Source: a virus
Virus record (IMG/VR): IMGVR_UViG_3300021964_000130
Location: 1 to 45,935 of that record
Reading direction: 5' to 3' (one strand)
Length of the DNA stretch: 45,935 bases
Shown: positions 1-45,935 of the stretch, piece after piece
How the letters are laid out: each line of letters begins with the position of its first letter
How positions within the stretch are numbered: the stretch's first letter is position 1
Made by a program: the position numbers and the translations under genes
The notes under the pieces: generated by a model
What the model was told of the DNA's origin: nothing
Database searches by the model: none
The model's input: only the letters and a program-made list of their open reading frames with translations

Positions 1-1
1 T

Positions 2-1048
2 TTTATACACAAAGAATCACACGAAAGTAATATCAAACGTATTAAATGGTTAAAGACTAATGGTATTAAGGTGATTATGGATACAGATGATTATTGGAAA
101 GTTGATCATCGACACCCCAACTACGAAACATTTAAATCAAATGGTCTTTCTCGACGAAGAGTAGAGATGATGAAATTATCGGATGTGATTACCACCACAA
201 CCGATCATTATGCGGATACCATAAGAAAAGAGTTAGGTATTAAGGATGTGTTTGTTTTCCCCAATGCGGTAGACGAAACAGAATCACAGTTTAAACCTTC
301 TCCTATTGAATCTGATTTTGTTAGGTTCGGATGGTTAGGTGGGTCGTCTCATTACCATGATCTTGAATTAATGAAGAGTGGGATATCTCAAATTCATAGA
401 CAATATAAAGGTAGAACTCAATTTGTTCTTTGTGGGTTTGATCTAAGAGGTAATATGAGACTTCTGAATAAAAAAACAGGAGAATTAACCACCCGACCAA
501 TAAGACCCGAAGAAACCGCATGGTTTAAGTACGAAAACATCTTTACTGATGATTATAAATCATTAAGTGATGAGTATAAAAACTATCTTGGGCTATGGTC
601 TAAAGACCCCTATGGAGATGAACTATCCCAACCCTACGTAAGAAGATGGACGTTAGACATTAAAAGTTACGCAACGAACTACAATTACTTTGATGTATCG
701 TTAGCACCCCTTGTATCATCTGATTTTAATAAAAACAAATCACAACTTAAGGTGATTGAAGCGGGATTCCACAAGAAAGCATTAATTGCAACTGCGGAAA
801 TTCCCTACACTTTAGACTTGATTGATTCATTTGATATGGGTAAGTTTAATGAAAAGGGAAATGCCCTATTAGTTAAAAGTTCTAAGAACCATAAACAATG
901 GTTCCAACAGATGAAAAGACTAATGGAAAATCCTAACCTTATTGAGGATTTAGGTAATAGATTATACGAAACAGTTAAAGACGATTATTCGTTATCAAAT
1001 GTTTCCAAAAACAGAGTAGAATTATTAAAAACAATCATTAACAATTAA
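2..1048 (+). CDS. Glycosyltransferase, GT-B-like, 5' partial
   Basis: The reading frame is open from the first bases of the window, so the gene starts upstream; the GTG at 71 is only an internal codon. Visible segments fit a GT-B glycosyltransferase: VIMDTDDYW early, a linker-like VITTTTDHYA followed by FPNAVD, then FGWLGGSSH at the start of the C-terminal Rossmann half, and a nucleotide-sugar site region DVSLAPL...QLKVIEAGFHKKALIAT. Such enzymes transfer sugars from nucleotide donors; in phages the acceptor can be modified DNA bases, virion proteins or host surface glycans, and nothing here decides between these. Two further glycosyltransferases follow at 4092 and 5156. Family call is firm, substrate unknown. 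Confidence 0.75.
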   Translation, partial: FIHKESHESNIKRIKWLKTNGIKVIMDTDDYWKVDHRHPNYETFKSNGLSRRRVEMMKLSDVITTTTDHYADTIRKELGIKDVFVFPNAVDETESQFKPSPIESDFVRFGWLGGSSHYHDLELMKSGISQIHRQYKGRTQFVLCGFDLRGNMRLLNKKTGELTTRPIRPEETAWFKYENIFTDDYKSLSDEYKNYLGLWSKDPYGDELSQPYVRRWTLDIKSYATNYNYFDVSLAPLVSSDFNKNKSQLKVIEAGFHKKALIATAEIPYTLDLIDSFDMGKFNEKGNALLVKSSKNHKQWFQQMKRLMENPNLIEDLGNRLYETVKDDYSLSNVSKNRVELLKTIINN

Positions 1049-1058
1049 AATTAAAATT

Positions 1059-1292
1059 ATGTATTATTTAGCTACAGTTGGTTACGAAATGGAACAATTA
1101 GACAGACAAGGTAACCCACGAATTCAAAAAGTAAAGTATGTTGTTGAAGCGGAGTCCGTTGAAGAAGCAACACTCGTATTGGCCAATTATAGAAAAGAAG
1201 ATATGAGGTCAAGTGAAAGTATTTCAATTGCCAAGATGGCTATTGAATGTGTACTCGATTCTAAGATCACCCCTGAATATTATAAAGGATAA
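1059..1292 (+). CDS. Small hypothetical protein, 77 aa
   Basis: I do not recognise a function. The protein starts MYYLATVGYEME and reads as a compact alpha/beta fold with a strand-rich first half (YLATVGYE, VKYVVEAESVEEATLVL). The general look, a short beta hairpin followed by an ESVEEAT helix, recalls small DUF4494-like phage proteins, but this is a weak resemblance. It lies 10 nt after the glycosyltransferase and 3 nt before the HD-like gene, so it is probably part of the same transcript. The upstream sequence is A-rich with no Shine-Dalgarno, as is usual in Bacteroidetes-type translation. Confidence 0.6.
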   Translation: MYYLATVGYEMEQLDRQGNPRIQKVKYVVEAESVEEATLVLANYRKEDMRSSESISIAKMAIECVLDSKITPEYYKG

Positions 1293-1295
1293 ATT

Positions 1296-1856
1296 ATGTT
1301 GAATAAAGATCAAATATTAAAAAACAAAAATAGGTTATTAGAAACCTCTGACAAGTATGGGGTTTTTACTCCCGAACTTAGGGAGTTTTTAGGTGATGAC
1401 CTTTTTACATCTCCCGCATCAACATCCTTAGATATGTATGGTGCATATCCGGGTGGTTTAGTAGAACACATATTAGTTGCATCAAAATACGCAGTCAACG
1501 TCAACAACATTTTACCTGAGAGATTACAACAAGATGTCTCAAGTATCTTAAAATGTACCATTCTATCTCAAATAGGTAAGGTTTTTCTATTTAAACCGAA
1601 CGAGAGTGAATGGCACAGAAATAAATTAGGTAAAATGTATGAATTCAATGACGAACTTATTTCAATGAGAGTGGGGGAAAGATCTTCATATTATTGTTCT
1701 AAGTACGGTGTTGAATTAACAGAAGAAGAGTTCCAAACAATCCTAAACTCTGATAAGGGTGATGATGATTTACAGTCAAAATATCACTCAACACCATTAG
1801 CACAAATCGTTAAACAAGGATTTGAGTTAGCAATATTCGATCAAAAAAATGGATGA
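1296..1856 (+). CDS. HD-domain-like protein with degenerate HD dyad
   Basis: The central part resembles the HD phosphohydrolase fold of YhaM-type nucleases: PGGLVEHIL matches the first metal-ligand helix (GGLxEH) and ILSQIGK aligns with the hallmark hHDIGK, but His-Asp is replaced by Ser-Gln. A downstream helix (MRVGERSSYYCSKYG) fits the later part of the fold. HD proteins use the HD dyad to bind the metal that hydrolyses nucleotides or RNA, so this copy is probably not a standard hydrolase; it may bind nucleotide or RNA, or be structural. It overlaps the dUTPase start by 8 nt, suggesting translational coupling. The assignment is by motif pattern only. Confidence 0.5.
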   Translation: MLNKDQILKNKNRLLETSDKYGVFTPELREFLGDDLFTSPASTSLDMYGAYPGGLVEHILVASKYAVNVNNILPERLQQDVSSILKCTILSQIGKVFLFKPNESEWHRNKLGKMYEFNDELISMRVGERSSYYCSKYGVELTEEEFQTILNSDKGDDDLQSKYHSTPLAQIVKQGFELAIFDQKNG

Positions 1857-2469
1857 GAGAACTCTAAAGGAATATCTTAAGAAATTAGAGAATTATGAGA
1901 GGATTTTAGGTGAAGACGAGGACGGGGAAGTTGATCAAGAATTCATTAGTGAGATAGAAAGTACGTTAGCATCATTAACACACGAAGCGACGAGTCATGT
2001 GAATCAAGAACAATTCGGTACCACCAACTCACAATACTCCATTAACTGTAAAATTAAAAAGGTACATCCCGACGCAATTATTCCGAAATACTCTAAAGAG
2101 GGGGATGGTTGTGTTGACCTACACTGTGTTTCGTTTGAAATGAACGAAAACAAAAACCAAGTCACATACAAAACAGGGATATCTGTCGAGATACCCAATG
2201 GGTTTGTTGGGTTGGTTTTCCCAAGATCTTCAATAAGAAGAACCACTCTATCATTAAGTAACTCGGTGGGGGTTATTGATAGTGGTTATAGAGGTGAAAT
2301 TATGGCAACGTTTAACATAAACGCATCTAATGATTCAACTATTTACGAAGTTGGAGATAGAGTATGTCAATTTATGATCCTACCCTACCCTAAAATAAAC
2401 TTCCAAGAAGTGGACAATCTAAGTGAATCCTCAAGAGGTGAGGGTGGATTTGGATCCACGGGAAATTAA
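1849..2469 (+). CDS. dut: dUTP diphosphatase (dUTPase) with N-terminal extension
   Basis: Trimeric dUTPase, which hydrolyses dUTP to dUMP and diphosphate, keeping uracil out of DNA and supplying dTMP synthesis. All five motifs are visible: GDGCVDLHC near residue 85 (motif I, normally AGYDL), PRSS at 125-128, GVIDSGYRGEI at 141-151, GDRVCQF at 169-175 and the C-terminal arm RGEGGFGSTG near 196-205. The fold itself takes about 140 residues; this protein has about 65 extra acidic, helical N-terminal residues of unknown purpose. It pairs functionally with the dCMP deaminase at 14353, which also feeds dUMP. Overlaps the upstream gene by 8 nt. Confidence 0.93.
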   Translation: MDERTLKEYLKKLENYERILGEDEDGEVDQEFISEIESTLASLTHEATSHVNQEQFGTTNSQYSINCKIKKVHPDAIIPKYSKEGDGCVDLHCVSFEMNENKNQVTYKTGISVEIPNGFVGLVFPRSSIRRTTLSLSNSVGVIDSGYRGEIMATFNINASNDSTIYEVGDRVCQFMILPYPKINFQEVDNLSESSRGEGGFGSTGN

Positions 2470-2487
2470 CATAATACAACACAATAA

Positions 2488-3186
2488 ATGGCCCAAAGAA
2501 AAAGTAGTGATAGAAGATTAACACACAAACAAAGAATAAGAGAGATTTTTAAGAAACCAAGAGAGAAATTCTTAACCGATTCTCAAAAGGAGTATTGGGA
2601 TGTGTTAGGTGATAACGAAATCACATTATGTTTTGGTCCTGCGGGTGTGGGTAAGTCATATATTGCAATGAAAAGGGCGGTCGAGTTACTCCATGACGAC
2701 AATAACAAATACGAGAAGATTATTATTGTTAGACCTGCGGTTGAAGCGGAAGAAAAGTTAGGATCTCTACCCGGTGGTTTAGAGGAAAAATTAGATCCAT
2801 ATATTTTTCCCTCATACTATCTTTTAAATAAAATTATCGGTAAGGAGTGTCGAGAAAAATTAAAAGATGAAGGTTACATCGAAGTGGCGGCACTTGCCTA
2901 CATGAGAGGTTGGAATGTTGACAACACAATTCTCGTATTTGAGGAAGCTCAGAATGCAACACCAGCACAATTAAAATTACTTCTAACACGAATCGGGTTT
3001 AATTCTAAATTCTTCATATCAGGAGACTTAGAACAATCTGATAAGTTTAAAGATAAAACAAAGAGTGGTCTATATGACGCTAAAGTGAGGTTAAGTGATC
3101 TCAAGAATGTTGGGGTATACGAATTCACAAACAGTGATATTGTAAGGAATCCAATAATCAGTGAGATTTTAAAGAGGTACGATTAA
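2488..3186 (+). CDS. phoH: PhoH-like ATPase
   Basis: PhoH-family P-loop NTPase, 232 aa, the usual length for phage PhoH. Walker A is GPAGVGKS near residues 51-58 and Walker B is ILVFEEAQN, in which the usual Asp-Glu (DEAQN) is Glu-Glu. The following SGDLEQSD fits the sensor region of the family. PhoH is common in marine phages; roles in phosphate stress or RNA metabolism have been suggested but remain unsettled. The N-terminal 30 residues are basic (RKSSDRRLTHKQRIR), consistent with nucleic acid contact. It lies 18 nt after dut and 35 nt before the next gene. Confidence 0.9.
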   Translation: MAQRKSSDRRLTHKQRIREIFKKPREKFLTDSQKEYWDVLGDNEITLCFGPAGVGKSYIAMKRAVELLHDDNNKYEKIIIVRPAVEAEEKLGSLPGGLEEKLDPYIFPSYYLLNKIIGKECREKLKDEGYIEVAALAYMRGWNVDNTILVFEEAQNATPAQLKLLLTRIGFNSKFFISGDLEQSDKFKDKTKSGLYDAKVRLSDLKNVGVYEFTNSDIVRNPIISEILKRYD

Positions 3187-3221
3187 CTTTACTTATAATA
3201 AAAAAAATATTATATTTTAAT

Positions 3222-3875
3222 ATGGAAATATTCATAAGTATTGATGGGGTTTTAAGAAATACGATTGCTAAGTTTGATTACCACTACAAAGACTATTACT
3301 TAGATTCTGAACCTGAAGAAAAAACAGAGGAAGAGAATTCTTTTGAGTATGGACTAATCGAACCCGTAAAGAATAATTTCTTACTTGAAAGTTATAAGTT
3401 TCAATCTAAAGATGAGTTTGATAATTTTACGTTTATCGACTATGCGGTTGAGATATTTGGACATGCAAACCCAAGTTATTCTAACGTGTTCTTTGAACTA
3501 AATAAGTTCATTTACGAAAATAAAGAACACAATTTCACTTTAATCGGATTGGATGAATTAGGTAAATCAAAACCATCAACTCTATTCTTTTTATCTAAAA
3601 ATGGGTTTATGGGTAACAACATAAAATTTACCGCTTCTTCGGAAATTCCAAACTTATGGAAGAAATGTGATTTGTGGATTACAGATTCGAACGCAGTGAT
3701 TGAGTATTCACCTAAGAATAAGAAGGTTATAAAGTTCAATACCGATTATAACCAACACTTTACAAATCCCTTAGAAATACATAAATTAACAGAAATAGAT
3801 AGAACATGGTTGAAGTCTTCGGAGAATATTATTACATCGACATTGACAAGATTACAGAAGTTTGTGAATTGGTAG
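3222..3875 (+). CDS. HAD-like hypothetical protein, catalytic Asp lost
   Basis: The N-terminus MEIFISIDGVLRN looks like HAD motif I (DxDGVLRN) with the first, nucleophilic Asp replaced by Ser. A later segment, LWITDSNAVIEYSPKNKKVIKF, resembles the HAD motif IV region where the phosphatase returns to its Asp residues. Similar proteins occur in marine T4-like phages as unknowns. If the reading is right the protein has the fold but not standard phosphatase chemistry. The last 70 nt overlap the next gene in another frame. Just upstream, TATATTTT at 3211-3218 lies only 3 nt before the ATG; no clear -33 element precedes it. Confidence 0.55.
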   Translation: MEIFISIDGVLRNTIAKFDYHYKDYYLDSEPEEKTEEENSFEYGLIEPVKNNFLLESYKFQSKDEFDNFTFIDYAVEIFGHANPSYSNVFFELNKFIYENKEHNFTLIGLDELGKSKPSTLFFLSKNGFMGNNIKFTASSEIPNLWKKCDLWITDSNAVIEYSPKNKKVIKFNTDYNQHFTNPLEIHKLTEIDRTWLKSSENIITSTLTRLQKFVNW

Positions 3876-4099
3876 TCAATGAAGTGGAAAAAGAAAATGA
3901 AGAGAGTCCATCTCAGTTGGACCAAACAATAAATGTGTTTAAATACGACGCAATAAAATTATGTATGGATACGGTGTTTACTGAGAACACCTCTGACGAT
4001 AACGGATTAGGATTACTTAATAGTGAATTGTCAATACCATTCGGTTTCGCATTTAACACCCTAATAAAATATGGAATTTTAGTTAAATCAGATGAGTGA
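3806..4099 (+). CDS. Hypothetical protein, 97 aa
   Basis: Function unknown. The N-terminus MVEVFGEYYYIDIDKITEVCEL has the look of a short conserved protein in T4-like marine phages (a VFGxYYYIDxD start), which is the reason to accept this start despite the 70-nt overlap with the previous gene. Later starts would delete this block. The middle is acidic (NEVEKENEESP) and the C-terminal half helical. Its stop overlaps the start of the next glycosyltransferase by 8 nt, so the three genes are probably translated from one message. Confidence 0.6.
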   Translation: MVEVFGEYYYIDIDKITEVCELVVNEVEKENEESPSQLDQTINVFKYDAIKLCMDTVFTENTSDDNGLGLLNSELSIPFGFAFNTLIKYGILVKSDE

Positions 4100-5156
4100 T
4101 AAAACAAAACAAAACATCGAGTCTTTAGAATCGGCATATGGTAGGTTAGAGAATAATAAAAATAAAATCTACTTCTTAACATACGATACTAAAAACAACG
4201 CAAGGGCGGCGGTTAAATACATCTACGATACCGTCCAAACATTACGAAATGAAGGTTACGATGCCAAAATTTTAGTTGAAGATAAAAATTACGTGGGTAT
4301 TACTTCTTGGTTAGGGGATAGATACAAGGACATCCCTATTGTAACCATCAAAGAAGATCAAGTTCAAATGAATATTGATGATGTTTTAGTGGTACCTGAG
4401 TATTACTCTAATGTTTTGGAACAACTTGCAAACGTTAGATGTATTAAAGTAATGTTGGTACAACAGGCGGAATATATTTTTGAAACTTTACCTGTGGGTA
4501 GTAGATGGAGTGATTACGGTTTTGACAAAGTCATTACTACGACCGAAACCTCTAAAGAATATATAAAGTCGATATTCCCCGAATCACTTATTTTTATTAA
4601 CCCACCTAAGATAGGTGATGTTTTTAAACCGTCAGAGACACCAGCAAAACCGTTCATTGCAATTAGTGCAAGGGATAGAGGACAACATAGGAGAGTCATT
4701 TCTGAATTCTATTTGAAGTATCCACAATTAAGATGGATTACCTTCAAGGATATGGTTCAAATGACTTATGAAGAATTTGCGGATCAATTACGTGAATGTA
4801 TCTGTTCTGTTTGGATGGACGACGATTCTACGTTTGGGACGTTCCCATTAGAGTCCATGAAATGTGAAATACCCGTGATCGGTAAAATCCCAACAAGAGA
4901 ACCTGAATGGTTATCTGAAAACGGTATTTGGTCTTACGATATAAATAAAATCGTAGATCTCCTTGGGACTTACGTTTTATCGTGGTTAGAGGGAGTAACA
5001 ATCACAGATGAGGTTAAAGAAAAGATGAAAGAAACTCTTTTACCATATTCAGATGATATCATCGATAAAAATGTTTCATCAATTTTTAATTCTTTGAAAA
5101 ATTCAAGAATGAAGACAATTGAGGAGACTGTTGAGAAATTAAAAGAAGAAGTATAA
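4092..5156 (+). CDS. Glycosyltransferase, GT-B / GT4-like
   Basis: A 354-residue protein with GT-B organisation: an N-terminal Rossmann half beginning KIYFLTYDTKNNARAAVKYIYDT, an interdomain segment VITTTETSKEYIKSIFPES followed by INPPKIGDVF, and a C-terminal half with FIAISARDRGQHRRVISEF. The conserved acidic donor-binding region is DSTFGTFPLESMKCEIPVIG, matching the E-rich motif of GT4 enzymes. It overlaps both neighbours (8 nt upstream, 1 nt in TAATG downstream) and is followed by a GT-A enzyme, so the pair may act in sequence on the same glycan. Acceptor is not evident. Confidence 0.75.
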   Translation: MSDKTKQNIESLESAYGRLENNKNKIYFLTYDTKNNARAAVKYIYDTVQTLRNEGYDAKILVEDKNYVGITSWLGDRYKDIPIVTIKEDQVQMNIDDVLVVPEYYSNVLEQLANVRCIKVMLVQQAEYIFETLPVGSRWSDYGFDKVITTTETSKEYIKSIFPESLIFINPPKIGDVFKPSETPAKPFIAISARDRGQHRRVISEFYLKYPQLRWITFKDMVQMTYEEFADQLRECICSVWMDDDSTFGTFPLESMKCEIPVIGKIPTREPEWLSENGIWSYDINKIVDLLGTYVLSWLEGVTITDEVKEKMKETLLPYSDDIIDKNVSSIFNSLKNSRMKTIEETVEKLKEEV

Positions 5157-5941
5157 TGAAAAATATAACAGTTATTTTACCTGTTCACACCCTTGAGGGT
5201 GAATACAAAGAAATGTTATCTAAGGCTGTGACATCGGTAGAACAGTTCTATGATGATGTGGTTTTATCTATTGTGGGACCTAAAGAGGTAACAGGAAATT
5301 TAAAAGGAGAAGGGTTATCCGATAAATTGGAAATTACCCTTATAGAAAATACAGGAGAAACTGACTTCTGTTCACAAATCAATAGAGGTATTGAAGAATG
5401 TGGAACAGAGTGGTTTTCAATATTTGAGATAGATGATGAATACACACCTAATTGGTTATCATCATTTAATGGATATAAAACAATGTTTGAAGATGTTGAT
5501 GTCTTTCTACCTGTTGTTAAGGACATCAATTCTGAGGGTAAATTCTTAAACTTCACCAACGAATCAGTATGGGCGTATGGGTTTTCAGAAACTCAAGGTG
5601 TCTTAGATAATGAGATTCTATTGGACTACCAAAACTACCAAACAAGTGGTGGGATTTATAGAACTGAAGTGGTAAAAGAAAATGGATCATTTAAGGATAA
5701 TATCAAACTCACTTTTAGTTATGAGTTCTTACTAAGACTAACACATAATGGAGTTAAGATTGCAACTATACCTCAAATCGGATATAGACACGTAAACTTT
5801 AGAGAAGGGTCGTTATTTTGGTTGTATAAAAATGATGATTCACTAAAATTGAATACCGAAGAACCTAAGTTTTGGTTAGAAACCGCGAAGAAAGAATTCT
5901 TCTTCAAAAATAAACGAGAAGTAGAATATGTAGAAAGTTAA
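5156..5941 (+). CDS. Glycosyltransferase family 2-like (GT-A)
   Basis: GT-A fold protein of 261 aa. It opens ITVILPVHTLEG, the typical first strand of family 2 enzymes, and has a DxD-like metal/nucleotide-sugar motif in FSIFEIDDEYTPNW. Later SGGIYRTEVV and FSYEFLLRL fit the acceptor side, where GT2 enzymes usually have an ED pair. Start and stop are each shared by TAATG with neighbours (5156 and 5941), a strong sign of coupled translation in the cluster. With the genes at 1 and 4092 it makes three glycosyltransferases in the first 6 kb; a fourth lies at 34458. Confidence 0.78.
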   Translation: MKNITVILPVHTLEGEYKEMLSKAVTSVEQFYDDVVLSIVGPKEVTGNLKGEGLSDKLEITLIENTGETDFCSQINRGIEECGTEWFSIFEIDDEYTPNWLSSFNGYKTMFEDVDVFLPVVKDINSEGKFLNFTNESVWAYGFSETQGVLDNEILLDYQNYQTSGGIYRTEVVKENGSFKDNIKLTFSYEFLLRLTHNGVKIATIPQIGYRHVNFREGSLFWLYKNDDSLKLNTEEPKFWLETAKKEFFFKNKREVEYVES

Positions 5942-6642
5942 TGCCAAGAAAGCGAACCCAAAAAATGTACTTTGGGGAGGAGCAAGAACAAGCGGTAGTA
6001 CGATATTTAGAATCCGAAAACGAAGAAGAAAAGAATAAGATATTCAATGAATATTTAAGAGAACCTCTCAAAATAATGGTGGAAAGTATAATCCGCCGTT
6101 ACAAACTTTATAGGAAAGATTACGAATTCGAAGAGATTCATACTGATACTATGTCATTTTTAATGACTAAGATTAGTAAGTTCGATACTACTAAAAACTA
6201 TAAGGCATACTCATATTTTGGTACCATTTGTAAAAACTACTTAATGGGTACCATACAAAAAGACCAAAAAGAAATGAATAGGTCTGTTTCCTATGAAGAT
6301 ATCTCCACGAGATTAGAAGATAGGGCAGACCTTTCCTACATTATAGATGAGGAGATCATTGATTTTAAGGACGTAGTTAATAAATTGACCGTTGAATTAG
6401 AAAAGTTTGTTGACGAAGAAGAACTTAATCAAAATGAACGCAAATTAGGGTACGCCCTTATTGAGGTTTTCAGCAATTTTGAAAAGATATTTCAAATCGG
6501 CGAAGGTAATAAGTTCAATAAGAACTTAATATTACTTTCTCTACGAGAAATGACATCCCTTACAACTAAGGAAATTAGAGTGGCAATGAAGAAGTACAAG
6601 AAACTCTATGAAGTACTTAAGTTGGATTTCATAAATTATTAA
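5941..6642 (+). CDS. gp55: Late-transcription sigma factor, T4 gp55-like
   Basis: A 233-residue sigma-70-like protein of the T4 gp55 type. The segment KFDTTKNYKAYSYFGTICKNYLMGTIQKDQK is the conserved region 2 core that binds the beta-prime clamp helices and melts the -10 element. No sigma region 4 for a -35 box is seen. In T4, gp55 directs host polymerase to late promoters that have only a -10 element, with gp33 and the gp45 clamp. The C-terminal tail LKLDFINY is hydrophobic/acidic and could be a clamp-binding tail as in T4 gp55; this is inference. It probably reads the TATTTATW motif found before many virion genes in this window. Confidence 0.82.
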   Translation: MPRKRTQKMYFGEEQEQAVVRYLESENEEEKNKIFNEYLREPLKIMVESIIRRYKLYRKDYEFEEIHTDTMSFLMTKISKFDTTKNYKAYSYFGTICKNYLMGTIQKDQKEMNRSVSYEDISTRLEDRADLSYIIDEEIIDFKDVVNKLTVELEKFVDEEELNQNERKLGYALIEVFSNFEKIFQIGEGNKFNKNLILLSLREMTSLTTKEIRVAMKKYKKLYEVLKLDFINY

Positions 6643-6649
6643 ACCAATC

Positions 6650-6657
6650 TATTTATA
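6650..6657 (+). promoter_or_regulatory. TATTTATA motif, 3 nt before ATG
   Basis: TATTTATA followed by GGT and the ATG at 6661. One of a set of coding-strand TATTTATW motifs before virion-type genes; proposed phage late promoter or translation signal, unproven. Confidence 0.4.
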
Positions 6658-6660
6658 GGT

Positions 6661-7044
6661 ATGAGAAGAAAAAAGAATTTATTGTCTTTAGATACAGATT
6701 CTGCACTCGCTCTCATGCAAGAGATCTACAACGATATTGTGGAACAAAAACAGACTGCAAGTATGATTACTAAAAAGATGTTGAGTTTCATGAAAGAGGC
6801 GGAGGATATGAGTGTAATTGGACCTGTAATAAAAGAACAGCAGAAGATCTTAAATGATTGTACGGAGAAGAAGATATCTCTCGTAAAATTACAAAGTGCA
6901 CTACTGAAACAAACAGGAGGTGGACAAACACAGCAGGGTGGTAAAATGGAACTATCTGAAGAGGATAGACTTTTATTAGAAAAACTAATGAAAGAGGATG
7001 ATGAACCATCTTCGGGAAGTGATTCCCAAAAATATAAAATGTAA
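6661..7044 (+). CDS. Hypothetical protein, 127 aa
   Basis: Not recognised. The N-terminal 75 residues are helical and amphipathic (LALMQEIYNDIVEQKQTASMITKKMLSFM), followed by a Gly/Gln linker (GGGQTQQGG), then a helix LSEEDRLLLEKLMKEDDE and a polar tail. Its place directly after gp55 invites comparison with the T4 co-activator gp33, but no gp33 motif is convincing, so this stays open. It overlaps the next gene by 1 nt (TAATG at 7042-7046) and is preceded by a TATTTATA motif, unlike gp55 itself, so it may begin the late tail gene transcript. A virion or tail assembly role is also possible. Confidence 0.6.
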   Translation: MRRKKNLLSLDTDSALALMQEIYNDIVEQKQTASMITKKMLSFMKEAEDMSVIGPVIKEQQKILNDCTEKKISLVKLQSALLKQTGGGQTQQGGKMELSEEDRLLLEKLMKEDDEPSSGSDSQKYKM

Positions 7045-8939
7045 TGAGCAAGGTCAAAAAACTTAGGAATGAAATTAAGTCTAAGATCGAGGTAATTAAA
7101 AAGATTAATGATAATCCAAAATTAGCCGTCGATGACTTATATGATTTATATGGCGATGGTGTCACCAACGTCGATAAATTACTACAATCCAAAGTTGATG
7201 GACTCAAAAGTAAATTAAAAAGAAAAAAAGACAACAAAACAGACATCTTTGGTTCTGTTATCGATGTTGCGTCAGGGTTCCTTAACAACAAGTCCAAAGA
7301 CATTGTAGTTAATGATAAACTTATATCGGGTAATAAGATAAAGAAATACGCATTAGACTCCGCAAAAATAACTGTAGAAGATTCCAAGAACATTGTTATG
7401 GATGCGGTTAAGAAGGTACTATTCGTCGATGATGAAACAAGTATCTGTGGTGTGGACACCCCTATTCCGAATGACGCTATGTCTATTTCCCCAAAGGAGT
7501 TTGACTTTCTCGAGGTACTACAAAACGAACCCACATCTAAAATAGGTCAGATAATGTATGAAAACCCTAATTCGACAACGGGTGACATTAAAATGAATAG
7601 GGAGTTCTATAGTGCGTTCGACACTAACTATACGTTTAGTAGTAAATCAGGGCAAAGTCTATTCGATCTACAATGGAATGCAACAAATCAGGAATATGAT
7701 GTCAGTGGTTTAAAACAAGGAGGGTTAGACATAAAATTTGCGGATTGGATTGATGATTACTACGATACTGTGGAAATACCCAATTTAGAGTATATCACAA
7801 AAACCGCAATGTTAATGACGTTACAAGGTGATGGTGATAACCCCCAAGTCTTTGATAAGGCATTAAATGAGCTGAATAGATTATGTTCCAAACTTTTTAA
7901 GATATGTGGATCACCCACTGAAGATAGTGGATTAATACAAACGACTTCACAACAATTCAGTGAAAATGATCAAGATGTGGAATCATATTTTGATTTCAAT
8001 GATGTTGAAGGTATCGACATTGATGACGAAGACGCAAGATATAGAAAGGTTTTAAAGTTTGTTGATTGTGGTAACTTCGAAGTACCTTCATCGGAATCCA
8101 ACTTCGAAGATTTCGTATACTTATCAAACAATCAAGATTTGGCAAGTCTTGTGAACTCAACTATTGAGAAAACAGCAAGAAATGCGGCAATCTCAAGTGA
8201 TAATCAACAACACATAGATAATATCCAATTAGAGATAATTAATCTATTTGTTCTGAACGTACCTAAGGCGTTAGTTTCCTCAGTGGTTAGTCCTAAGTTT
8301 ATTTTCCCCGTAGTTGTTGCGTGGAAACAGTTAAAAGGTTTTATTGGTGATGTAAAAGAATTACTTAAGAAACTATCTAAATTATTCTTTACCATCATTA
8401 AAGATGTTTTTTGGAAATTCATACAAGAGTTTTGGAAAATGATTAAGAGGGACTTATTATCATTTATTGCGGAAGTTGCTTTGAGAATTATACTAAACAG
8501 GTTTAAGAGATATAGAACAATATTACTTGCACTAATTAAGATTATTAGAAAAATTATTTCAAGAGGTATAAAAAGTTGTTTGGAATTATTCCAAACAATA
8601 ATCGATGTGGTTAACGGTGCACTGAACGCTCGTGGTCCTGTAATTAATATACCCGGATTTATTTTAGGGTTCGCCGATTTATTACCGGGATATAGTGCTG
8701 ATAGGGCGTTTATGGGGACAAGTGAACGATTGGCGTCTGAAGGTTTAAATGTGGGTACCATCTACGGAGACCAAAATGAATATCTAACATTTGCGAAGAG
8801 TTTAATTGACGGAATAACCGAAGAAAATGATACTAATGGGTTCGTTAAGGGAAGTAACAAATTAACCACAATACCAACACCTGTAGGTCCCATTGTCATT
8901 CCGCCGGGAATCATAAACATAGCAGGAAAAACATTCTAA
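7044..8939 (+). CDS. Putative tail/baseplate structural protein, 631 aa
   Basis: Large protein with no family I can name. Residues 1-120 are Lys-rich and helical, 150-380 are mixed acidic, and 395-525 form a long run of amphipathic and hydrophobic helices (PKFIFPVVVAWKQLKGFIG, LLKKLSKLFFTIIKDVFWKF, ILLALIKIIRKIISR). The C-terminus is Pro/Gly/Ile-rich (PTPVGPIVIPPGIINIAG). The 1-nt overlaps on both sides place it in one operon with the gp5-like baseplate protein at 9139, so a baseplate or tail-associated role is the best guess. The hydrophobic helices could serve membrane insertion during infection. Function is inferred from context only. Confidence 0.6.
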   Translation: MSKVKKLRNEIKSKIEVIKKINDNPKLAVDDLYDLYGDGVTNVDKLLQSKVDGLKSKLKRKKDNKTDIFGSVIDVASGFLNNKSKDIVVNDKLISGNKIKKYALDSAKITVEDSKNIVMDAVKKVLFVDDETSICGVDTPIPNDAMSISPKEFDFLEVLQNEPTSKIGQIMYENPNSTTGDIKMNREFYSAFDTNYTFSSKSGQSLFDLQWNATNQEYDVSGLKQGGLDIKFADWIDDYYDTVEIPNLEYITKTAMLMTLQGDGDNPQVFDKALNELNRLCSKLFKICGSPTEDSGLIQTTSQQFSENDQDVESYFDFNDVEGIDIDDEDARYRKVLKFVDCGNFEVPSSESNFEDFVYLSNNQDLASLVNSTIEKTARNAAISSDNQQHIDNIQLEIINLFVLNVPKALVSSVVSPKFIFPVVVAWKQLKGFIGDVKELLKKLSKLFFTIIKDVFWKFIQEFWKMIKRDLLSFIAEVALRIILNRFKRYRTILLALIKIIRKIISRGIKSCLELFQTIIDVVNGALNARGPVINIPGFILGFADLLPGYSADRAFMGTSERLASEGLNVGTIYGDQNEYLTFAKSLIDGITEENDTNGFVKGSNKLTTIPTPVGPIVIPPGIINIAGKTF

Positions 8940-9139
8940 TGGATAGAAATAAAATTATAGAAATTGTAGAGGATCCATCGATTAAATCTAATAAAGATCT
9001 AAATGAAGGTATATCATTTTTAAGTGACGAATTCGAGAAGACTAAAGATGCTATTGTACAATTAACTAAACATTTAGATGCGGTTGAGGACGCATATAAA
9101 AAAATTAACGAAGAATTAGGTAAAAGAGTAATTAGGTAA
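8939..9139 (+). CDS. Small coiled-coil protein, 66 aa
   Basis: A short, almost wholly helical protein with heptad-like spacing (ISFLSDEFEKTKDAIVQLTKHLDAVEDAYKKI). It shares TAATG start/stop overlaps with both neighbours, so it is made together with the large structural protein upstream and the baseplate protein downstream. A small assembly chaperone or baseplate wedge component would fit, but there is no direct evidence. Confidence 0.6.
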   Translation: MDRNKIIEIVEDPSIKSNKDLNEGISFLSDEFEKTKDAIVQLTKHLDAVEDAYKKINEELGKRVIR

Positions 9140-10632
9140 TGAGTAGTATTATTGAGTTAGGTATTGTTGATGATAATATAGACCCTAAAGGGTTTGGTAG
9201 GGTACGTATAAAACTTACTGACCCAACAGGACCTATAGAAAAATCTGAGACCTATGAACCATGGGACGAAAAAGACCCATTCATTGCATTACCATTTCTA
9301 CCAAACAACTTAAATTTTATCCCGCAAAAAGGTCAGACTGTTAAAATCATAACATATGATAGTGACAACAAATTGATCAATAGGGAGTATATCCCCGGTC
9401 CGTTTACTACGGTTCATGACTATAATAGTCAAACAAACGCCAGACAAGTAGAAGACACCACATATGGTGGTAACGTAAAGAAATCAAATGATATTTTCAG
9501 TTCAAATGGTGATTATAACCAAAAGAAATCAATTGGATCATTATCCAAGTTAAGTGATTTTGCAATCTATGGTCAATATGGTTCTGACGTTTTATTCACT
9601 GAAAATGGTGTAACACTTAGGGGTGGTAAACTTCAGTCTAAAGAAAATGCATCCGACAAGGAAAGATCTGAGATACTTAGTTACCCCGTTTTAGCGGAAA
9701 AAAGATCCATTCTAACACTTAAGAAATTTGGTACAAAACAAAAGTATGTTGAGGTAGAGGTGGAGGAAACCACAATACCGAGTAAAAAACTTTCATACAT
9801 TGTTGAATATGATGTAGATCTTAACCCCAATGCCCGAAACTATAAGATAGATTGGTATGTATATGAAGTTAAAAAGATTTTTGGGGACACATTCAATACG
9901 AGAGTTTTTAATAACAATACGGCACAGGATTTAACTGCATATTCGGATAAAATAAAGTTGTTGAATATTGAAAATGACACTACTTCACCCACATTTTCAC
10001 AAACAGTTACCTCATATGAATTGGCATATGTTACAGTAAGAAATACAATTTGTGAATTGAACTCCGAAGGACTTAGAAAATTCGACTTAAGATTACCTAA
10101 GATAACATTACAACCATTCTATTATCGACCTGTATTAACACTGAAAGATGAGGACTTCTTATCTAAAATTAAACCCGGGTGTTTTAATAGTTCAACAAGT
10201 GGACATGGTTTGGTTTTCAGTATTAATGAACCTCAACCTAAACCTAAAACTGTAAAAAAGAAAGAAAAGACACTTAAGACCGAATCTAATAGTCTTGAAC
10301 AGTCTTTCAGTGCGTTATCGTCGGATAAAATTTATTTAATATCGAGTGATACAAATGAAGTGGGGTCGAAGTCGGTACCATTCAATAAATTAGACAAGTA
10401 CGAGTATACTCAAGAAGACCTACTAACACGAATAGAACCAAACACCTACTCAACTGTAAGAGGTGAAACATTATTAGAGTACTTAGATATATTAACAAGA
10501 GTTATTGCGGGCCATGCACATAATCCCGCAAAACCCATGGTAAAGAATGGGTACCCTGATTGGGACAAATTGGTAGAGTTAAGGAAGACATTAGAAAATG
10601 ATATCTTAAATAAATCGATTAGAATAAACTAA
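9139..10632 (+). CDS. gp5: Baseplate protein with gp5-type OB-fold
   Basis: The N-terminus IIELGIVDDNIDPKGFGRVRIKLTDPTG is the hallmark of the gp5/VgrG-type OB domain at the base of the contractile tail needle (D-P-x-x-x-GRV/CRV pattern), continuing to GQTVKIITYDSD and PGPFTT at about residue 95. The C-terminus has a block seen in gp5-like phage baseplate proteins: LLEYLDILTRVIAGHAHNPAKP, then LENDILNKSIRIN. Unlike T4 gp5 no lysozyme domain is visible in between, so peptidoglycan cutting must come from another protein. A Lys-rich linker (PKPKTVKKKEK) lies near residue 370. Family call is good; exact position in the baseplate is inferred. Confidence 0.75.
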   Translation: MSSIIELGIVDDNIDPKGFGRVRIKLTDPTGPIEKSETYEPWDEKDPFIALPFLPNNLNFIPQKGQTVKIITYDSDNKLINREYIPGPFTTVHDYNSQTNARQVEDTTYGGNVKKSNDIFSSNGDYNQKKSIGSLSKLSDFAIYGQYGSDVLFTENGVTLRGGKLQSKENASDKERSEILSYPVLAEKRSILTLKKFGTKQKYVEVEVEETTIPSKKLSYIVEYDVDLNPNARNYKIDWYVYEVKKIFGDTFNTRVFNNNTAQDLTAYSDKIKLLNIENDTTSPTFSQTVTSYELAYVTVRNTICELNSEGLRKFDLRLPKITLQPFYYRPVLTLKDEDFLSKIKPGCFNSSTSGHGLVFSINEPQPKPKTVKKKEKTLKTESNSLEQSFSALSSDKIYLISSDTNEVGSKSVPFNKLDKYEYTQEDLLTRIEPNTYSTVRGETLLEYLDILTRVIAGHAHNPAKPMVKNGYPDWDKLVELRKTLENDILNKSIRIN

Positions 10633-10636
10633 GAGA

Positions 10637-10644
10637 TATTTATA
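10637..10644 (+). promoter_or_regulatory. TATTTATA motif upstream of 10663 gene
   Basis: TATTTATA lies 18 nt before the ATG at 10663, in the only sizeable gap of the tail operon. Candidate late promoter. Confidence 0.4.
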
Positions 10645-10662
10645 TAAGAAAGCAAAGTTAAG

Positions 10663-12036
10663 ATGTCATACTATCGTTCATATTTTGAGAAAAATAATAC
10701 CATTATAAAGGGTATGAAGGTGAATACCTCTAAAAACCCTACATGTGAGATTTTCTATGGTTCAGGATTTTCCAAATTCATATTCAAAGTTGATTTAGAC
10801 CCACTAAAAGAAAAAATCGATGGTGGTGATTATGTATTGGACAACGACACAAAACACACCCTCCATATGACTAACACCATTTTTGGTGATGAGACTTTCT
10901 TAGGGGCAAAAAGAGGATCCGGCAGGGAAAGAACAACGTCTTTTAAATTGGTTGTATTTCAAATACCCGAATATTGGGACGAAGGTGTTGGTTTTGATTA
11001 TGAAGATTCGGGATATGATTATACCACAGGTAACAACACATTTGATATAAGACCTTCGAATTGGTTTATGAGGACTACATTAAATTCATGGACCGCGGAG
11101 GGGATATATTCAAATAACCCTGTGATAGTTGCCGAACAAAATTTCGATAATGGAGATGAGGATTTACATGCAGACATCACCGATTACGTTAATGATATAC
11201 TCACAGGAAACACAACAAATTACGGTTTGGGGGTTGCATTTGACCCACTATACGAAGATTTAACTTCTGAAGTAGATCAATCGGTAGCGTTTTTTACTAA
11301 GTACACTCAAACCTTCTTTGAACCATACATTGAAAGTGTTTTTGATGATAGGATTGTAGATGATAGAGAAAATTTCATTGAAAAAACAGATCAAAACCTA
11401 TTTCTATACGTAAATAAAGAAACTAATTTCTTTGATCTCGATAATCTACCAACGGTAGACATTCTTGATTCTACTAAGACACCCATAACAGGTTTAACTG
11501 ACCTTATCGTTGAGAAAGTCAGAAAAGGTGTCTATAGAGTAACCTTTGGTATTGATGGTTTAATATGTGATGGTAAAAAATTCTTTTACGATGTGTGGAA
11601 AGGGATTTCTGTGGAGAATAACTCATTCCCCGACATTACTCAAAAGTTTGTCCCTAAACCCTACTCCTCTAAGTTTTCGATAGGTGAAAACCAAAAAGAA
11701 GTGAACAAATACGTTGTTCAATATTCAGGCATCAAACAAAACGAAAAGATAAAATCAGGAGAAACGAGAAAGGTTTCTGTAATGTTCAGAACCATCTCAA
11801 AATCCACAAACGAACTTTTTGATGAGGTATTCTATAGAATATACATAAAAGAGGGTCACACCAACGTTAATGTTTTTGATTGGACTTATTTAGATGTTAC
11901 TAATGAGAATAGTTTTATGTTGGATACATCAATCCTTATTCCAAGAGAATATTATGTGGAGATAAAAGGTGTTAAACATAATGAGGAGATCTCATACCCT
12001 GAGGTTATAAAATTTGAAATTGTCTCAGAGAAATAA
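10663..12036 (+). CDS. Putative virion protein with DNRLRE-like domain
   Basis: A 457-residue beta-rich protein. Residues about 85-210 contain WFMRTTLNSWTAEGIYS and then DITDYVNDILTGNTTNYGLGVAF, which resembles the DNRLRE/TNFR-disaggregatase type beta-sandwich (DVTxxVxxWxxGxxxNxGL), an adhesive module of surface proteins. The second half contains repeated Ig-like strands (VEKVRKGVYRVTFGIDG; ETRKVSVMFRTIS). Its position after the baseplate gene suggests a tail, fibre or baseplate-associated protein that could contact the host surface. A TATTTATA motif precedes it. The domain resemblance is moderate. Confidence 0.62.
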   Translation: MSYYRSYFEKNNTIIKGMKVNTSKNPTCEIFYGSGFSKFIFKVDLDPLKEKIDGGDYVLDNDTKHTLHMTNTIFGDETFLGAKRGSGRERTTSFKLVVFQIPEYWDEGVGFDYEDSGYDYTTGNNTFDIRPSNWFMRTTLNSWTAEGIYSNNPVIVAEQNFDNGDEDLHADITDYVNDILTGNTTNYGLGVAFDPLYEDLTSEVDQSVAFFTKYTQTFFEPYIESVFDDRIVDDRENFIEKTDQNLFLYVNKETNFFDLDNLPTVDILDSTKTPITGLTDLIVEKVRKGVYRVTFGIDGLICDGKKFFYDVWKGISVENNSFPDITQKFVPKPYSSKFSIGENQKEVNKYVVQYSGIKQNEKIKSGETRKVSVMFRTISKSTNELFDEVFYRIYIKEGHTNVNVFDWTYLDVTNENSFMLDTSILIPREYYVEIKGVKHNEEISYPEVIKFEIVSEK

Positions 12037-12038
12037 AC

Positions 12039-12046
12039 TATTTATT
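12039..12046 (+). promoter_or_regulatory. TATTTATT motif, 3 nt before ATG
   Basis: TATTTATT, then GAT, then the ATG at 12050. It overlaps the 5' TTG-started extension of the frame, which supports the ATG as the true start. Confidence 0.4.
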
Positions 12047-12049
12047 GAT

Positions 12050-12481
12050 ATGAAACTAAAAGACGTTATTAAAAAACATTTAAAGAATCTACAAGAAGAA
12101 AGAACTGAAAACTATATGTTCTTCAGTAATTTAAAACAAATTCAAAGACAGTGTCAAATTCTTTTAGATTTAGATCCTATGGTTATTGAAGATATTCTTC
12201 AAAACGGTCATGATTGGGCCGATGATCATATTACCGTCGCAAAAGAAAACGTAGATCAAGTAATGGATTTCTTGATGAACGAAACTAAAGACGAGTTACA
12301 CGAAGGAAAGAAAAAATCAAATAAACTATGTTCAAGAGGTATTTCTGCTGCTAAGTCGAAATTTGATGTTTACCCATCAGCATATGCCAACGGTTATGCG
12401 GTACAGGTATGTAAAGGTAAAATCAAAGGATTAGATGGTAAGAAAAAATGTTCAGGTTCTTACTGTAAAAAGAAGAAGTAA
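12050..12481 (+). CDS. Cys-containing hypothetical protein, possible capsid-targeted
   Basis: A 143-residue protein from the ATG at 12050; the frame is open to a TTG at 12014 but that would overlap the upstream gene and the TATTTATT motif. The N-terminus MKLKDVIKKHLKNLQEE is a basic amphipathic helix ending in LxE, like T4 capsid-targeting peptides. HDWADDHITVAKENVDQVMDFL is a block I associate with marine phage unknowns. The C-terminus is a small Cys module, LCSRGISAAKSKFDVYPSAY then VCKGKIKG and CSGSYCKKKK, also recurrent in marine phages. A nucleic-acid-binding or internal virion role is plausible but not shown. Confidence 0.6.
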   Translation: MKLKDVIKKHLKNLQEERTENYMFFSNLKQIQRQCQILLDLDPMVIEDILQNGHDWADDHITVAKENVDQVMDFLMNETKDELHEGKKKSNKLCSRGISAAKSKFDVYPSAYANGYAVQVCKGKIKGLDGKKKCSGSYCKKKK

Positions 12482-13578
12482 TGAAAGTACAATGTAAAGG
12501 TTGTGATTGGAATTGGGAATTATCTGATGGGGGTAATGATCCATATGTGTGCCATAAATGTGGTAAAGACAATACAGACGATTACATTAAAAAAATACGA
12601 ATTAGTAAAGAAGACCAAAAATATATAGAAGAGTGTCTCGCAAGTGGTGAAGTTCTTAAGGAAGATTTAGGTCGTTGGTTTAAAGAGAAGTGGGTTGACG
12701 TATCAAGGAAGATTGATGGTAAACACCCACCATGTGGACGTAAGGATGCGGACGGTGATAAATCAAGAAAGGGGTACCCAAAATGTAGACCCTCTAAAAA
12801 GGTTTCTAAAGAAACCCCAAAAACAACATCCTCTTATAGTAAGAAAGAAAAAAGAAAAATGACACGTCAAAAAAGACGTGCCGAGAGAAAAAGCAATAAA
12901 AAAGGTAAGGGTAATACCCCAACCTATACAAGTATTGATGAGAATAAAATTATTTCATTAGTGTTTAATAACATAGGTGTTAAATCATTAGATTTAAATT
13001 ATCCAACTTTAAAAACAATAAATGAATCTAAGGTTTCTTTAAGTGAGGGATTAAATTATCATTTAGAGAATAAATTACCCATCGTAGAGAACGTATATAG
13101 GATCTATTCTAAAGAGTTTTTTGAACTTTATAATGAAGTACGTCAGTTACATGAAGAAAACGTCTTAGAAGTCACCGGAGTAGACCTACAGTTAATTCAA
13201 ACTGATTTAGGTCGAACAGGTGTTTATGAAGGTGAAGAAGTTTATTTAGACATCCCATTTGTAGAGAATGAAGAAGAATATTTAGTTGAAGCAAAGTATC
13301 GTGGTAGAAATGTTAAACTAAATAAACCATTTAGAACCCCCGGTGGACCAAAGAAATTTGCGGTATACGTAAAGAACCCTAAAACAGGTAACATTAAAAA
13401 GGTAACCTTTGGTGATCCTAATTTAAGGGTTAGAAATAATAATAAATCTGCTGCAAAATCATTTAGGGCGAGACACAACTGTAAGGATAAAAAAGACCGT
13501 ACTAAAGCGGGATATTGGAGTTGTAATATTTCTCGTTATAGAAAGGCATTAGGTATTAAATCTTCAAATCCTTGGTAA
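12481..13578 (+). CDS. Zinc-ribbon, DUF5872-like multi-module protein
   Basis: Three modules. Residues 5-27 are a zinc ribbon (CKGC...CHKC, two CxxC pairs). Residues about 60-125 carry WFKEKWVDVSRKIDGKHPPC, GRKDADGDKSRKGYPKCRP and then a very basic MTRQKRRAERK stretch, which matches my memory of DUF5872 proteins of phages and large viruses. The C-terminal 90 residues hold FRTPGGPKKFAVYVKNPKTG and KSFRARHNCKDKKDRTKAGY, another module common in marine phages. Overall strongly basic, so nucleic acid binding or packing inside the head is plausible. Shares TAATG with the upstream gene. Confidence 0.62.
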   Translation: MKVQCKGCDWNWELSDGGNDPYVCHKCGKDNTDDYIKKIRISKEDQKYIEECLASGEVLKEDLGRWFKEKWVDVSRKIDGKHPPCGRKDADGDKSRKGYPKCRPSKKVSKETPKTTSSYSKKEKRKMTRQKRRAERKSNKKGKGNTPTYTSIDENKIISLVFNNIGVKSLDLNYPTLKTINESKVSLSEGLNYHLENKLPIVENVYRIYSKEFFELYNEVRQLHEENVLEVTGVDLQLIQTDLGRTGVYEGEEVYLDIPFVENEEEYLVEAKYRGRNVKLNKPFRTPGGPKKFAVYVKNPKTGNIKKVTFGDPNLRVRNNNKSAAKSFRARHNCKDKKDRTKAGYWSCNISRYRKALGIKSSNPW

Positions 13579-13579
13579 T

Positions 13580-14083
13580 ATGTCCTTAAAGTTTTTAGAC
13601 ATTCTTAGAGAATGGAATGATCCTGCAGATTATCCCGACCCATCGGGCGAAAGTTTCGTCGATCCTGATTACAATGATATAGATATTGAGTTCTCACTTA
13701 TTAAGTATGATCGTGAGACGGGGTTATTTATTACACAACACATCGAAACGAAAAAATATTATCTCTCCCATACAGATGGTGTAGACCATGATCTTTATCA
13801 GGCCGACACATACTCTTATTCGGATTATGATGAGGATGGTGCCTATACGTATGATGAAATTGATAAGGATAATGCGGAAATGACCATAGATAGTTTATTA
13901 ATGCACTCAACCATCGCACATCAGGAAGATGATATTGGTGTAGATTTCGACGAATGGGAAAGTGGTCGAGGTATATGTTTAGTTGATAATATATTATTAA
14001 GGGGTCTATACCTGAACGATAAAGAGACATTCACTAACGTCACTGAGATGTTAAAGAATTATAATAGAGAAAAACAAAAATAA
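13580..14083 (+). CDS. Acidic hypothetical protein, 167 aa
   Basis: Function unknown. A short N-terminal helix MSLKFLDILREWNDPADYPD (with an LRE tripeptide at 9-11) is followed by a strongly acidic, Tyr-rich body (YQADTYSYSDYDEDGAYTYDEIDKD). It starts 1 nt after the stop of the zinc-ribbon gene and ends 1 nt before the next gene, so it belongs to the same operon. The opposite charge to its upstream neighbour hints they could interact, but that is speculation. Confidence 0.6.
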   Translation: MSLKFLDILREWNDPADYPDPSGESFVDPDYNDIDIEFSLIKYDRETGLFITQHIETKKYYLSHTDGVDHDLYQADTYSYSDYDEDGAYTYDEIDKDNAEMTIDSLLMHSTIAHQEDDIGVDFDEWESGRGICLVDNILLRGLYLNDKETFTNVTEMLKNYNREKQK

Positions 14084-14084
14084 G

Positions 14085-14393
14085 ATGGAAGAGAAGTTAC
14101 CCTTCAGAGAAGTCCTTTCATCAACCTATAGTATTCGTACTTTCCCACCCGACACCAAAGAAACTGACCTTAAGTGGCATTTTGATAACGAGGATAGGGA
14201 AATCACTTTCTTACACAATACCGATTGGAAATTTCAAATGGATAATCAATTACCTATTGACATACACGAAGGTATGGTGATTAATATTCCCGAAGGTGAA
14301 TACCATAGAATTATTAAGGGTAGTGGGGAGTTAAAAGTTAAAGTTAGAAAACTTAATAAAACTCGACTTCTACCCCACACTCAGAAAACATAA
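14085..14393 (+). CDS. Cupin-like hypothetical protein, 102 aa
   Basis: Small beta-rich protein. WHFDNEDREITFLHNTDWKF followed by IHEGMVINIPEGEYHRIIKG and ELKVKVRK has the spacing of a minimal cupin barrel: a first His/Asp block, then a G-x5-P-x-G-x2-H block. Similar short proteins are widespread in T4-like marine phages without known function. Last gene of the plus-strand block; its last 41 nt overlap the 3' end of the convergent dCMP deaminase gene. Cupin is a fold guess, not an activity. Confidence 0.6.
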   Translation: MEEKLPFREVLSSTYSIRTFPPDTKETDLKWHFDNEDREITFLHNTDWKFQMDNQLPIDIHEGMVINIPEGEYHRIIKGSGELKVKVRKLNKTRLLPHTQKT

Positions 14394-14793
14394 GTAAAGA
14401 TCTTTCCTGTTGTTCTACCCATTTTTCTTTATTCTTGGTGGTACAATTTTCTTTACACACTACTTTCTTCACACCCGCCTGTATCAGACCACGGGCACAA
14501 TCCATACACGGTAACCCTGAAGTTAAATAGACTGTAGATCTTTTAAGTGAAACCCCTATACGTGCGGCATTATAAATTGCGTTTCTTTCGGCATGTTCAA
14601 ACCAAAAATATTTTTCAGGTCTTTCCTGTCTTTCATCTAAAGAGTCGTTTAAACCTCTTGGGAACGAATTATACCCCGTTGTGAGTATCTCTTTATCTTC
14701 ACCCACAATTACCGCACCTATTTGTGTGTTAATGTCTTTAGACTTCTCTTTTACTTGTTCCGCAATACTGATAAAATATTCTTTCCACTCCAT
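14353..14793 (-). CDS. cd: Deoxycytidylate deaminase
   Basis: Zinc-dependent dCMP deaminase, 146 aa, converting dCMP to dUMP for thymidylate synthesis. The zinc site is complete: HAE at 67-69 (H ligand and proton-shuttling Glu) and PCMDC at 95-99. The N-terminal INTQIGAVIVGEDKEILTTG and GYNSFPRGLNDS are typical of ComEB/T4 Cd. Its Leu/Arg-rich neighbourhood gives no sign of the dCTP/dTTP allosteric insert of T4 Cd, though this cannot be settled by eye. It lies downstream of the gp23 terminator, so it either depends on read-through or has its own promoter in the AT-rich 14794-14820. Works with dut at 1849. Confidence 0.92.
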   Translation of the reverse strand: MEWKEYFISIAEQVKEKSKDINTQIGAVIVGEDKEILTTGYNSFPRGLNDSLDERQERPEKYFWFEHAERNAIYNAARIGVSLKRSTVYLTSGLPCMDCARGLIQAGVKKVVCKENCTTKNKEKWVEQQERSLLMFSECGVEVEFY

Positions 14794-14820
14794 ATTAAAA
14801 TATACGTAAAATATGGGAAT

Positions 14821-14850
14821 AAAAAAAGGGGATCGAATCGACCCCCTTTA
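14821..14850 (-). terminator. Rho-independent terminator after gp23
   Basis: On the minus strand an AAAGGGG / CCCCTTT stem with a loop containing GTCGATTCGAT is followed by seven T. It lies 28 nt after the gp23 stop codon, isolating the capsid gene from the dCMP deaminase. Confidence 0.8.
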
Positions 14851-14877
14851 GTGTTATAATAGAAATTTTAAGAAATA

Positions 14878-16599
14878 TTATCTTAAAGTATCTAAGTTGA
14901 ATGTTTGTAGACCCGCTACGTTAATTACACCAAAGTATCTGTTGTTGACCATCTTCTTAGCGTATCTCGTCATGATACCTTTGATCGGTGTAAAGTTGAA
15001 TGGGTTATACATAGTAGGAGTAAGTTGTAATGGTACGTATGGTGCGTAAATGTAACCAGCGTCCAATAATGACTTACCTTTGTGTCCTACTAAGATCTTA
15101 CCTGCAGGGAAGTAAGGATCTCTATACACTTGATATCTTCCCGCTAAAGTACCAACTTTCTCAATACCCATGTTGTACTGATCTTGTTCTGCACCTGCGT
15201 TAGATACGTGGAAGTACTCAAGGTCATCGAATACTGCTGAAACTTCAGAAGAAACAACGATCCAATTGGCACCACCTCTTAGTGTAGTTTTATGGATTTG
15301 AGCCGATAATTGGTTAATTTTAGTAATTAACGTTTGGTTCCAATCCTTTTGAGTGTAACCTTGTAGTGTTGCATTGTTTGCTCCACCGTATTTCCACTCA
15401 TTGTAGTCCCACTTTAAGTTCCAAGCTGCACCTTTTCTTAAGTCTCTTAAGATTTCTCTATCAACCTCAGCTGCGATTTGCTCAGATAACAATGCCGTTA
15501 ACTCAGCCTCAGCGTCAATGTTGTGGAATGCAGATACATCCTGAGCCAATTCAGGAGACCAGCTCGCTCTTAGTTTTCTTTCAGTTACCGATACAGTTAC
15601 TGACTCTAAGTCAAAAGTAACTTCACCGATCTCATCTTCGAATTCTAAAGATGCGTATTGTCTGTAAGTTAAATCAAAATTAGCTGCCGTTTCAGTACCT
15701 GCTGCGGTGAATTTTGAATAACCTGTTGATCCGTAAGACTCAACATCTACATTTAGGTACATAATACCATTCTTATCTACGATGTCAGGATAAGTACCTG
15801 TAACACCGGCTTTTCTACTACCGTATTCTACGATACCTGAACCGTACTTCTGAGTTACAACGTTAAATGGTAATTTAGCCCCATTGTTAATGTCTGCGTG
15901 TTTGATCTCTAAAGACGCTAAGAACTCTTCAGTGTCCATTTCGTTACCGTTAGGTCCAACAATTTTACCTGAACCTGAGTTAGTAAATCCACTAACTTTT
16001 ACGATAATAGATGAATAATCACCTACAGCGATAGTCGTCGCATCAGTTGCCTCACCATCAGCAAATGTTACTACTGAAACACCTGTTAATGACTGTTCAG
16101 TATAGTTACCTTTAGAGTAGTCATATAGACCTTCACCTGCGTCATCACTTTCTTCATAGAATCTATCGTAAAGGTTTGTACCACCCGCACCATAGTTTGC
16201 ACTTGAAGGAGAACTTGCACTTGGAGAACCAAATGGTTCAGAGTGAGTACCACCTGATGTTCTTTCTTGAATTTTAGGTACAAAGTAGAATAGTTTACCA
16301 ATTGGTAAGTTCATAGCTTGTACAGAAACGATATCGTTTGCCAATAATTTAGAGAATACTCTTCTAATAATTGGAAAAACAACTGTTTCGAATGAACCTG
16401 ATGCGTCAGACACAGCAGCTTCGTTAATTAGATAAGACGCTTGGTTTTCATATAACTGAGCGATGTTATCTTTTTGATGTCCATTAAGTCCCTCTAAGAA
16501 ACCTAAGTCATCCCATTTTTTGATGGTATCTTCCTTGATAACTCTTAGGTGTTTTAACCCGATGTTACCAACCATACCACTTTCTAATAATGCTCCCAT
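14878..16599 (-). CDS. gp23: Major capsid protein, T4 gp23-like
   Basis: A 573-residue HK97-fold major capsid protein of the T4 type. The diagnostic block is RKLRASWSPELAQDVSAFHN followed by DAEAELTALLSEQIAAEVDREI, closely matching T4 gp23 (ELAQD, YHNVDAEAEL). The C-terminal third (YAPYVPLQLTPTMYNP, FTPIKGIMTRYAKK) is also gp23-like. The N-terminal propeptide ends in YLINE|AAVSD: an INE tripeptide with cleavage expected after Glu60, parallel to the gp21 cleavage of T4 gp23 after Glu65. Residues about 115-330 hold an expanded beta/insertion region rich in Gly, Ser and Thr. It follows gp22 and gp21 in T4 order. Confidence 0.95.
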   Translation of the reverse strand: MGALLESGMVGNIGLKHLRVIKEDTIKKWDDLGFLEGLNGHQKDNIAQLYENQASYLINEAAVSDASGSFETVVFPIIRRVFSKLLANDIVSVQAMNLPIGKLFYFVPKIQERTSGGTHSEPFGSPSASSPSSANYGAGGTNLYDRFYEESDDAGEGLYDYSKGNYTEQSLTGVSVVTFADGEATDATTIAVGDYSSIIVKVSGFTNSGSGKIVGPNGNEMDTEEFLASLEIKHADINNGAKLPFNVVTQKYGSGIVEYGSRKAGVTGTYPDIVDKNGIMYLNVDVESYGSTGYSKFTAAGTETAANFDLTYRQYASLEFEDEIGEVTFDLESVTVSVTERKLRASWSPELAQDVSAFHNIDAEAELTALLSEQIAAEVDREILRDLRKGAAWNLKWDYNEWKYGGANNATLQGYTQKDWNQTLITKINQLSAQIHKTTLRGGANWIVVSSEVSAVFDDLEYFHVSNAGAEQDQYNMGIEKVGTLAGRYQVYRDPYFPAGKILVGHKGKSLLDAGYIYAPYVPLQLTPTMYNPFNFTPIKGIMTRYAKKMVNNRYFGVINVAGLQTFNLDTLR

Positions 16600-16632
16600 T
16601 TTAAATTTGAGTTTTTTAGTTGTTTATTTTTA

Positions 16633-17955
16633 TTATTTTAATTTTGACATCAAATCCTTCATTCTCTTGAATTGAGGACTCTCATACGCTTTGGCTTCTG
16701 AAAGTACTTCTTGAGATGAAGATGTTGTCGGGGTTGATGCGATCTTATTAACGACCGCTTCAGTAACATTTTTCTTAGATCCTAACTCACCCGCGATTGT
16801 TTTATAGGTTGATTTAGATTCAGTTAAAGATGTGACAGAGTCAAATCTTTGCAAAATGTTTAATTTCTCTTGACGAGTAGTAGAATGTTCGGTGAACAAT
16901 CTCGTAGCGTATGCCAAGTTAGCGTTGAACACTGCAACTTCGTTTAGTTTCTCTTTAAATAGAACTAACGCTTTCTTGTATTCTGCGTTTTGTTTCTTTA
17001 AAGTTTCAACCTCTTCGTTAATTGCACCTGCCTTGTACTTAGTCTTAGACTTGATACCGGCTCTGTCCATACCACCTTTGTCACCGTGTACGTTTGATTT
17101 AGTTCTTGCCGCTTCATCAACTTCCTCTTCGTGAGAATCGTCCTCTTCAGAGACTTCTTCGGATACTTCTTCTTCCATATCATCTTCAGATACTTCTTCT
17201 TCCATTTCCTCAGATACTTCTTCAGACACTTCTTCGTCGACTTCTTCAGACACATCTTCTAATTCGATTTCATAAATTGAGTCGTCATCTTCTTCAGACA
17301 CTTCTTCTTCCATAGAGTCACCACATTCTTGGCAATCCTCTTCTTCAGATACTTCTTCGTCGTAGCCACCTTCGTGTGCTTCTTCGTCGTGTCCTTCAGC
17401 GACTTCACCCTCTTCGTCATCTAATTTGATGATGTACTCTTCGTCTCCGTCTTCGAGTTCAACGTTATTACCATCTCTCTTCACAACGATTCCGTCTTCG
17501 TCTCCCATTTTCTTGAAAACTGCTAAGACTTCTTCGTCAGAAGCGTTGGTCATGTCGAGTACGTCCTCATCATCTTCCTCATCATCCGCTGCGGGTAATT
17601 CTAAATCATCGTCACCATCTAATGATAGTTCGTCAGATTCGTCGTCACCTTCATCGTCTAATTCGGCATCCATTTGATCAGGATCCTCGTCATCCGCTGG
17701 TTCGTCGTTTATCGAAGCTTCGTCGTCATTTCCTTCCTCGTCATCAAATTGTTCCGAGACCGGCATATCATGTTCGTCTTCTGTAATAGGAGTTTCGTTA
17801 CCCTCAACTACCTCTTCTTCCATAGATTCTTTAAGCACTTCGTTTAGTTCTTCCTTCATAGTTGAAGCAAGTATACCTTTTGCGTTTGCTTTAACTGCCT
17901 CCTCAAGATCTTGTACTTGAAGCAATGCTTGTTCTAAAATGGATTTTTTGCTCAT
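16633..17955 (-). CDS. gp22: Prohead core scaffold, gp22-like, very acidic
   Basis: The gene lies between protease and capsid genes, as T4 gene 22 does. The C-terminal 130 residues (EEVETLKKQNAEYKKALVLF then LNEVAVFNANLAYATRLF and QEKLNILQRFDSV) are coiled-coil and look like the conserved scaffold core. Residues about 45-290 form an extreme acidic region of Asp/Glu with repeated EEEVSEE units, making the protein much longer (440 aa) than T4 gp22 (about 270). T4 scaffold is cleaved to peptides by gp21 to empty the prohead; many LxE/IxE sites are present. The acidic repeat could also help exclude or displace DNA-binding proteins during assembly, as inference. Confidence 0.8.
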   Translation of the reverse strand: MSKKSILEQALLQVQDLEEAVKANAKGILASTMKEELNEVLKESMEEEVVEGNETPITEDEHDMPVSEQFDDEEGNDDEASINDEPADDEDPDQMDAELDDEGDDESDELSLDGDDDLELPAADDEEDDEDVLDMTNASDEEVLAVFKKMGDEDGIVVKRDGNNVELEDGDEEYIIKLDDEEGEVAEGHDEEAHEGGYDEEVSEEEDCQECGDSMEEEVSEEDDDSIYEIELEDVSEEVDEEVSEEVSEEMEEEVSEDDMEEEVSEEVSEEDDSHEEEVDEAARTKSNVHGDKGGMDRAGIKSKTKYKAGAINEEVETLKKQNAEYKKALVLFKEKLNEVAVFNANLAYATRLFTEHSTTRQEKLNILQRFDSVTSLTESKSTYKTIAGELGSKKNVTEAVVNKIASTPTTSSSQEVLSEAKAYESPQFKRMKDLMSKLK

Positions 17956-17975
17956 TTTTTTTATATTTGTTTATT

Positions 17976-17983
17976 AATAAATA
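17976..17983 (-). promoter_or_regulatory. TATTTATT motif upstream of gp22
   Basis: On the minus strand TATTTATT lies 20 nt before the scaffold ATG. Candidate late promoter for scaffold and capsid genes. Confidence 0.4.
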
Positions 17984-18037
17984 CTTGGGATTTAAGAAAA
18001 ATTTCTTTTTGGTGTGTCGTAAACACAGAAAAATTAA

Positions 18038-18721
18038 TTATCGAGATAAAAAACTATCTAACTTACCCATCAATCTTGACATTCTTTCATCAACAATGGG
18101 TTTCTCCTCAATAGATTCTTCGTATTTCTCTCTATCAGATGGGTCTTGGAATACATATGCACCCGGTGTTGATGGTGATGATACTAAATCAAAACACACC
18201 AATTCAAAATCCTCCTGTACAATATTTTGGCCTTTCTCTGATTTAAGGGATCCTACACCACGAGATGAGATACCAAGTGTTACCCCGTTCATGAGTAACA
18301 TTGCTGCTTGGTCACCTTTAGTACTTACTATACCTGATTTCTTCCATCCGGGTGATAGTAGTAATTTTATTTTACCCATGAGTATTTTACCGTCCCACCA
18401 TGTCTCAGTGATAACGTGTGATACTCTATCTAAATCAATTAATGAAGATGAAGGGTGGTTAAGTTCGTTTAACGCACTTCCCTTACTAATTACGTTTTGA
18501 TACTTGTCTACTTCCTTTTTAAGAACACTCTCAGGGTATATTCTACCATTCTTATTAGGTGTATCGTATTTCTGTAGGACCGCATATAATTCAATATCCT
18601 CTGAAAAGTCTATACCTTTCATTTCGGATATCACGGTTTTATTCTCTTCAGGTGAGATGAACCCCGCGTCGTATTCTATAAGAATTCCTTTCCCCGTTTC
18701 TTTTGGACCAAGTACTTTCAT
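18038..18721 (-). CDS. gp21: Prohead core protease, T4 gp21-like
   Basis: Serine protease that matures the prohead by cutting scaffold, capsid and internal proteins after (L/I)xE. The S73-type catalytic blocks are visible: ELNHP with His89, GISSRGVGSL with Ser152/153, and FELVCFDLVSSPSTPGAYV with Asp178. The C-terminal tail is charged and probably self-cleaved. At 227 aa it has the T4 gp21 length. It lies immediately upstream of gp22 in transcription order with a TATTTATA motif 19 nt before its ATG. Its substrates in this phage probably include gp23 (INE at 58-60) and the proteins with N-terminal targeting-like peptides listed in the findings. Confidence 0.93.
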   Translation of the reverse strand: MKVLGPKETGKGILIEYDAGFISPEENKTVISEMKGIDFSEDIELYAVLQKYDTPNKNGRIYPESVLKKEVDKYQNVISKGSALNELNHPSSSLIDLDRVSHVITETWWDGKILMGKIKLLLSPGWKKSGIVSTKGDQAAMLLMNGVTLGISSRGVGSLKSEKGQNIVQEDFELVCFDLVSSPSTPGAYVFQDPSDREKYEESIEEKPIVDERMSRLMGKLDSFLSR

Positions 18722-18740
18722 GTATCAATAGTTTTATTAC

Positions 18741-18748
18741 TATAAATA
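18741..18748 (-). promoter_or_regulatory. TATTTATA motif upstream of gp21
   Basis: Minus-strand TATTTATA 19 nt before the gp21 ATG; candidate late promoter. Confidence 0.4.
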
Positions 18749-18762
18749 CATCGTAATCCAAG

Positions 18763-19188
18763 TTATTTTTTCTTTTTGTGGAAATTGTATAATAATTTGT
18801 TATCCAAACACGTATCGATTATCTCTCTTAGGAGTTTATCCATATCGTTTTTAAGGGTCTTATCTTTAATATTAATCTGTTCTAACACATAAAGAGTGAT
18901 CTCTATATTCATAAAAGATCTTTTCTCTTTAGTGATTCCCTTTGTTCGGATATCTAAATCAACGATAGATTCAGGCCTGAAAAGACCCACACCTAAGTTA
19001 TAGATAAGTTTTTTTATTTTATTTCTTGAGTTTCTTACGATGGGATCGAAGTCTCCACAACTATGATCAGGTTCCAACCAAGAACTCAAGTTTAGATATA
19101 TTGTTTTTAAATCTTTGTGGTTTATTGTGCCATACCCAATTTTAACGTTTTTGTGATCCCCTAATGGGATGTAACGTCCTAATTTCAT
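18763..19188 (-). CDS. Hypothetical protein, 141 aa, head cluster
   Basis: Unknown. The N-terminal half (MKLGRYIPLGDHKNVKIGYG, then IYLNLSSWLEPDH) reads as beta-rich; the C-terminal half is helical and basic (LLREIIDTCLDNKLLYNFHKKKK). Position between portal and protease genes suggests a head-assembly or completion function, and similar unknowns occupy this place in other marine T4-like phages. No catalytic motif is seen. The 5' region faces the plus-strand bS21 gene, so the two are divergently transcribed from 19189-19289. Confidence 0.6.
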   Translation of the reverse strand: MKLGRYIPLGDHKNVKIGYGTINHKDLKTIYLNLSSWLEPDHSCGDFDPIVRNSRNKIKKLIYNLGVGLFRPESIVDLDIRTKGITKEKRSFMNIEITLYVLEQINIKDKTLKNDMDKLLREIIDTCLDNKLLYNFHKKKK

Positions 19189-19243
19189 TTAATACATACT
19201 TTATTCTCTTTTAATGGTGTTTAATAAAATATAAAGAAAATTA

Positions 19244-19274
19244 TTGAAAAAAACAAATTTTTTTATTATATTTA
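19244..19274 (+). promoter_or_regulatory. Bacteroidetes-type promoter for bS21
   Basis: TTG at 19244-19246, a 20-nt spacer and TATATTTA at 19267-19274 match the Bacteroidetes housekeeping pattern (TTTG, 19-21 nt, TAnnTTTG). The start codon follows 15 nt later, so the leader is very short and lacks a Shine-Dalgarno. Confidence 0.55.
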
Positions 19275-19289
19275 TTGATATTAAGAATT

Positions 19290-19481
19290 ATGCTAATAGT
19301 AAAAGTCAAAAAAGGAAATATTGAAGGTGCGATAAAAAAATTGCGCTCCAAGGTCAGGAACACTAAACAATTAATCAAACTGAGAAAAGAGAAGGAATAT
19401 ACTAAACCTTCAGTAAAGAAGAGACTTAAAAAACAGAAAGCGGTTTATATTCAAAAACTACGAGATCAAGAACATCATTAA
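19290..19481 (+). CDS. rpsU: Ribosomal protein bS21
   Basis: A 63-residue bS21 homologue starting at the ATG at 19290; the open frame reaches a TTG at 19275 inside the promoter, which I reject. The family pattern is clear: VKKGNIEGAIKKLRSKV at the N-terminus, the central EYTKPSVKKRLKKQKA (the F/Y-x-KPS-x-xR signature), then VYIQKLRDQ. bS21 binds the 30S platform near the 3' end of 16S rRNA. In Flavobacterium bS21 takes part in hiding the anti-Shine-Dalgarno; the aromatic residue near the C-terminus (Tyr53 here) appears to be kept. It sits alone on the plus strand inside the minus-strand head cluster, behind a host-type promoter, implying early expression. Phage bS21 genes are known in other marine phages. 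Confidence 0.9.
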   Translation: MLIVKVKKGNIEGAIKKLRSKVRNTKQLIKLRKEKEYTKPSVKKRLKKQKAVYIQKLRDQEHH

Positions 19482-19514
19482 AAAACCCCCACTAAAGTTA
19501 TACAATAGTGAGGG
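19480..19514 (-). terminator. Rho-independent terminator (minus strand)
   Basis: On the minus strand CCCTCACTA pairs with TAGTGGGGG (one G-U) around an 11-nt loop, followed by six T. It ends transcripts coming from the portal region just before they would run antisense into bS21. Confidence 0.75.
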
Positions 19515-19552
19515 TCATTACCTCTAAGGTAGCCGCCGTAAAGGAAATATTC

Positions 19553-20287
19553 TTAACCTAATAAACCATCTAATAAATCTTCTAAACGATACAGGTTATA
19601 CTTACTGTAATTCATTTCTGAAATCTCTTTTCTAACCATATCCGCCTTGGTCTTAAATTCTTTGTCTGATCCAACCAACTCATCTAACTTAGAATTAATA
19701 CTTTCGTGTAATGTTTTAGTTTTCTCTTCAACCTCTGACTGAGTTAAACCTAAGATAGACTTTAGTTTCGTTTTATCTTCTTCAGATAATGTTTTATCAT
19801 AACTAACATTGAAGTTATTCACTAATACTGAATTCAATAAAGATTCATTTACTCCCTGTTCAACCTCTAATGTGTCTGATACCTTATTTTTAGTTAGGTG
19901 TTCTACTAACGACTTCTTAGCGACAACCTTTTCAGAAATGTTACCCAATTTATCAGGACACGATAAAACGTCTAAAGACTCGTACAATGGGTTTTCTGTT
20001 TTTTCAACACCTTTTAATGATTCATTTAAATCAAAAACTGATTTACTAACATCATGATGTTTATCCTTTAGTACTTTTGATAATTCCTCAACATAAAGTT
20101 GTGCGGTTTCTTTATCATCGAAACTCATCGTCTCAATGTCTTCGTACAAAGAATACATTTCCTTTAAAACCGTACTATTCATGATAGGTTTAAAGTATTT
20201 TTTAAGATTTTCTTTGAAATCTTTCTTACCGTATGATTCAGTTAACTTAACTAAAACCTTATTTTTTACATGTCCAAATGTAGCCAT
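19553..20287 (-). CDS. Hypothetical protein, 244 aa, downstream of portal
   Basis: Helical, charged protein with no recognised family. It begins MATFGHVKNKVLVKLTESYGK, then long helices rich in Lys, Glu, Leu and Ser (SLYEDIETMSFDDKETAQLY; LSEEDKTKLKSILGLTQSEV). It starts 2 nt after the portal stop codon, so it is co-transcribed with gp20, and the transcript ends at the hairpin at 19480. A scaffold or prohead-core component would fit the location and composition. T4 has the core proteins gp67 and gp68 in this region, but no sequence similarity is evident. Confidence 0.6.
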   Translation of the reverse strand: MATFGHVKNKVLVKLTESYGKKDFKENLKKYFKPIMNSTVLKEMYSLYEDIETMSFDDKETAQLYVEELSKVLKDKHHDVSKSVFDLNESLKGVEKTENPLYESLDVLSCPDKLGNISEKVVAKKSLVEHLTKNKVSDTLEVEQGVNESLLNSVLVNNFNVSYDKTLSEEDKTKLKSILGLTQSEVEEKTKTLHESINSKLDELVGSDKEFKTKADMVRKEISEMNYSKYNLYRLEDLLDGLLG

Positions 20288-20289
20288 AA

Positions 20290-22125
20290 TTATTCGTTTA
20301 TAATGTCTTTGAGTTTATTCTCTATCTCATAAATATTCTTTTGTGCCTTATCGACATCAAAAAGATCATCAAATTCTTGAGATTCATCACCTAACATACC
20401 TAATATCTTAGATTTCTTAGTTGATGTTTTGGATTCAGATAATGGTTCGTCTCCACCGATATCAGGTGGTGGGGGCGATCCTCCTCCAATATCACCACCT
20501 AAGTCTCCACCGGTATCACCTCCTTCTGCAGGTGACATCGAATCTTCCATTGCTTGTCTTTCCTCTTCAGGAATTCCGTACTTCTTATCTACCTCATCAA
20601 ATACCCCTGTTCTCTTAATGATGTTTTGGGTAATACCTAACTCAGCACCCAACGCTCTCTCAAGTCTCTGTTGTTGTAGATCAAGAATAACATCGTTATC
20701 ACTCATACCAAGTATGTTCTTCTTAGCCCATGTATGTGAAACAGGTTGGATACCGATCTGAGATTGATCTGAAGTTGCATCTTTATATAGAGTAATCTTC
20801 TCTTTCCACTGTTCAATCTTAAGTAAATCTGATTGTGCCGATGGATTTGTAAGTGATAATGTGAAATTATCTAACTCATCCTCTAAACCTAATAGGTAGA
20901 GATGTACTAATGCAATTTTATTTAATTCTTGTATTAGGGATTTTTGTACTCTATTGATTGTTCTTGCAAAACGTATATCCATAAGTGCAAGACTCTTACC
21001 CTCACCAACGATCTCTTCAAAACCTAAGAACGCCTTTGGTATTCTAAGTGCTGCGAGAAGTTTCTTTTGGATATATTCGATATCGGCAATTTCACCTAAG
21101 TTCTGAGCTCCCGGTAAAGTTTCAATTGGAGATGACTGTGATGGATCACGAACAGGAATGAAATAATCTTGATCAACCGCCATTTGGTTGTATCTCATAT
21201 CTACCTGACCATTTCTTTGATCGACAATCTGATCTCTTTTAAACTTGTTGGCGACACGTTGTACGTACGCCTCGATATCTTTATCATCCATGTTACCCAC
21301 GAATACTTTGAATACCCTTCTTTCAGGTGCCCTCGAAGTTCTATAGATTAACATAGCATCCTCCGCAAGAAGTAATTGTTTCCAAATACGTCTTACTTTA
21401 TCTAACATAGAAGTTCCATAAGGGAGTTTTCTATCATCACCCAATAATCTAAAGTGTGCGACTTCCCACGCTTGGAATTCCATATCCTTATTCTTCCAAG
21501 TAAATCTTAACTCTCTACTTGGTAACTGAACACCTGCAGATGGTTCTGATTTGTGTACATGAGATGCGGCACCTTCATGTCTTTCAATTTCAATATTGGG
21601 TAACTGTTGACATCCAACCACACCTCTTTCAGGATCTATTTTTAGATAAACAAAATTATCCCCATACTTTGCCAAACCTCTACACCACATTTGTAGGTTA
21701 GTGTTAATGTCAAGTACGTTATTAAAAAGATCTTCTAATATGTTTCTAACTCTTTTAGATTCTGAATATACGGTTAGTATTTGACCCTTTTCTGAAAGTG
21801 TCGTAGATTCCTCTGAATAGATATCTAAAGCCGCAGATATCTCAGGAGTAAATTCCATTGATTCATAATCGTAATATGCTGCCAACCTATTTGGTTCGTA
21901 ATAAACCGATTGATTATATAGGGACTGATCCAATTTAGTCCACTTATCCGCAATGTATTGTGATTGTTGTCTTTGTAGAAGTTCTCTCTCGAAATCCTCT
22001 TTACTATCTGTTTTTAACAGTTTGTCTCTATCAAACTTATACTGCGGAGGGGTTGACGGTTTTTCCGTTTGGAAACCGAACACCTTCGTCAATCTTTGAT
22101 AAACTGTCAAATTTTCTTGAGCCAT
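20290..22125 (-). CDS. gp20: Portal protein, T4 gp20-like
   Basis: A 611-residue portal of the T4 type, forming the dodecameric DNA channel at the special vertex and the docking site for terminase and neck. Recognisable blocks include EFTPEISAALDIYSEESTT, MWCRGLAKYGDNFVYLKID, AHFRLLGDDRKLPYGTSML and the strongly conserved LRIPKAFLGFEEIVGEGKSL. The C-terminal 80 residues are a low-complexity Gly/Pro/Asp tail (GGDTGGDLGGDIGGGSPPPP), longer than in T4 (524 aa). Start is the ATG after a TATTTATT motif. T4 genes 18 and 19 are absent between this gene and gp17. Confidence 0.95.
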   Translation of the reverse strand: MAQENLTVYQRLTKVFGFQTEKPSTPPQYKFDRDKLLKTDSKEDFERELLQRQQSQYIADKWTKLDQSLYNQSVYYEPNRLAAYYDYESMEFTPEISAALDIYSEESTTLSEKGQILTVYSESKRVRNILEDLFNNVLDINTNLQMWCRGLAKYGDNFVYLKIDPERGVVGCQQLPNIEIERHEGAASHVHKSEPSAGVQLPSRELRFTWKNKDMEFQAWEVAHFRLLGDDRKLPYGTSMLDKVRRIWKQLLLAEDAMLIYRTSRAPERRVFKVFVGNMDDKDIEAYVQRVANKFKRDQIVDQRNGQVDMRYNQMAVDQDYFIPVRDPSQSSPIETLPGAQNLGEIADIEYIQKKLLAALRIPKAFLGFEEIVGEGKSLALMDIRFARTINRVQKSLIQELNKIALVHLYLLGLEDELDNFTLSLTNPSAQSDLLKIEQWKEKITLYKDATSDQSQIGIQPVSHTWAKKNILGMSDNDVILDLQQQRLERALGAELGITQNIIKRTGVFDEVDKKYGIPEEERQAMEDSMSPAEGGDTGGDLGGDIGGGSPPPPDIGGDEPLSESKTSTKKSKILGMLGDESQEFDDLFDVDKAQKNIYEIENKLKDIINE

Positions 22126-22128
22126 ACT

Positions 22129-22136
22129 AATAAATA
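22129..22136 (-). promoter_or_regulatory. TATTTATT motif, 3 nt before portal ATG
   Basis: Minus strand TATTTATT, AGT, then the portal ATG. Same arrangement as at 42047 and 43000. Confidence 0.45.
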
Positions 22137-22171
22137 TTAAACTTTATAATATACGTTTTTTTTTCGACATT

Positions 22172-23950
22172 TTAAAGTTGTTTAGATTTACCACCAAACA
22201 ACCACGAGTACTCTTGGTACTGTTCTCTCGATAAATTATTGTTTGAGGGGTTGTGTGGTTGTCCGTCCATTGACATTGAACCCACTGCATCAAACGCGGT
22301 TCCATGCGAGTAAAACGATTTTTTCGGTTCGTAGGTTCTTTCGGATAAAACCCACGAATCTAACATCGCCTTATTTGCACTATCATTTCTCTTTAATTGG
22401 GTAAAACAGATATCCCCCACATACATCGCAATTGCCATGGCCATGATTGCATCATCATGTGCTCCTTTCATATGATTTGGTCTACCATTAATGTAAACAA
22501 AGGTGTTTAATTCATTAAGTAGTCTTGATGACCTAACCACAAACCCATGTCTTAATTGTTCCTCGAAACTTGCAACGATTTGGGTTCTTTTATTATTAAA
22601 GTTTATACCGGGTATCTTCTCTTGTGCTTTCTTGTTATACTCCCACATATTCATGGAATTAACTCCATCAATATATTGATCTTTGTACCCCATTTCTTGT
22701 AGTTTACGTGATGTTGCAATACCCATACCACCTGTTATATCGGTGGCAACAAACGACTTATATAATGTCCCCCATTTGTATACGATTGATGCTAAATCAT
22801 CAGGGGGTATTTTACCAACATATTCCGCAACTTGTTCTCTTTCATCAAAGTCGATTACACAGATAGAAGACGCGTCTGCACTATCACCTCTTGAAACGTC
22901 GACACCCATTATATACCTATGACCTTCCACAGGTTCTTTCCACATCCACATCGTGCCCTGCATGTATTTTTCTACAGGGTCCTTTATCATCGTTTTTCTA
23001 ATTCTTTCCTGAATGTCATTTGGGATAACACCATCCCCTGAACCAAGGAAATCACACTCCAATTCCTGTGCGATTTTTCTCTTATCGTATTTGAATTTTT
23101 TAGCCATGTTCTCAAACCAATGAGAATAGGGTTTGTATCCTTCTTCGAGTAGTTCTTCATAACGTTGCCAACCTTCATCTAATGTTATCTCATCGTCGTT
23201 ATATTGTTCACGATTTAACATGTAGTGAGTGATGTCATCAACTTTTAACCATTTAAGGTCGGATGCATAACGTGGATCTTTAAACCACCTTAAATCGGTG
23301 ATTTTAAAATCGTTCATACCTCTCACCGCTTGATCATATACCCCATAATAGATTGGGTCATAACCGTTAGGTGTTGAGATTAGAATAACCTTACCACCCG
23401 TTGATAAGGATGCCATACACGCAGCCCAAAAATCTTCCCCCGCTTCGATATATGCCGCTTCGTCAAATACAAGTACTGTTGGTGTAAAACCACGAAGTGC
23501 ATCTGCGGATGTCGCAACGGCCTTAACTTCTGAACCATTATTCATCCTAAAACGACTCTCCGAATTTTTATCAGGTGAAAACCCAACATTTATCCACTCA
23601 GGCCATTGATCTAAGAATCCACGTATTTTGTTCGCCATCTCGATGGCTGTATCTCTTTTATTCGCAATGATCAATATCCTCTCAGGATTGTCAGGACTTG
23701 CAGTTTGTATCTTCTTGGATAACCACGCCGCTGTCACTGTAGATACACCCGCTTGTCTATATTTACGAGTGATATTTTCGTTGTAGTTGTCATAATCATT
23801 AATCAATTCAATTTGATCAGGAAATAACTCTAACGGTACATACTTCTTTTGTGTGTTATCGTATGTTTGTAGATATGTCTTCAACGCATATGGAGTATCT
23901 TTCATGATCTTGGCATACTCCTTAAGTTGTAATAGTTTGTTCTTATCCAT
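22172..23950 (-). CDS. gp17: Terminase large subunit, T4 gp17-like
   Basis: Packaging motor ATPase and headful nuclease, 592 aa. The ATPase half has KYRQAGVSTVTAAWLSK as the Walker A region, with Val where T4 gp17 has the usual GKT lysine (a deviant arrangement seen in many terminases, in which an upstream basic residue may substitute), and Walker B/catalytic Glu in TVLVFDEAAYIEAG. The coupling motif region ILISTPNG follows. The RNase H-like nuclease half shows MGVDVSRGDSADASSICVID, VATDITGGMGIAT and HDDAIMAMAIAMY with the three acidic ligands. A TATTTATA motif stands 4 nt before the ATG and a terminator for the upstream transcript lies just beyond it. Confidence 0.95.
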   Translation of the reverse strand: MDKNKLLQLKEYAKIMKDTPYALKTYLQTYDNTQKKYVPLELFPDQIELINDYDNYNENITRKYRQAGVSTVTAAWLSKKIQTASPDNPERILIIANKRDTAIEMANKIRGFLDQWPEWINVGFSPDKNSESRFRMNNGSEVKAVATSADALRGFTPTVLVFDEAAYIEAGEDFWAACMASLSTGGKVILISTPNGYDPIYYGVYDQAVRGMNDFKITDLRWFKDPRYASDLKWLKVDDITHYMLNREQYNDDEITLDEGWQRYEELLEEGYKPYSHWFENMAKKFKYDKRKIAQELECDFLGSGDGVIPNDIQERIRKTMIKDPVEKYMQGTMWMWKEPVEGHRYIMGVDVSRGDSADASSICVIDFDEREQVAEYVGKIPPDDLASIVYKWGTLYKSFVATDITGGMGIATSRKLQEMGYKDQYIDGVNSMNMWEYNKKAQEKIPGINFNNKRTQIVASFEEQLRHGFVVRSSRLLNELNTFVYINGRPNHMKGAHDDAIMAMAIAMYVGDICFTQLKRNDSANKAMLDSWVLSERTYEPKKSFYSHGTAFDAVGSMSMDGQPHNPSNNNLSREQYQEYSWLFGGKSKQL

Positions 23951-23954
23951 ATCC

Positions 23955-23962
23955 TATAAATA
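23955..23962 (-). promoter_or_regulatory. TATTTATA motif, 4 nt before terminase ATG
   Basis: Minus strand TATTTATA, GGAT, ATG. It lies directly after the T-run of the preceding terminator, so a new promoter is needed here; this is good contextual support for promoter function. Confidence 0.5.
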
Positions 23963-23963
23963 C

Positions 23964-23990
23964 AAAAAAAGTGGTCGTGTTGACCACTTT
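23964..23990 (-). terminator. Rho-independent terminator before gp17
   Basis: Minus-strand stem AAAGTGGTC / GACCACTTT, loop AACAC, then a T-run. It closes the transcript of the gene ending at 23994. Confidence 0.82.
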
Positions 23991-23993
23991 GAG

Positions 23994-25358
23994 TTATACT
24001 TCAATATCGTCATCATAACGATCGTCCATATCGGGACCATCATCGGAGTCGTCACGAGGTGATAATCCAATCCCTAACGAACCGAGGAATCCCTTTAATC
24101 CATCGTCTTCTTCATTTCCGAATTCTTTGTTGTATTGATCTTCTTCGTAGTCTTCATTTTGTAAATCTGAAATGATTTGATCAACCATCTTACTTAAAAT
24201 ATCTTTACCTAAATCACTTCCTTTTAATATTTCCTTTGACACCTTGAAAAATTCTTGAGTATCTAATGCCGAAAATCTCGAGAATAAATAATTTTGAATA
24301 TGTTTCATATCATCATCCATGAGTTTCTCAGGATATGACTCTCTAAACTTACTCCAAATAGTAGGTCCCAATCTAAGGTCCCATACTTCCGCAGGTAAAG
24401 TGTCAGTTTTGGACATTACCATTTCCGCAGATCTTGGGTCATCGGGTAAACCTTGTGTACCCATAATCTCCATAACACCCTTAATCACTTCATGAATTAG
24501 TGCGGGGAAAAATACCGCCCTTGCAACTACTGTTGGTGGGTCAGTTTCTGTGTTGATTTCTTCTTTACCGGCGAAATTACCACCACCCATTCCTTGTTCT
24601 AACATTCCATCAGGTAAAACCCAATACATTAAATCATTAACGGACATTAGGATACCATATTGATTAACAATGTTGGGGTTTCTCTCTGTTAATTGATCAG
24701 CAACCAATTCGAACATATAATGTCCCTTTTTTGATGCCCCCTGAATTAACGCATTAATGAAACGTCTTTTTGCGGTCTCCTGATCAAACTTTTCAAACGC
24801 ATCGATGAAATCTTCAACATCGTCTTCTGCCTCTTCAGGGTTAACACCAAATTGTTGTTCGATTTCCTCTTCACTTGGGTCTTCACCTTGTTGTTGGAAA
24901 CCTTCACCATCTATTTGTCCTAAACCAACTAATTTGGCATCAAACTGTAGAGCTCCCTCAGGTAAAGACATCTCCTTCTTAACCAATTCTACCGCTAAGT
25001 TTTCTAAGTACTCTTTATTTTCTGATTCAAACTGTAAAACACTATTCAACATTTGTCTCATTGTGGACATCAATTGCATTAATGTGTTTTGGTCAGTCAC
25101 ATTACCTTCTTGACCCGTATATCTTTTAACCTTTGCAATTACGTCTTTAAATCTTTGAGACGCTAATAGTTCCTCCCAATTAGAAGGTAAACCTTCAGGT
25201 TCTTGATCAGGGAATGCGGGATTGTCTTTGAATGGTGTTTCTTTCGATGATAATTTATCTTCGAGACCCGGTTCTATTCTTTCAGGATTATCACCATAAT
25301 CCATGGGCATTTCTTTTATTCCCTTTACTGTTTCGAGTAATTCTTTTTTTGTTATCAT
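23994..25358 (-). CDS. Acidic hypothetical protein, 454 aa
   Basis: Not recognised. The protein is acidic throughout with a short N-terminal helix (MITKKELLETVKGIKE), a helical middle (MQLMSTMRQMLNSVLQFESE), a conserved-looking central region (YGILMSVNDLMYWVLPDGML; AVFFPALIHEVIKGVMEIMG; LRLGPTIWSKFRESYPE) and an Asp-rich C-terminus. The central region looks like a folded domain rather than low complexity. It overlaps the upstream gene by 4 nt and is the last gene of that transcript (terminator at 23964). Given its place before gp17, a virion or packaging-related role is likely, without direct evidence. Confidence 0.6.
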   Translation of the reverse strand: MITKKELLETVKGIKEMPMDYGDNPERIEPGLEDKLSSKETPFKDNPAFPDQEPEGLPSNWEELLASQRFKDVIAKVKRYTGQEGNVTDQNTLMQLMSTMRQMLNSVLQFESENKEYLENLAVELVKKEMSLPEGALQFDAKLVGLGQIDGEGFQQQGEDPSEEEIEQQFGVNPEEAEDDVEDFIDAFEKFDQETAKRRFINALIQGASKKGHYMFELVADQLTERNPNIVNQYGILMSVNDLMYWVLPDGMLEQGMGGGNFAGKEEINTETDPPTVVARAVFFPALIHEVIKGVMEIMGTQGLPDDPRSAEMVMSKTDTLPAEVWDLRLGPTIWSKFRESYPEKLMDDDMKHIQNYLFSRFSALDTQEFFKVSKEILKGSDLGKDILSKMVDQIISDLQNEDYEEDQYNKEFGNEEDDGLKGFLGSLGIGLSPRDDSDDGPDMDDRYDDDIEV

Positions 25359-25972
25359 TCTGCCGCCATTTTTAAATCAAGACCCAAACCTGAAAAACTT
25401 AACTCTTTAGGTAATTTTGCTTTAGGTTTTGGTTTATGTTTTGGTTCGAACGGATTCTCTCTTTTCGGTTTACCCGGCCTTGTTGTTGGTTTCTCTCTTA
25501 CAGGTGCGTCTGTATCAGGTTTAGATGGAGATGGTTGTTGTTCGTCTACACTAAACATATTTTTTGCCGCAACTAAACTATCCGCACTATCACTAAGAGA
25601 ACCAATCATTTCATATATTTCTTTTTTGGTGGTCACTTCAGGGTGGTAGTTTTTCAAAACAACCCCTTCTACCCACTCATTCATTTCTTCTTTAGGTTTC
25701 TTTCCTGATTTCTTTTTTGAAATTGCAATTGCCGCTTGTTGAGATGGAGAGGACGCTTCTTCAACTTCCTCATCCTCTTCAGTGACTTTTAAGACATCGT
25801 CGTCACCCAACTTATCTTTTACCTGATCTATTTTTTCCGCAGGTACTTCAATCGTTGCTTCAGAAATAAATCTATCAGATAACTCATTTATTTGTTTATC
25901 TGTGAGGTTTGATAGGAATTCTAAACTTAATCCTTCACCTAAAAGTTTATTGATAACGTCTTTTCTTTTCAT
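25355..25972 (-). CDS. Hypothetical protein, 205 aa, Pro/Lys-rich C-terminus
   Basis: Unknown. The N-terminal 40 residues are helical and end in SDRFISEATIEVP; FISEA resembles the end of T4 internal-protein targeting peptides (FIxEA) and provides a possible gp21 site after Glu38. A middle motif SPSQQAAIAISKKKSGKKP is one I associate with marine phage proteins. Residues 150-190 are Pro/Lys/Arg-rich (EPKHKPKPKAKLPKE), probably disordered. Both ends overlap neighbouring genes by 4 nt (ATGA type), so it is co-translated with 25969 and 23994. Confidence 0.58.
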   Translation of the reverse strand: MKRKDVINKLLGEGLSLEFLSNLTDKQINELSDRFISEATIEVPAEKIDQVKDKLGDDDVLKVTEEDEEVEEASSPSQQAAIAISKKKSGKKPKEEMNEWVEGVVLKNYHPEVTTKKEIYEMIGSLSDSADSLVAAKNMFSVDEQQPSPSKPDTDAPVREKPTTRPGKPKRENPFEPKHKPKPKAKLPKELSFSGLGLDLKMAAE

Positions 25973-26373
25973 AATCCTATATTGAAATTTAATTCTTCTT
26001 TTATTAGGTGAAATCCTCTTGATTCTATTTTAGTGTTTACTGAATCTAATTTTTCCCCAAATGAGAATGTGAGTCTTTCAAATTCACTTTCATAATCAAA
26101 TTTTTCCCACCCTAATGAAATAACACCATCAACGGCATCGATAATACCGAAGTAGTCTGATTTTTGTACTAAATCTAATTCAATGTCACTGTTCTTTAAG
26201 ACACCAACTAAACTAACGTACTCTAAATCGGGCGATAATGATTCGGGGTATGTTGAGGCAGGGATATGATACCATTCTTCTATATCAAATTCAGTCTGAT
26301 CACTGAAGATAAATTCATATTGTTTCTGACCTTTATAGTCAGAACCAATCTCATTGATATAGATTAGTCTCAT
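25969..26373 (-). CDS. Hypothetical protein, 134 aa
   Basis: Unknown, mixed alpha/beta. It begins MRLIYINEIGSDYKGQKQYEF and has beta-rich segments (YVSLVGVLKNSDIELDLVQK; YFGIIDAVDGVISLGWEKF) and a C-terminal ESRGFHLIKEELNFNIGL. Similar short proteins with the IYINEIGxDYKGxxxYEF start occur in marine T4-like phages next to structural genes, as far as I recall. It lies 1 nt after the upstream acidic gene and overlaps the next by 4 nt. No catalytic motif. Confidence 0.6.
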   Translation of the reverse strand: MRLIYINEIGSDYKGQKQYEFIFSDQTEFDIEEWYHIPASTYPESLSPDLEYVSLVGVLKNSDIELDLVQKSDYFGIIDAVDGVISLGWEKFDYESEFERLTFSFGEKLDSVNTKIESRGFHLIKEELNFNIGL

Positions 26374-26374
26374 C

Positions 26375-27430
26375 TTACTTAAAATATTTACTCAATGTGG
26401 CATCAACGTGTTTGTTGATTTCTCCCTTGAGTTCTTCTAAGTCGATTTCTTCTAAACTATCTTCTTCCTCTTCTGAAACTTCTTCGTGTTTTACACTTAA
26501 ATCTGCGAAATCCTCGATAGATTTTTCGTCTAACGATTCTTCAGACGACTCTTCCTCAACAGGGGCATCAACAAAACTTTCTAATTTTGCCATTATCTCG
26601 TCGATTTCGGTATCTACCTCACTATCGACATCATCCTCCGCAGATGGGATATCATCCATATCATCTCCCATTGATGGTTCATCAAATGACTCCTCATCTT
26701 TAGGTTCAAATTTTTCTGCGATATCTTCTCTATCTTCTTCGTCAAGTGCATCTAAATCTACTGCCGAAAGAACCATGTTAATGACATATTTAATATCATC
26801 ACTCATCATTTTTTCTTTAACATCTCTTAGTGCTTGACCTAATTTACCTGAGAACTTTTGTACCTCAGCCATGTAGTCTGATCTCTTACCTTCTTCTTCA
26901 CCTTCCTCATCTGATACTGAATCATCTGCAGGTGGAAGATCATCAATAGGTGCATCATCTACAGGTGCGTCACCCACAGGTGCATCATCTACAGGTGCGT
27001 CACTTACAACAGGTTCTTCTGCGGGTAAATCTTCTACAGGTGCATCTGCGACAGGTTCTGCAGGTGCAGACGACTTACTTTTCAATACATACTTTTTGGC
27101 TTCATTCAATGATTCTTGACCACTGATCAACTCTAATCTTTTTAATGCCTCTGAGTAAGAAGAAAATTTATTTTTATTTTTCATAAAAATCCCTCCGATG
27201 TAATCTAATGAATTTTCGGTTAAACCTTTTTTCACATAGTATCCGTCTTTTTCTTTTACGATACCATATACACCGTTTTCAGATTCTTTTAGGAATTCGA
27301 TACCTGTCTTTGTTTTTGACTCATTAATTACGGATTTATCCGACCTACCATAATTGGCAAGTTCCATAATCCTCCTAATTTTTTCGTCACCTTGTAGTCT
27401 TTCACTACCTAATGGTCTAAGATCTGACAT
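26375..27430 (-). CDS. Acidic low-complexity protein, possible core/scaffold
   Basis: A 351-residue protein. It opens MSDLRPLGSERLQGDEKIRR, a start I associate with marine phage unknowns, then a folded basic region to about residue 110. Residues 125-175 consist of Pro-Val-Asp-Asp-Ala repeats, followed by a helical block (EVQKFSGKLGQALRDVKEKM) and a second acidic Ser/Glu/Asp region to the end. The mix of acidic repeats and helices recalls gp22 at 16633, so a second scaffold/core component is possible. INE at residues 34-36 is a potential gp21 site. First gene of the transcript that includes 25969, 25355 and 23994. Confidence 0.6.
   Translation of the reverse strand: MSDLRPLGSERLQGDEKIRRIMELANYGRSDKSVINESKTKTGIEFLKESENGVYGIVKEKDGYYVKKGLTENSLDYIGGIFMKNKNKFSSYSEALKRLELISGQESLNEAKKYVLKSKSSAPAEPVADAPVEDLPAEEPVVSDAPVDDAPVGDAPVDDAPIDDLPPADDSVSDEEGEEEGKRSDYMAEVQKFSGKLGQALRDVKEKMMSDDIKYVINMVLSAVDLDALDEEDREDIAEKFEPKDEESFDEPSMGDDMDDIPSAEDDVDSEVDTEIDEIMAKLESFVDAPVEEESSEESLDEKSIEDFADLSVKHEEVSEEEEDSLEEIDLEELKGEINKHVDATLSKYFK
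26930..27075 (-). repeat. Pro-Val-Asp-Asp-Ala coding repeats
   Basis: In-frame degenerate repeats of about 15-30 bp (GGTGCATCATCTACA-like on the plus strand) encode the acidic PVDDAPV units. Likely to vary in copy number between relatives. Confidence 0.6.
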
Positions 27431-27463
27431 ATTAATATATTTGTTAATAACTTATTCTTATAT

Positions 27464-27471
27464 TATAAATA
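27464..27471 (-). promoter_or_regulatory. TATTTATA motif upstream of 27430 gene
   Basis: Minus-strand TATTTATA 33 nt before the ATG of the acidic protein; candidate late promoter with a short leader. Confidence 0.35.
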
Positions 27472-27497
27472 CAACAATAACGAGAAAAAAATATCGT

Positions 27498-28268
27498 TTA
27501 CTGTTGTGTTATGGATAATTTCTTATCCGCAGACTTGGTTTGAACATCTAATAACTTACCTATGTATCCATTCCTTCTAAGTAATTTAAATGCTAAATTC
27601 TCATAGGAAAACTCACCACCCGTATCTAAACCTGTTTGTCTAAACTTTTTTAATTTTAGTTTCAGTAATTTTATTTCATCTGTAACGTCATCACCACCAT
27701 TGAATTTTGATTCAATATCTTCTATCCTATCTTCAAACTCTGATGCCTTTTTAATGATTAAACTCTTATCGATTGACTGTACTGTTTTTTCGGGAGTAAC
27801 TAACCATTTATTGTTGAGTACGGAATATATACCCGATGCGTGATGTTTCTCATTAACGTCTTGGACGTATATCTCACAATCGAATCCTTTAATTGTTATT
27901 TCATGTTGTTTATTCCATAAACTTCTCTTACTGTCAAAGAACCCTTTTAATAGGTCTAAATTATATTCTGTTTCATCGTAATCGATTAGAATGTGTAAGT
28001 CCACATCAGAATATTTTGACCAATTGTAATTTGCGAGAGATCCCGTGAGGATTACATCATGAATAAAAAACTCTATATCGAGATAGTCCATAAATTTTTC
28101 CGTAACCTCTAAAAGTCTACTTCTGATTTCTTCGTGCATAAAAAATTCACCATCCTCCTCTTTAAAGACATCGGAAGACAGTGAATCTCTAACCTCAAAA
28201 GATTTTACAATCTCTTTATTGTTACCTATTTCCTCAATTAACTCATCAACTATCTGAATGTTTTTCAT
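27498..28268 (-). CDS. Nucleotidyltransferase, Pol-beta superfamily
   Basis: Residues 75-97 contain TGSLANYNWSKYSDVDLHIL, the GS-x(9-10)-DxD signature of minimal nucleotidyltransferases: Gly76-Ser77, Asp88 and Asp90, with a third carboxylate in GFDCEIYV (Asp130). These residues bind Mg-NTP and transfer an NMP to RNA, protein or a small molecule; the acceptor cannot be told. At 256 aa it is longer than MNT antitoxins; the C-terminal third is helical (IKLLKLKLKKFRQTG) and ends in a region with LAFKLLRRNGYIGKLLDVQT. It overlaps the KTSC-domain gene by 4 nt, suggesting the two work together. Confidence 0.78.
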   Translation of the reverse strand: MKNIQIVDELIEEIGNNKEIVKSFEVRDSLSSDVFKEEDGEFFMHEEIRSRLLEVTEKFMDYLDIEFFIHDVILTGSLANYNWSKYSDVDLHILIDYDETEYNLDLLKGFFDSKRSLWNKQHEITIKGFDCEIYVQDVNEKHHASGIYSVLNNKWLVTPEKTVQSIDKSLIIKKASEFEDRIEDIESKFNGGDDVTDEIKLLKLKLKKFRQTGLDTGGEFSYENLAFKLLRRNGYIGKLLDVQTKSADKKLSITQQ

Positions 28269-28510
28269 TTCAGTTTTTTGTACTCATATGATTTCCCAAT
28301 ATTCATATTGAAAAATCTTCCTTGAGATTCCGCTAATCGAAGTTTTGTAAACTTTTCCCACGGAACCTTATAATACTCATAAACACCCCCACTCTTAAAA
28401 GTGATTTGTAGTGTTTCGTCTTCAGTATTATAAGACGCAGACTGTAAATTAGACGATTGTATTTCTACAATGATCTCCTTTCCGTTGATTTTTTCTGATG
28501 TTATTGCCAT
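28265..28510 (-). CDS. KTSC-domain protein, 81 aa
   Basis: Small protein matching the KTSC domain: SSNLQSASYNTEDETLQITF, then SGGVYEYYKVPWEKFTKL and AESQGRFFNMNIGKSYEYKK. The name-giving lysine-tRNA-synthetase-associated domain is found alone in many phages; its function is uncertain, though RNA or tRNA-related binding has been suggested. I choose the ATG at 28510 (MAITSEKING) over an upstream start at 28540 because the extra ten residues are translated leader. It overlaps the downstream nucleotidyltransferase by 4 nt. Confidence 0.78.
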   Translation of the reverse strand: MAITSEKINGKEIIVEIQSSNLQSASYNTEDETLQITFKSGGVYEYYKVPWEKFTKLRLAESQGRFFNMNIGKSYEYKKLK

Positions 28511-28576
28511 TATATTTTGTTTATATCTTAAATATAACAATTAATCATCATAAAATCAAGTTTGTCTGATGTATAT

Positions 28577-28584
28577 TATAAATA
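28577..28584 (-). promoter_or_regulatory. TATTTATA motif upstream of KTSC gene
   Basis: Minus-strand TATTTATA 66 nt before the KTSC start and just past the Hsp20 terminator. Candidate promoter for the KTSC-nucleotidyltransferase pair. Confidence 0.35.
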
Positions 28585-28590
28585 TCACAT

Positions 28591-28618
28591 AAAAAATAAA
28601 CCCCCAAATTGGGGGTTT
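28591..28618 (-). terminator. Rho-independent terminator after hsp20
   Basis: Stem AAACCCCC / GGGGGTTT with a 5-nt loop; on the minus strand it is followed by ATTTTTT. It lies 4 nt after the Hsp20 stop codon. Confidence 0.85.
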
Positions 28619-28622
28619 ATAA

Positions 28623-28994
28623 TTAGGATACGGATATGGTTCTTTGAGTATTTTTCTTTTTTAGTCTTGGGATTTTAACACTTAAAACCCCATTTTCCAC
28701 TTTTGCCTCGATCTTTTTATCATTTACATCTTCAGGTAAAGTGTAAGTACGTTCAAATGAACCAACGAATCCTTCCGACTCTTCGGGTTTCTCGTATGAA
28801 ATCTTAAGTAAGTCCTCCTCAACAACTATAGTAAAGTCATTTTTAGTTAGTCCCGGCACTACAAAGTCCAAAGAGTATCCTACTTCATTTTCCGATTTAT
28901 GGACATTTACAAATCCACTTTGTGTTGGTTGAGTCTTTGATTCGAAGAACTCATCAACAAATCTAATAAATGGGTCGTTTCTAAATAAAATCAT
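28623..28994 (-). CDS. hsp20: Small heat-shock protein, Hsp20 family
   Basis: An alpha-crystallin-domain chaperone of 123 aa that would hold unfolding proteins in a refoldable state. The domain spans about residues 26-118: NEVGYSLDFVVPGLTKNDFT, LLKISYEKPE and the diagnostic VENGVLSVKIPR (A/G-x-L-x-v-x-i-P pattern). The N-terminal arm is short (MILFRNDPFIRFVDEFF) and the C-terminal extension has no clear IxI/V motif before the end. Hsp20 genes are known in cyanophages. It is divergent from the ClpC-like gene at 29173 across a palindrome-rich region, which suggests joint control. Confidence 0.92.
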   Translation of the reverse strand: MILFRNDPFIRFVDEFFESKTQPTQSGFVNVHKSENEVGYSLDFVVPGLTKNDFTIVVEEDLLKISYEKPEESEGFVGSFERTYTLPEDVNDKKIEAKVENGVLSVKIPRLKKKNTQRTISVS

Positions 28995-29056
28995 TTTTTT
29001 CTTAATTTAAAATTTATTATTTTTGATATACACAATAAAACAAAATGAGTACCAAC

Positions 29057-29111
29057 GTCTCAAATGAGACACTTTGTCACAGATATAACAATTATATGTG
29101 ACAACTTGTCA
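29057..29111. promoter_or_regulatory. Cluster of palindromes between hsp20 and clp
   Basis: Three inverted repeats in 55 nt: GTCTCAAATGAGAC at 29057-29070 (6-bp arms), TTGTCACA at 29074-29081 with TGTGACAA at 29097-29104 (8-bp arms, 15-nt spacer, AT-rich and partly symmetrical), and TGACAACTTGTCA at 29099-29111 (6-bp arms). They lie between the divergent genes, upstream of the clp promoter. Their shape fits dimeric repressor or activator sites; no regulator gene is adjacent. Confidence 0.5.
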
Positions 29112-29124
29112 ATTGTATTGAAGA

Positions 29125-29155
29125 TTGACTTTTGGGATTATTTTTTGTATCTTTT
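29125..29155 (+). promoter_or_regulatory. Bacteroidetes-type promoter for clp
   Basis: TTG at 29125-29127, 20-nt spacer, TATCTTTT at 29148-29155; the ATG is 17 nt further. The -33 region starts 13 nt after the last palindrome. Confidence 0.5.
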
Positions 29156-29172
29156 AGTAAAACGTATAACGT

Positions 29173-31188
29173 ATGTCAGTAGATTTTTTTGAGGAAGGCA
29201 CTCAGTCCCAAAGTAAGAGAGGCAAGAAAGGGAGTAAGACCCCTGTATTAGATAATTTTTCAAGAGACCTTACACATCTCGCGGTTAATGGTGAGATCGA
29301 CCCAATTATTGGTAGGGATAAAGAAGTACTTAGGATTGCACAGATTCTTTCACGTAAGAAGAAGAACAACGTTGTCATTGTTGGTGACGCCGGTGTTGGT
29401 AAAAGTGCGTTAGTTGAAAAACTTGCATTGATGATTAGTGAGGGTACGTGTCCAACCAACTTATTAGATAAACGAATCATGTCTTTGAATCTAACTTCAC
29501 TTGTTGCAGGTACGAAGTATAGAGGTCAGTTTGAAGAAAGGATTAAAGTGATTTTAGATGAACTTAAAGACGCACCAAACGTAATTGTCTTTATCGATGA
29601 AATACATACAATGGTAGGTGCGGGTAACGCGTCGGGTTCGATGGATGCCGCGAACATATTGAAACCCGCACTTGCAAGAGGTGAGATACAATGTATAGGT
29701 GCAACCACCTTTGATGAATATAAGAAGAACATTGAGAAGGATGGTGCCTTAGTCAGAAGGTTCCAAAAAATAATTCTACAGGAACCTACACTACCCGAAA
29801 CAATAGACATTTTAAATAATCTTAAGGAGTCCTATGAGAATTTCCACAGGGTGGAGTATACTGAAAATGTAATTGAGACTATCGTTAATTTATCGAAAAG
29901 GTATATCACAGACAAACAGTTTCCTGATAAGGCCATTGATATCTTAGATGAGTTAGGGTCGGAAAAAAAGATAAATGTCAAAGTACCTGAATCTATTGAG
30001 AAATTAAAGAAACAGGCGGATGATGTTAGGGTTGAAAAATTAGAGGTTGTTAGATCCCAAGATTATGAACAAGCCGCACAGTTACGAGATCAAGAAAGAA
30101 AGGTCCTAAAGAAATTAGAAAGGGAGAAGGAGAAGTGGAATGAAGAACAACAGATTAACAGGAAACCAATCCACGTTGATGATGTTTATAATATGATCAC
30201 CAATATCACAGGTGTCCCAATCAATAAATTAGACACAAAAGAAACTAAAAATCTACTTAGTTTAGAGAAAACCATATCAAGAGACGTTATCGGTCAAGAC
30301 GATGCGGTCGAGATTATCGCAAAATCTATAAGAAGAAACCGTGTGGGTGTTAGGGGTAATAACAAACCTATTGGATCGTTTATGTTCTTAGGTTCTACAG
30401 GTGTGGGTAAAACTCATTTAGCTAAGACACTTGCGAAGACTTTATTTGGCGATCCTGATAAAATCGTTAGAGTAGATATGAGTGAATTCATGGAGAAACA
30501 CAATGTATCTAAACTAATTGGTTCTCCTCCGGGATATGTGGGTTACGATGAGGGTGGACAACTCACAGAAAAAATTAAAAACAATCCATTTTCTGTGGTC
30601 CTATTTGATGAAATCGAAAAGGCACATAAAGACGTATTCAATATCCTCCTTCAAATATTAGATGAGGGACACTTAAGTGATTCGTTCGGTAGAAAAGTGA
30701 ACTTTACAAACACATTGGTCATCATGACCTCTAACGTTGGTGCTAAGAAGGTTTCTGATTTTGGTGCGGGAGTTGGATTCACGAGTGATGGAGATAGAGA
30801 AAAAGTTAAGGATAGTATCATTAAAAAATCTCTGAAACAACAATTCTCACCTGAATTCTTAAATCGTATCGATGACATTATTGTATTCAATAAATTAGAC
30901 GATAAGTCACTTAGAAAAATCGTGAACATCGAATTGAGAAACTTGAATAGTCGTTTAGTTGAAAATGGTTATAAGATCGTCTTTGACAAATCCGTGACTA
31001 ACGAAATACTCAAAAGAAATTCAGAGGAAGAATACGGTGCTCGACCAATTAAAAGAATCATTCAAAATCTATGTGAAGATTTTATAAGTGATAGTATTTT
31101 AATGGGTGAAATTAACGAGGAATCTGAGGTTACATTAAAAATAAATGAGGGTATTATGGAAATTTCCAAAAATTTAACCCTCATTTAG
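29173..31188 (+). CDS. clpC: ClpC-type AAA+ unfoldase without Clp-N domain
   Basis: A 671-residue double AAA+ protein. D1: GDAGVGKS (Walker A, 71-78), [13 protein letters not shown] (Walker B, about 139-151). D2: GSTGVGKT (407-414), [11 protein letters not shown] (Walker B, about 475-485) and sensor 2 in [10 protein letters not shown]. Between them is a short UVR-like helix, [20 protein letters not shown], as in ClpC rather than the long coiled coil of ClpB. The protein starts only about 27 residues before the D1 block [13 protein letters not shown], so the adaptor-binding Clp-N repeats of ClpC (about 150 aa) are missing. VGF at 534-536 matches the ClpP-docking loop, so it may feed host ClpP. 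Divergent from hsp20. Confidence 0.9.
31143..31186 (+). terminator. Stem-loop at the 3' end of clp
   Basis: AAATGAGGGT (31143-31152) and ACCCTCATTT (31177-31186) form a perfect 10-bp stem ending just before the stop codon, with an internal GGAAATTTCC. T-rich sequence (seven T) follows 15 nt later. Possible terminator or mRNA 3'-end stabiliser. Confidence 0.45.
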
Positions 31189-31219
31189 TGAAAAAATAGG
31201 TTTTTTTCAAAAACATATA

Positions 31220-31227
31220 TATTTATA
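31220..31227 (+). promoter_or_regulatory. TATTTATA motif before candidate sRNA
   Basis: Plus-strand TATTTATA with no ORF downstream; three hairpins and a terminator follow. Confidence 0.35.
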
Positions 31228-31230
31228 CAC

Positions 31231-31336
31231 GAAGGTTATCTTTGCCGATACCTTTTCGTTTTTCTCGTTAAAGCATTGGGGTTGAACCCAATGTAGACCT
31301 TAAAACCCCAGCAATCCTTGTTGGGGTTTATTTTTT
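31231..31336 (+). ncRNA. Candidate small RNA with three hairpins
   Basis: This 148-nt gap between clp and endolysin has no ORF but is highly structured: AAGGTTATC/GATACCTT (31232-31254, one bulge), CATTGGG/CCCAATG (31274-31293, 6-nt loop) and a 12-bp terminator at 31303-31329. A TATTTATA motif lies at 31220. It could be an independent sRNA or the processed 3' end of the clp transcript. Confidence 0.4.
31303..31336 (+). terminator. Strong terminator, plus strand
   Basis: AAACCCCAGCAA pairs with TTGTTGGGGTTT around TCC (one G-U), followed by ATTTTTT. It abuts the endolysin stop codon on the other strand and may also act weakly in that direction. Confidence 0.82.
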
Positions 31337-32218
31337 CTATAGACTTAATAACATATCAATAAGTTCCTGTTGTGGGAACATATCGACCTTATCCTTACGT
31401 GTATTTGTATGTGTCCATAAACCTTTTACCTTTCCGTAGTAAGCATCTTCGTTGAATTCAAATGCCGAAACTCCTATTTTCTTAATCTGTTCAGGTAAAC
31501 CTTTACGAACATCAATAGAATCTCTTTCGGCGATCCATAAAATCCACTTATGTAATGCCTCTATTTGATTGTCAGAATAACGGTGCCATGTCTTGTGTCC
31601 TCTAAATTCTTGATTTAACGTCACTAATTGACTCTCATGTACTTTAGTTCCTGCATATGTCTTACCATCCTTAACCCAACCAAAGTTACATACTTCAATT
31701 GCGACCGAATGGGTGTGCATGTGTTGAGAACCGTTCTTACCTAAGTGCCAACCATAACCACCTTCAGGGAATGCCTGTACCATCTCACCATCGTATTTAT
31801 CGTCATTTCCTTTAACAGAAGGACCACCTAATACAAATTCCGTTGCTACGGCACCTCTACTATCCCTACCCCAATGATCAATACAATTATACGGATTGTG
31901 CCAACCCGCAGTGTGATGTAAGAACACATACTCTTTAGATGTTGGTCCTACCTTGTATTCATCAGAAGGTAAAAAGTGTCTATTAACTACTAAACCGTTT
32001 TCAGTCGTAAACGTCTTTTCCGAATTGTCAGTAGTAGCCAAACCCATAGTATCCCAAGTGGAAGGACCCACAATACCATCAGCGTCAAGGCCGTTATCTT
32101 GTTGGTACTTTTTAACTGCACTCTCAGTTCCTTTACCGAAAATACCGTCCGCACCGATTCCAAGAAATTCCTGAAGTTCTTTAACTTCTTTTCCTCTTGA
32201 TCCAATTTTTAATAACAT
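31337..32218 (-). CDS. Endolysin: PG-binding domain plus amidase
   Basis: A 293-residue lysin. Residues 1-60 are a PG_binding_1 domain (GSRGKEVKELQEFLGIGADG, IFGKGTESAVKKYQQDNGLD, VGPSTWDTMGL). Residues about 95-290 are an N-acetylmuramoyl-L-alanine amidase of the Amidase_2 type: FLHHTAGWHNPY (zinc His101/102), HSVAIEVCNFG, and GLWTHTNTRKDKVDMFP (zinc His with the final Asp/Lys region). The enzyme cuts the amide between muramic acid and the stem peptide at lysis. No signal peptide is visible, so it depends on the holin 13 nt upstream for export. TAG stop abuts the plus-strand terminator. Confidence 0.93.
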   Translation of the reverse strand: MLLKIGSRGKEVKELQEFLGIGADGIFGKGTESAVKKYQQDNGLDADGIVGPSTWDTMGLATTDNSEKTFTTENGLVVNRHFLPSDEYKVGPTSKEYVFLHHTAGWHNPYNCIDHWGRDSRGAVATEFVLGGPSVKGNDDKYDGEMVQAFPEGGYGWHLGKNGSQHMHTHSVAIEVCNFGWVKDGKTYAGTKVHESQLVTLNQEFRGHKTWHRYSDNQIEALHKWILWIAERDSIDVRKGLPEQIKKIGVSAFEFNEDAYYGKVKGLWTHTNTRKDKVDMFPQQELIDMLLSL

Positions 32219-32230
32219 AAAATTTAATTA

Positions 32231-32458
32231 TTATTCTTTCTTACCGAAGATTTTACCAACTTCAGCGATACCGAAAGATCCAAGTGTTATAACTACAAAC
32301 GAATTGTAGATAAATTCATTAATTACTAAATCCTTACCGAAGAATCCTGTTGCTACATCGGCAATTGCAAAAAATACCATGATTGCAAATGATGCGAAAC
32401 CAACTACCGATTTTTCATTAATGTTGTTGTCATCTTTGAAAATGTCTTTAAATGCCAT
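32231..32458 (-). CDS. Holin-like membrane protein, 75 aa
   Basis: A short protein with two predicted membrane helices, VVGFASFAIMVFFAIADVAT (about 18-38) and IYNSFVVITLGSFGIAEVG (about 50-68), a charged N-terminus (FKDIFKDDNN) and a Lys-rich C-terminal KIFGKKE. Size, topology and position directly before the endolysin make it the holin, which would open the inner membrane at the end of infection. A TATTTATA motif lies 42 nt upstream on the minus strand, fitting late expression. Holins are too diverse for a family name. Confidence 0.75.
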   Translation of the reverse strand: MAFKDIFKDDNNINEKSVVGFASFAIMVFFAIADVATGFFGKDLVINEFIYNSFVVITLGSFGIAEVGKIFGKKE

Positions 32459-32500
32459 TATTATAATTTTTACTTTACTTATGATCTTATCGATCTATTA

Positions 32501-32508
32501 TATAAATA
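32501..32508 (-). promoter_or_regulatory. TATTTATA motif upstream of lysis genes
   Basis: Minus-strand TATTTATA 42 nt before the holin ATG; candidate late promoter for holin and endolysin. Confidence 0.4.
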
Positions 32509-32533
32509 CCTCTTCATTCAGTAGTTTACCCTA

Positions 32534-32565
32534 TTTGACTAATTGAAATTTTTTTCGTATTATTT
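32534..32565 (+). promoter_or_regulatory. Bacteroidetes-type promoter
   Basis: TTTG at 32534-32537, 20-nt spacer, TATTATTT at 32558-32565. It overlaps a TATTTATA at 32561-32568 that stands 4 nt before an ATG, so both promoter types may act here. Confidence 0.4.
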
Positions 32566-32568
32566 ATA
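32561..32568 (+). promoter_or_regulatory. TATTTATA motif, 4 nt before a small ORF
   Basis: TATTTATA, TTGT, then ATG at 32573. Confidence 0.35.
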
Positions 32569-32572
32569 TTGT

Positions 32573-32665
32573 ATGGTGGAAAGAATTAAGTGGTACTTAA
32601 TATCTAAAACAATACGACTATGGTTCCCAATCAAAAAACATAGATTGTGGACTATATTTGATTAA
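32573..32665 (+). CDS. Very small basic ORF, 30 aa
   Basis: Begins MVERIKWYLISKTIR and ends HRLWTIFD: Trp-rich and basic with an amphipathic character, reminiscent of a membrane-associating peptide. The only support beyond an open frame is the TATTTATA motif at the usual 4-nt distance from the ATG. It could be a leader peptide for the membrane protein at 32707, 41 nt downstream. It may also be a chance ORF. Confidence 0.3.
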   Translation: MVERIKWYLISKTIRLWFPIKKHRLWTIFD

Positions 32666-32706
32666 CTATCGTTCTTTGACATAATTAAAATCTAAAAATT
32701 TAAAAC

Positions 32707-33084
32707 ATGGAAAATTTAGAATTCATTTTAGGCGCGCTCAGTATGATCGGTTTGTTCGGATTAGGATATGCTGTAATGGGTGTGTTTAAGGTTACACAAC
32801 GTTCCAATGGTTTCGATGAGGCTATAGATGGAATACACAGAAATATGGAAGATAACCATAGAGAACTTCACCTTCGAATAGATGGTGAAATAAGTAGAGT
32901 AGATGAACTACATCATAAGAACATTGAGTATTGTGATAGTTTACACAATAACAGTGAACACAACATGAATGAAATTTATCGGTATATTGATTCGAGATTT
33001 GATAAGTTTGAGAATCGATTGAAGAAAATTGATAAAGATGGGTGTGAACCCGTAAAAAAATCTAAACAAATATTAACTGACTAA
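32707..33084 (+). CDS. Membrane-anchored coiled-coil protein, spanin candidate
   Basis: A 125-residue protein with one N-terminal membrane helix (FILGALSMIGLFGLGYAVMG, about 6-25) and a long polar coiled coil (RNMEDNHRELHLRIDGEISR; NEIYRYIDSRFDKFENRL). This N-in, coiled-coil-out plan is that of inner-membrane spanins, and the gene is divergent from the holin/endolysin pair. No o-spanin lipoprotein partner overlaps it, however, and it may be under a host-type promoter at 32534, so an early membrane function is equally possible. The transcript ends at the hairpin at 33110. Confidence 0.6.
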   Translation: MENLEFILGALSMIGLFGLGYAVMGVFKVTQRSNGFDEAIDGIHRNMEDNHRELHLRIDGEISRVDELHHKNIEYCDSLHNNSEHNMNEIYRYIDSRFDKFENRLKKIDKDGCEPVKKSKQILTD

Positions 33085-33109
33085 CAGTTAGTTAAGGAAC
33101 GGTAGTTAG

Positions 33110-33142
33110 AATCCCCCTCAGAAATGTGGGGGATTTTTTTTT
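33110..33142 (+). terminator. Rho-independent terminator
   Basis: AATCCCCC / GGGGGATT stem with a 10-nt loop and a long T-run. It separates the 32707 gene from the tRNA cluster. Confidence 0.9.
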
Positions 33143-33149
33143 ATCCATA

Positions 33150-33180
33150 TTGATTTTAAAAAATATTGCACGTATATTTG
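33150..33180 (+). promoter_or_regulatory. Bacteroidetes-type promoter of the tRNA cluster
   Basis: TTG at 33150-33152, 20-nt spacer and a perfect TATATTTG at 33173-33180; the first tRNA starts 10 nt later. Best example in the window of the host housekeeping consensus. Confidence 0.7.
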
Positions 33181-33190
33181 GTAGTGTACT

Positions 33191-33276
33191 GCCGGAGTGG
33201 TGGAATTGGTAGACACGAGGGACTTAAAATCCCTTGGACAGTAATGTCCGTGACGGTTCGAGCCCGTCCTTCGGTA
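33191..33276 (+). tRNA. tRNA-Leu(UAA): tRNA-Leu (UAA)
   Basis: Class II tRNA, 86 nt. Acceptor GCCGGAG pairs with CTTCGGT (two wobbles), the anticodon stem AGGGA/TCCCT encloses CTTAAAA with anticodon TAA, the long variable arm is GGACA/TGTCC, and the T arm is GACGG-TTCGAGC-CCGTC. CCA is not encoded. It reads TTA, the most common leucine codon in these genes. Confidence 0.95.
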
Positions 33277-33281
33277 CACAT

Positions 33282-33355
33282 GGCCCTGTAGCTCAATTGG
33301 ATAGAGCATCTGCCTTCTAAGCAGACGGTTAAAGGTTCGAGTCCTTTCAGGGTCA
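33282..33355 (+). tRNA. tRNA-Arg(UCU): tRNA-Arg (UCU)
   Basis: 74 nt; acceptor GGCCCTG with CAGGGTC, anticodon stem TCTGC/GCAGA around CTTCTAA (anticodon TCT), T arm AAAGG-TTCGAGT-CCTTT. No encoded CCA. It reads AGA, the dominant arginine codon of the phage. Starts 5 nt after tRNA-Leu. Confidence 0.95.
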
Positions 33356-33360
33356 CAAAG

Positions 33361-33449
33361 AGAGGTATAGTGAAGCTGATCAAATTGAGAATAAGGTAAA
33401 GGTTAACCTCTCATTAATGCAGTAACCTTGAAAGACCCGAAATACCTCT
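33361..33449 (+). ncRNA. Structured RNA element between tRNAs
   Basis: AGAGGTAT (33361-33368) and ATACCTCT (33442-33449) form an 8-bp closing stem around about 70 nt containing further inverted repeats (AAGGTTA...TAACCTT; GGTTAACC). The outer stem resembles an acceptor stem, but no D, anticodon or T arm can be made, so it is not a tRNA. It lies in the same transcript as the three tRNAs. Could be an independent RNA or a processing spacer. Confidence 0.4.
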
Positions 33450-33453
33450 TGAC

Positions 33454-33527
33454 GGACTCTTAGCTCAGTTGGTTAGAGCACCGCACTCATAATGCGATGG
33501 TCGGGGGTTCAAGTCCCTCAGGGTCCA
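33454..33527 (+). tRNA. tRNA-Met(CAU): tRNA-Met (CAU), possibly Ile2
   Basis: 74 nt; acceptor GGACTCT with AGGGTCC, anticodon loop CTCATAA (CAT), T arm GGGGG-TTCAAGT-CCCTC. The G1-C72 pair rules out a standard initiator tRNA, so it is elongator Met or, if the C34 is modified to lysidine, tRNA-Ile reading ATA. CCA not encoded. Confidence 0.9.
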
Positions 33528-33565
33528 CAAGTCTTTAAGACATAACTTAGGTCTAAAAAATATGA

Positions 33566-34018
33566 ATGATCAAAGTATTTCGAAAACACGACGGCACTAC
33601 TGTTGATATTGTAGATCATACAATGTCAGTACTCCAAAAATGTCCACACGCCACCATTCACGTTGGTACGGACTCCCAAAATGGTGGGGATAAAACAAAA
33701 TACTCTACAGTCATTGCATATAGATTAGGTACGAGAGGAGTACATTATATCCATAGAAATTTTTACGTATCTAAAATAAAAGATAAGTGGGATCGACTTT
33801 CTAAGGAGGCGGAATATTCAATTGATGTGGCGTTATGGTTAAAAGAAAAGATCAATGTTGAGATACAAATTGACTTAGACTATAATGAAGACAGTAAATT
33901 CTTTTCTAATAAACTCATTCCAATGACCGTTGGTTGGATTACATCATTAGGATTCAAATGTAATGTAAAACCAAATATTCAGGTTGCGACCCGTGCTGCG
34001 GATCACCAATGTAAATAA
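33566..34018 (+). CDS. RNase H-like protein, YkuK/DUF458 family
   Basis: A 150-residue protein matching the DUF458 (YkuK) RNase H-like family: HVGTDSQNGGDKTKYSTVIA at residues 32-51 carries the first catalytic-type Asp, IQIDLDYNED the second acidic cluster, and ATRAADHQC at the end the third. Family members are predicted nucleases of unknown biological role. The start at 33566 is preferred to an out-of-frame ATG at 33562. It lies 38 nt after the last tRNA and may be in the same transcript, which makes an RNA-processing role attractive but unproven. Confidence 0.8.
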   Translation: MIKVFRKHDGTTVDIVDHTMSVLQKCPHATIHVGTDSQNGGDKTKYSTVIAYRLGTRGVHYIHRNFYVSKIKDKWDRLSKEAEYSIDVALWLKEKINVEIQIDLDYNEDSKFFSNKLIPMTVGWITSLGFKCNVKPNIQVATRAADHQCK

Positions 34019-34024
34019 ATGACA

Positions 34025-34032
34025 TATTTATT
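34025..34032 (+). promoter_or_regulatory. TATTTATT motif, 3 nt before a small ORF
   Basis: TATTTATT, GTT, then ATG at 34036. It supports the 45-aa ORF as real. Confidence 0.4.
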
Positions 34033-34035
34033 GTT

Positions 34036-34173
34036 ATGGGAATTTTAGACAAGAAGAAAATATTTGAAAAAATACTTAAACTTAAGTTTGAAAAACAAAC
34101 TCAAGAAGTAAAAAATCAAATACAAAAATTACAACAGAAAATTGATAATTTAAAAGATGGGACTGACAAGTAG
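34036..34173 (+). CDS. Small coiled-coil protein, 45 aa
   Basis: Starts MGILDKKKIFEKILKLK and continues as one amphipathic helix (VKNQIQKLQQKIDNLKD), a likely dimeric coiled coil. It was found by reading forward from the TATTTATT motif; it overlaps the next gene by 17 nt in another frame. Small helical proteins of this type often are assembly chaperones or virion joins, but no function can be assigned. Confidence 0.55.
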   Translation: MGILDKKKIFEKILKLKFEKQTQEVKNQIQKLQQKIDNLKDGTDK

Positions 34174-34342
34174 TGATCTGTTAGAAGAGTTGTTCTTTGA
34201 GGCACATAATTTAGGTGTTGCCGATGAATTAAGAAATGTGGTTTCCCAAATGGATAAAAAACCCACCCCCACCGCATATGACATGTTACATCTATATGAA
34301 GATGCTTTCAGTCAAATCAAAAAAAGACTTGATAATAAATAA
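34157..34342 (+). CDS. Small hypothetical protein, 61 aa
   Basis: Helical protein MGLTSSDLLEELFFEAHNLG ... YDMLHLYEDAFSQIKKRLDN. The combination of an N-terminal SSDLLEELFFEAH helix and a PTAYDMLHLYEDAF helix looks like a folded helical hairpin and resembles small unknowns in T4-like phages. It overlaps the 45-aa ORF by 17 nt, suggesting coupled translation. No functional motif. Confidence 0.55.
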   Translation: MGLTSSDLLEELFFEAHNLGVADELRNVVSQMDKKPTPTAYDMLHLYEDAFSQIKKRLDNK

Positions 34343-34359
34343 AAAAATCTTTATATTTT
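34329..34359 (+). promoter_or_regulatory. Bacteroidetes-type promoter
   Basis: TTG at 34329-34331, 20-nt spacer, TATATTTT at 34352-34359. Downstream are about 60 nt without an ORF and then a terminator, before the glycosyltransferase at 34458. Confidence 0.5.
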
Positions 34360-34365
34360 AATTGT

Positions 34366-34451
34366 AACACCTTTTGATGGTACAATATACTATTCCTTAG
34401 GTAATACAAGTTCGAAAAAGAGAGGTCGGTTAATTCCGACCTTTCGTTTCT
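34366..34451 (+). ncRNA. Candidate leader or small RNA ending in terminator
   Basis: This stretch has a host-type promoter in front and a hairpin terminator at its end but no ORF. It is either an sRNA of about 85 nt or an attenuated leader of the glycosyltransferase gene that starts 7 nt after it. Confidence 0.35.
34421..34451 (+). terminator. Hairpin terminator before glycosyltransferase
   Basis: AGGTCGG / CCGACCT stem with TTAATT loop, followed by TTCGTTTC. The T-run is interrupted, so termination may be partial. Confidence 0.6.
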
Positions 34452-34457
34452 AAAGAT

Positions 34458-35123
34458 ATGAATACAATTACAGTAGTTTGTTCAACAAGAAAAGTAGACG
34501 AATCATATGTCAAACATGTGAGGAAGTTCTTTTCTCATCCTAAAAACGAATACATCTTCGTTGAAAATAATGGGGATCGATCACTAACTGAGGTCTATAA
34601 TGAGGGTTTAGAAAAGTCCACAAACGACATTGTTGTCTTCATCCATGATGATCTCGAATTTGAAACTAAGAATCTCACACCCAAAATAATCAAACTCTTT
34701 GATCGTAATCCCGAATACGGAATCTTAGGACTTGCAGGAACTGATAACCTTGTTAGTGGTCGTTGGTGGGAGAATAGGGACTCATTGCAAGGTCAAGTAG
34801 GTCATATTAACCAAGGTAAAAGGTATGTATCAAAATACTCCAAATCATTCGGTGATGATATTAAAGAAGTTATTGTAATTGATGGGTTGTTCATGATGGT
34901 TCATAAAAAAAGAATTAAGAAAGTGTTCGATGAACAGTTTGGAGGATTCCATTTTTACGATCTACCAATCTGTCTACTAAATTACTTGGAGGGTGTCAAA
35001 ATAGGTGTTACAACTAAAATTAAACTTTACCATAAATCAATTGGTGAGGTTGATAAAAAATGGGAGAAGGGTAAGTTATTCTTCGAGGCGTTATATGATA
35101 AACACTTCCCATTGAAGGTTTGA
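34458..35123 (+). CDS. Glycosyltransferase, GT-A type
   Basis: A 221-residue GT-A protein. It begins ITVVCSTRKVDESYVKHVRK, has a nucleotide-sugar segment IVVFIHDDLEFET with the DxD-like HDD, and a later FHFYDLPICLLNY where the catalytic acidic residue is expected. The second half includes SIGEVDKKWEKGKLFFEALY. The fold resembles the type of glycosyltransferase often found in viral clusters where the N-terminal half matches family 2. It stands apart from the three glycosyltransferases at 1-5941 and is preceded by a possible attenuator. Acceptor unknown. Confidence 0.72.
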   Translation: MNTITVVCSTRKVDESYVKHVRKFFSHPKNEYIFVENNGDRSLTEVYNEGLEKSTNDIVVFIHDDLEFETKNLTPKIIKLFDRNPEYGILGLAGTDNLVSGRWWENRDSLQGQVGHINQGKRYVSKYSKSFGDDIKEVIVIDGLFMMVHKKRIKKVFDEQFGGFHFYDLPICLLNYLEGVKIGVTTKIKLYHKSIGEVDKKWEKGKLFFEALYDKHFPLKV

Positions 35124-35150
35124 CAAAAACCATAAATTTTCTTATATTAA
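35119..35150 (+). promoter_or_regulatory. Bacteroidetes-type promoter
   Basis: TTTG at 35119-35122, 20-nt spacer, TATATTAA at 35143-35150, 5 nt before the ATG at 35156. Could drive the basic protein and the tmRNA behind it. Confidence 0.5.
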
Positions 35151-35155
35151 AAACT

Positions 35156-35419
35156 ATGAATAAGATTATTGCATTTTTTAAAAGACTATTTGGTGTAAAG
35201 GAAGAAGTACAAGTTACTCCTCCCCCAACAACACCTAAACCTAAACCGAAAAGAAAACCAACTCCGAAGAGAAAACCTAAAACAACGGGTACTCCTAAGA
35301 GTGCGGAAATTAAGGAAGATCTGAAAAAACCAACACCTAAGAAGAGACCACAAAAAAGAAAACCAAGAAAAAGTGGTGGGTCTTCAGGTAATGGGAGACA
35401 ACCTTATAATACTAAGTAA
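35156..35419 (+). CDS. Basic Lys/Pro-rich protein, 87 aa
   Basis: Starts at the ATG at 35156, since a TTG-started longer frame would overlap the promoter. Residues 1-16 (MNKIIAFFKRLFGVKE) form an amphipathic, possibly membrane-binding helix. The rest is a disordered Lys/Pro/Thr tail with repeats such as PKPKPKRKPTPKRKPK and KKRPQKRKPRKSGG, like the tail of a histone H1 or a ribosome/RNA-binding protein. Net charge is strongly positive. It ends 10 nt before the tmRNA, on the same strand. A nucleic acid-binding role is likely; nothing more can be said. Confidence 0.6.
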   Translation: MNKIIAFFKRLFGVKEEVQVTPPPTTPKPKPKRKPTPKRKPKTTGTPKSAEIKEDLKKPTPKKRPQKRKPRKSGGSSGNGRQPYNTK

Positions 35420-35429
35420 TTATTAGTAT

Positions 35430-35831
35430 GGGGGTGACTTGGAATTGATTGGCGTAGTCAGTCATACGGGGCACGTAGTGAGATGTTTCCTATCACTTTA
35501 ATCTATGGAGGCGTTTTTTTAGACGGCAACGTTTATTCACAAATGGAATTAATGGGTCTTGTATCTGTTGATTCTAAAGTAGCGGTAGCCTAAGGCAACC
35601 CCTACAACGGGTCGGTGGACATATACCTTGGAACAGAAGTCCTTAAAGTGTGACACCACTTAAAAGTGTTAGAGGTGTAAGGTCGTCTCTTTAAATAAGG
35701 ATTGGACCGAGGATGTTAGTTTCCTCTAAATAACTTTCTATTTCGAAGTGTTAGAAAATACTGTTCTAAACGTGTAGTCCTTTATGGTTGGGACGAGCAA
35801 GACGAGGGTTCGAAACCCTCCACCTCCACCA
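35430..35831 (+). ncRNA. ssrA: tmRNA (transfer-messenger RNA)
   Basis: Complete 402-nt tmRNA. The acceptor stem GGGGGTG pairs with CACCTCC and contains G3-U70, the alanine identity element; discriminator A and an encoded CCA end the RNA. The 5' region GGGGGTGACTTGGAATTGAT matches tmRNA D-arm consensus and the T arm is GAGGG-TTCGAAA-CCCTC. After the UAGAC element, the resume codon is GGC at 35525 and the tag frame runs to TAA at 35591-35593. tmRNA frees stalled ribosomes and tags the protein for proteolysis, with SmpB from the host. A terminator follows directly. Phage tmRNAs are known but uncommon. Confidence 0.93.
35525..35593 (+). other. tmRNA tag-peptide reading frame, 22 codons
   Basis: Reads from GGC to TAA: the peptide begins GNVYSQMELM and ends VDSKVAVA. 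Typical bacterial tags are 8-15 residues ending in ALAA or similar; this is longer and ends AVA. The frame is chosen because it follows the UAGAC element and gives a small hydrophobic end; the +1 frames end in KWN or CIC. Confidence 0.75.
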
Positions 35832-35860
35832 AAGGGATCCTCGTGATCCCTTTTTTATTT
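35831..35860 (+). terminator. Rho-independent terminator of tmRNA
   Basis: AAAGGGATC / GATCCCTTT stem, loop CTCGT, T-rich tail. The first base is the last A of the tmRNA CCA. Confidence 0.88.
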
Positions 35861-35866
35861 TATAGT

Positions 35867-36151
35867 ATGAAACCACCTATTGCAGTAGTATATAAAACAA
35901 TTTATAGAAAAAAAGAGAAGTTACACTTAGAGGTCTTTGAGAACATCTTAGTGGATGATATCATCGATCTTAAAAAGAGAAAACCTCTAATACCTAAAGA
36001 CGCTGAAATTTTAGAGATAGGTGTGGGTTCGTCCTTTGAAGAAAGATACATGAAGAAATATAAAATAGAAAAAAGTATAAAGGGTGAAAATAGTAACGAT
36101 AAACTACTCAAAGAACTTAAGAATGTCGTAAACAAACAAAGAGGTCAATGA
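35867..36151 (+). CDS. Hypothetical protein, 94 aa
   Basis: Start taken at ATG 35867; an upstream GTG lies inside the tmRNA terminator. Sequence: MKPPIAVVYKTIYRKKEKLH, then ILVDDIIDLKKRKPLIPKDA, a predicted strand ILEIGVGSSFEERYMKKY and a Lys-rich helical end. The GVG-SSFEERY segment suggests a small alpha/beta fold. No family recognised. Its transcript could start within the tmRNA region or read through the terminator. The 3' end overlaps the hairpin of the minus-strand RNA candidate at 36138. Confidence 0.55.
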   Translation: MKPPIAVVYKTIYRKKEKLHLEVFENILVDDIIDLKKRKPLIPKDAEILEIGVGSSFEERYMKKYKIEKSIKGENSNDKLLKELKNVVNKQRGQ

Positions 36152-36231
36152 CCCCTTTGCCGAGATAAGTACACACCTCCTTTTCGTTATTTCGTTTATC
36201 AATCAGGTACCGACCAAAGTACCGATCTCGT
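36138..36231 (-). ncRNA. Candidate minus-strand small RNA
   Basis: A TATTTATT motif (36235-36242) is followed on the minus strand by about 95 nt without an ORF: CGAGAT pairs with ATCTCG, GGTAC with GTACC inside it, and a terminator-like hairpin AAAGGGGTC/GACCTCTTT ends it at 36138 before a T-rich stretch. The sequence after the motif is AGTACG, exactly the AGTATG context of the gene starts but with ACG. Weak candidate. Confidence 0.25.
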
Positions 36232-36234
36232 ACT

Positions 36235-36242
36235 AATAAATA
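36235..36242 (-). promoter_or_regulatory. TATTTATT motif without a following gene
   Basis: Minus-strand TATTTATT then AGTACG; no ORF follows. Placed right after the terminator of the 36304 gene. Confidence 0.3.
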
Positions 36243-36252
36243 TCATAGATAT

Positions 36253-36284
36253 AAAAAAAATACCCCGTTTTCACGAGGTATTTT
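36253..36284 (-). terminator. Rho-independent terminator
   Basis: Minus-strand AAAATACCTCG / CGGGGTATTTT (one G-U), 6-nt loop, followed by a T-run. It ends the minus-strand block 36304-40630. Confidence 0.8.
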
Positions 36285-36303
36285 AACATTTTTTACACAA
36301 TGA

Positions 36304-36960
36304 TTACTTGTCCAAATTAAGACTTTTTTTGATGTCAAGATCACATATTGAATCTGCAATCATTTCACCTAAATTTGATGCTCTGAAGTATTCCGCACCT
36401 ATGTTTCTAATAGACGCCCCAATTGCTGAACTCTCATCAGTGTCTTCTGATATGTAGGCAACTAAACCTTCCGCGACCGCATCGACAACTTTAGGTGCAT
36501 GTTTTTCACAATTATTACCACCCCTGAATAATGCGATTATAGTTGATATACTAAGGTCGGCCATACCCGCCGCAATTGCTCCCGCAAGTCTACCCTTAAA
36601 TCCTATCAAAGATAATCCTTTGGTGATCAACCACTCTCTTAATTGTGACATCCAACCACTTGATACTTTTGATGAAAAATCACCAACACCTTTATTAATC
36701 CCTTCTGAATCTGATGAGTTATCTGCGCCAGGGATAAAAACCTTCTTTAACCAATCACCAACACCTTCGTCGATGTTTGTTTCGATTTCACCATCTGACA
36801 TCCCTTGATCACCCAAATTAGATAATGCGGTTAATACATTATCCAATTTCTCATTATCTGAAGATTCTTCGTTTTCAATGATTAATCTTAGGGAATTATT
36901 AAGTTCATAACGTTCGTTAAGGGTCTTCTTAACGATATCTGATATTACTTTATTTGCCAT
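36304..36960 (-). CDS. Hypothetical virion-type protein, 218 aa
   Basis: Unknown family. The first 30 residues (MANKVISDIVKKTLNERYEL, then LRLIIENE) form an amphipathic helix ending in IIE, a potential capsid-targeting peptide with a gp21 site after Glu29. The middle has Gly/Ala-rich hydrophobic segments (LSLIGFKGRLAGAIAAGMAD; LSISTIIALFRGG) that could insert into a membrane. It follows the 721-codon frame at 36962 by 1 nt and precedes a terminator, so it is the last gene of a block of hydrophobic proteins that may be packaged and ejected. Confidence 0.58.
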   Translation of the reverse strand: MANKVISDIVKKTLNERYELNNSLRLIIENEESSDNEKLDNVLTALSNLGDQGMSDGEIETNIDEGVGDWLKKVFIPGADNSSDSEGINKGVGDFSSKVSSGWMSQLREWLITKGLSLIGFKGRLAGAIAAGMADLSISTIIALFRGGNNCEKHAPKVVDAVAEGLVAYISEDTDESSAIGASIRNIGAEYFRASNLGEMIADSICDLDIKKSLNLDK

Positions 36961-36961
36961 T

Positions 36962-39094
36962 TTATTTGTTTCTTAAGTTTTGTATTTGTTTTTCCTTACG
37001 AGCAATTCTCCTTGACTTTCTGTCTTCCGCAGTCCAAACATACTTATTGTCTTTTAAAGTTTCTTTCTTCTTATCTAAGGAGAAACCTTTACCGGCCATA
37101 TATCTATTAATCGCGATTAGTTGATCTGATGTTAATTCCTCATCCATATTTAAAATGTATCTACCGCCTCTGAATTTAATCTTATCATTAATGATTGTTT
37201 GTATTCTCTGACCATCGATAGTCTTCTTAGCCTGATCAAGTAATTTTTCGATACCGTGGGTATCAATCATACCCTTACTATCCAATTTAGGTATAGGTAT
37301 AATTGTTAACCCTTTGGATTTTAATTTAGTAACAGGTTCAACTTTCTCTCTTTCTTTGGTTTTTGGTTCTACTGTGTTACCTGAATCACCACCATCCTTC
37401 TGAGAACATTTCTTCATTACTGTATCATATACCTCCTTAGTGATAGTTGAATCGTCTTTACTGTTATCAGCGAAATAAGAATTATCCAACATTGCTTTCA
37501 ATGTTAAAGGACCAAAGTACCCATCCACCTTAAGATTTGCGGTTGGATTCATACATCTTTGTATATCCTTTATCTTATCACTAATACAACCTAATGTCAT
37601 TGGGAAACTGTCACACGGTTTATAACTTACCGTACCACCTGAACCACCTTCTGATCCTTCCTCATCCCAAACAATGGTAATATGTGAAACACTTTTAAGT
37701 GGTCCTCCGTCACCATCCTTATCGGACTGAGTCCCTTCAGTGTCTTTAGGTGCCGATCCAATAATACTTAAAAACTCGTCTCTATACTCAAGACCCGTAA
37801 ACTTCAAATTGGTGAGGTTAGCCACATGATCAGATAATTTTTTACCAACCTGTCTTTCGTAATTAACCACAACGACTTTAACCGCGTCTTTATCTTTATA
37901 TGTTTTACCTACAACACCTTTAAGGGCATCAAGAGCGTCTTTCATGTCAGTGTCATCACTTTCAAAAAAGTCACCACTTAAGTTATCATCAATTACATCA
38001 ATCACATCTTGAATTTGACGAGCGGTAAGTTCAGTACCTTCTGATTGTTCATTTAGTTCTTTTATTGCGTCTTGGTTACATTCCCACTTACCTGTATCTC
38101 CTGATTTGGTTTCAACTTCGTAGTTGTTATAGAATTTAATCCAACCACCTGTTTCTTTACCACCAAACTCATTGATATTAACCAATACATAGAATTCTTT
38201 ATCATCACCTTCTTGGTGTTGTTCGTAGATACCCACTTCACCATTGTCAGTAAATGCATCTACAATACATCTCTTCCAATCATCAGTTGCTTTGTCCGTA
38301 TCAACGTCGTCAACAGAGTATTCACCATCCAAACCTATCAGGTATTGAACAAGTTCATACCCAACCCAAGCAATGATACCGTATTTAATTAATTTCCAAG
38401 CAAGTAATCTCTTACCCGACTTAAGGATAAATCCACCTAACCCCTTTACTACTTTTATAGGGGTACTTGCCGCTTGTTTTATACTCTCTAATCTCGTCGC
38501 AACAACTTTAGGGTCCACATTTGTTTTAGTGGTACCTTTAGTATTCTTACCACCTGATGTCGCACCTTTAGTATTCTTACCACCTGATGTCGCACCTTTA
38601 GTATTCTTACCACCTGATGTCGCACCTTTAGTATTCTTACCACCTGACGCTGCACCCTTACCTGCGGCTGCAGATGCAGATTTTGCCTCATTCCATAAAA
38701 TTTTTGTTTCACTCTTAGTGGAATTTATTATTGTCTCAACCTGAGCCTTAGTTAAACTCTTATTACCCTGTTGCGTTGATTCCCACAATCTTTTCATTGC
38801 TAATTCCTTAGATGCGAGTTTTAGTTCGTCAGGTATTTGTTTAGTAAAAGACTTAAGTGCGTTTGGGTCCGATTTCTTAACTATCCTTCTACTGATGGTA
38901 GATATTTGTTTCTCCAAAACTGAAACATCTTTTGAAATTGCCCTCGCAGCCACTTTTGCATCAACATTAAATATTTTAGCGTAAGCGGCGAGGTTATCCG
39001 CCATAGTTAAACCTTTTTTAAGTGCCGTTGCTTGTTCCTTGGTTTCCTTTTTCCCTTCAAACAAGACACTTATCATTGATAATTTATTTTCCAT
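36962..39094 (-). CDS. Large protein with repeat, membrane helix and PG-binding domain
   Basis: 710 residues from the ATG at 39094 (a GTG at 39127 would overlap the upstream stop). N-terminus MENKLSMISVLFEGKKE fits a capsid-targeting peptide with LFE at 11-13. Then come helices to about 140, a GGKNTKGATS repeat (four copies, about 148-190), a membrane-type helix (WKLIKYGIIAWVGYELVQYL), an acidic domain, and near residues 530-580 a PG_binding_1-like unit (IKDIQRCMNPTANLKVDGYF, GPLTLKAMLD). The C-terminus is basic. A packaged protein acting at the cell envelope during genome entry would explain this architecture; this is inference. Confidence 0.65.
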   Translation of the reverse strand: MENKLSMISVLFEGKKETKEQATALKKGLTMADNLAAYAKIFNVDAKVAARAISKDVSVLEKQISTISRRIVKKSDPNALKSFTKQIPDELKLASKELAMKRLWESTQQGNKSLTKAQVETIINSTKSETKILWNEAKSASAAAGKGAASGGKNTKGATSGGKNTKGATSGGKNTKGATSGGKNTKGTTKTNVDPKVVATRLESIKQAASTPIKVVKGLGGFILKSGKRLLAWKLIKYGIIAWVGYELVQYLIGLDGEYSVDDVDTDKATDDWKRCIVDAFTDNGEVGIYEQHQEGDDKEFYVLVNINEFGGKETGGWIKFYNNYEVETKSGDTGKWECNQDAIKELNEQSEGTELTARQIQDVIDVIDDNLSGDFFESDDTDMKDALDALKGVVGKTYKDKDAVKVVVVNYERQVGKKLSDHVANLTNLKFTGLEYRDEFLSIIGSAPKDTEGTQSDKDGDGGPLKSVSHITIVWDEEGSEGGSGGTVSYKPCDSFPMTLGCISDKIKDIQRCMNPTANLKVDGYFGPLTLKAMLDNSYFADNSKDDSTITKEVYDTVMKKCSQKDGGDSGNTVEPKTKEREKVEPVTKLKSKGLTIIPIPKLDSKGMIDTHGIEKLLDQAKKTIDGQRIQTIINDKIKFRGGRYILNMDEELTSDQLIAINRYMAGKGFSLDKKKETLKDNKYVWTAEDRKSRRIARKEKQIQNLRNK
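38535..38655 (-). repeat. 30-bp tandem repeat, about four copies
   Basis: Three identical 30-bp units starting at 38535, 38565 and 38595 and a fourth diverged unit from 38625. They encode GGKNTKGATS. In frame and without spacers, so not a CRISPR. Confidence 0.9.
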
Positions 39095-39117
39095 TGTATT
39101 TGATTTAATTTTAAGTT

Positions 39118-40389
39118 TTAATCCCACGTATCAAAAGGATCAGTATCCCCATAAAGTTCATTATAATTATCCATGGTCTTCTCGAAGTTTTCCATGTCTT
39201 TGACGGAATGACCCGTGTACATCTCGACACCCTTCTCAATTCCGTAACTAAGACCACCTGCGGTGGCTCCTGCGACGGCCCCTTTCTTCAGGAATTCCTT
39301 ACCTGTTTTAACTGTTGGTACGAAACCTTTACCGGGTTTTATTGCTTTATCTATGTTCTTAAGGTTAGATCTACCTTTAATTTTACCTAAATATGTCTGT
39401 AGTTTTTTGACTACTTTTCCGAATCCACCAATTATCTTATTAATAAATCCACCACCTGATGGCCATTTTTTAGATATCATGGATTGTACTTTTTTTAGTT
39501 TGGTTGAAGCGTTTTTAGATGCCGTGTACATTTTAGTTACTACACCTTTTAACTTTGAACTTTTAGCGACCTTTGCCGCCATTTGATTAACTTTTAACCC
39601 TTGTAATGGTCTGAAAATTGCCCTTGCACCCTTGGCGGCAACGCCGGCAAGTGCTAAACCTAAAATATCAAACCCTAAGTCTAAGTATTTCCAAAATTCT
39701 GATCGATTATCACCTGAGGGCCAATCATTATTGAGTATTTGATATACATCCAATGCGGTAATAAGTCCCCACACCACTACTTGTGCGGTTTTACCCACAC
39801 CCGTGGCCACTAATATTGCATCCACAATGATACCAAGAGTACTATAAGCGGCGGATTTTAATTTCCTTAAAATCCAAAGAACTCCTCTACCTAATAGTTT
39901 AAGAATTTCACTCCAATCACCTTTAGATATAGCAATACCCATTGACTTAATTCCATTCCATGAATCTACTGCGGCGTCTTTTATTGCCGTCCCTGCGGAC
40001 TTTAATTGTCTACCAACCCAAGTATCATCAAAGAAACTCCATTCTAAAAGAAAATCTCTTAATGCGTGTAGGTTATTATCACCTTCTAATAAAGGTAATG
40101 ACTCCCAACCTTCCTGTATTTCTTTATATTCAGGTTCGTCAACTTCTACATTCCTGAATATTGTTTTGAAGACATCTAATGAATCCCAAATGTTACCAAG
40201 AGTGGTTTGTTCCTGAATATCGAAAACCTCATCCTGTAAGATGAAGTATTTTTCATCTACGGTTAAGTGACATTCAAATACGTAACCCCTTAGACTTTTG
40301 GTTCCTAAAGATTCGGTAGACCCAACATATCCGTCATAATTGATTAAATCGTTGTGTCTCCCTAAAGTTAATGTTCCGTTATTTTCCAT
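39118..40389 (-). CDS. Large hydrophobic virion-type protein, 423 aa
   Basis: No family recognised. Residues 1-120 are a folded acidic domain (LRGYVFECHLTVDEKYFILQ; LLEGDNNLHALRDFLLEWSF). From about 150 there are several hydrophobic or Gly/Ala-rich helices (LWILRKLKSAAYSTLGIIVD; AILVATGVGKTAQVVVWGLI; LGFDILGLALAGVAAKGARA) and a basic region with KMYTASKNASTKLKK, then Gly-rich GGGFINKIIGGFGKVV. GVGKT is inside a hydrophobic helix and is not a Walker A. The composition resembles pore-forming or ejection proteins. It is flanked by other virion-type genes on the same strand. Confidence 0.6.
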   Translation of the reverse strand: MENNGTLTLGRHNDLINYDGYVGSTESLGTKSLRGYVFECHLTVDEKYFILQDEVFDIQEQTTLGNIWDSLDVFKTIFRNVEVDEPEYKEIQEGWESLPLLEGDNNLHALRDFLLEWSFFDDTWVGRQLKSAGTAIKDAAVDSWNGIKSMGIAISKGDWSEILKLLGRGVLWILRKLKSAAYSTLGIIVDAILVATGVGKTAQVVVWGLITALDVYQILNNDWPSGDNRSEFWKYLDLGFDILGLALAGVAAKGARAIFRPLQGLKVNQMAAKVAKSSKLKGVVTKMYTASKNASTKLKKVQSMISKKWPSGGGFINKIIGGFGKVVKKLQTYLGKIKGRSNLKNIDKAIKPGKGFVPTVKTGKEFLKKGAVAGATAGGLSYGIEKGVEMYTGHSVKDMENFEKTMDNYNELYGDTDPFDTWD

Positions 40390-40390
40390 A

Positions 40391-40630
40391 TTAATATAAT
40401 GGGTTTGCCTTTCCCCTACTTATTGATTGACCGACAGTTTCACTCCATTTAGTAACCGCAATTTGATTTGCAGGACCTCTTGTAACACCACTTTCCCATT
40501 TTTTTGATCCGGCGGTTGTGGAACTTTCGGGTGTATCCGTACCCGTCTCCGTACCGTCAGATTGTTCATCTATTTCTTGGAACGTTTCTGCGATCATTGA
40601 CAGTTGTTTTTCAGATACCATTATTTTCAT
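40391..40630 (-). CDS. Small protein with capsid-targeting-like N-terminus
   Basis: 79 aa. The first 15 residues MKIMVSEKQLSMIAE align with the start of the M23 peptidase at 42349 (MKIKLTESQFINIIK): both read MKI-x-(V/L)-(S/T)-E-x-Q-(L/F). IAE at 13-15 is a gp21-type site. The remainder is polar and disordered (DGTETGTDTPESSTTAGSKK) with a conserved-looking end (VGQSISRGKANPLY). First gene of the block 36304-40630, with a TATTTATA motif 4 nt before its ATG. Likely an internal head protein. Confidence 0.6.
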   Translation of the reverse strand: MKIMVSEKQLSMIAETFQEIDEQSDGTETGTDTPESSTTAGSKKWESGVTRGPANQIAVTKWSETVGQSISRGKANPLY

Positions 40631-40634
40631 AATA

Positions 40635-40642
40635 TATAAATA
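40635..40642 (-). promoter_or_regulatory. TATTTATA motif, 4 nt before ATG
   Basis: Minus strand TATTTATA, TATT, ATG of the 40391 gene; candidate late signal for the 36304-40630 block. Confidence 0.4.
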
Positions 40643-40661
40643 TTAGAAAAAAGTTTTGAAA

Positions 40662-40694
40662 TTTGTATTGATATCAAAAAAAATACTATATTTG
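40662..40694 (+). promoter_or_regulatory. Bacteroidetes-type promoter of lipoprotein gene
   Basis: TTTG at 40662-40665, 21-nt spacer and perfect TATATTTG at 40687-40694; the ATG is 22 nt further. It implies expression by host sigma early in infection. Confidence 0.65.
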
Positions 40695-40716
40695 TGGATG
40701 ATATAAATCCAAAAGT

Positions 40717-41286
40717 ATGATGAGATACCTTTTTTTAGTATTATGTATATTCTTATTTGGTTGTGAGGTATACGAAGAAACAAGTAATCCTCAATTAAAC
40801 TTAAACGGTCGTTGGGATGTGGTTGAAGTTGATGTGGTTATTGACAAAGTGAATTATAACAGTGAAGTAACTGTATTAGATGATTCCCGAGCATCGGTGA
40901 GTACATTCTTTATTACAGAAATAGAAGAAGATGGGGATTTGATATTGGGTCAAGATTTTGAGAATACCATTATTAATCGTAGATTCGATGAGTCAACAAC
41001 TCAATGGGAATTTGATTACTATGATTTGATCATTAGTGATGATATTTCCACAGAAATTATGGATATTGATTTCCCCTGTACTTACTGTACCGAACACACC
41101 GTAATTGAGACTGATTACATGGGTTCTAAGACACGTTATACCTTTAGTGTTGATACATACGGGGCAATGCCTTCAAACACCCTTAAATTAACGTCTCAGG
41201 TCTTCTACACTAATATCTTGATTGGTGGTAATCAATACGACAAGGCAATTGAATCTCATTTAGAAATAACCTTACATAGATTTTAA
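40717..41286 (+). CDS. Lipoprotein, possible superinfection exclusion
   Basis: Signal sequence MMRYLFLVLCIFLFGC with lipobox LFGC; Cys16 would be lipidated. The acidic residues after it (CEVYEE) resemble the lipoprotein export signal that sends Bacteroidetes lipoproteins to the cell surface, although the match is loose. The mature part is beta-rich and begins LNLNGRWDVVEVDVV, a lipocalin-like GRW start often seen in Bacteroidetes lipoproteins, with a CTYC pair in the middle. A host-type promoter drives it. Phage lipoproteins such as T5 Llp block receptors; a similar exclusion role is a guess. The DnaA-like gene follows 1 nt after its stop. Confidence 0.75.
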   Translation: MMRYLFLVLCIFLFGCEVYEETSNPQLNLNGRWDVVEVDVVIDKVNYNSEVTVLDDSRASVSTFFITEIEEDGDLILGQDFENTIINRRFDESTTQWEFDYYDLIISDDISTEIMDIDFPCTYCTEHTVIETDYMGSKTRYTFSVDTYGAMPSNTLKLTSQVFYTNILIGGNQYDKAIESHLEITLHRF

Positions 41287-41287
41287 T

Positions 41288-41671
41288 ATGAAAACACACG
41301 TAGTTAATCCTTATGTTTTTGTTGGACTTAACCATCTTACACAAACTAAAATACGTTCCTCGGTAAACCCACAAGTACAACCTTTGGTGATTATGCAAAT
41401 TGTAAGTGAGATGTGTAATGTGACCGTTGATGAAATGTTATCAAAAACGAGAATTAGGGAGGTTGTTGATGCAAGACAACTCTACTGTTTCATTATGAGA
41501 GAGAAGTTTGGATTTCCTTTGAGTAAGATTGGAAGAAGTATAAATAGAGATCACGCAACTGCAATACATTCAATTAAACAACACACAAATAGATGTGATG
41601 TCATGAAGAATTATCAGGATTTAACTCACAAGACCTTTTTAAAAGTAAATGATGTATTAAGTAAACTTTGA
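41288..41671 (+). CDS. Free-standing DnaA domain IV-like DNA-binding protein
   Basis: 127 aa. Residues 35-100 match the C-terminal DNA-binding domain of DnaA: IMQIVSEMCNVTVDEMLSK, VVDARQLYCFIMREKFGFPL, then the signature SKIGRSINRDHATAIHSIKQ (DnaA: GRDHTTVIHA). Domains I-III, including the AAA+ ATPase, are missing, so it can bind DnaA-box DNA but not form an initiation filament. It may mark the phage origin, repress transcription or compete with host DnaA. It is read with the lipoprotein from a host-type promoter, so it is probably early. Confidence 0.85.
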   Translation: MKTHVVNPYVFVGLNHLTQTKIRSSVNPQVQPLVIMQIVSEMCNVTVDEMLSKTRIREVVDARQLYCFIMREKFGFPLSKIGRSINRDHATAIHSIKQHTNRCDVMKNYQDLTHKTFLKVNDVLSKL

Positions 41672-42043
41672 TTACTCGTCGTAGATGGTATTATCTTGTT
41701 TTGAGAACATCTTTATAAACTGACCCGCCTTAGCGTTTGCTTCATCCTCTATCTCACCACCAATATCAGGTGGTTTAGGTCCATCCAATTTACCATCTTC
41801 CCATTGTTTGTGATGAACCATTTCGTGAGCGATACTTCTCATCACATCCACAATGTGTCTATTTTTGGAGTTAACCTTAATAACTTTTTCGGGGTTTGAG
41901 TAATTGTAGTGGGCGGTGGTTTTAAGTTCACCCCTACCATTCAATAATTTTATAGTGGGTGATTTCTTTAAACCTAACTCGTCTTTAACGAATTTTACGA
42001 ATTCAACAAGTTTATTCTGTTTGTCCTCTGATAAAAAACTCAT
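41672..42043 (-). CDS. Zinc metalloprotease-like protein (HExxH)
   Basis: 123 aa with a zincin motif: SIAHEMVHHKQ, His73-Glu74-His77, and a third-ligand region GGEIEDEANAKAGQFI about 20 residues later. This H-E-x-x-H plus E-x-E-A-N arrangement is common in short phage proteins annotated as putative peptidases. Catalysis is likely from the conserved residues but the substrate is unknown; a virion-protein processing or cell-entry role has been proposed for such proteins only by context. The start is preceded by a TATTTATT motif at 3 nt. Confidence 0.72.
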   Translation of the reverse strand: MSFLSEDKQNKLVEFVKFVKDELGLKKSPTIKLLNGRGELKTTAHYNYSNPEKVIKVNSKNRHIVDVMRSIAHEMVHHKQWEDGKLDGPKPPDIGGEIEDEANAKAGQFIKMFSKQDNTIYDE

Positions 42044-42046
42044 ACC

Positions 42047-42054
42047 AATAAATA
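42047..42054 (-). promoter_or_regulatory. TATTTATT motif, 3 nt before ATG
   Basis: Minus strand TATTTATT, GGT, ATG of the metalloprotease-like gene. Confidence 0.45.
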
Positions 42055-42073
42055 TATCATTTATTAATAATAA

Positions 42074-42310
42074 TTAGAATAATTCTTCTTCGGGTAGATC
42101 GTTCTCCTTAAGATATTCGTTTAAAATATCAAGGACAATATCCTCATCACAATCAACAATATCCTCCTCCTCGAGTATAACGGGTGAGTAGTACATTAAT
42201 TCATCAAGGGATAAGTTTATTCTGCGGTGTAGATAACTATCCGCATTAATGTTAAACAAGATAACCATATCTTGTTCCATATCATCATAATAAAATTCGT
42301 ATATCTTCAT
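42074..42310 (-). CDS. Acidic hypothetical protein, 78 aa
   Basis: Unknown. It begins MKIYEFYYDDMEQDMVILFN, a beta-rich start, and ends with an acidic helix (DIVLDILNEYLKENDLPEEE). No motif. It lies between the M23 peptidase and the metalloprotease-like gene on the same strand, separated from the former by a weak AT hairpin at 42314. Small acidic phage proteins of this kind are often inhibitors or assembly factors, but nothing here decides. Confidence 0.55.
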   Translation of the reverse strand: MKIYEFYYDDMEQDMVILFNINADSYLHRRINLSLDELMYYSPVILEEEDIVDCDEDIVLDILNEYLKENDLPEEELF

Positions 42311-42313
42311 AAA

Positions 42314-42338
42314 AATTATAGTATAAACAACTATAATT
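42314..42338 (-). terminator. Weak AT-rich hairpin after M23 gene
   Basis: AATTATAGT / ACTATAATT stem with 7-nt loop and a following TTTTT on the minus strand. Entirely AT/low GC, so termination is uncertain. Confidence 0.4.
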
Positions 42339-42348
42339 ATTAGGAATC

Positions 42349-42996
42349 TTAGGAAAGTCTACCATGGACCCTTTCAGGGTCGACATGTTTACCACCAATC
42401 AACACTTCATAATGTAGGTGAGGACCTAATGAATTACCCGCGTATTGACCACCCTTTGCACCACCGGTATGTCCAATTAATTGACCTTTAACAACTTTGT
42501 CCCCTTTCTTTACCACATCGAATTTGATTAAATGACAGTATTTGGTTGTGTATTTTCCGTGATTAATTTTCACAAAACCACCACATGCATTGGGTGTGGT
42601 ATCTCTTGCTGCCTTAACAACACCGTTGGCGGGTGAGTAAATGGGAGTACCCACTTTAGCGTTTAAATCAACACCACCATGATTTTTTGATGCCCCTCTA
42701 CCTATATTTCTTGGACCGAAAGGACTGTTTATCTTAGTATTATTAATTGGCCATATATCGATCTTCTCAAAGTCTTCGGGTATTGCAGAAGATGCATCGA
42801 AATTTGGGTTAAACATAGACCCATCAAAATCACCACTAACAATACGTTTAAAAAGTTCATCACCACCCGAAGATATGTCGGACATGGCACTGAGAGCTTT
42901 GATAAGTGCATTATTACTCAAATCCGAATCTTTGGATTCGACAATTTGATTTTTAATGATATTTATAAACTGAGACTCTGTTAGTTTAATTTTCAT
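42349..42996 (-). CDS. M23 metallopeptidase with capsid-targeting-like N-terminus
   Basis: 215 aa. Residues 88-210 are an M23 (LytM) domain: INSPFGPRNIGR, NHGGVDLNAKVGTPI with zinc ligands His106 and Asp110, YCHL with His155 and GPHLHYEV with His193/195. These enzymes cut peptide cross-links in peptidoglycan. Residues 1-20 (MKIKLTESQFINIIKNQIVE) resemble the N-terminus of the 40391 protein and end in IVE, a gp21-type site, and there is no signal peptide. The enzyme may therefore be packaged in the head, trimmed and delivered during infection rather than used at lysis. TATTTATT lies 3 nt before the ATG. Confidence 0.88.
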   Translation of the reverse strand: MKIKLTESQFINIIKNQIVESKDSDLSNNALIKALSAMSDISSGGDELFKRIVSGDFDGSMFNPNFDASSAIPEDFEKIDIWPINNTKINSPFGPRNIGRGASKNHGGVDLNAKVGTPIYSPANGVVKAARDTTPNACGGFVKINHGKYTTKYCHLIKFDVVKKGDKVVKGQLIGHTGGAKGGQYAGNSLGPHLHYEVLIGGKHVDPERVHGRLS

Positions 42997-42999
42997 ACT

Positions 43000-43007
43000 A
43001 ATAAATA
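43000..43007 (-). promoter_or_regulatory. TATTTATT motif, 3 nt before ATG
   Basis: Minus strand TATTTATT, AGT, ATG of the M23 gene; identical context to the portal gene. Confidence 0.45.
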
Positions 43008-43039
43008 TACAATTAGTTAATAAATGTGTAGATTATAGT

Positions 43040-43372
43040 ATGTTAAATTGGAAAAAAATAAAAACATCGTACCCGAACTCCTTTGAGAAGTTTGTTGAGA
43101 CTATGTTTCCTTATGTTGGTGTGATTGGTGTTTCAACACTTAATCTATATGATGTCAAAAAATTATATTACTTTTTTGATAAACAGGGGATATATCTCAC
43201 AATAGAAAGGATTGGACCAAGTCAATGGTTGTATACAATATCACTTAGTGATGGGTCTGTCGTATGTCCTAAACAATCTTCTAAAGAGAGTAGGGAATTA
43301 GTTGAGTTAGATGGGTTTATGGAATGTTTCAGAGTTCTAAACAATCAACATATCCTATTTACACATAAATGA
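43040..43372 (+). CDS. Hypothetical protein, 110 aa
   Basis: Unknown. It begins MLNWKKIKTSYPNSFEKFVE and contains YDVKKLYYFFDKQGIYLTIE and then a predicted beta hairpin (WLYTISLSDGSVVCPKQSS). It has the look of a compact alpha/beta protein. The gene is divergent from the M23 gene over 43 nt and overlaps the next ORF by 4 nt. No motif for function. Confidence 0.58.
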   Translation: MLNWKKIKTSYPNSFEKFVETMFPYVGVIGVSTLNLYDVKKLYYFFDKQGIYLTIERIGPSQWLYTISLSDGSVVCPKQSSKESRELVELDGFMECFRVLNNQHILFTHK

Positions 43373-43656
43373 ATATAACTGTAAACTTCTTACTTCAAGC
43401 CACTCGAATTCTACACGTGGGTAACTATAACGATGACGACCTTGAAATGGTCTATAATTTCATGGTAAATGTTGACAATGAAATTCTAATTCATTATCTT
43501 AATTCAAAGAGTGTTCTTGCATATGAATCAGATCTTGAACTTTATATTGAACTAATTGATGTTTTAGTAAGTATTTATGAGGATAACGAAGAGTATGAGA
43601 ATTGTAAGAAACTCTTAGATAAAAAGGAAGAAGCAATAATAATTTTAAAAAAATAG
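43369..43656 (+). CDS. Hypothetical helical protein, 95 aa
   Basis: Unknown; helical and acidic (NYNDDDLEMVYNFMVNVDNE; ELIDVLVSIYEDNEEYENCK). The spacing of hydrophobic residues suggests a small helical bundle. It overlaps 43040 by 4 nt (ATGA) and is followed 4 nt later by a 46-aa ORF, giving a three-gene operon ending in the terminator at 43787. Confidence 0.55.
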   Translation: MNITVNFLLQATRILHVGNYNDDDLEMVYNFMVNVDNEILIHYLNSKSVLAYESDLELYIELIDVLVSIYEDNEEYENCKKLLDKKEEAIIILKK

Positions 43657-43660
43657 AACT

Positions 43661-43801
43661 ATGTCAGTATTTGGTATGTCAGATGATGAGAAAAAGAAAA
43701 TCCTAAGTCAACATAAGGATGCCACGAAAAGTCATTATCTAAAGAAAGAAGAATTAAAAAAAGGTGTCCAATCACCTAAGAAAGATAAACCCTCACAATA
43801 A
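43661..43801 (+). CDS. Small basic protein, 46 aa
   Basis: Begins MSVFGMSDDEKKKILSQHKD and ends SPKKDKPSQ: an N-terminal helix of the type DDEKKKILxxHK seen in short phage proteins, and a Lys/Pro tail. It starts 4 nt after the previous stop and its own stop codon lies in the loop of the following terminator hairpin. Real gene likely from operon context; function unknown. Confidence 0.5.
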   Translation: MSVFGMSDDEKKKILSQHKDATKSHYLKKEELKKGVQSPKKDKPSQ

Positions 43802-43813
43802 GAGGGTTTTTTT
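43787..43813 (+). terminator. Rho-independent terminator
   Basis: AAACCCTC / GAGGGTTT stem, 7-nt loop holding the stop codon of the 46-aa ORF, followed by a T-run. It sits between convergent operons. Confidence 0.82.
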
Positions 43814-44402
43814 AATCCTTTTCGGTTGCATATTTCACACCCATTATTGTTCCCACAATACTAAACGCATTGGTTAAAAGTATACCGAACATGTTTGACC
43901 ACGTCGATCCAATAATTTGAGTATCCGTACCTGAGAATAACGCCAAACCATACATTACGGTTGTAAGTATTCCTACACCGATGATTATAACTAATGCCAC
44001 TTTAACAATAGTACTTATAAGTTCGAACTGAGTTTTCTTTTGTATTAGTTCTAAATCCTCCAACGCTTGTCCCATACCCTTTTCCGCCTCTTCTCTGAGT
44101 TGATTTGCTTCCTCTTCAGATTTTTTGGCGGATTCTAAAGCATCCTTTAACTCAACCATCAAGTCGTCAGTTTCTTCCTGTTTCTTAACCAACTCTTTAT
44201 TTTGTTTTTGGACTTGCTTAGTTACTTGAAGTCTCTTTCTTCGGGAATTCGCATCTCTTTCTTTACAAACGGATAGGTACTCATTAAACTCCTTATCTTC
44301 TTTTTCTGCCTTCAATACCTTTAAAATATTACCCTCTAAGAAGATTTTTTTTTCTTTTGACAGTTTGATTAACTCGTCCCTACATAAGTCCTTAGAATCC
44401 AT
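43812..44402 (-). CDS. Coiled-coil protein with two C-terminal membrane helices
   Basis: 196 aa. Residues 40-125 form a long charged coiled coil (RRKRLQVTKQVQKQNKELVK; LVKKQEETDDLMVELKDALE; EEANQLREEAEKGMGQALED). Two membrane helices follow: STIVKVALVIIIGVGILTTV (about 130-150) and MFGILLTNAFSIVGTIMGVK (about 170-190). Cytoplasmic coiled coil plus helical hairpin suggests an inner membrane sensor or scaffold. It is the last gene of the histidine kinase operon, 3 nt after the preceding stop. Function unknown. Confidence 0.62.
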   Translation of the reverse strand: MDSKDLCRDELIKLSKEKKIFLEGNILKVLKAEKEDKEFNEYLSVCKERDANSRRKRLQVTKQVQKQNKELVKKQEETDDLMVELKDALESAKKSEEEANQLREEAEKGMGQALEDLELIQKKTQFELISTIVKVALVIIIGVGILTTVMYGLALFSGTDTQIIGSTWSNMFGILLTNAFSIVGTIMGVKYATEKD

Positions 44403-44405
44403 AAT

Positions 44406-44909
44406 TTAGTCTTTCTTAATTGATTCTTTAAGTTTAATTTGTTCGAACCTCAGGTTAAAGTTTTCTTTCTGTAATTCCTCAATCTTACTCTCTAAATCTT
44501 CTCTATACATCTTAGAGATATCTTGATTTTCCTTTTCTGTTTTACTCGAGTGTATTTTTTGTGTTATTCTTCTAATATTACTTAATGCACTTACCGCAAT
44601 TACAACCCAACCCCAATTCATAGGGGTCCAATTAAAAGAGTTAAATAATGAAAAATGTATTGTAACAAATACAATTGACATTATCCCATATAGATACCCA
44701 AACAACCTTCTTCGTTCTAAACTACCGTAAACAACAGAGTGTAGTGTACCATAACCAATCAATACACTGATTATCGCAACATACCACAAATCAGGAAAGA
44801 ATTCGGCCTCCAATACAATCGGTGCAAAAATTAACCATATCAACCCCTGAAGAACTTCAGTTGGTTCAGAGTCATGATATGTTAATATATGTCCTAATTT
44901 CTTTATCAT
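44406..44909 (-). CDS. Four-helix membrane protein with coiled-coil tail
   Basis: 167 aa. Four predicted membrane helices: LQGLIWLIFAPIVLEAEFF, WYVAIISVLIGYGTLHSVVY, LYGIMSIVFVTIHFSLF and MNWGWVVIAVSALSNI. A cytoplasmic coiled coil follows (DISKMYREDLESKIEELQKE then FNLRFEQIKLKESIKK). The gene overlaps the response regulator by 4 nt, so the two are translationally coupled. The coiled coil could pair with that of the downstream protein. A membrane sensor or effector of the two-component pair is the obvious hypothesis; not supported by homology. Confidence 0.62.
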   Translation of the reverse strand: MIKKLGHILTYHDSEPTEVLQGLIWLIFAPIVLEAEFFPDLWYVAIISVLIGYGTLHSVVYGSLERRRLFGYLYGIMSIVFVTIHFSLFNSFNWTPMNWGWVVIAVSALSNIRRITQKIHSSKTEKENQDISKMYREDLESKIEELQKENFNLRFEQIKLKESIKKD

Positions 44910-45352
44910 TTGTATACTTTAAATGGGTTAGTTTTATCTAAATAACCATCGTAATCTCCCCTAAATTCCTCTAATCTTGGTTCTATGTCGTCTGATTTGA
45001 TGATCCAAAATTGTGCTCCGGCGGACTTCGCCTTTTCGATCTCCTGTCTATCATCTGAAGAGGATATAATCCCAATGACGCAACCATTCCCGTATTCGAA
45101 ATTAATTTTACGTATAAGTTCAATACCATCAAAAGAAGATCCAATAATATTCAAATCTACAAATACACATTCAGGTCTCTCATGGTTCACATCATCAGGA
45201 AACCATTCGTTAAATTTTTTATCAGCCTCATCTGAAGAGTTAAGCGCCTCCAATGAAAGGGTTATGTCTAAGATACTACACGCATCTTCAAACACTAAGT
45301 GGAATAAGTCCTCGTCATCCACCAATAAAATGGAATTAATCATTTTTTTCAT
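44906..45352 (-). CDS. Receiver-only response regulator
   Basis: A 148-residue CheY-like receiver domain. The acidic pocket is Asp12/Asp13 (SILLVDDED), the phospho-acceptor Asp66 (CVFVDLNIIG), the switch Ser97-99 (GIISSSDD) and Lys119 (FWIIKSDD); all conserved residues for phosphorylation are present. The C-terminal 25 residues (RGDYDGYLDKTNPFKVYK) are too short for an output domain, so it must act through protein contacts. It overlaps the kinase gene and the membrane protein gene by 4 nt each. Phosphorylation by the kinase at 45349 is likely. Confidence 0.9.
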   Translation of the reverse strand: MKKMINSILLVDDEDLFHLVFEDACSILDITLSLEALNSSDEADKKFNEWFPDDVNHERPECVFVDLNIIGSSFDGIELIRKINFEYGNGCVIGIISSSDDRQEIEKAKSAGAQFWIIKSDDIEPRLEEFRGDYDGYLDKTNPFKVYK

Positions 45353-45935
45353 TTTAGTTTTATTTTTAATTTAGTTCCCGGATTAGTTTTCTCGGCGGTT
45401 ATAGTAAACCCATGTTCTTTTAAAATTGCAATACAAATGTTCAACCCTAACCCCGATCCACTCTCTTTTTGATTTTCTTTTCTTATATACGGTTTCGATA
45501 AGTTTTCAAACTCGTTTTGAGTCATACCTCTACCATTATCTTGTATACATAATACCCCATCACCTTCCATGAAAATCATAACGGTTTTCGTACCACTGTC
45601 GTTGTATTTTAACCCATTACGAATTAAATTATCTATTGCGGTACAAAACAATGGTTCGTTTACATCCATTGTGGTTAAATCATCAATTACGACCTGTTTT
45701 GAGTATGATGTTGATGATAAATAATTTTTAAGAATTTCTTTTAAATTAACCTCTTTGGTATCCAACTGAACATCCTCTTTAACCAAGTTTGTAAACTCTT
45801 TTACACCTGCATAAACCTTCTGAGTATGTTTTAATCCCTCATCTAACATTTTGAGTGGTGCTTCAATTCTTAACTCTTTGATTGTTTCATCATTTAATCT
45901 TCTTCTAAGAGATGATAACCCTCTTGGCATATAAG
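45349..45935 (-). CDS. Sensor histidine kinase, 5' partial
   Basis: The visible 193 residues hold the HATPase_c domain: N box FCTAIDNLIRNGLKYND, G1 box IQDNGRGM, and G2 box SGSGLGLNICIA, then the final strand TKLKIKLK. The preceding helix (LKMLDEGLKHTQKVYAGVKE) fits the second helix of the dimerisation domain, so the H box and any sensor domain must lie mostly beyond the window. The ATG at 45930 may be internal: the codon before it is open and MPRGLSSLRRRL resembles the region just after an H-box. It overlaps the response regulator by 4 nt. Kinases are rare in phages. Confidence 0.85.
   Translation of the reverse strand, partial: YMPRGLSSLRRRLNDETIKELRIEAPLKMLDEGLKHTQKVYAGVKEFTNLVKEDVQLDTKEVNLKEILKNYLSSTSYSKQVVIDDLTTMDVNEPLFCTAIDNLIRNGLKYNDSGTKTVMIFMEGDGVLCIQDNGRGMTQNEFENLSKPYIRKENQKESGSGLGLNICIAILKEHGFTITAEKTNPGTKLKIKLK

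Follow-up and report, generated by a model that had tools for sequence, protein, structure and literature searches.

The window, a 45,935-base virus record analyzed here at its full length, carries a tmRNA gene with a 22-residue tag, and tags of this kind are conserved across a group of related phages, whose largest members encode the tmRNA together with a ClpC-like ATPase and ClpP, and in some cases SmpB. The best reading of these observations, which we hold to be somewhat better than an even bet, is a phage-specific module for trans-translation and Clp degradation. The window encodes T4-like head genes (Gp23 capsid, portal, and terminase), has a GC content of 35%, and shows a Shine-Dalgarno-like motif at only 1 of its 47 ORFs. 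Shine-Dalgarno motifs are characteristically scarce in Bacteroidota and the phages that infect them. Among the named phages closest by portal protein are Flavobacterium phage immuto (37% identity) and Microcystis phage Mel-JY01 (42%); neither has a tmRNA of this kind, and ClpP is present in Mel-JY01. Given the few Shine-Dalgarno motifs and the Flavobacterium phage among the portal relatives, the window probably derives from a T4-like phage with a host in the Bacteroidota. A search for DNA similarity to named phages returned short matches at the T arm and acceptor end only, and no close named relative.

ARAGORN and the Rfam model RF00023 place the tmRNA (ssrA) gene within the same bounds, 35430-35831 on the plus strand (402 nt). 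The RF00023 match scores 75.5 bits (E value 1.2e-27; gathering score, 47) and covers model positions 1 to 374, the full length of the standard one-piece form, which excludes a permuted two-piece gene such as that of methylophage Melnitz. All seven pairs of the acceptor stem are formed: the 5' strand, GGGGGUG (35430-35436), holds G3 of the G3-U70 alanine identity pair, and the 3' strand, CACCUCC, is followed by the discriminator A and an encoded CCA (35821-35831). Two relatives, L100 and L108, show compensatory changes in this stem (G5-C68 to A-U and U6-A67 to C-G). The T arm, GAGGG-UUCGAAA-CCCUC, lies at 35804-35820. The initial annotation had recognized a phage tmRNA from the G3-U70 pair, D and T arms, and encoded CCA, and both programs bear it out. 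Several relatives lack an encoded CCA, their tmRNA genes ending in CAA, CTA, or CAC. A hairpin with a T run, resembling an intrinsic terminator, begins at the last base of the CCA (35831-35853, plus strand); chance alone would produce one site of this kind over the length scanned. The RNA folds better than dinucleotide shuffles (z = -3.8), and posterior values in the Rfam alignment are low in the middle region, the PK1-PK4 part. Upstream of the tmRNA is a tRNA cluster on the same strand (Leu-UAA, Arg-UCU, and Met-CAU; 33191-33528; ARAGORN and Rfam), and PADLOC gave no sign of defense genes among the tmRNA neighbors.

Other RNA elements were seen at related loci. Group I introns (RF00028, about 69 bits) lie within the T-loop of the tmRNA at L147:1356-1568 (+) and L180:1689-1903 (-), with an insertion similar by sequence in L174 and L150; the position resembles a known bacterial insertion site, here in phage tmRNA. 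A GOLLD RNA (RF02032, 326.6 bits) is found about 1.6 kb from the tmRNA at L136:5084-5493 (-) and L157:6063-6472 (+), the latter surrounded by many tRNA genes. Permuted tmRNAs (RF04321) were detected in crAss phage cr272_1 (L128:978-1225, below the cutoff) and Chryseobacterium phage MA9V-3 (L129:980-1204), for which ARAGORN reads tags of 15 and 17 residues, so that the permuted gene form also exceeds the tag length of the Bacteroidota sampled below.

The tag, GNVYSQMELMGLVSVDSKVAVA, is encoded by 22 codons (35525-35593, plus strand, including the stop), from the resume codon GGC (35525-35527) directly after a UAGAC element (35520-35524) to the stop codon UAA (35591-35593). In the Rfam alignment UAGAC|GGC sits opposite the consensus UAAUU|GCA, which places the resume codon in this frame. 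Position -4 from the resume codon (35521) is an A in all of 29 aligned phage tmRNAs (column A92); in E. coli the tag frame is set four bases after A86 (PMC2481249), and the equivalence of the two positions supports the 22-codon frame, as do the conservation of that frame and the stops that interrupt most of the alternative frames. The reading of 22 codons after UAGAC in the initial annotation is thereby upheld. ARAGORN starts the tag 14 codons later and reports only its last eight residues, VDSKVAVA, both for the window and at related loci. That the true tag is this short appears very improbable, and we have set the short form aside, since the covariance model puts the resume codon at the upstream GGC, the A at -4 of that codon is invariant, and the open frame upstream of VDSKVAVA is conserved. 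ARAGORN also misses many relatives' tmRNAs that Rfam finds and calls none in relatives with other tags; a common annotation tool thus shortens or overlooks these phage tags.

A search with a tag DNA pattern identified 51 matching IMG/VR viral contigs, all with tags of 20 to 22 residues of the type GNVYxxMExxGLxxTSxVA(V)A, for example, GNVYNNMEVAGLLATSKVAA. Because the first eight codons were partly specified by the pattern, conservation there is partly due to selection by the search. Differences in tag length within the group are whole codons, and the C-terminal residues are small and hydrophobic in every tag. Run against 84,980 bacterial and archaeal genomes, the same pattern matched four times, each time by chance in protein-coding sequence and never in a tmRNA. 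A tag of 20 to 22 residues is the rule in this phage group, and the description of the window's tag as unusually long needs dividing: it stands with regard to hosts but not within the group. More distant phage tmRNAs have tags of 21 to 37 residues, for example, GDIFADATVGHFVTEGAEVVA, AEELSSFTFEDAMAFVGADYAVAA, and GNVKTEVGTREDLVAALQNNFIQLEDLVVA. At L109:1501-1890 (-) and in L096 the tag reaches up to 37 residues and ends in AELAEAA; its resume codon is uncertain, as there is no A at the customary -4 position.

Pairwise comparison of the tag codons over all clades was not clear-cut (synonymous, 0.40; nonsynonymous, 0.21), and the analysis therefore turned to a count of distinct changes inside a single clade. 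In frame 0 of the main clade there are 23 synonymous and 21 nonsynonymous changes, where 76% would be expected to be nonsynonymous (P = 3e-5), the test counting distinct changes rather than independent events on a tree. The excess persists outside the region fixed by the search pattern (P = 0.0015), and the other two frames of the tag region showed no synonymous excess in the same test. For the N-terminal half of the tag, in a set that was not found by the tag pattern, the synonymous excess was not significant (P = 0.28).

A strong tmRNA was found in 141 of 148 Bacteroidota genomes. In 29 sampled Bacteroidota tmRNAs read by ARAGORN, the tags are 9 or 10 residues long and end mostly in LAA, MAA, or VAA (among them GENNYALAA, GEYNYALAA, DNNYSYRLAA, ANDYSYAMAA, and GNTSFAVAA), so a tag of 22 residues stands out against the probable host phylum, and the initial annotation was right to set it apart from the short tags of Bacteroidota. 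The most frequent tag length in the current tmRNA database is given as 10 residues (PMC11915505). The window's RNA shares with the bacterial one-piece tmRNA (RF00023), which works with SmpB, the tRNA-like domain, G3-U70 pair, T arm, CCA, A at -4, and tag frame with stop codon; it differs in being borne by a phage, in its tag of 22 rather than 9 to 10 residues, and in ending in VAVA rather than ALAA.

The candidate partner of the tag is a ClpC-like AAA+ unfoldase of 671 residues encoded at 29173-31188 on the plus strand. Residues 13 to 655 align to positions 150 to 794 of ClpC and comprise both AAA modules (D1 and D2) and a region like the M-domain. The protein starts at D1 and lacks the N-terminal Clp_N domain, hence our use of "ClpC-like" rather than ClpC. 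At the position where ClpC docks to ClpP it has the tripeptide VGF, and VGF, IGF, or MGF is present in 76 of the 80 relatives; a search with the gene had identified 80 viral contigs, in many of whose records RF00023 finds full tmRNAs. Since adaptors that bind the N-domain would be unusable, direct reading of the long C-terminal tag by the unfoldase pore is plausible. The initial annotation had suggested that the changed tag end could alter which protease takes the product, or could favor a phage-adapted unfoldase such as this one; the AAA modules, the VGF motif, and ClpP in the large relatives support the enzyme half of that suggestion, and the reading of the tag by it stays a prediction. A longer ClpC-like protein, with an open frame of 842 residues, occurs in phages with the GDIFADATVGHFVTEGAEVVA tag (G043:C1:111717-114197 and G053:C1:127779-130259), and its match spans nearly the whole profile, unlike that of the window's form without the N-domain. 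Tag type may track ClpC type across these phages.

ClpP was found in 7 of 48 viral records (G024, G043, G055, G064, G065, G039, and G009), and the proteins retain the serine motif AASMG. All five relatives larger than 200 kb (the first five of these) encode the ClpC-like ATPase, ClpP, and tmRNA together, and three of the five also encode SmpB. Genes for SmpB are present in nine related records; on the 203-kb contig of G064 (G064:C1:171073-171947), smpB follows the tmRNA after a gap of 46 nt. The closest contig long enough for a test, G009, encodes a ClpC-like protein 80% identical to that of the window and has ClpP. It ends before the place of the tmRNA, and the window, which contains neither ClpP nor SmpB, is itself a fragment, so the absence of genes in either is uninformative. 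Some tag-bearing contigs, possibly partial, show neither ClpC nor ClpP, including G057 (181 kb). No tag-like natural degrons were found at the C-terminal ends of the window's proteins.

On the basis of these genes, we propose that the phage tmRNA is charged with alanine and enters stalled ribosomes with SmpB supplied by the host or, in some relatives, by the phage. Alanine and the 22-residue tag ending in SKVAVA would then be added to the stalled chain. The tag would probably serve as a degron for a phage Clp system in which the unfoldase without an N-domain feeds a ClpP barrel, encoded by the phage in the large relatives and by host or phage in the case of the window. During infection, the module would recycle ribosomes that had stalled because their mRNA was damaged or cleaved, and would clear truncated proteins without the tag recognition factors of the host. 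With a tag unlike the host's and an unfoldase and protease in the larger relatives, these viruses may operate a pathway of their own for tagging and degrading proteins. A fully self-contained, host-orthogonal form of it, with its own tmRNA, a private degron of 20 to 22 residues, its own ClpC-like reader, ClpP, and sometimes SmpB, is a more tentative proposal, to which we give a little less than even weight.

The main competing explanation is that the tmRNA is functional and that ordinary host proteases (ClpXP, ClpAP/ClpCP, Lon, or Tsp) take the tagged proteins, the tag having drifted in length and end because only its last hydrophobic residues count, and the co-occurrence with ClpC and ClpP reflecting large genomes. 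We regard this as unlikely, though as a serious contender: small hydrophobic residues end every tag, and C termini such as VAVA may also be acceptable to host ClpX or ClpA; several host proteases are described as sharing the tag (PMC3985003); and there are tmRNA phages with no detected Clp genes, such as G057 and cr272_1. Drift of this kind sits poorly, however, with conservation of the entire tag of 20 to 22 residues in the group, beyond its end, and with its dissimilarity to the 29 sampled Bacteroidota tags. The constraint on the tag's amino acid sequence, along with the carriage of ClpC and ClpP beside the tmRNA, also weighs against the view that ribosome rescue is itself the benefit, with a tag that is no degron, or a neutral or stabilizing one, and degradation irrelevant to the phage. 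That view, which we consider rather improbable, draws on the length of the tag and its dissimilarity to ALAA, and on an E. coli phage assay in which tag function is reported not to be critical for plaque formation (PMC2481249).

Phage precedent exists for a decoy that inhibits host trans-translation (PMC4131195 and PMC11915505): the RNA of mycobacteriophage DS6A, likewise a phage derivative of ssrA, is described there as a tRNA-like domain without a tag frame that inhibits tmRNA. At 402 nt the RNA in the window is full length, its tag frame is conserved and closed by a stop codon, and SmpB genes are present in several relatives, leaving the decoy explanation with hardly any probability. There is also precedent for a tag and its reader changing together. 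Mollicute tmRNAs have a longer tag ending in AFA that is read by Lon, which suits organisms without ClpXP (Gur and Sauer 2008, cited in PMC3985003 and PMC9382460). The phage tags resemble these in their length and in an altered end, which is considered to suit another protease, but the tags have no sequence likeness, and where Lon replaces a missing ClpXP in Mollicutes, these phages carry ClpC-ClpP. A Lon-directed tag of the Mollicute type was accordingly ruled out, the end being VAVA rather than AFA and ClpC and ClpP being present in the phage group.

Returning to the proposed phage module, its parts are known individually. Phage-carried tmRNAs, sometimes with SmpB, have been described in mycobacteriophages such as Bxz1 and in Bacillus phage G (PMC4131195), in Melnitz, whose ssrA is permuted and in two pieces unlike the one-piece gene of the window (PMC9004378), and in huge phages, which encode both tmRNA and SmpB (PMC7162821); the available portions of these accounts describe neither a conserved family of long tags nor a linked ClpC-ClpP. 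Jumbo phages encode ClpP, ClpS, and ClpA or ClpX, with ClpP and ClpS proposed to act against the host (PMC7824862). These components are phage encoded, as here, but there they are not tied to tmRNA, whereas in the present group single genomes combine a ClpC-like unfoldase with ClpP and tmRNA. Full-text searches of the open-license literature turned up neither a conserved long tag in phages nor a link between such a tag and ClpC/ClpP, and both the conserved family of long tags and its combination with ClpC-ClpP look new.

If the proposed module is correct, these viruses would possess their own protein-tagging code and their own reader of it, and the question of why phages carry tmRNA would become testable. 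In addition, proteolysis research and synthetic circuits would gain a new Clp degron family that may not depend on host tags.
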